Assembly: GCA_902787185.1 (NCBI GenBank) | Contig: CADAFP010000014.1 | Span: forward strand, 1 to 44,213 | Length of the DNA stretch: 44,213 bases | Reading direction: 5' to 3' | Origin: an uncultured Bacteroidales bacterium | GTDB taxonomy: Bacteria; Bacteroidota; Bacteroidia; Bacteroidales; Muribaculaceae | Part shown: positions 1 to 44,213 of the stretch, piece after piece | Position numbering within the stretch: position 1 is the stretch's first letter | How the letters are laid out: every line of letters begins with the position of its first letter | Position numbers and translations under genes: made by a program | Notes under the pieces: generated by a model | Told to the model about the DNA's origin: nothing | The model's input: only the letters and a program-made list of their open reading frames with translations | The model's database searches: none

Positions 1-1
1 C

Positions 2-631
2 ATCGAGGAGGTGCGTCAGGAGGCCGAGACGGCGCGTGCCGAGGCCGAGTTGAGCAACCTGCGCAACCAGATGAATCCCCACTTCCTGCTCAACACGCTC
101 AACAACATCTATGCCCTCATCGCCTTTGACCAGGACAAGGCCCAGACGGCGGTGGGAGAACTGAGCAAACTGCTGCAGCATGTGCTCTACGAGAACCAGC
201 AGGACATGGTGCCGTTGTGCAAGGAGGCCGACTTCATGCGCAACTATATCGAACTGATGAAAATCCGCGTGACCGATGGCGTGAAGATTGATGCGAACAT
301 CAATATCCAGCCCAACGACTCCACTCCCATTGCTCCGCTGCTGTTCATCTCCCTCATCGAGAACGCCTTCAAGCACGGTATCTCACCGCAGGGCACCGGC
401 GAAATCAAAATAGACCTTAACCAAGTGGATGGGGAGATCACCTGCGAGATCCACAACACCTGCTATCCTAAGCGCGGCAACGACAAGAGCGGCTCGGGCA
501 TCGGCTTGGAGCAGGTATCTCGACGCCTGGAGCTCATGTACCCCGACCGCTATACTTGGGAGAAGGGCACCACGCCCGACGGCAAGCAGTATTATTCCAT
601 CATCACCATCAAGAAAGAAAAACAATTATGA
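2..631 (+). CDS. LytS/YehU-type sensor histidine kinase, C-terminal part (5' truncated)
   Basis: The reading frame is open to the left edge, so the N-terminal sensor and membrane part lies outside the window. What remains is a coiled-coil linker, the His_kinase-family H box (QMNPHFLLNTLN, whose His is the expected phosphorylation site) and an ATPase half with the N-box IENAFKHGI and a glycine-rich GSGIGLEQV motif. The order is that of LytS/YehU kinases, which phosphorylate LytTR-type response regulators. The stop codon overlaps the start of the next gene by four bases (ATGA at 628-631), so the two are translationally coupled and almost certainly a cognate pair. The signal sensed cannot be inferred because the sensor region is missing. 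Confidence 0.93.
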   Translation: MEEVRQEAETARAEAELSNLRNQMNPHFLLNTLNNIYALIAFDQDKAQTAVGELSKLLQHVLYENQQDMVPLCKEADFMRNYIELMKIRVTDGVKIDANINIQPNDSTPIAPLLFISLIENAFKHGISPQGTGEIKIDLNQVDGEITCEIHNTCYPKRGNDKSGSGIGLEQVSRRLELMYPDRYTWEKGTTPDGKQYYSIITIKKEKQL

Positions 632-1350
632 TTATCAAGTGTGCCATCGTTGATGACGAGCCGTTGGCAGTGGAACTGCTTGCGAGCTACGTGAAGAAGA
701 TACCGTTCCTGGAACTGTGCGGCAAGTACACCAATGCCACCGATGCCCTGCACGGCATCGGCGAGACTCCCGTGGACCTGCTCTTCCTCGACATACAGAT
801 GCCAGAGCTCAACGGACTGGAACTGAGCCGCATGGTGCCCGAGACCACACGCATCGTGTTCACCACGGCCTTCAACCAGTATGCCATTGACGGTTTCCGT
901 GTCAATGCCCTCGACTACCTGTTAAAGCCCATCAGCTATGCCGAGTTTATGGAGGCTTGCAACAAGGCGCTGCAATGGTTCCAGCTCGTGCAGCAAAATG
1001 AGCAGCAACCCACCGCCAAAGCCGAAGAAGAGCCCACCAGCATCTTTGTCAAGAGTGAGTACAAGCTGCTGCAGATTAACCTTGACGACATCCGCTACAT
1101 CGAGGGACTGAAGGACTATGTGAAAATCTATACCGAGCAGTCGCCTCATCCCATCCTGTCGCTGATGAACATGAAGGCCATCGAGCAGATGCTGCCCGCC
1201 TCACGCTTTATCAGGGTTCACCGCTCCTTCATCGTTCAGAAGAGCAAAATCCGCGAGATTGAGCGCAACCGCATCGTCTTTGGCGACGTGTATATCCCCA
1301 TCGGCGACAGCTACAAGCAGGCCTTCCAGGACTTCATCAATTCCAAGTGA
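628..1350 (+). CDS. LytTR-family response regulator
   Basis: A 240-residue protein with an N-terminal receiver domain (acidic D9/D10, phospho-acceptor D55 in FLDIQMPELNG, T79/T80, K100 in YLLKP) and a C-terminal LytTR DNA-binding domain from about residue 135 to 235 (IRYIEGLKDYVKIY, SRFIRVHRSFIV). The start chosen is the ATG at 628, which overlaps the kinase stop and gives the usual MIIKCAIVDDE opening; a longer frame exists upstream but has no receiver-like sequence. It should be a transcription factor activated by the upstream kinase. Its targets are not shown by the sequence; no repeated LytTR-type operator was recognised nearby. Confidence 0.95.
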   Translation: MIIKCAIVDDEPLAVELLASYVKKIPFLELCGKYTNATDALHGIGETPVDLLFLDIQMPELNGLELSRMVPETTRIVFTTAFNQYAIDGFRVNALDYLLKPISYAEFMEACNKALQWFQLVQQNEQQPTAKAEEEPTSIFVKSEYKLLQINLDDIRYIEGLKDYVKIYTEQSPHPILSLMNMKAIEQMLPASRFIRVHRSFIVQKSKIREIERNRIVFGDVYIPIGDSYKQAFQDFINSK

Positions 1351-1436
1351 GAAATGGTGCTCAGCCACGATTCAAGGCTGTCCTCATTCCCCAACGATTG
1401 ATGCAATTGGCATGATTAAGAATTATTAAAGGCTTA

Positions 1437-1470
1437 TTGTTAAATGTTTTAGGTAAAAAGCCTATATTTG
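1437..1470 (+). promoter_or_regulatory. Predicted Bacteroidetes-type promoter for the 1527 gene
   Basis: TATATTTG at 1463-1470 matches the TAnnTTTG -7 box. A TTG at 1437-1439 could serve as the -33 element, but the 23-base spacing is a little long. It lies about 55 bases upstream of the start codon. Confidence 0.5.
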
Positions 1471-1526
1471 CAGTTGATTAATTATCAACCGTTCCCCTCG
1501 CGGGACATAAATTCTGTGAAAAGATT

Positions 1527-1883
1527 ATGAAGACCTTATTGGCTGTATTAATTATTGTGGCGCTGATCATGTTCTTCACGCGCCCCTCTATCGAGAAGCA
1601 CAAGGCCGCTATCACCGACGAGATTGTCAAGGCCGCGCAACTGGGAGGTCTGGACAGCACTGCCATTGTGTGCTGGGACTTTGAGGGCAAGAATGCCGAA
1701 CTGGTCAATCAAGCCAAAAATAATCCCGATGCGGCCCGTAAAGCCGTTGCCGAGGAGGTGGGCAAATCATTGACCGTAAAAGACTTCTGGCTATGCAACG
1801 TGGGTACTGTCACCCTCAACGGGAAATCCCAAAATGTGTCGTTTGGCGCATTTGGGCACGTTTTTTGCACTGGTACCAAATAG
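1527..1883 (+). CDS. Small DUF4359-like envelope protein
   Basis: A 118-residue protein with a single hydrophobic N-terminal segment (residues 3-17, LLAVLIIVALIMFFT) that acts as a signal anchor or uncleaved signal. The rest is soluble and ends in VSFGAFGHVF, resembling the conserved end of DUF4359 proteins (recognised from memory, not searched). Function is unknown. The same layout (hydrophobic segment, RP/KR-xxHxAAI, then CxVGxxxx...VSxGxFGHVF) recurs in the C-terminal half of the next gene, so the two are paralogues. The gap to that gene is 50 bases with no clear second promoter, suggesting co-transcription. Confidence 0.75.
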   Translation: MKTLLAVLIIVALIMFFTRPSIEKHKAAITDEIVKAAQLGGLDSTAIVCWDFEGKNAELVNQAKNNPDAARKAVAEEVGKSLTVKDFWLCNVGTVTLNGKSQNVSFGAFGHVFCTGTK

Positions 1884-1933
1884 CCATTAGGTTTTTATGT
1901 TTTAGAAGTTAGACTATTAATGCAACATTGATT

Positions 1934-2869
1934 ATGGAATTTCATCTCATTGTTAACGGAAAACAGGAAGGTCCGTTTACCGTCGAGGAATTGTCGCAGC
2001 GGGGCATTACCCCCGAGAGCGAGGTGTGGGCCGAGGGTATGGCCGACTGGGCTCAGGCTGGTGATGTGCCCGAACTGACCGCTGTGCTGCAGCGTGCCGA
2101 GTTTGAGGCTGCACAACAGGCCGCACGAGCCGCTGAGGCCCGTCCCACGATGGGCCAGCCCTATGAGCCATCAACCCCACCGAGTTATGTGCCGCCTCAA
2201 GTGCCGCCACGTGTGCCCGTGCAAGACGAGCCTCCCAAGAAGAGCGGTTGCACCCCCTGGCTGGTCGCCGCGCTGATACTGGCGATACTTTTTGGCACGA
2301 TGGTGTTCACTTGCCCCAAGCGCGCCGACCATGAAGCTGCCATCCAAGAGGTCACTAAGGCTTGGGTGGGCGACAAGGTTGACGAGAACCTGGGTGCTAT
2401 CACCGGCGTGGGTGGCGTCTTTGGCGACTTAATCAACAAGGCGTTGAAGCAACTCACAGGTATCGGTACCGACAAGGTCATCTCCAAGTATCTTGACGTG
2501 AAGAACTATGTTGTCTGCTCGGTAGGCCGTATGGCCATCGGTGACAACGAGGAGAAGATGGTTTCGCTGGGCGTTTTCGGCCATGTGTTCACCTTTGGCA
2601 AGGAGGATATCGAGAAGGCCTGGACACGCGCCATGGACGACTATGAGGCCAACCATCACGTGACACCGCCGCCAACCCCCGCTCCCCAGGACGAGGAGAG
2701 TGAAGAGCAGGACGAGGAGGTGCTGCCTGACCCCAGGGTGTTGCCCGACAGTGTCATGGGCATCGAGATTCCCGAGGGCATGGACAGCATGGTCAACCAG
2801 ATGGCCAACGAGGCCATCCGCATGGCCAAGGAATGGGCCAAGCAGCAGATTGACAACCTCGGCAAGTAA
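1934..2869 (+). CDS. GYF_2-domain / DUF4359-like membrane protein
   Basis: A 311-residue protein. Residues 1-50 look like a GYF_2 (DUF4339) domain (NGKQEGPFTVEELSQRG, W-A-E-G-M-x-D-W). A proline-rich linker of about 50 residues follows, then a transmembrane segment near 115-130 (WLVAALILAILFGTMVF). The outer part resembles the preceding gene and ends its core with VSLGVFGHVF. The tail is acidic (EESEEQDEE). GYF_2 domains are thought to mediate cytoplasmic protein contacts, so an anchor with a cytoplasmic binding domain and an extracytoplasmic DUF4359-like domain is a reasonable inference. The ATG at 1934 is preferred to a TTG two codons earlier. Function unknown. Confidence 0.8.
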   Translation: MEFHLIVNGKQEGPFTVEELSQRGITPESEVWAEGMADWAQAGDVPELTAVLQRAEFEAAQQAARAAEARPTMGQPYEPSTPPSYVPPQVPPRVPVQDEPPKKSGCTPWLVAALILAILFGTMVFTCPKRADHEAAIQEVTKAWVGDKVDENLGAITGVGGVFGDLINKALKQLTGIGTDKVISKYLDVKNYVVCSVGRMAIGDNEEKMVSLGVFGHVFTFGKEDIEKAWTRAMDDYEANHHVTPPPTPAPQDEESEEQDEEVLPDPRVLPDSVMGIEIPEGMDSMVNQMANEAIRMAKEWAKQQIDNLGK

Positions 2870-2889
2870 CCACTGCTTCAACCAAGATT

Positions 2890-3045
2890 AAGGCGGTGTG
2901 TCATCATTTTGACATGGTAACATAGCCGTGCTAACGCACGGGAAATTAAACAAATTAATAAATTAATATTTCTGATAATAATTTGCTTAAATTCCTGACC
3001 AACGGGCGGTTATGTTAAAATTGTTGAATGATGACACACCGCCTT
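2890..3045. repeat. 156-bp nested palindromic element between convergent genes
   Basis: Perfect 19-bp inverted arms at 2890-2908 and 3027-3045 (core GGCGGTGTGTCATCATT). Inside, separated by a symmetric 9/9-base internal loop, is a second pair TAACATA (2918-2924) and TATGTTA (3011-3017), and near the left side a perfect hairpin CCGTGC-TAAC-GCACGG at 2926-2941. The right arm is followed by a T run (3044-3049). It could be a two-way terminator for the genes ending at 2869 and 3103, or a MITE-like insertion; no clean target duplication was seen. Confidence 0.7.
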
Positions 3046-3102
3046 TTTTATCGAGAAATCCACAAATGGCCGAAAAGGGTGGCGATAGTTTGGTACCCAC
3101 GG

Positions 3103-4821
3103 TTATTTGATGAATCGGTTCACGTAGTCGTCGAGGTCGGCGACATGGAGTTTCTTGGCAATCTGCATTTTCTTGTTATAGACGGTGCCGATGCTCTTGT
3201 AGCCCATCGTCACCATCACCACCGTGCGCGAGAATCCGCAGCAATAGAGCGCAAGCAGGTTGAGTTCGCTGTCATTGAGCGTGCCGCCAGCCTCTTCCTG
3301 CGCCTTGACAAGCACATTGTCATGCAGGTCGTTGACCAGTAACTGCAGGTTGGACCAGTAGTTGCGGTCGTCACCCGTGCCGCCCAATGTCATCACTTCC
3401 TTGAACTTCTCGGCAAACTTGTCGCCTTCATATTGATAGGACCACGTCATGAGTTGATGCACGGCATCAATCTGTTGGTTGATGATGGCACGCAGTTCAT
3501 CAGTTTGGGCTTTCTTGCCCTCACCATCTTGCTGAACCTGCTCGCGAGAGTCAAGGCGAGCCTGCATCTGTTTGAGGCTCCTGAGCGAGCCGTCAAGGTC
3601 GGCCTTTAGCATCTCGACCTCGTGCTGCCTCATCTTTAACTGGTTGCGATACCTCCACACCAGGAAGGCCAGCCCCAGCAAGCCCAATGCCAGCAAGGCT
3701 GCAAGGAGCAAAGAGCCCCTCAATTGGGATTCATTCTTGACCTGGTTCAACTCCGCCAGTTGGACGTCATACTTCTTCTCCACTTCCAGCAGGCGATGGT
3801 TAAGTCCATTGATGGCAATGGAATCGGCCATGGCGTGCGCTAACTGGATATAGTCTTTTGATTTCCCTTCATTCTTCCAATACCGGTGCTCCAGTTCAGA
3901 CATGAGTTGGAGATAAAGGATACTATCCCTTGCGCTTTCGGGATGAGGTGCCTGCTTTAAATAATATAACGCCGAGTCGGGCTTTCCTAAAGACAAGTAG
4001 GCTGAAGCCAGCCGATAATGTGCCCGCGGATGGTCGATGATGGCAGGATTGGCAGCAATGGCCTGCAGGGCATACTGCTTGCTTAGCAAGTAATTCTGTT
4101 CTCGCACCAGATAGTATTCCGACAGGAGATAACGATTGGCAAAAAGGTGATACTCGTCACCCAGTTTTTGAGCCAAATCGATAGATTCCCTCATGTAGAT
4201 GACCGCCGAGTCATGCTTCTCATCAATATTGCGGTAAATGCCGCCGATGCTGGTGAGGCACACCAGTTCATAATGACGGTCGTTGAGGGCCTTGAAAAGG
4301 GGCAATGCTTCCTTGTATTTTTGCAGGGCGATGGTGTTGGTCCCCACGACCTGAGACTGGTAGAGCGTTCCCAACCTTAGTTTGGCGTAGGCTATCATTG
4401 AACTATCGGTGGATAGCGGCAACACTTCGGCATGATGATAACTATTCACCGCCTGATCAAGGTTGCCCATGTCTTCATTGACGCATCCTTGGGCAATCAG
4501 TGCTTTCAGATATTTCAAGCCATCACCCGAATTCTTGTAAAAGTTAACGGCTTCGTTAATTGCCGAGTCGCTGGTGCAGGGGATGTAGTTCTTGTACATC
4601 GCCATCGACAACAGCACAGCATGATAGGCTCGCTCCTCCTTGCTGAATTGCTTAGGATTCATCTGACGCAGCAAGGGCAAAGCCTCTTTTTCCTGCTGAT
4701 GATAGACCATCGAATCGATGCGGACGAGTTCTTGCATGTGGGCACTATTGTGGTGGCATCCCGTCGTCAAGAGGAAAAAGACGGCGGCAAGAGCAATGGG
4801 GAGATTCTTGAAATGTATCAT
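3103..4821 (-). CDS. TPR lipoprotein/membrane regulator with LuxR-like C-terminal helix-turn-helix
   Basis: A protein of about 572 residues. The start at 4821 (MIHFKNLPIALAAVFFLLTTGC) gives a lipoprotein-like signal ending in Cys; a longer frame to 4863 needs a GTG start. Residues about 40-360 are TPR-like helical repeats. A transmembrane segment (LLLAALLALGLLGLAFLVW) sits near 385, followed by a coiled coil. The last 90 residues (LNDSELNLLALYCCGFS...GTVYNKKMQIAKKL) resemble the LuxR/GerE type of helix-turn-helix. This architecture is common in Bacteroidetes as a one-piece membrane-bound regulator. It is divergent from the BspA-like gene at 5079, a plausible target. A TAATTTTG -7-like box on the minus strand lies at 4886-4893. 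The ligand is unknown. Confidence 0.75.
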   Translation of the reverse strand: MIHFKNLPIALAAVFFLLTTGCHHNSAHMQELVRIDSMVYHQQEKEALPLLRQMNPKQFSKEERAYHAVLLSMAMYKNYIPCTSDSAINEAVNFYKNSGDGLKYLKALIAQGCVNEDMGNLDQAVNSYHHAEVLPLSTDSSMIAYAKLRLGTLYQSQVVGTNTIALQKYKEALPLFKALNDRHYELVCLTSIGGIYRNIDEKHDSAVIYMRESIDLAQKLGDEYHLFANRYLLSEYYLVREQNYLLSKQYALQAIAANPAIIDHPRAHYRLASAYLSLGKPDSALYYLKQAPHPESARDSILYLQLMSELEHRYWKNEGKSKDYIQLAHAMADSIAINGLNHRLLEVEKKYDVQLAELNQVKNESQLRGSLLLAALLALGLLGLAFLVWRYRNQLKMRQHEVEMLKADLDGSLRSLKQMQARLDSREQVQQDGEGKKAQTDELRAIINQQIDAVHQLMTWSYQYEGDKFAEKFKEVMTLGGTGDDRNYWSNLQLLVNDLHDNVLVKAQEEAGGTLNDSELNLLALYCCGFSRTVVMVTMGYKSIGTVYNKKMQIAKKLHVADLDDYVNRFIK

Positions 4822-4999
4822 TCGATAAAGGTTTTTACGTCCAGTTTTCAGGCCATTCACCACGATAAGCGGCGAAATGTTGATGCAAAATTAACACTTT
4901 GCGGTCAAAGTTTTACCGCAATGAGTCCCAAATGAGATTTTTATTTTTTAAATAGCTGATTTACAATATTTTGTATTTTGAAGAATGAGGTCTGAATGT

Positions 5000-5032
5000 T
5001 GCCTTTTTTTGAGAAATTATATCTACCTTTGC
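5000..5032 (+). promoter_or_regulatory. Predicted promoter for the BspA-like gene
   Basis: TACCTTTG at 5025-5032 matches the -7 box; a TTG lies at 5000-5002, 22 bases upstream. It is about 45 bases from the ATG at 5079. Confidence 0.6.
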
Positions 5033-5078
5033 AAGTGAATCACTATTGCAATCAATGAACCTAAAACGAGATATCATT

Positions 5079-7526
5079 ATGAACGCTACAAAGAAACTGA
5101 TGACATTGCTGCTGGCACTCATGCTGCCAGTTATCGTTGTTGCCATTCCACAGGACTACGACAACTATGAATTTACTGTGGATGGCATCTATTATAAAAT
5201 CGTAAACGACACAGCTGTTGTTACTTTCAAAGGCTATTATAGTTCTACTTATTGGGGTGGTTACTCAGGTGATGTGATTATTCCCACCACCGTTATTTAT
5301 GAAGGCATGACCTATCCAGTCACAATCATTGACCACGATGCGTTTGCTCATTGTACTGGCCTTACAAGTATTACCATTCCTGAATCTATCACCAAAATCG
5401 GGAGTGGTGCGTTCTATGATTGCGGAGGGTTGACCCGCGTCAACATTACAGATATTGAAGCATGGTGCAAGATTGATATGTGTTGTCTTAATCCACTTGT
5501 TTATGCCCATCATCTCTATCTGAATGGTACTGAAGTGACCGATTTAATCATTCCTGAGTCCATTACCAAGATCGGAAACTATGCATTCGAGGGCTGTAGT
5601 GGCCTTACAAGCGTGACAATTCCCAATACTGTTACGTCTATCGGTGACAATGCGTTTGAAGACTGCTCGGGATTGACGAGCATCATTATTCCCAACTCAG
5701 TCACTGAGATAGGAAAGGTCGCCTTTGAAGACTGTATAGCCCTTACACGCGTGACTCTCGGTAATTCGGTTACGATTATCAACTCATCTGCCTTTTCGGG
5801 CTGTGCCGGCATTACGAGCATCAAGATTCCCAAAACAGTCACGACCATCGGTGGTAATGCGTTCAATGGTTGCATTGGGCTGAAGAGTATTGTTATTCCT
5901 GACTTAGTTACTGAAATCGGCGGCATGTCTTTTTATAATTGCACGGGCTTAATGAACGTGAGCATCGGCAAATCGGTCACGAGCATCGGTAAAGATGCTT
6001 TCAAGAATACAACATCAATTGAGAAGGTCACTTGCAAGGCAACAACACCTCCTTCTTGGTATAACACGGATATGTTCACAGCCAATGTCTATAACCATGC
6101 ACCCTTATATGTGCCTAAAGACTCCGAACGAGCCTATAAAACCAGCGAATGGGGACGGTTTTCCACCATCATTGGCGTCGATTGGGAGCAAGGCATGGGT
6201 GCTGATGTAGTGGTTGACGACATCTATTATGTCTTGGATGAGGAGAATGCCACGGCCACGGTCACCAATTATTCCAATGGACCGAGTCAAACGGCAGGCA
6301 CAGAATACAGTGGTGATATTATCATACCTGAGACTGTCACCATCGAGTCGGGTAAAACTTATACCGTTACCGCCATTGGCGATTATGCGTTTTTGGAATG
6401 TACACTTCTTAACAGCATTACCATGCCCAATAGTATCACTGGCATTGGGCGGCGAGCCTTTATGGGTTGTGCAGAACTGGAATCTGCAGAATTGCCTAAA
6501 TTGCTGACTACCATCGGGGAAAGGGCATTTGAGGGTTGCATCAAATTGATGTCATTTGATTTCCCCAACTCACTCAAGTCTATCGGTGAAAGTGCCTTTT
6601 CGCGCACGGGCTGGTATGACTTACAGCCCGAAGGCCTTGTCTATGCCGGCACGGTAGCCTATCACTACAAGGGAAGGATTCCTGAAGACACTCACCTGCT
6701 CATCCCGGAAGGGACCACCAGCATTGCTGATGCGGCATTTTATGCCGACGAGAAGTATTATATAGATATTGACAATTATGAGGGATTGCTCAGCGTCGTT
6801 ATTCCCAATTCAGTGAAGTATATCGGCAACTATGTTTTCCTTGACGACTGCGTCAATCTGCAAAAAGTGTCCATCGGTAGCGGGGTTGAAGACATGGGAA
6901 ATTGCGCTTTTGCCTGGATACCTAATTTGACCGATGTCACCATCAGTGAGGGCGTAAAACTGATAGGAAAACAAATGTTCTCGGGCTGCCCTAATCTAAA
7001 AACGATAACAGTCCCCAATTCCGTTGAGGTCATCAAGTATAGGGCTTTTGCCGCCGAGGTGGATGAGGAGTTTGGATATATTGAGGAACCCGCTTGCATC
7101 TCACTCACCGATGTCACCATTGGCAGTGGTGTCAAGACCATCGAGGCGTTTGCCTTCTCGGGCTGCACTGCCTTGACAAAAATCACTTGTCTGGCAACCA
7201 CGCCACCAGCAATAGCCGACAAGAACTGTTTTGATGATGAATGTTACGGAAAAGCGACTCTATATGTCCCGTCCGAGGCTGTGGATGAATATGAGAATGC
7301 ACCGATTTGGAAAGAATTCTTCAATATCAAGCCTATATCGAATCCGTCAGGTGACATGAATGGCGACGGCGTTGTTAACATCTCGGATGTCAACAACGTG
7401 ATTGATGTCGTCATCATGGGCGGCAACGCAGGTCACACCCGTGTGCCCAGAGAAGACATGAACGGTGATGGCGTGGTCAACATCTCGGACGTTAACGCCA
7501 TCCTTCACATCATCCTGAACAATTAG
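5079..7526 (+). CDS. BspA-like leucine-rich repeat protein with C-terminal dockerin-like repeats
   Basis: An 815-residue secreted protein. The ATG at 5079 opens a clear signal peptide (ATKKLMTLLLALMLPVIVVA). Two blocks of LRR_5/BspA repeats of about 23 residues (pattern SVTIPNTVTSIGDNAFEDCSGL) cover residues about 50-290 and 400-710, each introduced by a VDGIYY / VDDIYYVL segment. The last 60 residues hold two copies of DMNGDGVVNISDVN, the Ca-binding loop pattern of type I dockerins, rather than a T9SS sorting tail. BspA-like proteins bind host matrix or other surfaces; the dockerin-like end suggests calcium-dependent docking or folding. It is divergent from the TPR regulator. Partner cohesin: none in the window. 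Confidence 0.88.
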   Translation: MNATKKLMTLLLALMLPVIVVAIPQDYDNYEFTVDGIYYKIVNDTAVVTFKGYYSSTYWGGYSGDVIIPTTVIYEGMTYPVTIIDHDAFAHCTGLTSITIPESITKIGSGAFYDCGGLTRVNITDIEAWCKIDMCCLNPLVYAHHLYLNGTEVTDLIIPESITKIGNYAFEGCSGLTSVTIPNTVTSIGDNAFEDCSGLTSIIIPNSVTEIGKVAFEDCIALTRVTLGNSVTIINSSAFSGCAGITSIKIPKTVTTIGGNAFNGCIGLKSIVIPDLVTEIGGMSFYNCTGLMNVSIGKSVTSIGKDAFKNTTSIEKVTCKATTPPSWYNTDMFTANVYNHAPLYVPKDSERAYKTSEWGRFSTIIGVDWEQGMGADVVVDDIYYVLDEENATATVTNYSNGPSQTAGTEYSGDIIIPETVTIESGKTYTVTAIGDYAFLECTLLNSITMPNSITGIGRRAFMGCAELESAELPKLLTTIGERAFEGCIKLMSFDFPNSLKSIGESAFSRTGWYDLQPEGLVYAGTVAYHYKGRIPEDTHLLIPEGTTSIADAAFYADEKYYIDIDNYEGLLSVVIPNSVKYIGNYVFLDDCVNLQKVSIGSGVEDMGNCAFAWIPNLTDVTISEGVKLIGKQMFSGCPNLKTITVPNSVEVIKYRAFAAEVDEEFGYIEEPACISLTDVTIGSGVKTIEAFAFSGCTALTKITCLATTPPAIADKNCFDDECYGKATLYVPSEAVDEYENAPIWKEFFNIKPISNPSGDMNGDGVVNISDVNNVIDVVIMGGNAGHTRVPREDMNGDGVVNISDVNAILHIILNN

Positions 7527-7559
7527 TATCTGCCGAAGAAATGATTTTAATGAGGGGGA

Positions 7560-8228
7560 TTATAGGCCGCACATTTTCATCAGTAAGATGAACAGCAGGA
7601 AATAGAATGCCCACGACATGCATCCCATGCCGCGAGGGCGAGGCAACCCCCTGGGTGGCAGCCCACCCATAGGCACTCCTTGTTGGGTGGTGCGTTCATA
7701 ATAGGCCTGGTGGGGGATGAGGATTTGACGTGGGCCTCCGTTGTTGTATGGGCCGATGATGCCCCCTGCCTCGAGTTGGCGGATGAGTTCGGCGGCGCGC
7801 TCGTCGGTGATGTGGAAGCGGTCGCGCAGCATCATCGGCGTGATGGAATTGCAGGTCATCAGGTATTTCACCGCCTCGTTGTAGAGCGGGTCGCTGTTGG
7901 GCACGGGGGGCGGCAACACGGTGACCTCCTCGGCGTCGATGGTGTCAGCGGGGTCGGAACTCGGTGTGGTGGCGTCAAAGCTGGTGCCACAGTTGGGGCA
8001 GAAGTGGGCGCCTGTGCTTGCTTCATGGCCGCAGGTGGGGCAGTTGATGGTCTGCGATGGTGATACAGTGGTGTCCAATTCCAAATCCTCGTTGGGAATA
8101 TAGGCAAAATCCCCGACGATTTGAAGCTGGCTCAAGCATTGCGGGCAGATGACCTTGTAACCGCTGTTGATGAGCACCTCGGTGCTCAATTCCATCTTTT
8201 TGCCACATTTGGGACAGGTGTATTTCAT
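7560..8228 (-). CDS. Double zinc-ribbon protein with FtsK-gamma-like winged helix and C-terminal membrane anchor
   Basis: A 222-residue protein starting at the ATG at 8228 (a TTG lies two codons upstream). Cys pairs C5/C8 and C28/C31 form one zinc ribbon, C63/C66 and C77/C80 another. Residues 113-172 (DPLYNEAVKYL...RFHITDERAAELIRQLEAGGIIGPY) closely resemble the gamma domain of FtsK translocases, which binds DNA as a winged helix. After a Gly/Pro/Arg-rich linker, a hydrophobic segment (AFYFLLFILLMKMC) ends the protein. No motor domain is present. I infer a membrane-tethered, possibly DNA-binding protein; its role is unknown. Its promoter matches the Bacteroidetes consensus very well. Confidence 0.8.
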   Translation of the reverse strand: MKYTCPKCGKKMELSTEVLINSGYKVICPQCLSQLQIVGDFAYIPNEDLELDTTVSPSQTINCPTCGHEASTGAHFCPNCGTSFDATTPSSDPADTIDAEEVTVLPPPVPNSDPLYNEAVKYLMTCNSITPMMLRDRFHITDERAAELIRQLEAGGIIGPYNNGGPRQILIPHQAYYERTTQQGVPMGGLPPRGLPRPRGMGCMSWAFYFLLFILLMKMCGL

Positions 8229-8251
8229 AATCAATTGCTTTTTTCAGTTTG

Positions 8252-8282
8252 CAAATATAGCGAAAATCACGCAATAAACAAA
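8252..8282 (-). promoter_or_regulatory. Consensus promoter for the zinc-ribbon gene
   Basis: On the minus strand TTTG (8279-8282), 19 bases, then TATATTTG (8252-8259): an exact match to the TTTG-N19-TAnnTTTG form, about 24 bases from the start codon. Confidence 0.8.
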
Positions 8283-8326
8283 GGGAACGATATAGCAATT
8301 GGCCCCTTGTTTTTTTTCAACGCTAA

Positions 8327-8386
8327 TTTCGCGAATTACACGAGTGAAAATTAAAAATCCGAATTAGCCCCGCAGGGTTTGGCCAA
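8327..8386. repeat. Copy of a short intergenic repeat shared with 29797-29886
   Basis: Contains GCGAATTACACGA (8331-8343) and ATTAGCCCCGCAGGGTT (8363-8379). The 17-base segment recurs exactly at 29859-29875 and both are followed within a few bases by GGCCAA. The GCGAATTACACGA half is present there in inverted orientation. The rest of the 8229-8452 gap is AT-rich and shows nothing else. Confidence 0.65.
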
Positions 8387-8452
8387 CATTAATATCATTA
8401 CCAAAACAAATGCTGCAAGAATGATGCCATGATGGCATGACGTGGCAGGGTG

Positions 8453-8484
8453 TTTGGTATTATGGTGATTAATCGTTACCTTTG
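8453..8484 (+). promoter_or_regulatory. Promoter for the CYTH gene
   Basis: TTTG (8453-8456), 20 bases, TACCTTTG (8477-8484). The -7 box ends only eight bases before the ATG at 8493, so the transcript would be leaderless or nearly so. Confidence 0.75.
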
Positions 8485-8492
8485 CACTCGTT

Positions 8493-8972
8493 ATGGCAAT
8501 GGAGATTGAGAGAAAATTTCTTGTAAAGCATGAAGGCTTTAAGGATGAGGCCAGGTGCAAGACTCGCATCACGCAGGGTTACCTGAGTTCGGTGCCCGAG
8601 CGCACCGTGCGCGTCCGTGTCAAGGGCGACCAAGGGTTCATCACCATCAAGGGCAGCAGCAACGACACTGGAATGAGCCGCTATGAATGGGAGAAGCGCA
8701 TCCCTGTCGAGGAGGCCAGGGAACTGCTGCGGCTGTGCGAGCCCGGCATCATCGACAAGACGCGTTATCTGATTGATGCGGGGGAGTACACGTTTGAGGT
8801 CGATGTGTTCCACGGCGACAACGAGGGACTGATTATCGCCGAGATTGAGTTGCCCGACGAGGACGCCGCCTTTGAGCGTCCGGAGTGGTTAGGGCAGGAG
8901 GTCACTGGTGACAACCGGTATTACAATGCCATGCTCAGTTCCAATCCTTACCAGTCCTGGAAAAACGGATAG
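8493..8972 (+). CDS. CYTH-domain protein (inorganic triphosphatase / class IV cyclase fold)
   Basis: A 159-residue single-domain protein. It opens with the diagnostic ExExK motif (E4-I-E6-R-K8) and has the alternating basic and acidic strands of the triphosphate tunnel (RTVRVRVKG, ITIKG, KTRYLI, FEVDVF, IAEIELP). Bacterial single-domain CYTH proteins of this size usually hydrolyse tripolyphosphate or other triphosphates using divalent metals; the physiological substrate here is unknown. ATG at 8493 and at 8499 are both possible starts. It stands alone with its own promoter and faces a terminator that belongs to the opposing gene. Confidence 0.9.
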   Translation: MAMEIERKFLVKHEGFKDEARCKTRITQGYLSSVPERTVRVRVKGDQGFITIKGSSNDTGMSRYEWEKRIPVEEARELLRLCEPGIIDKTRYLIDAGEYTFEVDVFHGDNEGLIIAEIELPDEDAAFERPEWLGQEVTGDNRYYNAMLSSNPYQSWKNG

Positions 8973-9021
8973 CATCCATTGCCCATGCCGCAGTGCATTC
9001 CTCCGAAAAGAGCGTAAAAAA

Positions 9022-9054
9022 GGCAGCCCGTGAGGTGATACCCCATAGGCTGCC
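9022..9054 (-). terminator. Rho-independent terminator of the DUF2795 gene
   Basis: Stem GGCAGCC (9022-9028) with GGCTGCC (9048-9054). Read on the minus strand it is followed by TTTTT, so it terminates the 9083-9307 gene; it may also stop the convergent CYTH transcript. Confidence 0.85.
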
Positions 9055-9082
9055 GTTATTCTCTTGTGTTCTCTACTGGTAG

Positions 9083-9307
9083 TTAATACTCGTCAGGGTC
9101 GAAGAAGAAGTCGTCGTCGTTGGTCGGATAGTCGGGCCAGATGTCCTCGATGGACTCATAGGTATCGCCTTCGTCCTCAATTTCCTGTAAGTTTTCGATC
9201 ACTTCGAGAGGTGCGCCACTGCGCACGGCATAGTCGATGAGCTCGGCCTTGGTAGCGGGCCAGGGAGCGTCCTCGAGTTTTGTAGCCAATTCAAGTGTCC
9301 AATACAT
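9083..9307 (-). CDS. Small acidic DUF2795 protein
   Basis: A 74-residue, strongly acidic protein (MYWTLELATKLEDAPWPATKAEL..., ending DDDFFFDPDEY). The first 50 residues have the compact helical form of DUF2795, a family common in Bacteroidetes and of unknown function. No signal peptide or membrane segment. It has its own consensus promoter and terminator, so it is a single-gene transcript. Confidence 0.88.
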   Translation of the reverse strand: MYWTLELATKLEDAPWPATKAELIDYAVRSGAPLEVIENLQEIEDEGDTYESIEDIWPDYPTNDDDFFFDPDEY

Positions 9308-9361
9308 AGTCTTGTTGTGCTAATTTTTTCTATGAAATTATCCTGTTTCTTAAAAATTGCG

Positions 9362-9392
9362 CAAATTTAGTGCAAGTCGAGTTCATAACAAA
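9362..9392 (-). promoter_or_regulatory. Consensus promoter for the DUF2795 gene
   Basis: Minus strand: TTTG (9389-9392), 19 bases, TAAATTTG (9362-9369). The leader would be about 50 bases. Confidence 0.78.
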
Positions 9393-9468
9393 ATGAAAAA
9401 TGAAATTTTTCATCTTTTATAACGAGATGCCTCCAAAATTTATCCGACAATGATGCTATTTTTCAATT

Positions 9469-10023
9469 TTAGGCATCTTTGTCCCAGAAAATTTCCTCGA
9501 CCTGGTTGGTGATGTTGTTAAATCTTGCGAAAACGAAGAAGAAATCGCTCAAGCGGTTCAGGTATTCCAGCACCAGCGGCTCGACGTGGGCCGTGTGTGA
9601 CAGCGTCACGACGCGGCGCTCGGCGCGGCGGGTGACGGTGCGGCAGCGGTCGGCCGTTGCCGACAGACGCGAGCCGCCCGGCAGGATAAAGCCGCGCATG
9701 GGCGGCAACTGCTCGCTCATCTTGTCCATCATCGCCTCCAGTGCGGTGACATCGTCCTGTGTCAGTCCGTAGAGGGTGGCATCGTTGGCATCGTTGGCAA
9801 GGTAGGCACCGATGTTGAACAGTTTGTTTTGTGCCTTGCGCAGCAGGGCGATGATTTCGTGATTCTCGAGTTTGGTGCTGTGCAGCAGCACGCCGATGTT
9901 AGAATTCAACTCATCGACGGTACCGTAGGCCTCTACGCGCACGTCATCCTTGCTCACGCGGTTTCCGCTCACCAGTGAAGTGGTGCCGGCATCGCCAGTG
10001 CGGGTGTAAACTTTTCCTTTCAT
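9469..10023 (-). CDS. PduO-type ATP:cob(I)alamin adenosyltransferase
   Basis: A 184-residue cytosolic enzyme that transfers the adenosyl group of ATP to cob(I)alamin to make adenosylcobalamin. The N-terminal YTRTGDAGTTSL is the ATP-binding motif of PduO/MMAB enzymes, and the RCRTVTRRAERRV helix with the following NRLSDFFFV is typical of the C-terminal half. The ATG at 10023 (MKGKVYTRTGD) is preferred; starts up to 10074 add residues that do not look like the family. No cobalamin riboswitch was seen in the leader. Adenosylcobalamin probably serves methylmalonyl-CoA mutase elsewhere in the genome. Confidence 0.93.
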   Translation of the reverse strand: MKGKVYTRTGDAGTTSLVSGNRVSKDDVRVEAYGTVDELNSNIGVLLHSTKLENHEIIALLRKAQNKLFNIGAYLANDANDATLYGLTQDDVTALEAMMDKMSEQLPPMRGFILPGGSRLSATADRCRTVTRRAERRVVTLSHTAHVEPLVLEYLNRLSDFFFVFARFNNITNQVEEIFWDKDA

Positions 10024-10106
10024 AGTGGTTGTATCTTGTGTTGATGTTTTTTGTTTATTAATCATAACGGACAAAGGCCGCCAATGTTATACGCACGGGC
10101 AAGAAA

Positions 10107-10164
10107 CGTGCCATCATGCCAAGGACTGACGTAATGGCACGAATATCATTGCGGGACAAAGATA
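10107..10164 (-). promoter_or_regulatory. -7 box and leader hairpin upstream of the adenosyltransferase
   Basis: TATCTTTG on the minus strand at 10157-10164; no good -33 box was found. The transcript leader of about 125 bases contains a hairpin with arms CGTGCCA and TGGCACG (10107-10113 with 10135-10141). Confidence 0.55.
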
Positions 10165-10196
10165 GTGCCCCTGTTTTTCCCTTGTTGATGGTGGTG

Positions 10197-10292
10197 GGGG
10201 TTCGAGGCGGAGCCTCGAAATACATGGACAAACTGCAGCGAAAGGCGGGGGAAACTGCGGCGAAGGGCGGGGGAAACTGCGGCGAAAGGCGG
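10197..10292. repeat. Hairpin plus 22-bp tandem repeat element (copy 1)
   Basis: Perfect hairpin TTCGAGGC-GGA-GCCTCGAA (10201-10219), then ATACATGGACAAACTG, then a tandem repeat of 22 bases: units at 10230-10251, 10252-10273 and a partial unit 10274-10292 (AAACTGCRGCGAARGGCGGGG). A related element with the same layout lies at 33202-33252. Confidence 0.75.
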
Positions 10293-10310
10293 CCACGCCA
10301 AGGCGAGGCC

Positions 10311-10850
10311 CTACTGGACGGACTGGGTGAGGGTGGTGAGGAGTTGTTGAGAGGTGGTGACGGGGATGGTGCGGGCGAGGTTCTTGCCGCGGGCAAAGGG
10401 GGTGCCGGTCATGTGGGCGAACTGCTGGATGGTGGCATCGTACAGGCCGTCGAGGTTGGCGACGATGATGGGGCGGGGGTCGTCATTGCCGATGGTCATC
10501 ACGGCGAGGGTTGACATCCACTCGTCGAGGGTGCCGATGCCGCCGGGCAGGATGATGAACACGTCGCCATGCTCAATCATGTACTGCTTGCGGTCGCCCA
10601 GATTGGCGGTATAGACCACCTCGTCACACAGGGGGTCGATGCGGTGCCTGAACATCTCGGGGATCACTCCCACGACGTGACCGCCTGCTGCATGGACGGC
10701 AGCCGCGGTGATGTGCATCAGACCTGCATTGGAACCGCCATACAGGAGGGTGTGACCCTGTTGGCCAATCCATGTGCCCAAGTCGCGGGCCAATAGCTGG
10801 TATTTCTCCTCGAGTCCCTCCATGGAACTGCAATAGACGACAATCTTCAT
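10311..10850 (-). CDS. LOG-family nucleoside 5'-monophosphate phosphoribohydrolase (TIGR00730)
   Basis: A 179-residue Rossmann-fold protein with the two family signatures: GGSNAGLM near residue 40 and PGGIGTLDE near residue 101, which holds the catalytic Glu and phosphate-binding glycines. LOG (Lonely guy) proteins split nucleoside monophosphates such as AMP or cytokinin ribotides into base and ribose 5-phosphate; many were first annotated as lysine decarboxylases. It is the last gene of the minus-strand series that starts at 18186, separated from birA by a repeat-containing gap. Confidence 0.9.
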   Translation of the reverse strand: MKIVVYCSSMEGLEEKYQLLARDLGTWIGQQGHTLLYGGSNAGLMHITAAAVHAAGGHVVGVIPEMFRHRIDPLCDEVVYTANLGDRKQYMIEHGDVFIILPGGIGTLDEWMSTLAVMTIGNDDPRPIIVANLDGLYDATIQQFAHMTGTPFARGKNLARTIPVTTSQQLLTTLTQSVQ

Positions 10851-10852
10851 AG

Positions 10853-10891
10853 AGTTAACAGTTGACAGTTAATAGTTAACAGTTAATGGTT
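10853..10891. repeat. Degenerate intercistronic repeat (AGTTAACAGTT type)
   Basis: AGTTAACAGTTGACAGTTAA-TAGTTAACAGTTAATGGTT: four or five imperfect copies of a TTAACAGT-like unit filling the gap between birA and the LOG gene. Confidence 0.7.
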
Positions 10892-10899
10892 GATGTTTT

Positions 10900-11652
10900 T
10901 TAAAGGACGACTTCGTTGATGATGTGCTTGACCTGCTTGAAGAGGTAGTCGTGGGTGGTGCCGTCCTGGTGGCGCAGGGTGAGGGTGCCGTCGGGGGCAA
11001 TACCCGCCACGCTGGCCATGAAACGGTTGCCCGAGGCGTCCTCGTAGGGGTGCAACTGGCCGTCGTTGCGGTAGAGGGCCGCCATGTACTGGCGGTGCAA
11101 CTGTTCACGGGCATTGTCGCTGTCCAGCGCGTCCACGAGTTCCTCGATGTGTGAGCACACGCGCTTCAACAGGGTCATCAGGTCGTGTTGGCGTCCCGTG
11201 ATGTTGGTGAGGGAAACGGGGTTGGGGGCATCGCTCAAGAAACGCTCCTGGTTGACGTTGATGCCGATGCCCACGATGCTGGTGGCGATGTCGGTGCCGT
11301 CGAGCGAACTTTCAATCAACATGCCGCACACCTTCTTGTCCTGCCAATAGACATCGTTGGGCCACTTGACGGTGAAATGGTCGCCCGCCTCGGCTGTCAA
11401 CGCCTCGACGACGGCCAGGGCCGCCGCCTCGCTCAGGTAGAACTGGTCACGCGCCTTGACAGGTGGTCGCTTGAGCAGATGGGAAAACGTGAGGTTCTTG
11501 CCGTCCTCGCTCTCCCAGGAGTTGCCCTTCTGGCCCCGGCCTGCGGTCTGGCTGGGGGTATAAATCACCGTTCCGCCTGGCAGCGTCGCTGCCAAGCGGG
11601 ACAGGTAAGTGTTGGTGCTCGCCGTTTGGCTGACCTTGATGTAATGTGGCAT
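10900..11652 (-). CDS. birA: Biotin--[acetyl-CoA-carboxylase] ligase
   Basis: A 250-residue enzyme that activates biotin with ATP and attaches it to the biotin carrier protein. The biotinyl-AMP loop GRGQKGNSW lies near residue 38 and KWPNDVYW near 99; IVGIGINVN follows. There is no N-terminal helix-turn-helix, so it is a mono-functional (class I) ligase and not the biotin repressor. The C-terminal small domain (GIAPDGTLTLRHQDG) is present. It sits between tsaE and the LOG gene on the same strand. Confidence 0.95.
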   Translation of the reverse strand: MPHYIKVSQTASTNTYLSRLAATLPGGTVIYTPSQTAGRGQKGNSWESEDGKNLTFSHLLKRPPVKARDQFYLSEAAALAVVEALTAEAGDHFTVKWPNDVYWQDKKVCGMLIESSLDGTDIATSIVGIGINVNQERFLSDAPNPVSLTNITGRQHDLMTLLKRVCSHIEELVDALDSDNAREQLHRQYMAALYRNDGQLHPYEDASGNRFMASVAGIAPDGTLTLRHQDGTTHDYLFKQVKHIINEVVL

Positions 11653-11681
11653 TTTAGACCTTAGACTTTAGACCTTAGAGT
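11653..11681. repeat. Degenerate intercistronic repeat (TTAGACC type)
   Basis: TTTAGACCTTAGACTTTAG-ACCTTAGAG: three copies of a TTAGAC-like unit between tsaE and birA. Confidence 0.65.
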
Positions 11682-11688
11682 TTCTGTT

Positions 11689-12132
11689 TCAGTCGAGGGT
11701 GGGAAAGGTCATCTTGAGGGTTCGGCTGTTGTCCTCGTTGACGGTGATGTCCACGCGCACGGTGTCGTCGGGCAACAGGCCGTCGATGCGCTCGGGCCAC
11801 TCGATGAAGCATAAGGCACCGCTGTCGAAGTAGTCCTCGGCGCCCAGGTCAACAGCCTCTTCCTCCTTCTCGAGGCGGTAGCAGTCGAAGTGGTAAATCA
11901 GCTCGGCGGTGGCGTCGCTGCGGTACTCGTTGATGATGGCAAATGAGGGTGAGTTGGTCACGTCGCTCTCCACGCCCAGCTGCTTGCACAGCGCATTGAT
12001 GAAGGTGGTCTTGCCGGCGCCCATTTCGCCATAGAAGGCATAGACGGTCAAGTCGCCCATCTCGGTCATAAACTTGTAGGCGGCATCGTCGATGGCCTCC
12101 AGATTGGGAATCGGTATTTCGATTGTTTTCAT
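11689..12132 (-). CDS. tsaE: tRNA threonylcarbamoyladenosine biosynthesis ATPase TsaE
   Basis: A 147-residue ATPase needed with TsaB and TsaD to make the t6A modification of ANN-decoding tRNAs. The Walker A motif [10 protein letters not shown] is near residue 37; switch-like [12 protein letters not shown] and the IEWPERI motif are where TsaE proteins have them. The length is normal. It lies 46 bases downstream of porX, and in the same orientation as birA. Confidence 0.96.
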
Positions 12133-12178
12133 TATTTTATTTTTTTATGGCCGCGACTGAGTCGCGGCACGGTGAACC

Positions 12179-13723
12179 TTACTTGGGGGAGAGGGTTACG
12201 ATGGGCACGAGCATCTCTTCCATGGAGATGCCGCCGTGTTGGAACGTGTCGTTGTAATAGGAGACGTAGTAGTTGTAGTTGTTGGGATAGGCAAAGAAGT
12301 CGCGGTTCATCGCGAAGATGTAGGTGCTCGAGATGTTGGGAGCAGGCAGGCCCACACGCTTGGGCTGCTTGATCTCATAGACTTGCTTGCCGTTGTAGGT
12401 GAGGCTCTTGCCCACCTTGTAGCGCAGGTTGGTGTTGATGTTCTTGTCGCCGATGACGTTGATGGGGCGGTCCACCTTGATGGTGCCGTGGTCGGTGGTG
12501 AGCACGACCTTGTAACCGTTCTCGGCCATCATCTTGAAGATATCAAGCACGTTGGAGTTCTTGAACCAGGACACGGTCACCGAGCGGTAAGCCTCGTCGC
12601 TGTTGGCGAGCTCGCGTATCATCTTGGACTCGGTGCGAGCGTGTGAGAGCATATCGATAAAGTTGATTACCAGCACGTTGAGCTCATAGTTCTTGAACAT
12701 GCCGAAGTTCTGCATCAGTTTCTCGCCGGCAACGCTGTCGTTCATCTTGGTGTAAGAGAAATGCACCTTGCGGCGGTAGCGGTCGAGCAGCGTCTGGATG
12801 AGGGGTGCCTCGTTCAGGTTCTTGCCCTCCTCGCTTTCCTCATCGACCCACAGGTCGGGGAACATCTTCTCAATGTCCACGGGCATGAGTCCCGAGAAGA
12901 TGGCGTTGCGGGCATACTGTGTCGCGGTGGGCAGGATGGTGGTGTAGAGTTCCTCGCTCTCGATGTTGAAATAGTCGGCGAGCAGGGGGCTCACCATTCT
13001 CCACTGGTCGAGCCTGAAGTTGTCGATGACGACAAAGCACACCTTTTCGCCCTTGTCAAGACTGGGGAGGACCTTGGTCTTGAACAGCTCGTTGCTGCGC
13101 AGGGGGTGTTCGGGCTTGGTCATCCAGTCCTCGTAATTGCGCTTGACGAACTTGGCGAAAGCGTTGTTGGCATCCACCTTCTGCATCCTGAGCATCTCGT
13201 CCATGTTGGTGTCGGTATTGGACAAGGTGAGTTCCCAGCGGACGAGGGTGGAGTAGAGCTCATACCAGTCCTCGATGGTCTGTGCCGAGTTAATCATCTG
13301 GCCGATGCGCATGAATTCCTGCTGGTAGTCGCCTGTTACCTTCTCGGCGATGAGCGCGTCGCTGTGCAGGTTCTTCTTGATGGACGAGAGAATCTGCATG
13401 GGGTTGACCGGCTTGATGAGATAGTCGGCGATTTCGCCGCCGATGGCCTGGTTCATGATGTTCTCCTCCTCGCTCTTGGTAATCATGATGACCGGGACAT
13501 TGGGCTGCATGATTTTGATGCGCTGCAGGGCCTCGAGTCCGCTGATGCCTGGCATGTTCTCGTCCAGGATGATGAGGTTGAAGATCTGGTTGCTCAGCAT
13601 GTCGATGGCGTCGCGGCCGTTGGTGACGGTATCCACCTCATAGCCCTTGTTCTCGAGGAACAGGATGTGGGGCTTCAACAGGTCGATCTCGTCATCGGCC
13701 CAGAGAATTCTTTCTTTGCTCAT
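12179..13723 (-). CDS. porX: T9SS response regulator PorX (receiver + PglZ domain)
   Basis: A 514-residue two-domain protein. Residues 1-120 are a receiver domain with D10/D11, phospho-acceptor D54 (LDENMPG), T82 and K104. Residues about 200-510 are an alkaline-phosphatase-fold PglZ domain, with a metal-binding D234 region (VVIDNFRLDQW), the TATQYARNA segment at 266-274 as candidate nucleophile site, and TTDHGT near 420. This fusion defines PorX, which with the PorY kinase controls type IX secretion genes in Porphyromonas and relatives. No DNA-binding domain is present. It starts 25 bases after the porW-like gene, so structural and regulatory T9SS genes are in one operon. Confidence 0.95.
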   Translation of the reverse strand: MSKERILWADDEIDLLKPHILFLENKGYEVDTVTNGRDAIDMLSNQIFNLIILDENMPGISGLEALQRIKIMQPNVPVIMITKSEEENIMNQAIGGEIADYLIKPVNPMQILSSIKKNLHSDALIAEKVTGDYQQEFMRIGQMINSAQTIEDWYELYSTLVRWELTLSNTDTNMDEMLRMQKVDANNAFAKFVKRNYEDWMTKPEHPLRSNELFKTKVLPSLDKGEKVCFVVIDNFRLDQWRMVSPLLADYFNIESEELYTTILPTATQYARNAIFSGLMPVDIEKMFPDLWVDEESEEGKNLNEAPLIQTLLDRYRRKVHFSYTKMNDSVAGEKLMQNFGMFKNYELNVLVINFIDMLSHARTESKMIRELANSDEAYRSVTVSWFKNSNVLDIFKMMAENGYKVVLTTDHGTIKVDRPINVIGDKNINTNLRYKVGKSLTYNGKQVYEIKQPKRVGLPAPNISSTYIFAMNRDFFAYPNNYNYYVSYYNDTFQHGGISMEEMLVPIVTLSPK

Positions 13724-13747
13724 GTGGTTGGTTTATATTGTTTTTAG

Positions 13748-16700
13748 TTAGTCGTTTTTCTTGCCAGGTCTTACTGACTTGCCCCTGGGTTTATCAGGGG
13801 TGGAGTTGTCGGGCGCCTTGGGTTCGGTGACCGTTTTGGGGTCAGCAGGTGCGTCAGGATTGTTGGGCACATTGGGATCAGCGGGAGGACTGGATACCGT
13901 GCCGTTGTTGGTGCCTCCGGCGCCGGCGTTCTTGCCACCACTGGGCTTATCCTTGTCTTTGTCCTTGTCTTTATCCTTATCCTTGTCCCTGGCTTGCTGC
14001 TGGCGCTCGGCTTGACGGTCCCTGCGTTCCTGCTCGCGTTCCCTTTGGCGGTCTTTGCGCTCTTGTTCGCGGGCTTTGGCGTCCTCCTTGCGCTGCTTGG
14101 CCTTCTCTTTGCGTTCGCGTTCACGTTCCTTGGCTTTTTCCTTACGTTCGCGCTCACGCTCCTTGGCCTGCTGCTTGCGTTCCTTGATCTTATTCTTGCG
14201 CTCCTGCTCCTTGGCCTTCTTGGCATCCTTCTTGGCCTGTTCAGCGGCCTTGTAGGCAGCCTTTGCCGAGTCTTCACGCCACTTGTAGTAGAAGTCGCGC
14301 TCTTTCTCTTTCTCCTTCTCGGCCTGCTCGATGGAGTCTTGCTCGGCAATCTCGGCTATGCGGTCGAGTTTGCGCTGGTGCTTCTGCTCCTTCTTGATGC
14401 TGTCCTCAATCTGCTTCTGTCGCTTGGCCTCGGCCTTCTCTCGGGCCTTTGCCTCACGTTCGAGCTGCTTGAGGTGCTCTTCCTCGGCCCGTTCTTGAGC
14501 CTTGAGTTCCTTCTCGCTCAATTGCGTCTGCGTACCCGATACGGTGGGCTTGTTGCGGTAGTCGCTGGCCTTGATCTGCTTGCGCTCAGCCTCTTGGCGG
14601 GCCTTCTCCTCGGCTTCGAGTCGGGCTTTCTCGGCAGCCTCGGCTTCGAGTCGAGCCTTCTCCTCAGCCTCAAGTCGAGCCTTCTCCTCGGCCTCTTCTA
14701 TGGCCTTGGCTTCGGCGTCACGTTTGGCCAGTTCGGCAGCTTCTCTCTCCATTTGCTCAGCCTCGAGACGAGCTTTCTCCCTGAGGGCTGCAGCCTCACG
14801 GTCGGCCTCGGCTTGTGCCTTAGCCTGGGCCTCGTCGAGTTCCTTCTTCTCCAGGTCGCTGTGCTCCTTGTCGTTCTTCTCCTCGAGATAGTTGAAGTAG
14901 TCCTCAAATGAGCGTCCCTCGTTCAACAGCAGGTTGAAGTTGTCCACGCTGATGATGACATAGTGAACCTGACGGGGGATGGTGATGGTCTTGTCCTGCT
15001 CAAACAGCGAGCGGTAATGGGTGGCTTCCTTGAAGTTGTCCATGCCCTTGACCACCATCAAGCCCAGTTCGCCGAAGTTCATCTGCTCAATGTCATAGTC
15101 CTTGACCTTGAAGGCGTTGAAGTTGTGTCGAGCCACCTCATAGAGCAGCATGTTGCCGTTGATGCTGTCGATGGGATACAGCAGGATGAAGACTTGTGGC
15201 TTGTCGTTATCCTCGGCAAACGGCGTGAACGCCTTCTCCAGCGCTTGAGGCGTGGTGTCGTTGCTCAGGCGTGTGGTCCACAACATGCCGCGCACGTTGC
15301 TGCCGCCACCCTCGAGTCGGCGCCCTTGATTGAGCTGCTTGACGATTTCAGATGCCGTGGGTGTGATGTCGGTCTGCGGGTAGCGCTGTAGCATATCCTT
15401 GAGCGTCTCCTGGAACTTGGCGTGGTCCTTCTCGGTGAGGTAGCTCAACGCGTCGATGAACATAAACTTGGGCATAATCTTGGACAGCGGGTACTTGCGC
15501 ATCATTTCGGCATAAGCCTCGTGTACGGCACTGTGGTTATTGGAGAGGTAGTTGGCGTAGGCTGCCTCGTACATGTTCTCCTGGTCACGGTTCATGTTCT
15601 TGAGGTTCTCCAGGTAGTTGGGATCCTGCATCGCTATGCCGTATTTGGATTCGGGGAAGCAGACGAGGATGCTGTCCCGATAGGGTGCCGCGTCGGCATC
15701 CTGCCCGTTGCGCATGTACATCATGTACATGTTATAATACACGTCCAGACGGTAGGTGTTGTCAGGATAATTCTCTAGCAACTGGTTGAACTCAAAGGCA
15801 GCCGCGTCATAGTCCTCCATCTTGTCCTTGAGGATAAGGCCCATATTGTACAGGCCCTCCTGGATGATCTCGTGGGCCGCCTGAATCTCTTCTTCGGTCT
15901 TGGGAATCTGTTTGAGGTAATATTCCTCGTAGTGCGGATCCTCGGCACGCTTGACAGCCTCAGGATCCACCTTGATGGTGTCACCGGTAATCACGTCCAC
16001 GACAACGCTGTCGCTGAGTGCCGCCATGGTGCTGTCGGCCTCCTCGTCATCGAACGAGAAGGTGTATTTGTTGTGGCGGCGCCAGTTGTCTTCCAACTTG
16101 CGGCTGCCCCATTGTTTCTGGAATTGCGTCTTACCGGCATTCTTGGTGCCCGCGTTGTAGAAGTACCACGAGTTGTCGGTATTGATAACGTTTGTAGGCG
16201 CGTTGTCTTGCAAATTGTTGCCTTGGGATGCCTGTTCGTTGAGGTACTCTGCGCGTTCAATACTATCTTTCTGCTCTTTCTCCTTCTTGACGAGTTCCTC
16301 GATAATCTTGGCGATGACCGCCCTCTGCTCCTCGGGAGTCATCTTTGCCAGCCTGAGCAGCGAGTCCTGCAGGGTGACATTCTGCGAGTAAACGGCGAGT
16401 TCATCGAGCACGTCGCTGCGCTTCTTGAGCATCTTGTAGTTGGGGTAGTCCTCGTTGACCTGGGTGATACCCTCGGCATAGCAGGGCTGCGCGTCGTCGT
16501 ACTGTCGCATGTCAAAGTAGAGGCCTCCCAGCGTCAACTGGCTGATGGCCTTGTCCACCTTGGCCTTTTCTTGGGGACTTTTCTCGATAGAGATCTTGTA
16601 GTTCTCGATGGCGGTAGCCGTGTCGCCGTGAGAGAGGTAGAGATTGCCGATGGCATAGTAGATCTGGTCCAGGTAGTCCTTGTTGCGGTCATAGCGCGTC

Positions 16701-17632
16701 ATGTGTTTCAGGGCTTTTACCTCGCTGGCGATGTTTGCGCCCTCATACACGGCGCTCTGCTTGATGCGCGCGTTGAACTTGGTGCGGTAGGTCGAGCCAC
16801 TGCTGCTGCCTGCACGCTTGTAGGCAAGGTAGGCTTTGCGCTTGTCGCCAATCTTCTCATAGAGTTGTCCCAGGATGAAATTCATGCGCACCTTCTCATT
16901 GCCCTTGAAACCCTTCACCGCCTGTTCCAGATAGGGGACGGCCGCCTCGGGCTCGCTCGCCTTGATGTGGTAGTCGGCAAAGGCGGCATTGGCGAGGGCG
17001 CGCACCTTCTTGTTGGTGATTTCATCCATGTGGATGCGCGACAGCACGTTGTCGGCCTCGGTGGTCCATCCCAGTGCGCAGTAGCACAGTGCCTCGCGCA
17101 CTTGGCTCTCTTGCACGAGGTCTTTTTTCCACGTGAAGTGCCGAGCGATGTAGCGGAAAGTGGCTGCGGCATCGAGGAAGTCTCCCTTCATGTACTGCGA
17201 CTTTGCCAGCAGATACCAGGCATTGTGCAGGAATGGATTGTACTCGTCGCGTGCCAGCCATTCCTGGTACTTGGCGTCGCGCCCCTTGCCGCTCTTGCGC
17301 TTGGGCTTCTTCTTGATAGAGTGCAGCGTGATGGCCTTTTCCATCTTCTCGATGGTGCGGTCAAAGCTGCCGCCAGGCTGTTTGGCCTTGGGGTTGGCGC
17401 GAGCCTCGGCAGGGTGCATATACAGCTGCTGCGAGTAGTCGTCCTCATACCCGTCCATCATCGCCTTGAGCTGCTCGTCATAGTTGGCCTTGCCGTGGAA
17501 ATAGACGTTATACTTGGTTGTGAACGAGTGCCAAAAACGCGAACGTGCGGTGTTGGTCTTGTTGCTGCAAGCTGCCAGCAGTACCAACATCGCTATCATA
17601 ATCAACGGTATGAATCGTCGTGTCCTGTTCAA
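13748..17632 (-). CDS. porW: PorW/SprE-like T9SS TPR lipoprotein with long charged C-terminal extension
   Basis: A 1294-residue lipoprotein: signal peptide with lipobox LAAC near residue 21, then SRFWHSFTTKYNVYFHGKANYDE, the start typical of PorW/SprE proteins. Residues about 100-800 are TPR-like repeats. From about 950 to 1210 the chain is an extremely charged coiled coil with repeats such as EEKARLEAE and QERKERERERKEK, then a (DK)n run and a P/D/N-rich tail. PorW links the motor and outer-membrane parts of the type IX secretion machine. The extension is far longer than in the P. gingivalis protein as I remember it. Family assignment is good; the role of the tail is unknown. Confidence 0.78.
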   Translation of the reverse strand: MNRTRRFIPLIMIAMLVLLAACSNKTNTARSRFWHSFTTKYNVYFHGKANYDEQLKAMMDGYEDDYSQQLYMHPAEARANPKAKQPGGSFDRTIEKMEKAITLHSIKKKPKRKSGKGRDAKYQEWLARDEYNPFLHNAWYLLAKSQYMKGDFLDAAATFRYIARHFTWKKDLVQESQVREALCYCALGWTTEADNVLSRIHMDEITNKKVRALANAAFADYHIKASEPEAAVPYLEQAVKGFKGNEKVRMNFILGQLYEKIGDKRKAYLAYKRAGSSSGSTYRTKFNARIKQSAVYEGANIASEVKALKHMTRYDRNKDYLDQIYYAIGNLYLSHGDTATAIENYKISIEKSPQEKAKVDKAISQLTLGGLYFDMRQYDDAQPCYAEGITQVNEDYPNYKMLKKRSDVLDELAVYSQNVTLQDSLLRLAKMTPEEQRAVIAKIIEELVKKEKEQKDSIERAEYLNEQASQGNNLQDNAPTNVINTDNSWYFYNAGTKNAGKTQFQKQWGSRKLEDNWRRHNKYTFSFDDEEADSTMAALSDSVVVDVITGDTIKVDPEAVKRAEDPHYEEYYLKQIPKTEEEIQAAHEIIQEGLYNMGLILKDKMEDYDAAAFEFNQLLENYPDNTYRLDVYYNMYMMYMRNGQDADAAPYRDSILVCFPESKYGIAMQDPNYLENLKNMNRDQENMYEAAYANYLSNNHSAVHEAYAEMMRKYPLSKIMPKFMFIDALSYLTEKDHAKFQETLKDMLQRYPQTDITPTASEIVKQLNQGRRLEGGGSNVRGMLWTTRLSNDTTPQALEKAFTPFAEDNDKPQVFILLYPIDSINGNMLLYEVARHNFNAFKVKDYDIEQMNFGELGLMVVKGMDNFKEATHYRSLFEQDKTITIPRQVHYVIISVDNFNLLLNEGRSFEDYFNYLEEKNDKEHSDLEKKELDEAQAKAQAEADREAAALREKARLEAEQMEREAAELAKRDAEAKAIEEAEEKARLEAEEKARLEAEAAEKARLEAEEKARQEAERKQIKASDYRNKPTVSGTQTQLSEKELKAQERAEEEHLKQLEREAKAREKAEAKRQKQIEDSIKKEQKHQRKLDRIAEIAEQDSIEQAEKEKEKERDFYYKWREDSAKAAYKAAEQAKKDAKKAKEQERKNKIKERKQQAKERERERKEKAKERERERKEKAKQRKEDAKAREQERKDRQREREQERRDRQAERQQQARDKDKDKDKDKDKDKPSGGKNAGAGGTNNGTVSSPPADPNVPNNPDAPADPKTVTEPKAPDNSTPDKPRGKSVRPGKKND

Positions 17633-17640
17633 GTCTTTTT

Positions 17641-17705
17641 AGTTTCGAGTCCTTAGTCCTTAGTCCTTAGTTTTTAGTCCTTAGTCCCTAGTCCTTAGTT
17701 TTTAG
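17641..17705. repeat. Degenerate intercistronic repeat (AGTCCTT type)
   Basis: About nine imperfect copies of the 7-mer AGTCCTT/AGTTTTT between the small membrane protein gene and the porW-like gene. On the sense (minus) strand it reads as repeated CTAAGGA. Confidence 0.8.
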
Positions 17706-17736
17706 TATGTAATCAATAAACGTATCGGACCGCTTT

Positions 17737-18186
17737 TTATTGCCCGGAACCGCCCCGATGTTCGGCTGCAAGCTGCAAAAACTCCTCTCTGATGGCGGTG
17801 GGCATCACCAGGTTGCGGTGCTTGATGCTCTGGCCCCATCCCAACAGGTCGGCGGGTTGCAGGGTGTATAGCACGTCGCGCCACTGCTCGAGTTCGTCGT
17901 CGCTGTAGTCACCCTCGCCGCGCCCCGCAAAGGCGTCCAACTCCTCGTCGTCATAATAGGTGATTTCCTGTCGGCAGGCACCCTCGAGAATCTGTTCGCT
18001 GGGGCAAACAGAGCGCAGGCCGCAACTCTCGTCGGCACAGCCTTGAGTAGAGGATTCGGTGGCGGCGTTTTCGTCGGTTTCATCGGCTGCCTCGTCCGTT
18101 TTATGCTGATAAAACAAGCGGTCGATGAGCCATACAATGGCCCCACCCACCACCAGTATCGTTAACATTAAAATTGCCGGTCTCAT
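17737..18186 (-). CDS. Conserved small single-pass membrane protein with Cys cluster
   Basis: A 149-residue protein with one N-terminal transmembrane segment (residues 4-21, AILMLTILVVGGAIVWLI) and a soluble part. Cysteines cluster between residues about 50 and 75 (CADESCGLRSVC ... GAC), followed by EITYYDDEELDAFAGR and DVLYTLQP, sequence I associate with uncharacterised Bacteroidales proteins; some databases label similar proteins phospholipase without evidence I can see. It is the first gene of the minus-strand series leading into porW-porX, with a strong promoter. Four or five cysteines could bind metal or form disulfides; function unknown. Confidence 0.75.
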   Translation of the reverse strand: MRPAILMLTILVVGGAIVWLIDRLFYQHKTDEAADETDENAATESSTQGCADESCGLRSVCPSEQILEGACRQEITYYDDEELDAFAGRGEGDYSDDELEQWRDVLYTLQPADLLGWGQSIKHRNLVMPTAIREEFLQLAAEHRGGSGQ

Positions 18187-18244
18187 TGAACTTTTATCTC
18201 TTCGGCATTCGTGCTTGACACCTCTGCTACCGTTTGCCGACAGG

Positions 18245-18276
18245 CAAAGGTAGTTTTTCTTTTTGAAACGAGCAAA
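18245..18276 (-). promoter_or_regulatory. Consensus promoter of the porW-porX operon
   Basis: Minus strand: TTTG (18273-18276), 20 bases, TACCTTTG (18245-18252), about 60 bases upstream of the 18186 start. It is the best promoter seen for the whole series down to 10311. Confidence 0.75.
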
Positions 18277-18408
18277 AAACGTGGTTCAAATCTTAATAAA
18301 AAAGGCTTTTATATGCACACGGTAAACGCTATATCCAAATGGCGCGTCTTTATTAACCATCATGAGGAAAAACTCTAATTTGCATCTTGCAGGACATCGG
18401 CAGAAGTA

Positions 18409-18433
18409 CTCCTTTTTGGGGACCCAAAAGGAG
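18409..18433. other. Hairpin in the 18187-18745 gap
   Basis: CTCCTTTTTGGG-GA-CCCAAAAGGAG, a near-perfect stem (one bulged T). It sits in the 559-base divergent gap, which otherwise holds the 18245 promoter on one side and two plus-strand promoter-like sites on the other. Role unknown. Confidence 0.55.
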
Positions 18434-18535
18434 CAAATGAACCCCGTTCACCATAAAATGAATTAATTATTTTTTAAATACTTGGTAATCAGTGAATTAT
18501 AATAGTTAAAATGAACTCAAAAACTACCGAATTCC

Positions 18536-18566
18536 TTGGAAATTTCAGTATTTCGCTATAAATTTG
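18536..18566 (+). promoter_or_regulatory. Upstream promoter-like site for the LRR operon
   Basis: TTG (18536-18538), 20 bases, TAAATTTG (18559-18566), about 80 bases upstream of a second promoter. Could be a tandem promoter or start a short RNA. Confidence 0.5.
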
Positions 18567-18616
18567 CAACGGTTAAATGCTTCATTTTTGTTTGTTAAAA
18601 ATCACCCTTTTGGGTA

Positions 18617-18647
18617 TTGTGTGTCTTTTAAAACACTGATATTTTTG
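18617..18647 (+). promoter_or_regulatory. Proximal promoter for the LRR operon
   Basis: TTG (18617-18619), 20 bases, TATTTTTG (18640-18647). The leader to the ATG at 18746 would be about 92 bases. Confidence 0.6.
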
Positions 18648-18745
18648 CAGCGAACAAATCTGATGATGAAAAGGGATTTCAGTTATTTCATGAGTCCACA
18701 AAACATTATTACTGAGAAATTATAAACACTAAAAACAATAACGAT

Positions 18746-20395
18746 ATGAAACTAAGATTTATTTTATTGTATCCCCTGTGGCTGCTGTGCTTCATGGCGA
18801 CAGCAGTGCAGGCTCACGGCTACAACGAGAATTTCACTGTTGATGGCATCACCTATTTTCATACCGGCTATTACACCTGCCGTGCCCAAGGATTGACTGA
18901 TACAATGGAGGTGGTGAGAATCCCCGATGAGGTCTATGACGAAGACAACCTCTATCGAGTCACAGAAATAGGTTTTGGCACGGGCTTGCCCTTGCGCAAT
19001 GGCGTGGTATATTGCCCCTACTGGCTTGAGCAGATTAGTGCGGCAAGTTTCAGACACAAAGACCTCATTGCCATCTATTTCCAGGAGAATGAATCTATCG
19101 AGGAGTTCAAGATTGGAGGCGACTCGTTCGTCAACACCCACTTGCGGGAAATCGACTTCCCCTCCAATTACAAGCGCGTGATGAATTCTACATTCTTCGG
19201 GTGCGATAGCCTACGCTCCATCGGTTGGTCCGAGAACATATGGAGTATCGACCAATGGGCCTTCTACATGTGCAGCTCGTTGCGGGAAGTACACCTGCCA
19301 AACAAGGTTGAAAGCGTACATTTCGAAGCCTTCAAGTATTGCCCGTTAGATACCGTGTGGCTGAGCCGTTCGTTGAAAAACATCAGCGATGGCGCCTTCA
19401 ACACCTGCAACTTGGTTGACGTGCAGCACGTCTATGCGCCGACAGGGCGTTTGGCCGCCTGTTCGGTCATCAAGACGGGTTACAATCAGTCATTCCAGGG
19501 AAAAAACGGCGTCGTGGTGCATGTGCCTGTGGGGACGATTGACCTGTTTGAGCAGTCCGAGAACTGGAGCAGCTACGAGTTGCAGGAGGATGCCACGCTG
19601 GGAGAGCAACACAAGGTCGTGTTAACCGTCAATGATGCTGACAGCGGTGCGGTATCGCTCGTCAATGCAGAGTTATACAAGGGGCGGTTATGGGTCGCTG
19701 ACCACGGCAAACCTGTGACCATCACGGCTCAGCCTCAGGGCAACTGCGAGCTGCGTTGCTGCATCGTTAACGGCATCGATGTGAGCGACAAGTTTGATGC
19801 CGAGGGGCGTTACACCATCGACGAGGTCAACGAGGACACCGAGATTTACATCTCGTTCAATTCCATCACGACGTTCACCCCATTGAGCATTCGTCAGGCG
19901 GGCAGCGGTCACATCGACTTGCAGGTCTATCACGACGAGCCCTTGAAACTCAATATCACACCGGATAAGGGCTGGGTCATCAATTCAGTCACTATCAACG
20001 GCATCGACATCACTAAAAAACTGGACGGCAATGGCGACTTTACCATCTACAAGGTGGACGGTGGCATCGTCGTGGGTTCTGGTCCCAGTAGGTTGCCCAT
20101 CGGCCCCGCCAAGGCGGGTTCTGTTGCTACCGAGGATGTGAAGACCTTTGTAGCCTTTGAGAAGCATTCCGAGGCAGTGGATGAACTTTTCTCGACGGGA
20201 TCCATCAAGGTCTATGGCTCTGAGGGTCAGTTGCGTATTGAGGGCGTTGTCCAGGGTGACGCTGTGCGGGTCTTTGACATCGAGGGCCGTCTCGTTGCTC
20301 AATCCACAGGGACGGGCAATCCCCTGACCATCGACGTGCCGTCGGGCATCTATCTGGTGCAAAGCGGTAACACTACGATTAAAATCATCATTTAA
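18746..20395 (+). CDS. BspA-like LRR protein with T9SS C-terminal sorting tail
   Basis: A 549-residue secreted protein: signal peptide to about residue 24 (LWLLCFMATAVQA), BspA-like leucine-rich repeats to about 230 (SSLREVHLPNKVESVHFEAF), then two or three repeat domains with the motif VNGIDVSDKFD / INGIDITKKLD, and from about 480 a tail (GQLRIEGVVQGDAVRVFDIEGRLVAQ ... GIYLVQSGN) that fits T9SS type A sorting signals. Hence likely exported by the Por machinery and surface-attached or released. The segment near residue 440 (VVGSGPSRLPIGPAKAGSV) breaks the repeat pattern. The next gene follows after 13 bases and is homologous. Confidence 0.87.
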   Translation: MKLRFILLYPLWLLCFMATAVQAHGYNENFTVDGITYFHTGYYTCRAQGLTDTMEVVRIPDEVYDEDNLYRVTEIGFGTGLPLRNGVVYCPYWLEQISAASFRHKDLIAIYFQENESIEEFKIGGDSFVNTHLREIDFPSNYKRVMNSTFFGCDSLRSIGWSENIWSIDQWAFYMCSSLREVHLPNKVESVHFEAFKYCPLDTVWLSRSLKNISDGAFNTCNLVDVQHVYAPTGRLAACSVIKTGYNQSFQGKNGVVVHVPVGTIDLFEQSENWSSYELQEDATLGEQHKVVLTVNDADSGAVSLVNAELYKGRLWVADHGKPVTITAQPQGNCELRCCIVNGIDVSDKFDAEGRYTIDEVNEDTEIYISFNSITTFTPLSIRQAGSGHIDLQVYHDEPLKLNITPDKGWVINSVTINGIDITKKLDGNGDFTIYKVDGGIVVGSGPSRLPIGPAKAGSVATEDVKTFVAFEKHSEAVDELFSTGSIKVYGSEGQLRIEGVVQGDAVRVFDIEGRLVAQSTGTGNPLTIDVPSGIYLVQSGNTTIKIII

Positions 20396-20408
20396 AATTA
20401 AGTTAGTT

Positions 20409-21839
20409 ATGAAACACATCAAGATATTTGTTGCGATAGCGCTGCTGCTGAGTTGCACAAGTTTCGGGGTTAATGCCCAAACAGACATCATGTTTATTAA
20501 TGATGGCATCAAGTACCATATTCTCTCCGAGGAGGAAAAGACTGCAGAAACCTATTTTGGCAGTCAGGTTGGAGAAAATGGTCATGTCACCATACCAGCT
20601 ACTATTACCCACGATGGGGTGGAATATACAGTCGTTCAGATTGGTGGTTCGTCCTTCTCGGGGAAAACGGATCTCAAATCCATTGATTTGCCCTCGACGA
20701 TCACATCAATAGGCACGGCTGCATTCTACGCATGTTCCTTCTCTGAGATTAGTTTCCCTTCCAGTTTGAAGAACATTTATACCCTCGCTTTCGACAGCTG
20801 TGACAGCCTTCGAGAAGTGATTTTCCCGAATGGGTTAGTTTCGATAGGCGGTATGAGCTTTGCCAACTGCCGCAATTTGGAGCGCATTGAGATTCCGTCC
20901 ACTGTGACTTATATAGGTGGAGATGCGTTTATCTATACTGCCGTGAAGTCGGTAGATATCCCGGGCAGTGTAAAAGAGGTCAATGGTTTTGGTAGTTGTG
21001 GCCATTTGACTGAGGTTACACTTCATGAGGGCACTACATCCATTGGTGAAGGTGCATTCAATACGGCCAGCCTCAAGGAGATACGCCTTCCATCAACGAT
21101 TAACTATATTGGCATGTGGGCTTTTAAGGATTTGGATGACATCTATATTCCTTGCTCCACACCACCAAAGGTGTATTACGATGGGTGGTACTATCTGCAC
21201 ATTAGAAACATACATATTCCCAAGGGTACATTGAATCATTATAAAGCCCGTCCTTATAATGAGGAGTGGGGTAACCTTGTAGAGGATGAGACTTTGGGGG
21301 TTTACTGTGATATTGACCGCAACATCACGGGCGCGGGCAGTGTTGAGCTGGATAGCACTGTGGTGATGACCAATGCCGACGGATTCTACTTTGTACCTGG
21401 GGGTACCGATTTGACCTTCACTCTGCGTCCCGAGGCCAAATACATGATTAAGCACGTCAGTCTCAACGAGACCGACATCACCCACCAGTTGGGCTATGGC
21501 GTGACGCTGTTTGAGGATGCGCCCAATTTGGACTTGTCGGACAAGTTGACCGAGGAAGTATCTTACACCATCAGCAATCTGCAAGAGGCCGTAGCCATCA
21601 ATGTCGACTATGCCAAGAATCCCTATTCCCGCTTGGCGATGCGTCAGGGCGAGGGTGGCACGTTGAGTGTGCGCATGCACTGCGACGAACCTGTGCTGAT
21701 GACTATTGTCGCCGATGAAGAAAACACCCTTGATAGCGTTACGTTGAATGGAGAGCCTGCGCTCATCAACGAGAAAAACATCGTTGCCGTGCCCAACCTC
21801 GATGACCCTGTGACGATTCAGGTCAACTATCTGGAGTAA
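20409..21839 (+). CDS. BspA-like LRR protein lacking a sorting tail
   Basis: A 476-residue secreted protein: signal peptide (FVAIALLLSCTSFGVNAQ), BspA-like repeats from about 60 to 270 (STITSIGTAAFYACSFSEISFPSSL), then repeat domains like those of the gene upstream (EDETLG..., LNETDITHQLG, RLAMRQGEGGTLSV). It stops at the end of a repeat domain (VTIQVNYLE) with no T9SS tail, unlike its neighbour. It may remain periplasmic, leave by another route, or have lost its tail. It is co-transcribed with the 18746 gene (13-base gap). Confidence 0.85.
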   Translation: MKHIKIFVAIALLLSCTSFGVNAQTDIMFINDGIKYHILSEEEKTAETYFGSQVGENGHVTIPATITHDGVEYTVVQIGGSSFSGKTDLKSIDLPSTITSIGTAAFYACSFSEISFPSSLKNIYTLAFDSCDSLREVIFPNGLVSIGGMSFANCRNLERIEIPSTVTYIGGDAFIYTAVKSVDIPGSVKEVNGFGSCGHLTEVTLHEGTTSIGEGAFNTASLKEIRLPSTINYIGMWAFKDLDDIYIPCSTPPKVYYDGWYYLHIRNIHIPKGTLNHYKARPYNEEWGNLVEDETLGVYCDIDRNITGAGSVELDSTVVMTNADGFYFVPGGTDLTFTLRPEAKYMIKHVSLNETDITHQLGYGVTLFEDAPNLDLSDKLTEEVSYTISNLQEAVAINVDYAKNPYSRLAMRQGEGGTLSVRMHCDEPVLMTIVADEENTLDSVTLNGEPALINEKNIVAVPNLDDPVTIQVNYLE

Positions 21840-21867
21840 GGCTATAGGTCATAGAACAGTCCAAGTG

Positions 21868-21888
21868 CAACAGAGAATCCATCTGTTG
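21868..21888 (+). terminator. Possible terminator hairpin after the LRR operon
   Basis: Perfect 7-bp stem CAACAGA (21868-21874) with TCTGTTG (21882-21888); the downstream T content is modest, so this is tentative. Confidence 0.4.
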
Positions 21889-21912
21889 TTGTCCCTGTTT
21901 TGTGGCGTGTTT

Positions 21913-21944
21913 TTTGCAATTGTAGAAAAGAAACTATACCTTTG
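21913..21944 (+). promoter_or_regulatory. Promoter for the toxin-antitoxin genes
   Basis: TTTG (21913-21916), 20 bases, TACCTTTG (21937-21944). The 15-mer TACCTTTGCACTCGT is identical to the CYTH promoter at 8477-8491. Confidence 0.75.
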
Positions 21945-21971
21945 CACTCGTAAAAAACACAATTAAAGATT

Positions 21972-22232
21972 ATGACCATTTCTGAATTGAATGCCGAAGT
22001 GCTACGCAACCTAAGTATTGTCGCCGAGGACGAGAATCTGCTCAAACGTGTGGCGAAATATCTGCGCCGCGTGGTCGCCGAGAAGCAGAATGACCCGACT
22101 TTGATGACCGAGGAGGAGTTCTTTGCCCGCGTGGAGGAGGCCGAAGAACAATATCGTCAGGGGCAGTATTCAACCCTGATGCCTGGAGAAACTGTGGAAG
22201 ACATGCTTAAGAAAAGTGGATATGATGTATGA
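21972..22232 (+). CDS. Antitoxin of a YoeB-type toxin-antitoxin pair
   Basis: An 86-residue acidic, helical protein (MTISELNAEVLRNLSIVAEDENLLKRVAKYLRR..., then an acidic EEEFFARVEEAEEQYRQG) directly upstream of and overlapping a YoeB-like toxin. The N-terminal part could form the DNA-binding dimer and the C-terminal helix the toxin-binding segment, as in other antitoxins, but the family was assigned mainly by position. Its promoter lies 28 bases upstream, so autoregulation there is likely. Confidence 0.8.
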   Translation: MTISELNAEVLRNLSIVAEDENLLKRVAKYLRRVVAEKQNDPTLMTEEEFFARVEEAEEQYRQGQYSTLMPGETVEDMLKKSGYDV

Positions 22233-22497
22233 ACTGAGGTTCACTAAATTAGCCAATGAGGGTCTGGCGCGTCTTGCAAAGAGTGAACCTAAAGCATTTA
22301 AGAAAGCATTACGGTTTATCGAAGAACTGCGCGAGCATCCCAAGACTGGAACTGGACATCCCGAGCCATTAAAAGGAAAGCCAGATGGTCGTTGGAGCCG
22401 CGAGATTACTAAAAAGCACAGACTGGTCTATCGTATCTTTGATGCTGAGGTCCTCGTGCTTGTCCTTACCGCTTACGGCCATTACGGCGACAAATAA
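22222..22497 (+). CDS. YoeB/Txe-family mRNA interferase toxin
   Basis: A 91-residue RelE-superfamily toxin overlapping the antitoxin by 11 bases (ATG at 22222; 22225 also possible). It has the YoeB hallmarks: GTGHPEPLKG (equivalent to GKGKPEPLK with the catalytic Glu), WSREITKKHRLVYRI (catalytic Arg and His region) and a C-terminal YGHYGDK close to the YHY end of YoeB. These toxins cut mRNA at the ribosomal A site. Key residues appear intact, so the toxin is probably active. Confidence 0.92.
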   Translation: MMYELRFTKLANEGLARLAKSEPKAFKKALRFIEELREHPKTGTGHPEPLKGKPDGRWSREITKKHRLVYRIFDAEVLVLVLTAYGHYGDK

Positions 22498-22505
22498 ACA
22501 CACCC

Positions 22506-23270
22506 ATGGCTCGAGTTGAGGATTTCTTTATCATGGATAACGCGGTGATGGGTGTCACCGACGATGACTACCGCAACATCCAAGACGTTGTGGACTCTAT
22601 AGATGCATTCTCGCGTATGACCTATAAGAGCGTTTACATCATCGACTATTTCAAGAAGGATTTCCTCTATGTGAGTGAGAACCCGCTGTTCTTGTGCGGA
22701 CTGTCGGCCAGCGAGGTGAAGAGAATCGGCTATAACTTCTACATCGACAATGTGCCCGAGGAGGACGTGGAACGTCTGCTGAAAATCAATGCTGCAGGTT
22801 TCTATTTCTCCAAGGACATCCCTGCTGCCGAGAAGCGTTACTACACGCTGTCCTACAATTTCAGGGTCATCAATACCGTCTCCAAGAAGATGCAGACCAT
22901 CAATCATCAACTCACGCCTCTCAAGATGATGCCTGATGGCAGAATCTGGCTGGCGCTGTGCGTGGCATCCATCCCCACCAAAGCCAATGATGATACCATC
23001 CTGATGTTCAACAATCGCACCCGTGAGGGATGGAATCTGGATATAGCCAGAGGCACTTGGATAAAAGTGCCCTACGTCTCGCTGACCGATCATGAAACCA
23101 GGGTGCTGAAGTATTCGGCTATGGGCTACACTACGCAAGAGATCGCCGAATTGATGTGTAAATCCTTTGACTCTGTAAAAGGCTATCGCAAAAGCATCTT
23201 GGAAAAATTCGATACCGACAACATTACCGAGGCTATCAACTATGCCATGATCTATCGCCTCATCGAGTGA
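22506..23270 (+). CDS. LuxR-type helix-turn-helix regulator with PAS-like sensor
   Basis: A 254-residue protein starting 8 bases after the toxin. Residues about 40-150 look PAS-like (SVYIIDYFKKDFLYVSENPLFLCG), and the C-terminal 65 residues are a LuxR/GerE helix-turn-helix (SLTDHETRVLKYSAMGYTTQEIAELMCKS...VKGYRKSILEKF). No signal peptide or membrane segment, so a cytosolic one-component regulator. Such PAS-LuxR proteins are common in Bacteroidetes. Its placement directly behind a toxin-antitoxin pair could be chance or a shared transcript. Confidence 0.85.
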   Translation: MARVEDFFIMDNAVMGVTDDDYRNIQDVVDSIDAFSRMTYKSVYIIDYFKKDFLYVSENPLFLCGLSASEVKRIGYNFYIDNVPEEDVERLLKINAAGFYFSKDIPAAEKRYYTLSYNFRVINTVSKKMQTINHQLTPLKMMPDGRIWLALCVASIPTKANDDTILMFNNRTREGWNLDIARGTWIKVPYVSLTDHETRVLKYSAMGYTTQEIAELMCKSFDSVKGYRKSILEKFDTDNITEAINYAMIYRLIE

Positions 23271-23349
23271 CACATGTGCACGCCGACGAAACTAAATGAC
23301 TATCCTTTCTGTTTTGGGGAAGAGGTGAAGCGTGGTGGTGAAGGATGGG

Positions 23350-23940
23350 TTATCGGCACAGGGTTCCCTCGTCGGCGAGGTCGAGTAGCGGCTTGTCGCC
23401 CGAGGAGTTGCCGTAGGCTGCCAGGCGGTAACTGGAGCGGTCGGGCTCGGCTTTCAGCAGGCGTTTGACCTTCTCGTCACCGTTGCAGTTGGGTGTCTTG
23501 AAGCGTCCCGTGAGCTTGCCGTGGGCATCGACCTCGGCTTCGGTGGCGATGACGGCATGGACGCCTTGCTGCCGACACCAAGGCTCAACCCAATCGCGGA
23601 TACTTGCCGAGACGACATATACCGTGTCGCCGTTGGCGATGTGCTCTTTCAGTCGGTTGATTACGGGCTCATTGCGCATGGCCTCGACCGCGCTGGCATA
23701 GGCTTGTCCCAACGCTTGGAAACGCCGGTATTCCCAGCCCTTGAAGAAGTGGGCGAAGATCTGTTCCTTGGCCTTGCTGCCAGCATACAGGCCCAGCTTC
23801 ATCAACACCAGCAGGGGCGAGAACAACAGAAAACCCGCCACAAAGCGGGGCGTGCCTGTGGCATACCTGATGAAGTGGGGGAACGAGTCCCTCGTTGTCA
23901 ACGTCCCGTCGAAATCAAACGCGGCGATAGTCCTTTTCAT
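23350..23940 (-). CDS. HAD-superfamily subfamily IB hydrolase
   Basis: A 196-residue phosphatase-like protein. Motif I is AFDFDGTLTTRD (nucleophile and acid Asp), motif II the Ser of VYVVSAS, motif III the Lys of GDEKVKRL, and the acidic end is YGNSSGDKPLLD. The long insertion after motif I (RYATGTPRFVAGFLLFSPLLVL) is the cap typical of HAD-IB members related to SerB and to CicA-type phosphatases. Substrate not predictable. The ATG at 23940 starts immediately before motif I. A TATCTTTG box on the minus strand at 23963-23970 is the likely -7 element. Confidence 0.9.
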   Translation of the reverse strand: MKRTIAAFDFDGTLTTRDSFPHFIRYATGTPRFVAGFLLFSPLLVLMKLGLYAGSKAKEQIFAHFFKGWEYRRFQALGQAYASAVEAMRNEPVINRLKEHIANGDTVYVVSASIRDWVEPWCRQQGVHAVIATEAEVDAHGKLTGRFKTPNCNGDEKVKRLLKAEPDRSSYRLAAYGNSSGDKPLLDLADEGTLCR

Positions 23941-24104
23941 ATTCTCGTGAATCCCGTTGCTACAAAGATACATCGAATAGTTGGTGGCACGTCTATTTGC
24001 CGATTCTTTAACACCTGTTCACACATTCAGGAAGGTTTTTCTGTTAAAAAAATATAAATAAATTGAAAATATGCGTTGTTTTGGGGCGGCCACCACATTA
24101 AATA

Positions 24105-24135
24105 TTGCGTGAATGCTGGAAAATGAGTACTTTTG
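24105..24135 (+). promoter_or_regulatory. Promoter of the rimP-nusA-infB operon
   Basis: TTG (24105-24107), 20 bases, TACTTTTG (24128-24135), giving a start near 24141 and a leader of about 90 bases. Confidence 0.75.
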
Positions 24136-24146
24136 CGCCAGCATTC
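24111..24146. promoter_or_regulatory. Inverted repeat bracketing the rimP -7 box (operator candidate)
   Basis: GAATGCTGG (24111-24119) and CCAGCATTC (24138-24146) are perfect 9-bp inverted arms with an 18-base centre that contains the whole -7 box. The right arm covers the expected transcription start, so this looks like a DNA site rather than an RNA hairpin. Confidence 0.6.
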
Positions 24147-24185
24147 GTGAGAGGGGGCGTTTGGGCTTCCTCGTTTTTATTATAA

Positions 24186-24201
24186 TTTGGCTTTAGCCAA
24201 A
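24186..24201 (+). other. Leader hairpin upstream of rimP
   Basis: TTTGGCTTTAGCCAAA, a self-complementary 16-mer in the predicted leader, 29 bases before the rimP ATG. Confidence 0.55.
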
Positions 24202-24230
24202 GGACTTGAAATAGAAACAAAAGATTAGAT

Positions 24231-24695
24231 ATGATTGACAGGACAGCACTGGAACAAGTGATTAACGAGGCGCTCGAGGGCACCAAGATGTACCTGGTCA
24301 CCCTCAAGGTGAGCAAGGACAATATCATCGACGTGGCGCTCGACAGCGACGAGGACATCACTATCGACGACTGTGTGGCCGTCAACGATGCCGTGCTCGA
24401 GGCCTTTGACCGCGATGTGGAGGACTATGAGTTGACCGTGGGCTCCTACGGCATCACCGCACCGTTGCTGCTGCCCCGCCAGTACAAGAAGAGCGTGGGC
24501 TGTGAGGTCGAGGTGCTCACCGCCGACGGCCGCAAGCTCAAGGGCACTGTGGCCGACGCCGATGACGAGGGGTTCACCCTGTCGATGACCGTGAAGCGCA
24601 AGCTCGAGGGCAAGAAGCGTCCCGAGCTGGTCGAGGAGCAGGAGCGTTTCAGTTACAATGACATTAAACAAACAAAAAATATCATCACTTTTTAG
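24231..24695 (+). CDS. rimP: Ribosome maturation factor RimP
   Basis: A 154-residue cytosolic protein needed for 30S subunit maturation. The N-terminal alpha/beta domain (IDVALDSDEDITIDDCVAVN) and C-terminal SH3-like domain (GCEVEVLTADGRKLKGTVADADDEGF) are in normal order. It is the first gene of the widely conserved rimP-nusA-infB order. A repeat-rich gap of 83 bases separates it from nusA. Confidence 0.95.
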   Translation: MIDRTALEQVINEALEGTKMYLVTLKVSKDNIIDVALDSDEDITIDDCVAVNDAVLEAFDRDVEDYELTVGSYGITAPLLLPRQYKKSVGCEVEVLTADGRKLKGTVADADDEGFTLSMTVKRKLEGKKRPELVEEQERFSYNDIKQTKNIITF

Positions 24696-24766
24696 GCGTT
24701 AGGCATCGGGCGTTAGGCATCAGTTGAAAAATAACTTAAAGCCTAAATCCTGAAACCTAAAACCTG
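24693..24766. repeat. Degenerate intercistronic repeat (TTAGGC then CCTAAA type)
   Basis: GTTAGGCATCGGGCGTTAGG (TTAGGC orientation) followed after about 25 bases by GCCTAAATCCTGAAACC-TAAAACCTG (complementary CCTAAA orientation). The two halves can pair imperfectly in RNA between rimP and nusA. Confidence 0.75.
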
Positions 24767-24778
24767 CAATTAAAGATT

Positions 24779-26035
24779 ATGGCTAAAAGAGAAGAAGCGG
24801 TGAACATGACCGCACAGTTTGCCGAGTTCAAGGAGCTCAAGGACATCGACAAGACCACACTCATCAGCGTGCTTGAGGAGTCGTTCCGCACCGTGTTGTC
24901 CAAGATGTTCGGTAACGACGACAACTTTGACGTGATCGTCAACCCCGACAAGGGAGACTGCGAGATTTACCAGAATCTGGAAGTCGTGGAGGACGGCCAG
25001 GTGGAGAATCCCAACAAGCAGATCTCGCTGAGTGACGCCCAGGCCGACGATGATCCCGACTGTGAGGTGGGCGAGGAGCACACCCGCAAGATTGACTTCA
25101 CCAAGTTTGGCCGCCGCGCCATCCTCAATCTGCGCCAGACCTTAGCCAGCAAGATACTTGACCTCCAGAAGGACGCCATCTACAACAAGTTCAAGGCCCT
25201 TGAGGGACAGCTGGTTGCTGGTGAGGTTTATCAGGTGTGGAAACGTGAGGTTCTCCTGCTGGATGATGACAAGAACGAGCTGCTGCTTCCCAAGGACGAA
25301 CAGATTCCCACCGACATCTACCGCAAGGGTGATGTGGTGCGTGCCGTCATCGAGAAGGTGGACAACACCAACAACAACCCCAAGATTATCGTGTCGCGCA
25401 CGAGCCAGAACTTCCTGCGCCGCCTGTTTGAGCAGGAGGTGCCCGAGATTCACGACGGCCTCATCGTCATCCGCGCCGTCGCCCGCATTCCCGGTGAGCG
25501 CGCCAAGATTGCCGTCGAGAGCTATGACGACCGCATCGATCCCGTCGGCGCCTGCGTCGGCGTGAAGGGTGCCCGCATTCACGGTATCGTGCGTGAGTTG
25601 CGCAACGAGAATATCGATGTCATCAACTACACCAACAATCCCCAGCTGCTCATCCAGCGCGCACTGAGCCCCGCCAAGATTTCTTCTATCCGTCTGGACG
25701 AGGAGCACAAGCACGCCGAGGTGTTCCTGCGTCCCGAGGAGGTATCGCTTGCCATCGGTAAGGGCGGCTTGAACATCAAGTTGGCCAGCATCCTGACAGG
25801 ATTCAGCATCGACGTTTACCGCGATGTTGAGACCGAGGGCGAGGAGGATATCTACCTCGACGAGTTCAAGGATGAGGTTGACGAGTGGGTAATCGAGGCT
25901 CTCAAGAACGTGGGCCTTGCCACCGCCAAGTCGGTACTGCGCATCCCTCGTCAAGAGATCATCGACCGTGCCGACCTCGAGGAGGACACCGTGGACAACC
26001 TGTTGGCCGTGCTCCGTGCCGAGTTTGAGGACTAA
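24779..26035 (+). CDS. nusA: Transcription termination/antitermination factor NusA
   Basis: A 418-residue RNA polymerase-binding protein. N-terminal polymerase-binding domain to about residue 130; S1 domain about 135-200; KH1 and KH2 domains about 230-350 including GVKGARIHGIVRELRNENIDVI and VSLAIGKGGLNIKLAS. A short helical tail follows; the long acidic repeats of E. coli NusA are missing, as usual outside proteobacteria. It modulates pausing, termination and rRNA antitermination. Confidence 0.97.
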   Translation: MAKREEAVNMTAQFAEFKELKDIDKTTLISVLEESFRTVLSKMFGNDDNFDVIVNPDKGDCEIYQNLEVVEDGQVENPNKQISLSDAQADDDPDCEVGEEHTRKIDFTKFGRRAILNLRQTLASKILDLQKDAIYNKFKALEGQLVAGEVYQVWKREVLLLDDDKNELLLPKDEQIPTDIYRKGDVVRAVIEKVDNTNNNPKIIVSRTSQNFLRRLFEQEVPEIHDGLIVIRAVARIPGERAKIAVESYDDRIDPVGACVGVKGARIHGIVRELRNENIDVINYTNNPQLLIQRALSPAKISSIRLDEEHKHAEVFLRPEEVSLAIGKGGLNIKLASILTGFSIDVYRDVETEGEEDIYLDEFKDEVDEWVIEALKNVGLATAKSVLRIPRQEIIDRADLEEDTVDNLLAVLRAEFED

Positions 26036-26134
26036 GAGAGACATCACATCCGTTTTCACTCATCACAATTATATATAATATAGAATATATCAGCCGAAAG
26101 CATTTTGCCGAAGCCAACCGATAAAAGACAATTT

Positions 26135-28936
26135 ATGCCGATAAAGATCAGTAAAGTCATCGCAGATTTGAACGTGGGTAGGCAGACCATCGAGGAATTC
26201 CTGCACAAGAAAGGCATCGCCATCGATGCCAGCATCAATGCGCGCATCCAGGATGATGTCTATGAGATGCTTGTGAAGGAATTCAAGCCCGATATGGACC
26301 TGAAGAGCAAGTCGGAAAAAATGGCCTCCGAGCGACAGAAAGAGAAAGCCAAGCACAGTGCCAGCAAGGAGTCACGTGAGATCAAGACCGAGATTCCGGT
26401 ACAGAAGCCCAAAGTTCTCGGGAAGATCGAGTTGGATGCCAAGGGAAATCCCAAGCCGGCAGCCAAGGCCAAGCCGGAGCCTGAGGTTCCCGCTCCCAGC
26501 GTTGAGGAGAAGGCCGAGCCTGTTGTTGTCGAGGCGCCCGCTCCCAAGGCTGAGGCCCCGGAGCCTGTCAAGGAACCGAAGCAGGAGGCACCCGCTCCCG
26601 AACCTGTACAGGTCGAGGTACCCGCTCAGCCCGAACCCGTTGAGGAGGTTCCGACAGTTGAGCCCGAGCCCGCCGTTGACGAGGAGCCCGAGGCCGCACC
26701 TGCCGAGCCTGACGTGTTCAAGCCCGTTTCTGAGACCGTCGGTGGTCCGCAGCTCAAGGTTGTGGGCAAGATTGAGCTGAGCTCCCTCAATCAGCAGACC
26801 CGTCCTCGCAAGAAGAGCAAGGAAGAGCGCCGCAACGAGCGCATCGCCAAGGCTGCCGAGGGCAGCAAGCGCAAGCGCAAACGCATCGGCAAGGAAAAGG
26901 TTGATATCGAACAGGCCGGTAACCAGCCCGCGGCCCAGCCTCAGGGCAAGTCGCGCGGTGGCGGCAAGGACGACCAGGGCGGCAAGCGCAATAAGGACAA
27001 AAAGAGCAACCGCAGGCCGCTGCGTCCCGAGGTAAGCGAGGAAGACGTTCAGCGTCAGATGAAGGAGACGCTGGCACGCCTCACCGCCAAAAATACCAAG
27101 AAGGCTGCCGCAACGCGCCGTCGCGAGAAACGCGAGGAGATGCGTGAGGAGGCCCGCGAGGAAGCCGCACTGGCAGCAGCTCAGAGCAAGATCCTGAAGC
27201 TCACCGAGTTTGTGACCGCCAACGACTTGGCCAGCATGATGAATGTGCCCATCAACAAGGTCATCGCCACCTGTATGAATCTGGGTGTCATGGTGAGCAT
27301 CAACCAGCGCCTCGATGCCGAGACCATCAATATCGTGGCCGATGAGTTCGGCTTCAAGACCGAATACACCAGTGCTGAGGTGGCTGAGGCCATCAGCGAG
27401 GAAGAGGACCGTCCCGAAGACCTCGTGCAGCGCCCGCCCGTGGTGACTGTCATGGGTCACGTTGACCACGGTAAGACCTCGTTGCTCGACTACATCCGCA
27501 ACTCCAACGTGATTGCCGGTGAGGCCGGTGGTATCACGCAGCACATCGGTGCCTATAACGTGAAGCTGCCCAATGGCCGCCGCATCACCTTCCTGGATAC
27601 ACCTGGTCACGAGGCGTTTACCGCTATGCGTGCCCGTGGTGCCAAGGTGACCGACATCGTTATCGTCATTGTGGCAGCCGACGACAACGTCATGCCGCAG
27701 ACCGTCGAGGCGTTGAACCACGCATCGGCTGCCGGCGTGCCCATCATCTTTGCCATCAACAAGATTGATAAGCCCAGCGCCAACCCTGAGAAGATCAAGG
27801 AAGAGCTGGCCAATATGAACTACCTCGTCGAGGACTGGGGTGGCAAGTACCAGAGCCAGGATATTTCGGCCAAGAAGGGTATCGGCGTCAGCGAACTGAT
27901 GGAGAAGGTGTTGCTCGAGGCCGACATGCTCGACCTCAAGGCCAATCCCAACCGCAAGGCGACGGGTTCCATCATCGAGTCGTCGCTGGATAAGGGCCGT
28001 GGCTACATCGCCACCGTGCTTATTGACAACGGTACGCTCCACGTGGGCGACATCGTGCTTGCCGGTACACACTTCGGTAAGGTGAAGGCGATGTTCAACG
28101 AGCGCAACCAGCGCATCACCGAGAGCGGCCCCTCGACCCCGGCCCTGATTCTGGGTTTGAACGGTGCTCCCACTGCCGGTGACAAGTTCAATGTCATGGA
28201 CACCGACCAGGAGGCTCGCCAGATTGCCAACAAGCGCGAACAGCTGCAGCGCGAGCAGAGCCGCCGCACGCAGCACCGTGTCAGCCTTGAGGATATCGGC
28301 CGCCGCCGTGCCCTGGGTGAGTTCCACGAGCTCAACTGTATCGTCAAGGGTGATGTGGACGGTTCGATCGAGGCTCTGAGCGACTCGCTCATCAAGCTCT
28401 CGACCCCTGAGGTTCAGGTCAATGTTATCCACAAGGCTGTCGGCGCCATCACCGAGAGCGACGTCACCCTGGCGGCAGCCAGCGATGCCTACATCATCGG
28501 TTTCCAGGTGCGCCCGTCGGCTTCGGCCAAGCGTGCCGCCGAGCAAGAGGGTGTGGACATCCGCCTGTACTCCATCATCTATGACGCCATCGAGGAGGTC
28601 AAGAGCGCTATGGAGGGTATGCTCCAGCCCGACATCAAGGAAGAGGTTACCGGCAGCGCCGAGGTGCGTCAGGTTTACCACATCAGCAAGGTGGGTACCA
28701 TTGCCGGTGCCATGGTTGTCGAGGGCAAGATCAAGCGTGGCAGCAAGGTGCGCGTGATTCGCGACGGTATCGTTATCCATACCGGCGAACTGGCCTCGCT
28801 CAAGCGCTTCAAGGACGACGCCAAGGAGGTTACCAGCGGCTTTGACTGCGGCTTGAGCCTCAAGTCCTACAACGACCTGCAGGAGATGGATATCATCGAG
28901 GCCTTTGAGGAAATCGAGGTTCACAAGACCTTGTAA
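26135..28936 (+). CDS. infB: Translation initiation factor IF-2
   Basis: A 933-residue GTPase that delivers initiator tRNA to the 30S subunit. The ATG at 26135 ([15 protein letters not shown]...) gives the usual Bacteroidetes N-terminal IF2_N domain; an upstream TTG would only add unrelated residues. Residues about 90-220 are a P/E/A-rich linker, about 230-340 a basic helical stretch, then a second IF2_N domain ([22 protein letters not shown]) and the G domain with [17 protein letters not shown] and NKIDK. Domains II-IV complete the protein. folK follows one base after the stop codon. Confidence 0.98.
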
Positions 28937-28937
28937 C

Positions 28938-29396
28938 ATGATTTATTACCTGAATATAGGTAGCAATATAGGCAACCGGCGCGATAACCTCTATCGCGCC
29001 GTTGTTGCATTAGCGGCTGATGCTGGCGAATGTTCCGTTTCCAGCATCGTAGAGAGCGAACCGTGGGGATTTGAGAGCGAGAACCGCTTTATGAACCTGG
29101 GCATGAGTCTGGTCAGTGACGTCGAGCCCCACGAGATGCTTGACCGCATCCATGACATCGAGCGTGGCTTGGGCAGCGCCACCCACCGCGACGAGCATGG
29201 CGGCTACATCGACCGCCTGGTGGATATCGACATCGTTGCCATCGACGACCTTGTCATCGACACCCCCACGCTGCAGGTGCCTCACCCGCATCTGCCCGAG
29301 CGCGACTTCTTTCTGCGCCCCATGATGCAGCTTGCCCCCGACTGGCGCCACCCCGTCACAGGCCTCACTGCCGCCGAGATGCTGGAAAACCTCTGA
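28938..29396 (+). CDS. folK: 2-amino-4-hydroxy-6-hydroxymethyldihydropteridine pyrophosphokinase (HPPK)
   Basis: A 152-residue folate-pathway kinase that transfers pyrophosphate from ATP to 6-hydroxymethyl-dihydropterin. Family motifs: NIGSNIGNRRDNL at the start, ESEPWGF, NRFMNLG, RLVDIDIVAID with metal-binding aspartates, and VPHPHLPERDFFLRPM. The ATG at 28938 lies one base after the infB stop; the frame upstream is only the overlap with infB. Likely translated from the infB transcript. Confidence 0.96.
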   Translation: MIYYLNIGSNIGNRRDNLYRAVVALAADAGECSVSSIVESEPWGFESENRFMNLGMSLVSDVEPHEMLDRIHDIERGLGSATHRDEHGGYIDRLVDIDIVAIDDLVIDTPTLQVPHPHLPERDFFLRPMMQLAPDWRHPVTGLTAAEMLENL

Positions 29397-29499
29397 CTTT
29401 TTTTCAAATTGATTTGTGTCCGGTAAAGATATTCAGTATCGGCATAATTCCCTATATATGAGTTGGATAAGCATTTTGCTGTATCAGGGGCTTGGCTTT

Positions 29500-29774
29500 T
29501 GCCTCGAAGAGGCAGGTCGGGTCGAAGACTCGACTTTTATGGAAAACACCATGCCAGCTCATCGCAGATGAGCGCAGCTTGGTGGCAGCCATCTCAAGTA
29601 GAAAGTGCGTCGAAGACGAACTTCCGCATCACTCAAAATACTGCCAATCACAAAGTTCCTCTCCGAGGCACTTGCATAGTTCTGCTCATAGACCAAGCTG
29701 CGAACCTCTCCGAGGTTCTTGCATGGTCTTTCTCATTGAAATCGGTTCTTCGAACCGCTAACATCAGCGATGTT
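29500..29774. other. Array of eight short hairpins with a long-range stem (structured non-coding region)
   Basis: Palindromes, most with 3-nt loops: TGCCTC-GAA-GAGGCA (29500-29514); GTCGA-AGAC-TCGAC (29521-29534); GCTCATC-GCA-GATGAGC (29557-29573); AAGTgCGTC-GAA-GACGaACTT (29603-29623); AAGTtCCTC-TCC-GAGGcACTT (29653-29673); GAACCTC-TCC-GAGGTTC (29702-29718); CGGTTC-TTC-GAACCG (29743-29757); AACATC-AGC-GATGTT (29760-29774). In addition CGCAGCTTGGT (29573-29583) is perfectly complementary to ACCAAGCTGCG (29692-29702), enclosing hairpins 4 and 5. Hairpins 5 and 6 and their downstream flanks repeat with a 47-base period. No plausible protein is encoded. It fills most of the 643-base gap after folK. 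Confidence 0.7.
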
Positions 29775-29796
29775 TCCCCGGACTCTAATGGTTTTT

Positions 29797-29886
29797 AATG
29801 CGAATTTCACGAATTTATTAATTGGATTCGTGTCATTTGCCTCATTCGTGTAATTCGCATTAGCCCCGCAGGGTTCAGGGCCAAAT
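29797..29886. repeat. Intergenic inverted repeat and second copy of the 8327 repeat
   Basis: Arms AATGCGAATTTCACGAAT (29797-29814) and ATTCGTGTAATTCGCATT (29844-29861) pair with one mismatch over 18 bases. ATTAGCCCCGCAGGGTT (29859-29875) is shared exactly with 8363-8379. Confidence 0.7.
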
Positions 29887-29958
29887 AGCTATATCATTGC
29901 CTTTTTTCTTCAATTTAACATTTTTTAACGGGGGGTAGTTGTTTCGGCCCTAATGATA

Positions 29959-29966
29959 TAATTTTG
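29959..29966 (+). promoter_or_regulatory. -7 box for the 30040 operon
   Basis: TAATTTTG fits TAnnTTTG; a TTG at 29939-29941 is 17 bases upstream, slightly close. Leader about 70 bases. Confidence 0.5.
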
Positions 29967-30039
29967 TGCTTTGATGGGTGTTTTTATGCACTATTGACTT
30001 TTCTATTAACATTATAAACCACTTAAAAACAGTTTTTTT

Positions 30040-30498
30040 ATGAAGAAATTCTTACTCAGTTTAACCCTTATGGTAGCTTCACTGGCTGCATGGGCTGAGG
30101 CGGGTTTCTACGTGATGGACAATCAAGGTGTTTGTGTCGAGTACGTGTTCTTGGATCAACCGTCCTGGACATTTGAGGGCAACAACCTTGTGATCACCAC
30201 CGTAGAAAGTTCCGTCGAATATCCCATGGACGATGTGGCTCAAATCGTCTTTGACGATATCGTTCACACAGGACTCAATGAGGTCAAAGTTGACGAGATG
30301 ATCCGTTTCGTTAACGGTGGCGTTGAATTGGCAGGCTTCGCTGCCAACACGGCGGTCACCGTCTATAACCTGCAAGGCCAGCAAGTGGCGACCTACCGCA
30401 CTGGCGAAGCCGGTTCACTCAACCTCAGCCTTGACGGCCTGGATCAGGGCATTTACATTATCAAAGCAAACAAATCAACCATTAAAATCAAGAAATGA
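30040..30498 (+). CDS. Small secreted protein with T9SS-type sorting tail
   Basis: A 152-residue protein with a clear signal peptide (KKFLLSLTLMVASLAAWA). The middle part (FEGNNLVITTVESSVEYPMDD...IVFDD) resembles the short beta-rich modules placed before sorting tails in Bacteroidales, and the end (AVTVYNLQGQQVATYRT...LDQGIYIIKANKSTIKIKK) fits a T9SS type A tail. Nearly the whole mature protein is therefore sorting machinery, with about 50 residues of cargo. The next gene overlaps it by four bases. Function unknown. Confidence 0.78.
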   Translation: MKKFLLSLTLMVASLAAWAEAGFYVMDNQGVCVEYVFLDQPSWTFEGNNLVITTVESSVEYPMDDVAQIVFDDIVHTGLNEVKVDEMIRFVNGGVELAGFAANTAVTVYNLQGQQVATYRTGEAGSLNLSLDGLDQGIYIIKANKSTIKIKK

Positions 30499-31082
30499 CA
30501 ATGAAGAAGATTATATGCATGTTGGCTATGGCATTGCTCGCCATCGGAGCAGCCCAAGCCCAAGAACAAGTAAGAAAAATGGTTATTCAGAAAACGAATG
30601 GCCAAGTAATGAAATGCAAAACCGCAGAAATCGAAACAGTAACCTTCGAGGAAGTGGCTGTTCCCACTACTGTCGAGGAGGCCGAGGCCATGCTGGTCGG
30701 CTATTGGAAATGCAATAATCCATTTTTATCCTTTGTCCTCGGCGAGGATATCAATTATTTTGAAAGCACCGCCTTCTTGATTGTTACTGAGGATCTTGAG
30801 ATATTGTTGGGATATAAAGCAGTTGATTATTTGCCCAATGAGTATGCTGGAAAAATTTTGGTTTATAAATCCTTTGGCAACGATATAATTGTTAATAGTG
30901 ACGATCCGACAATGGGTGATTTTTTTAGATATGATTATGATACGGAAGGGACGGCGCTATCTTTTATGAACTTGGATCAAAACAGTTTTGATGCTCATTT
31001 TGAGAGTTATGTTGAAGATGGGCCTACTTCTATACAGGATGGGACCTTCTATCGTGTTGAACCGTTTGAGTACATTCGATGA
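30495..31082 (+). CDS. Secreted protein of unknown function
   Basis: A 195-residue protein overlapping the upstream gene (ATGA at 30495-30498); the ATG at 30501 gives the more usual signal peptide MKKIICMLAMALLAIGAAQA. The early segment RKMVIQKTNGQVMKCKTAEIETVTFEE is like the short beta modules common in secreted Bacteroidales proteins. From about residue 65 (LVGYWKCNNPFLSFV...) it may be a lipocalin-like beta barrel (GxW near the start), a weak impression only. Lower GC in its second half than in neighbours. No sorting tail. Confidence 0.7.
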   Translation: MTMKKIICMLAMALLAIGAAQAQEQVRKMVIQKTNGQVMKCKTAEIETVTFEEVAVPTTVEEAEAMLVGYWKCNNPFLSFVLGEDINYFESTAFLIVTEDLEILLGYKAVDYLPNEYAGKILVYKSFGNDIIVNSDDPTMGDFFRYDYDTEGTALSFMNLDQNSFDAHFESYVEDGPTSIQDGTFYRVEPFEYIR

Positions 31083-31132
31083 ATGATGGTCTAATGAAAA
31101 ATAGTTTCTTAAAGTGACATTAATGGATACAA

Positions 31133-31163
31133 GAGCGCTGCCCTTCCTCTGAGGGTTGCGCTC
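31133..31163. other. Hairpin in the 31083-31338 gap
   Basis: GAGCGC (31133-31138) pairs with GCGCTC (31158-31163), no T run follows. A second small palindrome CGCCC-TTT-GGGCG is at 31210-31222, again with a 3-nt loop. Confidence 0.5.
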
Positions 31164-31284
31164 TGCGTTGGTGCGGTTTCAATCGGCATTCAGTTATTAC
31201 TCAGATGGCCGCCCTTTGGGCGTCTCTATAGGCCCATTCAAACTTGTATTTTGGTGCGGTTGCCATGTAAATGTGCTGTATTGG

Positions 31285-31315
31285 TTGGCATTTACAATGA
31301 TTTATCGTATCTTTG
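31285..31315 (+). promoter_or_regulatory. Promoter for the Bro-N/Fic gene
   Basis: TTG (31285-31287), 20 bases, TATCTTTG (31308-31315), 23 bases before the ATG. Confidence 0.7.
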
Positions 31316-31338
31316 CCTGACTGCTAACGGCATCATCA

Positions 31339-32217
31339 ATGGCACAGAAAATATCATTCAGGTTTTATAATAACCAAGAAGTTAGAGCCTCTTGGAACAG
31401 TGACGAGAATACGTGGTATTTCTCCATAGTGGATATTGTGGCTGCTATTACCGGCAGCCCGCGTCCACGCGTTTACTGGGGAACCTTAAAAAGTCGATTA
31501 AAAGCAAAAGGAAGTGAGTTGTATTCAAATTGTGTACAACTGAAAATGCCTTCAAGAGACGGCAAGAAGTATAACACCGACTGCATTGCTGCTGAACATA
31601 TTAAAGCCCTTGTGCGCACTATTCCAAGCAAAAATGCTGACCATTTCCTTGACTGGTTCACCTACAGTGATAATTCCATTGATGGTCAAAGCAGGAAAAA
31701 AGCTTATGCCTTGTGGGAGAGCGGTCTGATGGACAGTATTGAGGTGGGCACCACGAGGGGATTGCAGCAAATCCATGCCTACCTGTTCGGTGGACTGTAT
31801 GACTTTGCAGGACAGATACGCACTGTGACAATTTCTAAAGGCGATTTCACCTTTTGTCGCGCACAATTTCTGCCCCAAGCCCTCAAGGACATCGACCGAA
31901 TGGCTGACGATACCTTTGATGAGATTGTTGCCAAATATGTCGAAATGAACGTGGCCCATCCGTTTATGGAGGGCAATGGACGCAGCACACGCTTGTGGCT
32001 CGACTTGTTGATGAAGCACAGGATAGGGCTGTGTGTTGACTGGAGCCGCATCGCCAAGCGTGACTACCTCAATGCCATGATACTCAGTGCCACAGATTCA
32101 GCTCCACTCCATGCTTTGCTGAAAGGAGCCCTCACCGACAAAATCAATGACCGCGAGCTATTCTTGAAAGGCATCGATTACTCATACTACTACGAGCAAG
32201 AAGATTACTTGCCGTAG
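31339..32217 (+). CDS. Bro-N / Fic-domain fusion protein
   Basis: A 292-residue protein. Residues 1-110 resemble the BRO N-terminal domain of phage antirepressors (TWYFSIVDIVAAI, YWGTLKSRLKAKG, DGKKYNTD, TIPSKNADHFLDWF). Residues about 120-292 are a Fic domain close to small class III enzymes: AYLFGGLYDFAGQIRT, then the active site HPFMEGNGRSTR at 207-218 with catalytic H207, and C-terminal ALTDKINDRELFLKGID. Class III Fic proteins end with an inhibitory helix (S/T)xxxE(G/N); here S282-YYY-E286-Q, with Gln in the last place. Fic enzymes usually transfer AMP to target proteins. Its 3' end overlaps the convergent araC-type gene by 13 bases. Confidence 0.88.
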   Translation: MAQKISFRFYNNQEVRASWNSDENTWYFSIVDIVAAITGSPRPRVYWGTLKSRLKAKGSELYSNCVQLKMPSRDGKKYNTDCIAAEHIKALVRTIPSKNADHFLDWFTYSDNSIDGQSRKKAYALWESGLMDSIEVGTTRGLQQIHAYLFGGLYDFAGQIRTVTISKGDFTFCRAQFLPQALKDIDRMADDTFDEIVAKYVEMNVAHPFMEGNGRSTRLWLDLLMKHRIGLCVDWSRIAKRDYLNAMILSATDSAPLHALLKGALTDKINDRELFLKGIDYSYYYEQEDYLP

Positions 32218-33098
32218 TTGTTGGCCTTGCGGTATTTGTTGGGGGACAGGCCGAGGTGCTTTCTCACATATTTACCAAAGAAAGAGAGGTTGTCGAAGCC
32301 CATCTCGCTGGCGACCTCCTTGATGCTCATGTCGCTATAGAGCAGCAGCTGCTTGATGCGGCTGACAATGGCTGTGGCGATAAGGTCGCTGGCGGTGTGG
32401 TCACTGTGTTTGCGGCACACACTGGTGAGGTATTTGGGTGAGACGCACAGTTCGTCGGCATAGGACTTGACGCTGCGGTTGATGCTGGTGTTGTCGGCTA
32501 GCAGGAGCATGAAGCGCCTGTAGATGCGGTCGCCCTGTCGCAGCATGTCCTCATTTTCCTGGTCAACGTGCTTGTTGATGTTGGACAGCAGGTCAAAGGC
32601 AAAGCAGCGGATGATGTCGCGCATCGTCTGGGTGCCGAAGTTCATCTCGGGGTGGTCCATCTTGAACACCATCAGGTCATAGTACTTCACCATCAGATCC
32701 ATCTCGTTCTGGTCTATCTCGATGACGGGGTTGGAGTGGATGTGCATCACCGACTGTATGAGGCTCTTGTTGATGAACGAGAAGCCCACGTCAGGACTCA
32801 AGACGCAAATCAGGCAGCGGAAGTCGTCGCTGTGCTCAATGTTATCGATGACCATCTTGCGGTCGACGATGAGCGCGCAGTTTTTGCTCAAGTGATAGTG
32901 GACCGAGTTCATGTCGAGTGAGAGGGAGCCTTCGAGCACCATCACATAGGCGATGAAGTTGACCCGGAACTGTTTCATCAGGCCGGGGATGGACGTAATG
33001 TTGTCGGCAAAGAAGATCTCGCCGTCGTTGTACTTAAAGTTGTGGTACATCTGGGGCACATCGTCCAGGTCCAATTGAGCGATTCTATTCTCTTTCAT
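32205..33098 (-). CDS. AraC-family transcriptional regulator
   Basis: A 297-residue regulator: N-terminal cupin-like ligand domain (FIAYVMVLEGSLSLDMNSVHYHLSKNCALIVDRK) and C-terminal double helix-turn-helix (VKSYADELCVSPKYLTSVCRKHSDHTASDLI and IKEVASEMGFDNLSFFGKYVRKHLGLSPNKYRK). This form is typical of Bacteroidetes AraC regulators; ligand and targets unknown. It is convergent with the Fic gene. A near-match -7 element (TACCTTAG on the minus strand, 33122-33129) lies just upstream of the start. Confidence 0.93.
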   Translation of the reverse strand: MKENRIAQLDLDDVPQMYHNFKYNDGEIFFADNITSIPGLMKQFRVNFIAYVMVLEGSLSLDMNSVHYHLSKNCALIVDRKMVIDNIEHSDDFRCLICVLSPDVGFSFINKSLIQSVMHIHSNPVIEIDQNEMDLMVKYYDLMVFKMDHPEMNFGTQTMRDIIRCFAFDLLSNINKHVDQENEDMLRQGDRIYRRFMLLLADNTSINRSVKSYADELCVSPKYLTSVCRKHSDHTASDLIATAIVSRIKQLLLYSDMSIKEVASEMGFDNLSFFGKYVRKHLGLSPNKYRKANNYGK

Positions 33099-33201
33099 AG
33101 TTTAAAGATTAAAGTTTTGCGCTAAGGTACCGCTTTTTTGTTAACGCTGCAAATTTTGTGCTGAAAAACGGTGATTGACTTTACTGAAACGAGCGGAAAC
33201 C

Positions 33202-33252
33202 GGGGGTGCAGGCCGGAGGCCTGCAATACTTGGACAACTGTGCCTGCAATAC
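33202..33252. repeat. Hairpin plus 23-bp tandem repeat element (copy 2)
   Basis: Hairpin TGCAGGCC-GGA-GGCCTGCA (33207-33225), then ATACTTGGACAACTG, with the unit CCTGCAATACTTGRACAA repeated at a 23-base period (33220 and 33243) and a third partial unit up to about 33272. Same layout as 10197-10292. Confidence 0.7.
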
Positions 33253-33307
33253 TTGAACAAGGGTGCCTGCACTTTATTGGGGCCCGAGGGGTGGGGTGGA
33301 AAAAAAC

Positions 33308-33340
33308 AAGGCTGAGACGGTCGTTGACCGCATCAGCCTT
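33308..33340 (-). terminator. Rho-independent terminator of tRNA-Pro
   Basis: AAGGCTGA (33308-33315) pairs with TCAGCCTT (33333-33340), with an inner CGGTC-GTT-GACCG stem; on the minus strand it is followed by a T-rich run (A7 at 33300-33306 on the plus strand). Confidence 0.85.
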
Positions 33341-33349
33341 GTGTATGAG

Positions 33350-33423
33350 TCGGGGTGAGAGGACTCGAACTTCCGACCTCCACGTCCCGAACGTGGCGCG
33401 CTAACCAACTGTGCTACACCCCG
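33350..33423 (-). tRNA. tRNA-Pro (anticodon CGG)
   Basis: 74 bases on the minus strand. Acceptor stem CGGGGTG/CACCCCG with discriminator A, D loop AGTTGGTTA, anticodon stem CCACG/CGTGG with loop TTCGGGA (anticodon CGG), and T loop TTCGAGT. CCA is not encoded. The T stem GGAAG/CCTCT contains one A-C mismatch as I read it. Own promoter and terminator, so a single-gene unit. Confidence 0.95.
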
Positions 33424-33441
33424 AGACTCAGTTTTGCGGTG

Positions 33442-33472
33442 CAAAGTTACTGCTATTTTTCTTTATAGCCAA
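33442..33472 (-). promoter_or_regulatory. Promoter of tRNA-Pro
   Basis: Minus strand: TTG (33470-33472), 20 bases, TAACTTTG (33442-33449), about 18 bases before the tRNA 5' end. Confidence 0.72.
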
Positions 33473-33508
33473 CATTTCATCGAAAAATATTTTTTTGGCC
33501 TACAAAAA

Positions 33509-33540
33509 TCCAGCGCCTCTCATGGGTGAGGGACGCTGGA
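33509..33540 (-). terminator. Rho-independent terminator of secA
   Basis: TCCAGCG (33509-33515) pairs with CGCTGGA (33534-33540), extended by CCTC/GAGG; on the minus strand followed by a T run (AAAAA at 33504-33508 on the plus strand). Confidence 0.8.
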
Positions 33541-33574
33541 CAATTATCGGGTTGAAGCTTGTGGCGTGGTGGCG

Positions 33575-36910
<3,336 letters not shown>

Positions 36911-36961
36911 TTTCTTGGTTTGTTGTAGTATGTATTTGTTTTATTGTTTTAATCTAAACGG

Positions 36962-36969
36962 CAAAGATA
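36962..36969 (-). promoter_or_regulatory. -7 box for secA
   Basis: TATCTTTG on the minus strand, 51 bases upstream of the secA start; no good -33 element was identified. Confidence 0.5.
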
Positions 36970-37035
36970 CACTTTTTTAGCCGATTAACGCCTATGATAC
37001 AGGCATAAATCACCACTTGAATACAAAAATGGCTA

Positions 37036-37110
37036 TTTTAGGCATTAGGGGCATCAGGAAAATGGAGGCGAATGCCAACTCCTCACTTCAAACCCTTAAC
37101 TCCTCACTGA
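37036..37110. repeat. Degenerate intercistronic repeat between the DUF4105 gene and secA
   Basis: On the sense (minus) strand: GTGAGGAGTTAAGGG, then GTGAGGAGTTGG, then CCTGATGCCCCTAATGCC-TAAAA. Related in composition and order to the rimP-nusA and mreB-mreC gap repeats but more decayed. Confidence 0.5.
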
Positions 37111-38355
37111 TTTATAAGAGGTTGGGCCACGGATGGTCTGGCTGGAGAGCCACACGTTGGTCAACGAGCGTGTCACCAGCGCTGTCATCAGCGGGAAGAA
37201 GGCGATGTTGCCGACCTGCGGTTGCCAGGGCCATGCCAGCATGAGCAGGGCCACTACCAGGGCATTGAGAGCATGGAGCCATCGGGCGGCATTGCGGGTC
37301 TTCTTGAACCAGGGCAGCACGGCGAGCAACAGCAGCAACGGGTGGAGCCACACGATGTTGATGTTGGGCGACGTGGCCTCGTGGGTTGAGAAGAAGATAA
37401 GGAAAAGCAGTATGCACCCTGCCAGTCCGCCAGCGGTGAACAGTATCGAGTCCAGCCATCGTGACACCTCGCCGCGGCGCACGTCACGCGCTGTCACGGC
37501 AAGTGTCAACAGCAGTACCAGCAGGGCCACGGTCAGCGGCGAGAAGTACCACGGCGTGGCGGGTTTGACCTTGCCCTCGAGGCTTGCATCGACGGGTACG
37601 GTGGTCGATTTCACCAGTGGCATGGTAACGCTGTCGGTGGTGATGGTGGCTTTATCCACTGCCTCCATGAGGAGCATGGGGATGAACATCGTGGCACGTT
37701 GGTCAAGCACCGTGTCGGTGTCCCAGCCCAGCACCAGGTCGATGCCGAAGCGCTCCCAGGCATAATTGCGGCAATAGTGTGCCAAAATGTCACGATAGGT
37801 GACAGTTGTGTCGTCCATCGCGGGATATTGCAGTCCCTCGCCCGCTGCCATCTCGATGATGTCGCGGGGTCGGGTAGAGCAGTTGTCGCTCAAGAACTTA
37901 TAACGATAGGTGCGATTCTCGGGCTTGGCGTTGTTCCACAGGAAATCCCTGACCTTCAGTGCCTTGTCCTGCGGCAGATTGAGTTCCTGCTCTACCATGC
38001 GGCGGCCTTCCATACCCGCAGTGGCATAGAAGCGTGGCACGGGCATACACAGGTAATCGGTCTTGCCGAGCATGAAACGCCACATGAACGCAGGTGCCTG
38101 AAAATCAAACACTCCGTAATTGAAGTAGAGGTCGATGGGACCCTGCTGGACGCGTATCTCGCTGTGCCCCCAGATGTTGTGCGGCTCGCTGCCGGGGTAG
38201 AAGGTGACAAGACTCACCTTCACCGAGTCCTCTTGCTGCTCTTGCGGCATGACCTTTTCGGGCGCGGGCAAGTGGGGCATGGCGTCGAGCGCTCCTGTAG
38301 CACACAGGGCGCATAACACTGTCGTCAGGCAATATTTCCTTAACAAATGTGGCAT
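37096..38355 (-). CDS. DUF4105 (Lnb N-terminal-like) membrane protein
   Basis: A 419-residue protein: signal peptide, then a periplasmic domain with VTFYPGSEPHNIWGHSEIRVQ and KFLSDNCSTRPRD, the conserved His- and Cys-containing motifs of DUF4105. These resemble the papain-like NlpC/P60-type fold of Lnb, whose relatives act on lipoproteins or lipids. After about residue 265 come five hydrophobic segments (e.g. FSPLTVALLVLLLTLAVTA), a C-terminal membrane domain. Bacteroidetes proteins of this form are uncharacterised. The 3' end runs into the repeat block shared with the secA side. Confidence 0.85.
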   Translation of the reverse strand: MPHLLRKYCLTTVLCALCATGALDAMPHLPAPEKVMPQEQQEDSVKVSLVTFYPGSEPHNIWGHSEIRVQQGPIDLYFNYGVFDFQAPAFMWRFMLGKTDYLCMPVPRFYATAGMEGRRMVEQELNLPQDKALKVRDFLWNNAKPENRTYRYKFLSDNCSTRPRDIIEMAAGEGLQYPAMDDTTVTYRDILAHYCRNYAWERFGIDLVLGWDTDTVLDQRATMFIPMLLMEAVDKATITTDSVTMPLVKSTTVPVDASLEGKVKPATPWYFSPLTVALLVLLLTLAVTARDVRRGEVSRWLDSILFTAGGLAGCILLFLIFFSTHEATSPNINIVWLHPLLLLLAVLPWFKKTRNAARWLHALNALVVALLMLAWPWQPQVGNIAFFPLMTALVTRSLTNVWLSSQTIRGPTSYKSVRS

Positions 38356-38612
38356 TTATACATCATTCAATCAGCAAGAATAATGCCAACTGTATATTAT
38401 AATAACGTGTCTCTTTTTCATGTAGTATGTTATCCTTATAAAGAATGTGTGCTGATCGTGAAGATTTCACCCGTCATTTTTTTACCTTTTTCACAGTTGA
38501 GAAGGCATGAAATGAGGGGTGGTTATATCAGGCGAAATGCCCGAAATCGTGCAATTCTCTTGCTTAAAATGGGAAAATATGCATTATTGTCAGTAAATTT
38601 TCGGCGAAAAAT

Positions 38613-38643
38613 TTTGTTGTAACAAAAATATTTACGTACTTTG
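38613..38643 (+). promoter_or_regulatory. Orphan plus-strand promoter
   Basis: TTTG (38613-38616), 20 bases, TACTTTG (38637-38643), one base shorter than TAnnTTTG. No plus-strand gene follows, only the candidate short RNA. Confidence 0.5.
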
Positions 38644-38649
38644 CAGTCA

Positions 38650-38735
38650 CATAAAAGAGATATTGCACTTTTCTATACAGATTCTATTCATAAAATTTAA
38701 AGTCCCACTCGTGAGAGCCGGACTTTTCTTTTTTC
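38650..38735 (+). ncRNA. Candidate short RNA between DUF4105 and rodA genes
   Basis: Inferred transcript of about 85 bases starting behind the orphan promoter and ending at a terminator: AAAGTCC (38699-38705) with GGACTTT (38720-38726), inner CTC-GTGA-GAG, then a T-rich run to 38734. No open frame of note. The rest of the 38356-38612 gap is AT-rich and shows nothing else. Confidence 0.4.
38699..38726 (+). terminator. Terminator hairpin (plus strand, possibly bidirectional)
   Basis: Stem and GTGA loop as described for the candidate RNA. The T run (TTTTCTTTTTT) follows on the plus strand; on the minus strand, about 80 bases after rodA, the tail is weaker (TAAATTTT). Confidence 0.75.
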
Positions 38736-38805
38736 CCTTATAAAAGGCCAAAAAACTGAAACGGCATTCTTCGGCCAAAAAACGTTTTGCGGAAACGGCA
38801 AGGGG

Positions 38806-40281
38806 TTACCAGGTGCCGTAGTTGCCGCGGTCGGCGTCGATGCGCAGCAGGATGAACAGCAGGAAGGTGAAGCCCCACAGCGACGAGCCGCCGTAGCTGA
38901 AGAAGGGTAGGGGGATGCCGATGACGGGGCACAGGCCAATCACCATGCCGATGTTGATGGCGAGGTGGAAAATCAGGTAGGACGCGACGCAGTAGGCATA
39001 GACCCTCGCGAATGTCGAGTGGTTGCGCTCGGCAAGGGTGATGATGCGCAATATCAATGCCAGGAACAGGATGAGTACTGTCACGCTGCCGATGAAGCCC
39101 TGCTCCTCGCCGATGGTGCAGTAGATGAAGTCGGTGTGCTGCTCGGGCACATATTTCAGTTTGGTCTGAGTGCCTTGCAGGAAGCCCTTGCCGGTAATGC
39201 CGCCGCTGCCGATGGCGATTTTGCTCTGATTGACGTTGTAACCAGCCCCGCGTGGGTCGTCGGCGATGCCCAGCGTGACCATGATGCGTTTTTGCTGATG
39301 CGGCTCGAGCACCTTGTTGAAGGCGACATTGACCGTGAACATGAACATGACCGACGCGGCGGCAAAGCACACGGTGATGAGGACTTTCTTGAGGTCGTCG
39401 TGCAGCATACCCCACAACAGGTAGAGCAGCGAAAGCACGATGACGGGCAGGAAGAAGGCATAGCCGTTGACGTGTACGCCAGCCAGCGCGAGTCCTCCCG
39501 CCAGTGCTCCCGCGGCCAGATAGCCCAGCAGCACGTTGCGCCCCAGGATCCAAGAGCGGCAATACACGAGGAGCATGCCCACGATGAGCGTCATCACCAG
39601 GATGAAGGCGATGACCATGCCCAGGGGTATGCCCATGAAGGTGATGGCAGCAAACTTGAGCACGACGACAAAATAGACCACCGCCATCAATGCGGCAAAC
39701 AATACGAAGCCTGACATGCCCTCGCGGTAAAGGACGAAGATGAGTGACGTGTAAACCAGCGCCGAGCCGGTCTCCCGCTCCATGATGATGCATAGGATGG
39801 GCAGCAGGATGATGCCGATAGCGATGGCATAGTTGCGCCACCCGTTGAGGGTGAAGCCGTAGGTGCTGAACAGTTTGGCCAGCGCCAGCGCCGTTGCCGC
39901 CTTGGCAAATTCGGCAGGCTGGAGGCTCACGGGACCAAATACCAGCCACGAGCGTGAGCCCTTGATGTCGGGCGCGACAAAGATGGTGACTATCAGCAGC
40001 AGAATCATAAACCCGTACAGCGGATAGGCGTAGGCCTCGTAGATGCGGCGGTCGATGAGCAGCAGCGAGAAACCGATGAGGAACGAGAGGCCCGCCCACA
40101 GGAACTGCTTGCCCGAGTACTCGCTCAGGTCAAACATGCTCGCCTTGTCATAGTCGTAGGTGGCGGCATAGATGCTCACCGCCCCCGCGATGACCATAAT
40201 GAGGTACAGCACGATGGTGAACCAGTCCACCGACCTCAACAGGTTGGTATTCTCATTTTCATTCCTTGTTTCCATCGCCAT
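38806..40281 (-). CDS. rodA: Rod-shape peptidoglycan glycosyltransferase RodA
   Basis: A 491-residue SEDS-family membrane protein that polymerises lipid II during cell elongation with PBP2. About ten transmembrane segments, the SRSWLVFGPVSLQPAEFAK motif near residue 110, and C-terminal IGEEQGFIGS and PVIGIPLPFFSYGGSS, all SEDS hallmarks. It overlaps mrdA by 23 bases (ATG at 40281; 40275 also possible), so it is translationally coupled. It is longer than E. coli RodA mainly through the central loop region. Confidence 0.96.
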   Translation of the reverse strand: MAMETRNENENTNLLRSVDWFTIVLYLIMVIAGAVSIYAATYDYDKASMFDLSEYSGKQFLWAGLSFLIGFSLLLIDRRIYEAYAYPLYGFMILLLIVTIFVAPDIKGSRSWLVFGPVSLQPAEFAKAATALALAKLFSTYGFTLNGWRNYAIAIGIILLPILCIIMERETGSALVYTSLIFVLYREGMSGFVLFAALMAVVYFVVVLKFAAITFMGIPLGMVIAFILVMTLIVGMLLVYCRSWILGRNVLLGYLAAGALAGGLALAGVHVNGYAFFLPVIVLSLLYLLWGMLHDDLKKVLITVCFAAASVMFMFTVNVAFNKVLEPHQQKRIMVTLGIADDPRGAGYNVNQSKIAIGSGGITGKGFLQGTQTKLKYVPEQHTDFIYCTIGEEQGFIGSVTVLILFLALILRIITLAERNHSTFARVYAYCVASYLIFHLAINIGMVIGLCPVIGIPLPFFSYGGSSLWGFTFLLFILLRIDADRGNYGTW

Positions 40282-42187
40282 TGGTTACGGGTTTTGATGG
40301 TTTGCTCTTATTGTTGTCGGCATGGGTGCCGGAAGTCGTTGTTTTCTTCGCCTTGGGATAGGAGATGGTGTGGCGGCTGGCCATCGCGCGACCCCGAGCC
40401 TGAAGACCGGGAGAATCGCCACTCAGGTAGCGCTGAATCATCAAGGCGCCGATGGGTACACCATAGGTTGCGCCAAATCCCGCATTCTCGACATAGACGC
40501 ACACGGCAATCTTGGGGTTGCTCATCGGCGCGAAGCCCATAAATACCGAGTGGTCACGGCCATGAGGATTCTGGGCCGTGCCTGTCTTGCCGCACACTTC
40601 CAGTCCGGGAATGTTGGCTCCCGTGCAGGTGCCGCCCAGCACCGCCATGCGCATACCCGTGACGATGTCGTCGTAGTAATGCTTCTCGATGTCGGTGTCG
40701 TGCCGCTCCAGGTTCTTCTTGAGCACACCGATGCCCTCGATGTGCTTGACCACGTGGGGCGTGATGTAGTAGCCGCGGTTGGCGATGGTGGCACTCAGGT
40801 TGGCGATTTGCAGCGGGGTTGCCAGGATTTCGCCCTGGCCGATGGCGTCGCTGATGATGGTCTGTCCCACCCAGCGTCCCTCGCCATAAATCTTGTCATA
40901 GAAAGCGGTGTTGGGGATGAACCCGCGGCTCTCGCCAGGCATGTCGATGCCCAACTTGTAGCCGTAGCCCATCGACACCATGTGGTTTTTCCACACCTCA
41001 AAGGCCTTGCCCGTCGAGCCGTACTTGCTGCGCTTGTCCATCATGTACTTGAATCCCCAGCAGAAGTAGGAGTTGCACGACGTCTGCAAGGCAGGTTTGA
41101 GCGAGATGGGGGCCGGGTGTCCGTGGCAGCCCACGCGCAGACCCGCGTTGACGTAGCCGCGGTGGCAGGGGAACAGGGTGCTCGTGGTGATGATGCCCTC
41201 ATCGAGGAAAATCAGGCCTTGGGTGGGCTTGAAGGTCGAGCCGGGAGGGTAGGCGGCCATGATGGAGCGGTCATACAATGGCTTGAGCCTGTTGTTGACC
41301 AGGTCGCGGTAGTTCTTGCCGCGCTCCTTGCCGATGAGCAGCGACGGGTCATAGGTGGGGCTGGATACCAGTGCCAGGATTTCGCCCGTCTTAGGCTCGA
41401 TGCACACGATGGCGCCCACCTTGCCCTGCATGAGCATTTCGCCGTAGGCCTGCAGCCCGATGTCGATGCTCAGCTTCAGGTTGTTGCCCGCAACGGGAGC
41501 GACATCGTCGGCCCCGTCGTTGTAATGCCCCTTGATTTTGCCCGTGGCGTCGCGGATGAGGATTTCCTTGCCCTTGATGCCGCGCAGCCAGGTCTCGTAA
41601 CTCTTCTCGATGCCCAGGTCGCCCGTGTAGTCGCCGGGACGGTAGTAGTTGTCGTTCTCGATGTCGCGGGCGTTGACCTCGCGGATGTCACCCAGGATGT
41701 TGGCAGCGACGGGATAGTTGTATTGGCGCAGGATGCGCTGCACGATGTAGAAGCCGGGGAAACGGTACAGTTTCTCCTGCAGGCGGCCGTAGTCCTCCGG
41801 CGTGAGGTGATTCATAAACACCTGCTGGGTGAAGGCCGAGTAGCTGCGGCTCTTCTTCATCTCGGCCCATCGGTGGCCAAACTCCTCGACGCTGATTTGC
41901 AGCGTGTTGCAGAAGTCGATGGTGTCAAACGGCGTCACGTCCTTGGGAATCATCACCAGGTCATACTCGGGCGCATTATACACCACGAGCGAGTCGTTGC
42001 GGTCATAGATGAGTCCTCGTGACGGGTAAATCACCTTCTCCATGAAGGCATTGTTGTCGGCATGGGCCTTGTAGGTGCTGTCCAGCACCTGCAGCTGCAC
42101 CAGGCGGATGATGTAGATGATGACGATGGCAACGATGAACCCGCCGATGACCAGTTTGCGCTTCTCCAGGTTATAGTCTTTTCTCAC
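40259..42187 (-). CDS. mrdA: Penicillin-binding protein 2 (elongation transpeptidase)
   Basis: A 642-residue class B PBP. N-terminal membrane anchor (KLVIGGFIVAIVIIYII), the dimerisation domain, and the transpeptidase domain with SxxK (PPGSTFKP, near residue 315), SxN (SCN) and KTG (CGKTGTAQ, near 532). It ends in a K/T/S-rich polar tail. It cross-links peptidoglycan with RodA. Overlaps mreD by 17 bases upstream and rodA by 23 downstream. Confidence 0.97.
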   Translation of the reverse strand: MRKDYNLEKRKLVIGGFIVAIVIIYIIRLVQLQVLDSTYKAHADNNAFMEKVIYPSRGLIYDRNDSLVVYNAPEYDLVMIPKDVTPFDTIDFCNTLQISVEEFGHRWAEMKKSRSYSAFTQQVFMNHLTPEDYGRLQEKLYRFPGFYIVQRILRQYNYPVAANILGDIREVNARDIENDNYYRPGDYTGDLGIEKSYETWLRGIKGKEILIRDATGKIKGHYNDGADDVAPVAGNNLKLSIDIGLQAYGEMLMQGKVGAIVCIEPKTGEILALVSSPTYDPSLLIGKERGKNYRDLVNNRLKPLYDRSIMAAYPPGSTFKPTQGLIFLDEGIITTSTLFPCHRGYVNAGLRVGCHGHPAPISLKPALQTSCNSYFCWGFKYMMDKRSKYGSTGKAFEVWKNHMVSMGYGYKLGIDMPGESRGFIPNTAFYDKIYGEGRWVGQTIISDAIGQGEILATPLQIANLSATIANRGYYITPHVVKHIEGIGVLKKNLERHDTDIEKHYYDDIVTGMRMAVLGGTCTGANIPGLEVCGKTGTAQNPHGRDHSVFMGFAPMSNPKIAVCVYVENAGFGATYGVPIGALMIQRYLSGDSPGLQARGRAMASRHTISYPKAKKTTTSGTHADNNKSKPSKPVTNGDGNKE

Positions 42188-42689
42188 GGCGCGTGCTCAC
42201 GAAACTGTCTAACCCAAATATGATGATGATCGACAGCACGCTGCTGCCTGCGATACGGGCAAGGGTGAGCCCGATGTTGTGCAGCGAGAACGCCTGGATC
42301 ATGAAGATGAGGGCGCAGTACAGGGTCACCAGGGTCGCCATGTACTTGAAGTAGTCGCCCACGCCCATCGAGTCCACCGAGGGGATGGGGATGTTCATAT
42401 CGTTCTCGCGTGACACGAATAGGTTGAACACGGGACGCCTCGTTGCTGCCATGATGGTGCTGGCGAGGGCGTTCATTCCAGGCGTGTTGTTGAAGATGTC
42501 GAGCAGCAGCCCCGTGAAAAAGGCGATGGTCAGCACCCAGCCGTCGTGCAGGTTGACCGGCAGACGCAGAATCAGGTAGATGAACACCACCGGCATGGCG
42601 ATGCCCCACAACACGATCTTGTTGCACACCAGTTGCAGCAGGATTATTGCCACAAAAAGCACGATGAATTGTATCACGGTCTTGGTCAT
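42171..42689 (-). CDS. mreD: Rod-shape-determining protein MreD
   Basis: A 172-residue integral membrane protein with about five hydrophobic segments (FIVLFVAIILLQLV, VLTIAFFTGLLLDIF, TLVTLYCALIFMI, VLSIIIIFGL). FFTGLLLDIFNNTPGMNAL is the typical MreD loop. It links MreC to the elongasome. Overlaps mreC by four bases. Confidence 0.93.
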   Translation of the reverse strand: MTKTVIQFIVLFVAIILLQLVCNKIVLWGIAMPVVFIYLILRLPVNLHDGWVLTIAFFTGLLLDIFNNTPGMNALASTIMAATRRPVFNLFVSRENDMNIPIPSVDSMGVGDYFKYMATLVTLYCALIFMIQAFSLHNIGLTLARIAGSSVLSIIIIFGLDSFVSTRREKRL

Positions 42690-43717
42690 GGCTGCGGTTC
42701 TGTTGAGGTTTCGGGTTCAACGGGTTGGATAGGCTGTGCGGGTTGTACAGGCAGGCTTGGCTGGACGGGCTTTTCCTTGCTTGCGTCTTTGTCCTTGGCC
42801 TTGTCGGGCTTGGCTGCCGGGATATCGTCCACAATCTCGGGCTTGATTTCGGGACGCGTCTGCACGTTGGCGGCGGTGTCGATGCCTTGCTCGGCCTTGA
42901 GCAGGGCGTCAAGTTCCTTCTTCATGCCGTTAGTGATGACGCGCACGCTGCTCAACTGGCTGAAGTTGGTCGTCAACTTTACGCGCAGTGACTCGAAGCT
43001 GGCGTTTTTACCCGTCTGCTTGCCCACGATGGTACCCACGATGAGGCCGGGCGGGAATACCGCCGAATAGCCGCTGGTGACAACGGTGTCGCCCTTCTGG
43101 AACTCAACGTGGCGCGGCAATTCCTCGAGCACAGCGTAGCGCGCATCCTTGCCGTCCCACACCAGGCTGCCATAGAATCCGCTGTTCTGCAGTTTGCACG
43201 AGAGCCTGATGTGCGGGTTCAGCAGCGAGATGACGCGTGCAGCGTGCGGTCCCGCCACGTTGACGATGCCCACCACGCCGTTCTGGTCGATGACGCCCAT
43301 CTCGGGGCTGATGCCGTCGAGGTAGCCGCGGTTGATGGTGATGTAGTTGTTGGGCTGGGCGATGCTGTTGCTGATGACCTGTGCCATGACAAAGGTGTAT
43401 TGTCCCTTGACTTTGTGGCGCAGGGAGTCGGGCGACAGCAGCTCCATGTCGGCCATCTGGTTGCGCAGCTCAATCAGTTCCATCTCCAGTGCGGCGTTGC
43501 GCTCCTGCAGGCTCTCGTTGATGCCACGCAGGTGGAAGTAGGACGTCACGCCGTTGAACGCCTTATAGACCGCGGCGCTCACTTGGTTGGCCGACGTCAG
43601 ATAGACGCTCTGCTGGTAAGGGTTATCCTTAAACAGCAGCACGAGGCTCAAAATCACATAGATAGCGAAAATGAACCACGCACTGTGTTTGATGAAAAAG
43701 TTGAGCAGATTATTCAT
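42686..43717 (-). CDS. mreC: Rod-shape-determining protein MreC
   Basis: A 343-residue bitopic protein: N-terminal transmembrane segment (SAWFIFAIYVILSLVLLF), coiled coil about 65-95, then the periplasmic beta domains (VISNSIAQPNNYITINRG, VGIVNVAGPHAARVISLLNP, GDTVVTSGYSAVFPPG). The last 60 residues are a K/D/P/Q-rich low-complexity tail (PVQPAQPIQPVEPE) not found in most MreC proteins. MreC activates PBP2. Separated from mreB by the largest repeat block in the window. Confidence 0.95.
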   Translation of the reverse strand: MNNLLNFFIKHSAWFIFAIYVILSLVLLFKDNPYQQSVYLTSANQVSAAVYKAFNGVTSYFHLRGINESLQERNAALEMELIELRNQMADMELLSPDSLRHKVKGQYTFVMAQVISNSIAQPNNYITINRGYLDGISPEMGVIDQNGVVGIVNVAGPHAARVISLLNPHIRLSCKLQNSGFYGSLVWDGKDARYAVLEELPRHVEFQKGDTVVTSGYSAVFPPGLIVGTIVGKQTGKNASFESLRVKLTTNFSQLSSVRVITNGMKKELDALLKAEQGIDTAANVQTRPEIKPEIVDDIPAAKPDKAKDKDASKEKPVQPSLPVQPAQPIQPVEPETSTEPQP

Positions 43718-43721
43718 GCTT

Positions 43722-43840
43722 ATAGGCTTTGTTTTTAGGTTTTAGGCTTCAGGTTTTAGGCTTTAGGCTTTAGGGGAGTATTCTATCACCTAATGCCTAA
43801 CACCTAATGCCTAATGCCTGACACCTAATGCCTAACGCCT
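43722..43840. repeat. Degenerate intercistronic repeat between mreB and mreC
   Basis: About 15 imperfect copies of a 6-8 base unit. On the sense (minus) strand the first half reads TTAGGCATTAGGTGTCAGGC and the second CCTAAAGCCTAAAACCTGAA. The two halves are complementary in consensus and could pair. Confidence 0.85.
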
Positions 43841-43844
43841 CAGT

Positions 43845-44213
43845 TTAACGCATGAGGAACTTGAAGTGCTTGATGTTCTTCAGTGCGATGCCAGTACCCT
43901 TGGCAACGGCGTGCAAGGGATCCTCGGCCACGTGGAACTCGATGCCGATCTTGTCGGTCAAGCGCTTGTCCAGACCGCGCAGCAACGCGCCACCACCCGT
44001 GAGGAAAATACCGTTGTGCACGATGTCCTGATACAGCTCGGGAGGAGTCTGCTCCAGGGCGCTCAGCACGGCAGCCTCAATCTTGGAGATGGACTTCTCG
44101 ATGCAGTGGCACACCTCCTGATAGGTTACGGGAACCTCCAGGGGCAGCGAGTTCACCTGGTTGGGGCCGTGGATGATGAAGTCCTCGGGGGCCTCAGCGC
44201 CCAGGTCGGTCAA
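43845..44213 (-). CDS. mreB: Rod-shape-determining protein MreB, C-terminal part (cut by window edge)
   Basis: The last 122 residues of the bacterial actin MreB; the start lies beyond the window. ALEQTPPELYQDIVHNGIFLTGGGALLRGLDKRL is the highly conserved C-terminal adenosine-binding region, and HAVAKGTGIAL the final conserved segment. MreB directs the elongation machinery; it is the first visible gene of the mreB-mreC-mreD-mrdA-rodA operon on this strand. Confidence 0.97.
   Translation of the reverse strand: MTDLGAEAPEDFIIHGPNQVNSLPLEVPVTYQEVCHCIEKSISKIEAAVLSALEQTPPELYQDIVHNGIFLTGGGALLRGLDKRLTDKIGIEFHVAEDPLHAVAKGTGIALKNIKHFKFLMR

Follow-up and report, generated by a model that had tools for sequence, protein, structure and literature searches.

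A 275-bp block at positions 29500-29774 of a 44,213-nt stretch of DNA from an uncultured Bacteroidales bacterium (Muribaculaceae; contig CADAFP010000014.1 of assembly GCA_902787185.1; the whole stretch is referred to here as the window) is crowded with short palindromes. It raises the question of whether they belong to a new structured RNA, to a regulatory leader, or to a non-autonomous mobile repeat, the three options named in the original prediction. The block contains five perfect hairpins (stem of at least 6 bp, loop of 3 to 4 nt); 879 sliding 275-bp segments taken across the whole window, including those that overlap the block, contain a mean of 0.26 and a maximum of 4. Two further stems carry an internal mismatch (29603-29623 and 29653-29673) and one includes a G-T pair (29516-29534), which brings the total to the eight palindromes that had been predicted. 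The two mismatched stems share the frame AAGT-x-CNTC-NNN-GANG-x-ACTT and are the pair, D and D' below, for which a common AAGT...ACTT frame had been noticed. The eight hairpins are arranged as four and four in mirror order (A-B-C-D, then D'-C'-B'-A'), as two inverted copies of a single unit, 131 nt (unit 1) and 129 nt (unit 2) in length. The predicted 11-bp complement between 29573-29583 and 29692-29702 is exact, and it exists because the units are inverted, the conserved arm CGCAGCTTGGT of unit 1 opposing its copy in unit 2. The 47-base repeat described for the fifth and sixth hairpins corresponds to D' and C', which have the tip CCTC-TCC-GAGG in common.

The ORF to the left of the block ends at 29396, and the one to its right starts at 30040. 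Two other ORFs (29463-29798 and 29492-29761) cross the block, running through hairpins with compensatory change; a decayed gene was rejected because the stems change in pairs and both of these frames are mechanical only. The predicted RNA fold of 29480-29800 beats 100 of 100 shuffles on both strands (z of -5.3 and -7.5). A scan of the window against Rfam gave a single match above cut-off, a tRNA outside the block, namely a tRNA-Pro (cgg) at 33349-33423 on the minus strand. The best weak match inside the block reached 17.6 bits against a cut-off of 48, and no known RNA family was assigned there.

Comparison with copies in the same genome and in relatives places the block in a larger element of approximately 380 bp, which reaches beyond the limits first given to it and starts 14 bp past the stop codon of the upstream ORF (28905-29396). 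We consider this element to be, quite probably, a composite non-autonomous mobile repeat in which a REPIN-like doublet of single-stranded DNA hairpins is packaged in a MITE shell of DDE type, a reading drawn from comparative sequence analysis. Its parts are listed here, with R1 denoting the covariance model of the unit described below.

29411-29790, no strand: whole element, read as an IS4-type MITE shell around an inverted doublet of four-hairpin units; boundaries from copies in the same genome and relatives
29411-29427, plus strand: left terminal inverted repeat GATTTGTGTCCGGTAAA, consensus yATTrGTGTCCGGkAAA; identical or similar ends are carried by insertion sequences (IS) that encode IS4-type transposases
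29428-29496, plus strand: left inner shell segment, without a unit, common to copies L034 and L036
29497-29627, plus strand: unit 1, hairpins A, B, C, D from outer to inner (R1, E 7.7e-27)
29501-29513, plus strand: hairpin A, loop GAA
29516-29534, plus strand: hairpin B, loop GAA
29547-29584, plus strand: hairpin C, conserved arms CACCATGCCAG / CGCAGCTTGGTG, variable tip at 29557-29573, loop GCA
29603-29623, plus strand: hairpin D, AAGT-G-CGTC-GAA-GACG-A-ACTT
29628-29648, no strand: spacer between the inner unit ends, the position of the transposase gene in Y1 loci
29649-29777, minus strand: unit 2, inverted copy; the plus strand reads D', C', B', A' (R1, E 7.1e-26)
29653-29673, minus strand: hairpin D'
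29691-29728, minus strand: hairpin C', tip at 29702-29718
29743-29757, minus strand: hairpin B'
29760-29774, minus strand: hairpin A'
29773-29790, minus strand: right terminal inverted repeat TTTCCCCGGACTCTAATG

The expectation that the block would recur in this genome and in other Bacteroidales was borne out, for the latter within the same genus. A BLASTN search with 29440-29880 against the own assembly, which comprises 3.2 Mb in 102 contigs and is 81% complete, returned 47 matches at E of 1 or less, many of them short or self-matches, and copies or fragments of the element are present at about a dozen other loci. They include a subfamily A (the window copy and L031-L036) and a diverged subfamily B (L037, L038, L040, and L042). 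Matches to the element occur in 45 of 101 genomes, that is, in 45 of the 61 from the same genus and in none of the 40 from other genera. A phage or plasmid origin was set aside, as 72,556 plasmid and 50,697 phage records gave no match to the element and viral contigs gave no exact match to the conserved-arm pattern.

The outer layer has the properties of a MITE: inverted ends shared with IS, a duplication of fixed length (9 bp, in other copies), many copies, and no coding capacity. Ends beginning with CATTAGTGTCCGG, as on the shell, are present on two IS from other families in the order (L173 and L174). The open frame of L174 has 411 codons and that of L173 only 234; in the scanned pieces, both gave a hit to DUF4372 and L173 also one to DDE_Tnp_1. 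Proteins related to that of L174 were detected in 7 genomes out of 37 from the genus and in 8 out of 24 others. Two of these proteins are encoded in the genus by intact IS, L304 (an open frame of 400 codons) and L305 (398 codons), which have similar, non-identical ends (ATTAGTGTCCACTAAAA and ATTAGTGTCCCGTTAAA) and, by eye, a perfect 9-bp duplication each. The matching ends on DUF4372-encoding IS, together with the 9-bp duplications, mark the shell as an IS4-type MITE, IS4 being the family name indicated by the domains and the duplication length.

The 9-bp sequences immediately outside the shell ends agree with at most one mismatch in 11 of 38 copies and with at most two in 13; when the two sides were taken from different copies, the corresponding figures were 6 and 36 of 1406 combinations. 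This test dropped 13 loci without a usable end pair, and the end motifs of L034, L036, and L042 were set by hand, L036 still being dropped. The ends of subfamily B are two bases longer, so that the fixed register can miss duplications visible in L033 and L034. At up to two mismatches, 25 of the 38 copies have no duplication, and the window copy has no recognizable one (5 of 9 positions mismatched). The many copies, the inverted ends, and the target duplications at other copies all agree with the mobile-repeat option of the original prediction. The shell would most likely be moved in trans by an IS4-type (DUF4372, DDE_Tnp_1) transposase that generates a 9-bp target duplication. Searches of the own assembly, at 81% completeness, with DDE_Tnp_1 and with the L174 transposase gave no match, and an autonomous IS4-type partner in this genome was discarded as a candidate.

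The nature of the inner layer, an inverted doublet of a 131-nt four-hairpin unit, is shown by Y1 transposase loci such as that on the own-genome contig C40. This contig encodes a 149-aa protein with a Pfam Y1_Tnp domain (E 3.7e-21) that scores 60 bits against NCBIfam transpos_IS200 (cut-off 55), and the gene has a window-type hairpin cluster on both sides, in inverted orientation. The association holds in relatives. Among 30 Y1 loci, both flanks carry units at 11 of the 12 genes whose products are at least 71% identical to the C40 protein and at none of the 18 more distant genes; the twelfth close gene (L113) has a unit on one side, and its locus reaches the contig end. Among 40 named GTDB loci, a set that overlaps the first in genomes, 21 of 24 genes at least 73% identical have inverted units on both sides and the remaining 3 on the only side present, with a few units cut by contig edges. 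Two partial genes (L242 and L243) also have units on both sides; the more distant named genes have both-sided units in 0 of 14 cases, with one weak one-sided match. The titles of the named loci refer to uncultured Muribaculaceae, Prevotellaceae, Porphyromonadaceae, and Bacteroidales bacteria, several of them from goat, sheep, roe deer, or buffalo gut. Since the same unit flanks Y1 (HuH, IS200-like) genes in inverted orientation, the doublet can be read as the unit-gene-unit arrangement minus its gene, which would make it REPIN-like with very large "REPs."

Other Y1 clades have other units. A sister family, read at contig C58 of the own genome, has the four-hairpin plan with different arms. Of 35 further loci, 11 have it on both sides and L235 has it on one, some of these loci being one gene from two sources; the same search gave no match at L119-L121, L125-L127, and L236, despite similar identity. 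A third unit family is present at L133 and L134. In a tree built from 57 different Y1 proteins, all 28 that have window-type units (clade 1) form one group with support of 98/96, in a bootstrap that had not fully settled. The two proteins with third-family units group at 100/100, and the 10 with sister units form one clade together with L236. All unit labels require 4 changes on this tree, compared with a mean of 25.0 when shuffled. A test that makes no use of the units gave inverted similarity between the two flanks of at least 30 bits at 51 of 53 non-redundant Y1 genes (the misses being L125 and L238), compared with 0 of 42 for control flanks 870-1200 bp away; direct-orientation similarity at the same threshold occurs at 20 of the 53. 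The Y---Q--HH signature is present at 33 of 35 loci, the other two being alignments of fewer than 30 residues, and HuH at 32 of 35; a weak alignment to 2f4f (E 2e-4) places these HuH and Y motifs on its HIH and YIeeQ. Several distant Y1 loci outside the three unit clades, L119-L121, L126, and L127 among them, mostly have inverted flanks where both are present.

Unit number also follows the clade. Genomes with a clade-1 Y1 gene have 6-54 unit matches (12 genomes) versus 0-27 in those without (25 genomes; rank test, P 9e-6), a comparison made on incomplete assemblies and in which each pair of Y1 flanks contributes two units. Many units are present in two genomes in which no clade-1 Y1 gene was found, G028 (19) and G036 (27, with only a 42-residue Y1 match). 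The own genome has four Y1 matches. At C58:13419-14058, four-hairpin units of the sister family bracket a paralogous Y1 gene, and C75:14501-14630 holds two sister units as an inverted doublet.

To define the unit, 35 full copies were hand-picked from Y1-gene flanks, leaving out truncated or interrupted ones (alignment A1); the four-hairpin structure was taken from one of them, and R1 was built on A1. From 98 matches, 46 units of window-type elements (A2) and 17 from other contexts (A3) were chosen by length and score. The element ends in A2 are partly unverified, several belonging to the 13 loci dropped from the duplication test and others being poor. In A1, 96.9% of cells are paired, changes on both sides are present in 20 of 32 pairs, and the covariation score of 0.385 (0.121 when shuffled) was not reached by any of 500 shuffles. 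Sliding the partners by 1-3 columns reduces pairing to 33-42%, and RNAalifold by itself gives 18 doubly changed pairs of 29. The scores of A2 (0.322 versus 0.112 shuffled, much of it reflecting the split between left-type and right-type units) and A3 (0.407 versus 0.157) also exceed 500 of 500 shuffles; all such counts are inflated by kinship among the sequences. The stems are thus under selection for structure, as had been suggested from the constant geometry of the palindromes, and the expected covariation is present in units from this genome and its relatives. In the A2 units 98.2% of pairs are retained, compensatory changes included, and the invariant arms are mostly unchanged, which suggests that the structure has remained under selection after packaging. 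In hairpin C the arms are conserved and the tip varies freely yet still pairs. The clade-specific hairpin-C arms CACCATGCAAG / CGCAGCTTGGTG are a probable recognition element of the clade's Y1 protein.

R1 matches 22 units in the own genome. Two are at the C40 Y1 gene, 18 are spread over eleven loci, each with one or two IS4-type ends (on contigs C14, C32, C16, C12, C26, C25, C6, C63, C80, C23, and C21), and one each on C75 and C58 belongs to the sister family. Over 61 genomes, R1 detects the unit in 31 of 37 from the genus and, weakly (8.7e-4), in 1 of 24 others. Arrangements beyond the simple inverted pair exist, such as tandem direct copies (L284, contig C36 of G014) and a doublet beside a Y1-flanking unit (the L115 region, contig C30 of G014). 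One further doublet (L276, contig C25 of G014) is bounded, by eye, by a direct repeat of roughly 27 bp, a length well above that of the other duplications.

The loops point to DNA as the active form. Read from outer to inner hairpin, loops of the GNA type make up 123 of 140 in Y1 flanks, 164 of 184 in window-type elements, and 61 of 68 in other contexts. In total they account for 348 of 392 loops, 322 of them closed by C-G, and the complement type TNC for 4, the counts coming from related, non-independent rows; the middle base varies among A, T, G, and C. GNA loops form extraordinarily stable DNA minihairpins, to judge by the titles of Hirao 1994 and Yoshizawa 1997 as cited in PMC11101458. In single-stranded DNA folding, all three units compared are more stable as the GNA strand than as its complement. 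The GNA loops and the greater stability of the GNA strand as DNA are the reason for preferring a role as single-stranded DNA to one as RNA. The unit would most likely act as single-stranded DNA, with four minihairpins and mostly GNA loops, and would be the substrate of the Y1 proteins of its clade.

Units of clade 1 are not confined to one shell. Ends of the type GTAACTATTCAGCGATT (at most one mismatch) occur in 15 of 61 genomes, the own genome not among them, and of 30 such loci examined, 6 (5 places) contain clade-1 units: L182/L194, L188, and L199 with both ends and L177 and L181 with one. By eye, an 8-bp duplication is perfect at L188, L176, and L184, has one mismatch at L202, and is absent at L182 and L196; among the loci scored for it, only L188 and L182 bear clade-1 units. 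An IS66-family transposase adjoins one such end in L197, and for this reason we call the shell IS66-like. Two copies in G005 (L281 and L285) have ends beginning GGGACACCTGCAAAA, and a single unit in the same genome (L267) lies between another end pair with an 11-bp direct repeat, all by eye. The clade-1 cargo is consequently present in at least three different shells, the ends of the further ones having been identified by eye. Two loci with GTAACTATTCAGCGATT-type ends (L196 in G034 and L202 in G027) have other multi-hairpin interiors without a clade-1 match, which are possibly units of further Y1 clades.

Conversely, one shell holds at least two cargos. Nine MITE-like interiors, from 20 places examined out of a longer list with IS4-type ends, were compared with the Y1 loci. 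A clear match to the third unit family was obtained for L161, L162, L163, L169, and L170 and a weak one for L166; the interior of L158 matches clade-1 units weakly, and those of L159 and L160 match none. L158 (G004, 100-500) has a perfect 9-bp duplication, and its interior, distantly akin to the clade-1 unit (59 and 50 bits), is perhaps an intermediate unit family. IS4-type ends were found around none of the 12 clade-1 Y1 genes at up to three mismatches, and the only hits among the Y1 loci, at L123 and L130, are outside the clade; the fusion of shell and doublet has thus not been caught in the act.

These observations bear on three other explanations. A structured RNA (a leader, small RNA, or terminator cluster) spread by a MITE, with its fold active in the transcript, is compatible with the strong covariation and folding energy and with the intergenic position directly after an ORF. 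However, the two units are on opposite strands, which means that a single transcript would include one of them in sense and the other as its complement; Y1 genes of the clade have this inverted pair on their flanks as well; and the unit-strand loops are mostly of the GNA kind that, according to the titles cited in PMC11101458, is extra-stable in DNA. Together with the lack of an above-cut-off Rfam match in the block, this makes an RNA role very unlikely, and neither the structured-RNA nor the regulatory-leader option of the original prediction is upheld. An ordinary MITE whose hairpins are passive remnants, of common origin with the Y1 flanks and in no present working relation to them, would explain why all 18 of the own-genome clade-1 matches outside the Y1 locus are at loci with at least one IS4-type end and why the window element is nearer to complete elements in other species (as much as 90% identity) than to the Y1 flanks of its own genome (75-76%). 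Against this explanation, the A2 units keep nearly all pairs, with compensatory changes, and largely the invariant arms, the units recur in at least three kinds of shell, and the arms differ among Y1 clades; we regard it as unlikely.

Movement of the doublet by the Y1 transposase only, with the inverted ends as a preferred target or a matter of chance, fits the gene-less REPIN form of the doublet and the single and tandem units without visible IS4-type ends in G005 and G014. An IS200-type insertion is not expected to produce a target duplication. The 9-bp duplications at the inverted ends in 11 of 38 copies, and the presence of such ends on IS encoding IS4-type transposases, run against this explanation, which is disfavoured and extremely improbable.

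IS200/IS605 elements carry tnpA between subterminal hairpins, without inverted ends or duplication. The window element differs from them in having no gene and in having inverted ends, and Y1 flanks are inverted copies of each other. Bacterial MITEs with IS4- or IS66-type ends share with the window element the short non-coding body, inverted ends, target duplication, and IS relatives whose ends are identical or similar. Unlike in such MITEs, the interior matches Y1-gene flanks rather than a parent IS, and one interior occurs in different shells. TIRYT elements are similar in that a Y1 gene is enclosed by inverted repeats, and a number of these repeats make up families.

The closest likeness is to REPIN/REPtron (TnpA-REP/RAYT) systems, which in excerpts of PMC6006769 and PMC3733652 comprise a Y1 (HuH) gene between inverted palindromic units, further inverted doublets genome-wide, and different units for different transposase clades. 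Inverted doublets with further copies and a cognate Y1 gene flanked by the unit are likewise present here. However, REP units in these excerpts are 20-40 nt long and have a GTAG (GT[AG]G) foot, whereas the present unit has about 131 nt and four hairpins, and no GTAG is present among the defined consensus positions. REP class-2 proteins there have Y---NP, whereas the motif here is Y---Q--HH and the C40 protein scores 26 bits against NCBIfam REP_Tyr_transpos, below the cut-off of 80. Most own-genome copies are, unlike REPINs as described there, inside DDE-type shells. Because the short unit, the GTAG foot, and the class-2 protein are all lacking, the element was set apart from REP-RAYT. We file it as putative large four-hairpin REP-like units that belong to Y1 transposases of subclass-1.2 signature and are enclosed in MITE shells of DDE type.

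Subclass 1.2 of TnpA-Y1 has, in excerpts of Quentin et al. 2018 (PMC6006769), the signature Y---Q--HH with HuH, a core of reduced length and a C-terminal domain of its own, is found mostly in Bacteroidetes (and Cyanobacteria), has few copies per genome, and generally lacks typical terminal IS200 structures. The present proteins, compared by signature, agree in Y---Q--HH, HuH, and the low copy number (the four Y1 matches of the own genome), and depart from this partial description in the inverted-repeat flanks at 51 of 53 genes and the four-hairpin units in two clades. An open-licence literature search yielded, among the matches listed, REP/RAYT papers and none that in the text returned dealt with four-hairpin units or Bacteroidales MITE-shell doublets. 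A DNA partner is thereby proposed for a Y1 subclass described as generally without terminal structures, and this partner would be a four-hairpin unit of unusual size, with strong covariation and triloops of DNA type.

The occurrence of one cargo in several shells, and of at least two cargos in one shell, stands out most and raises the question of whether two chemically different transposases cooperate. The Y1 units in DDE shells may be mere leftovers, or the shell may benefit from the action of Y1. A broader idea, which we offer tentatively and consider rather doubtful, is that unrelated DDE-family MITE shells repeatedly take up hairpin doublets of a co-resident subclass-1.2 Y1 transposase and gain from its action at the fork. 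In such a partnership, Y1 acting on the hairpins at the replication fork would supply what the shell lacks, possibly single-strand copy-back or donor-site repair after cut-and-paste excision, or the exchange of interiors between shells. If this were true, subclass 1.2 would consist of REP-like systems whose partner DNA was overlooked because the units have multiple hairpins. The GNA loops, invariant arms, and clade-specific units are ready substrates for binding and cleavage assays.

Two further observations are minor. A Y1 gene 55% identical, with strongly inverted flanks, is present on a contig labelled Oscillospiraceae (L237), which represents either a transfer or a mis-binned contig. Adjoining the window element, 29796-29862 is a separate near-perfect inverted repeat with 19-bp arms that are 95% complementary and 29 nt apart. 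This stretch has its own short matches in the genome, on contigs C46, C4, C24, C59, C10, C64, and C51 among others, and may represent a second palindromic repeat family.
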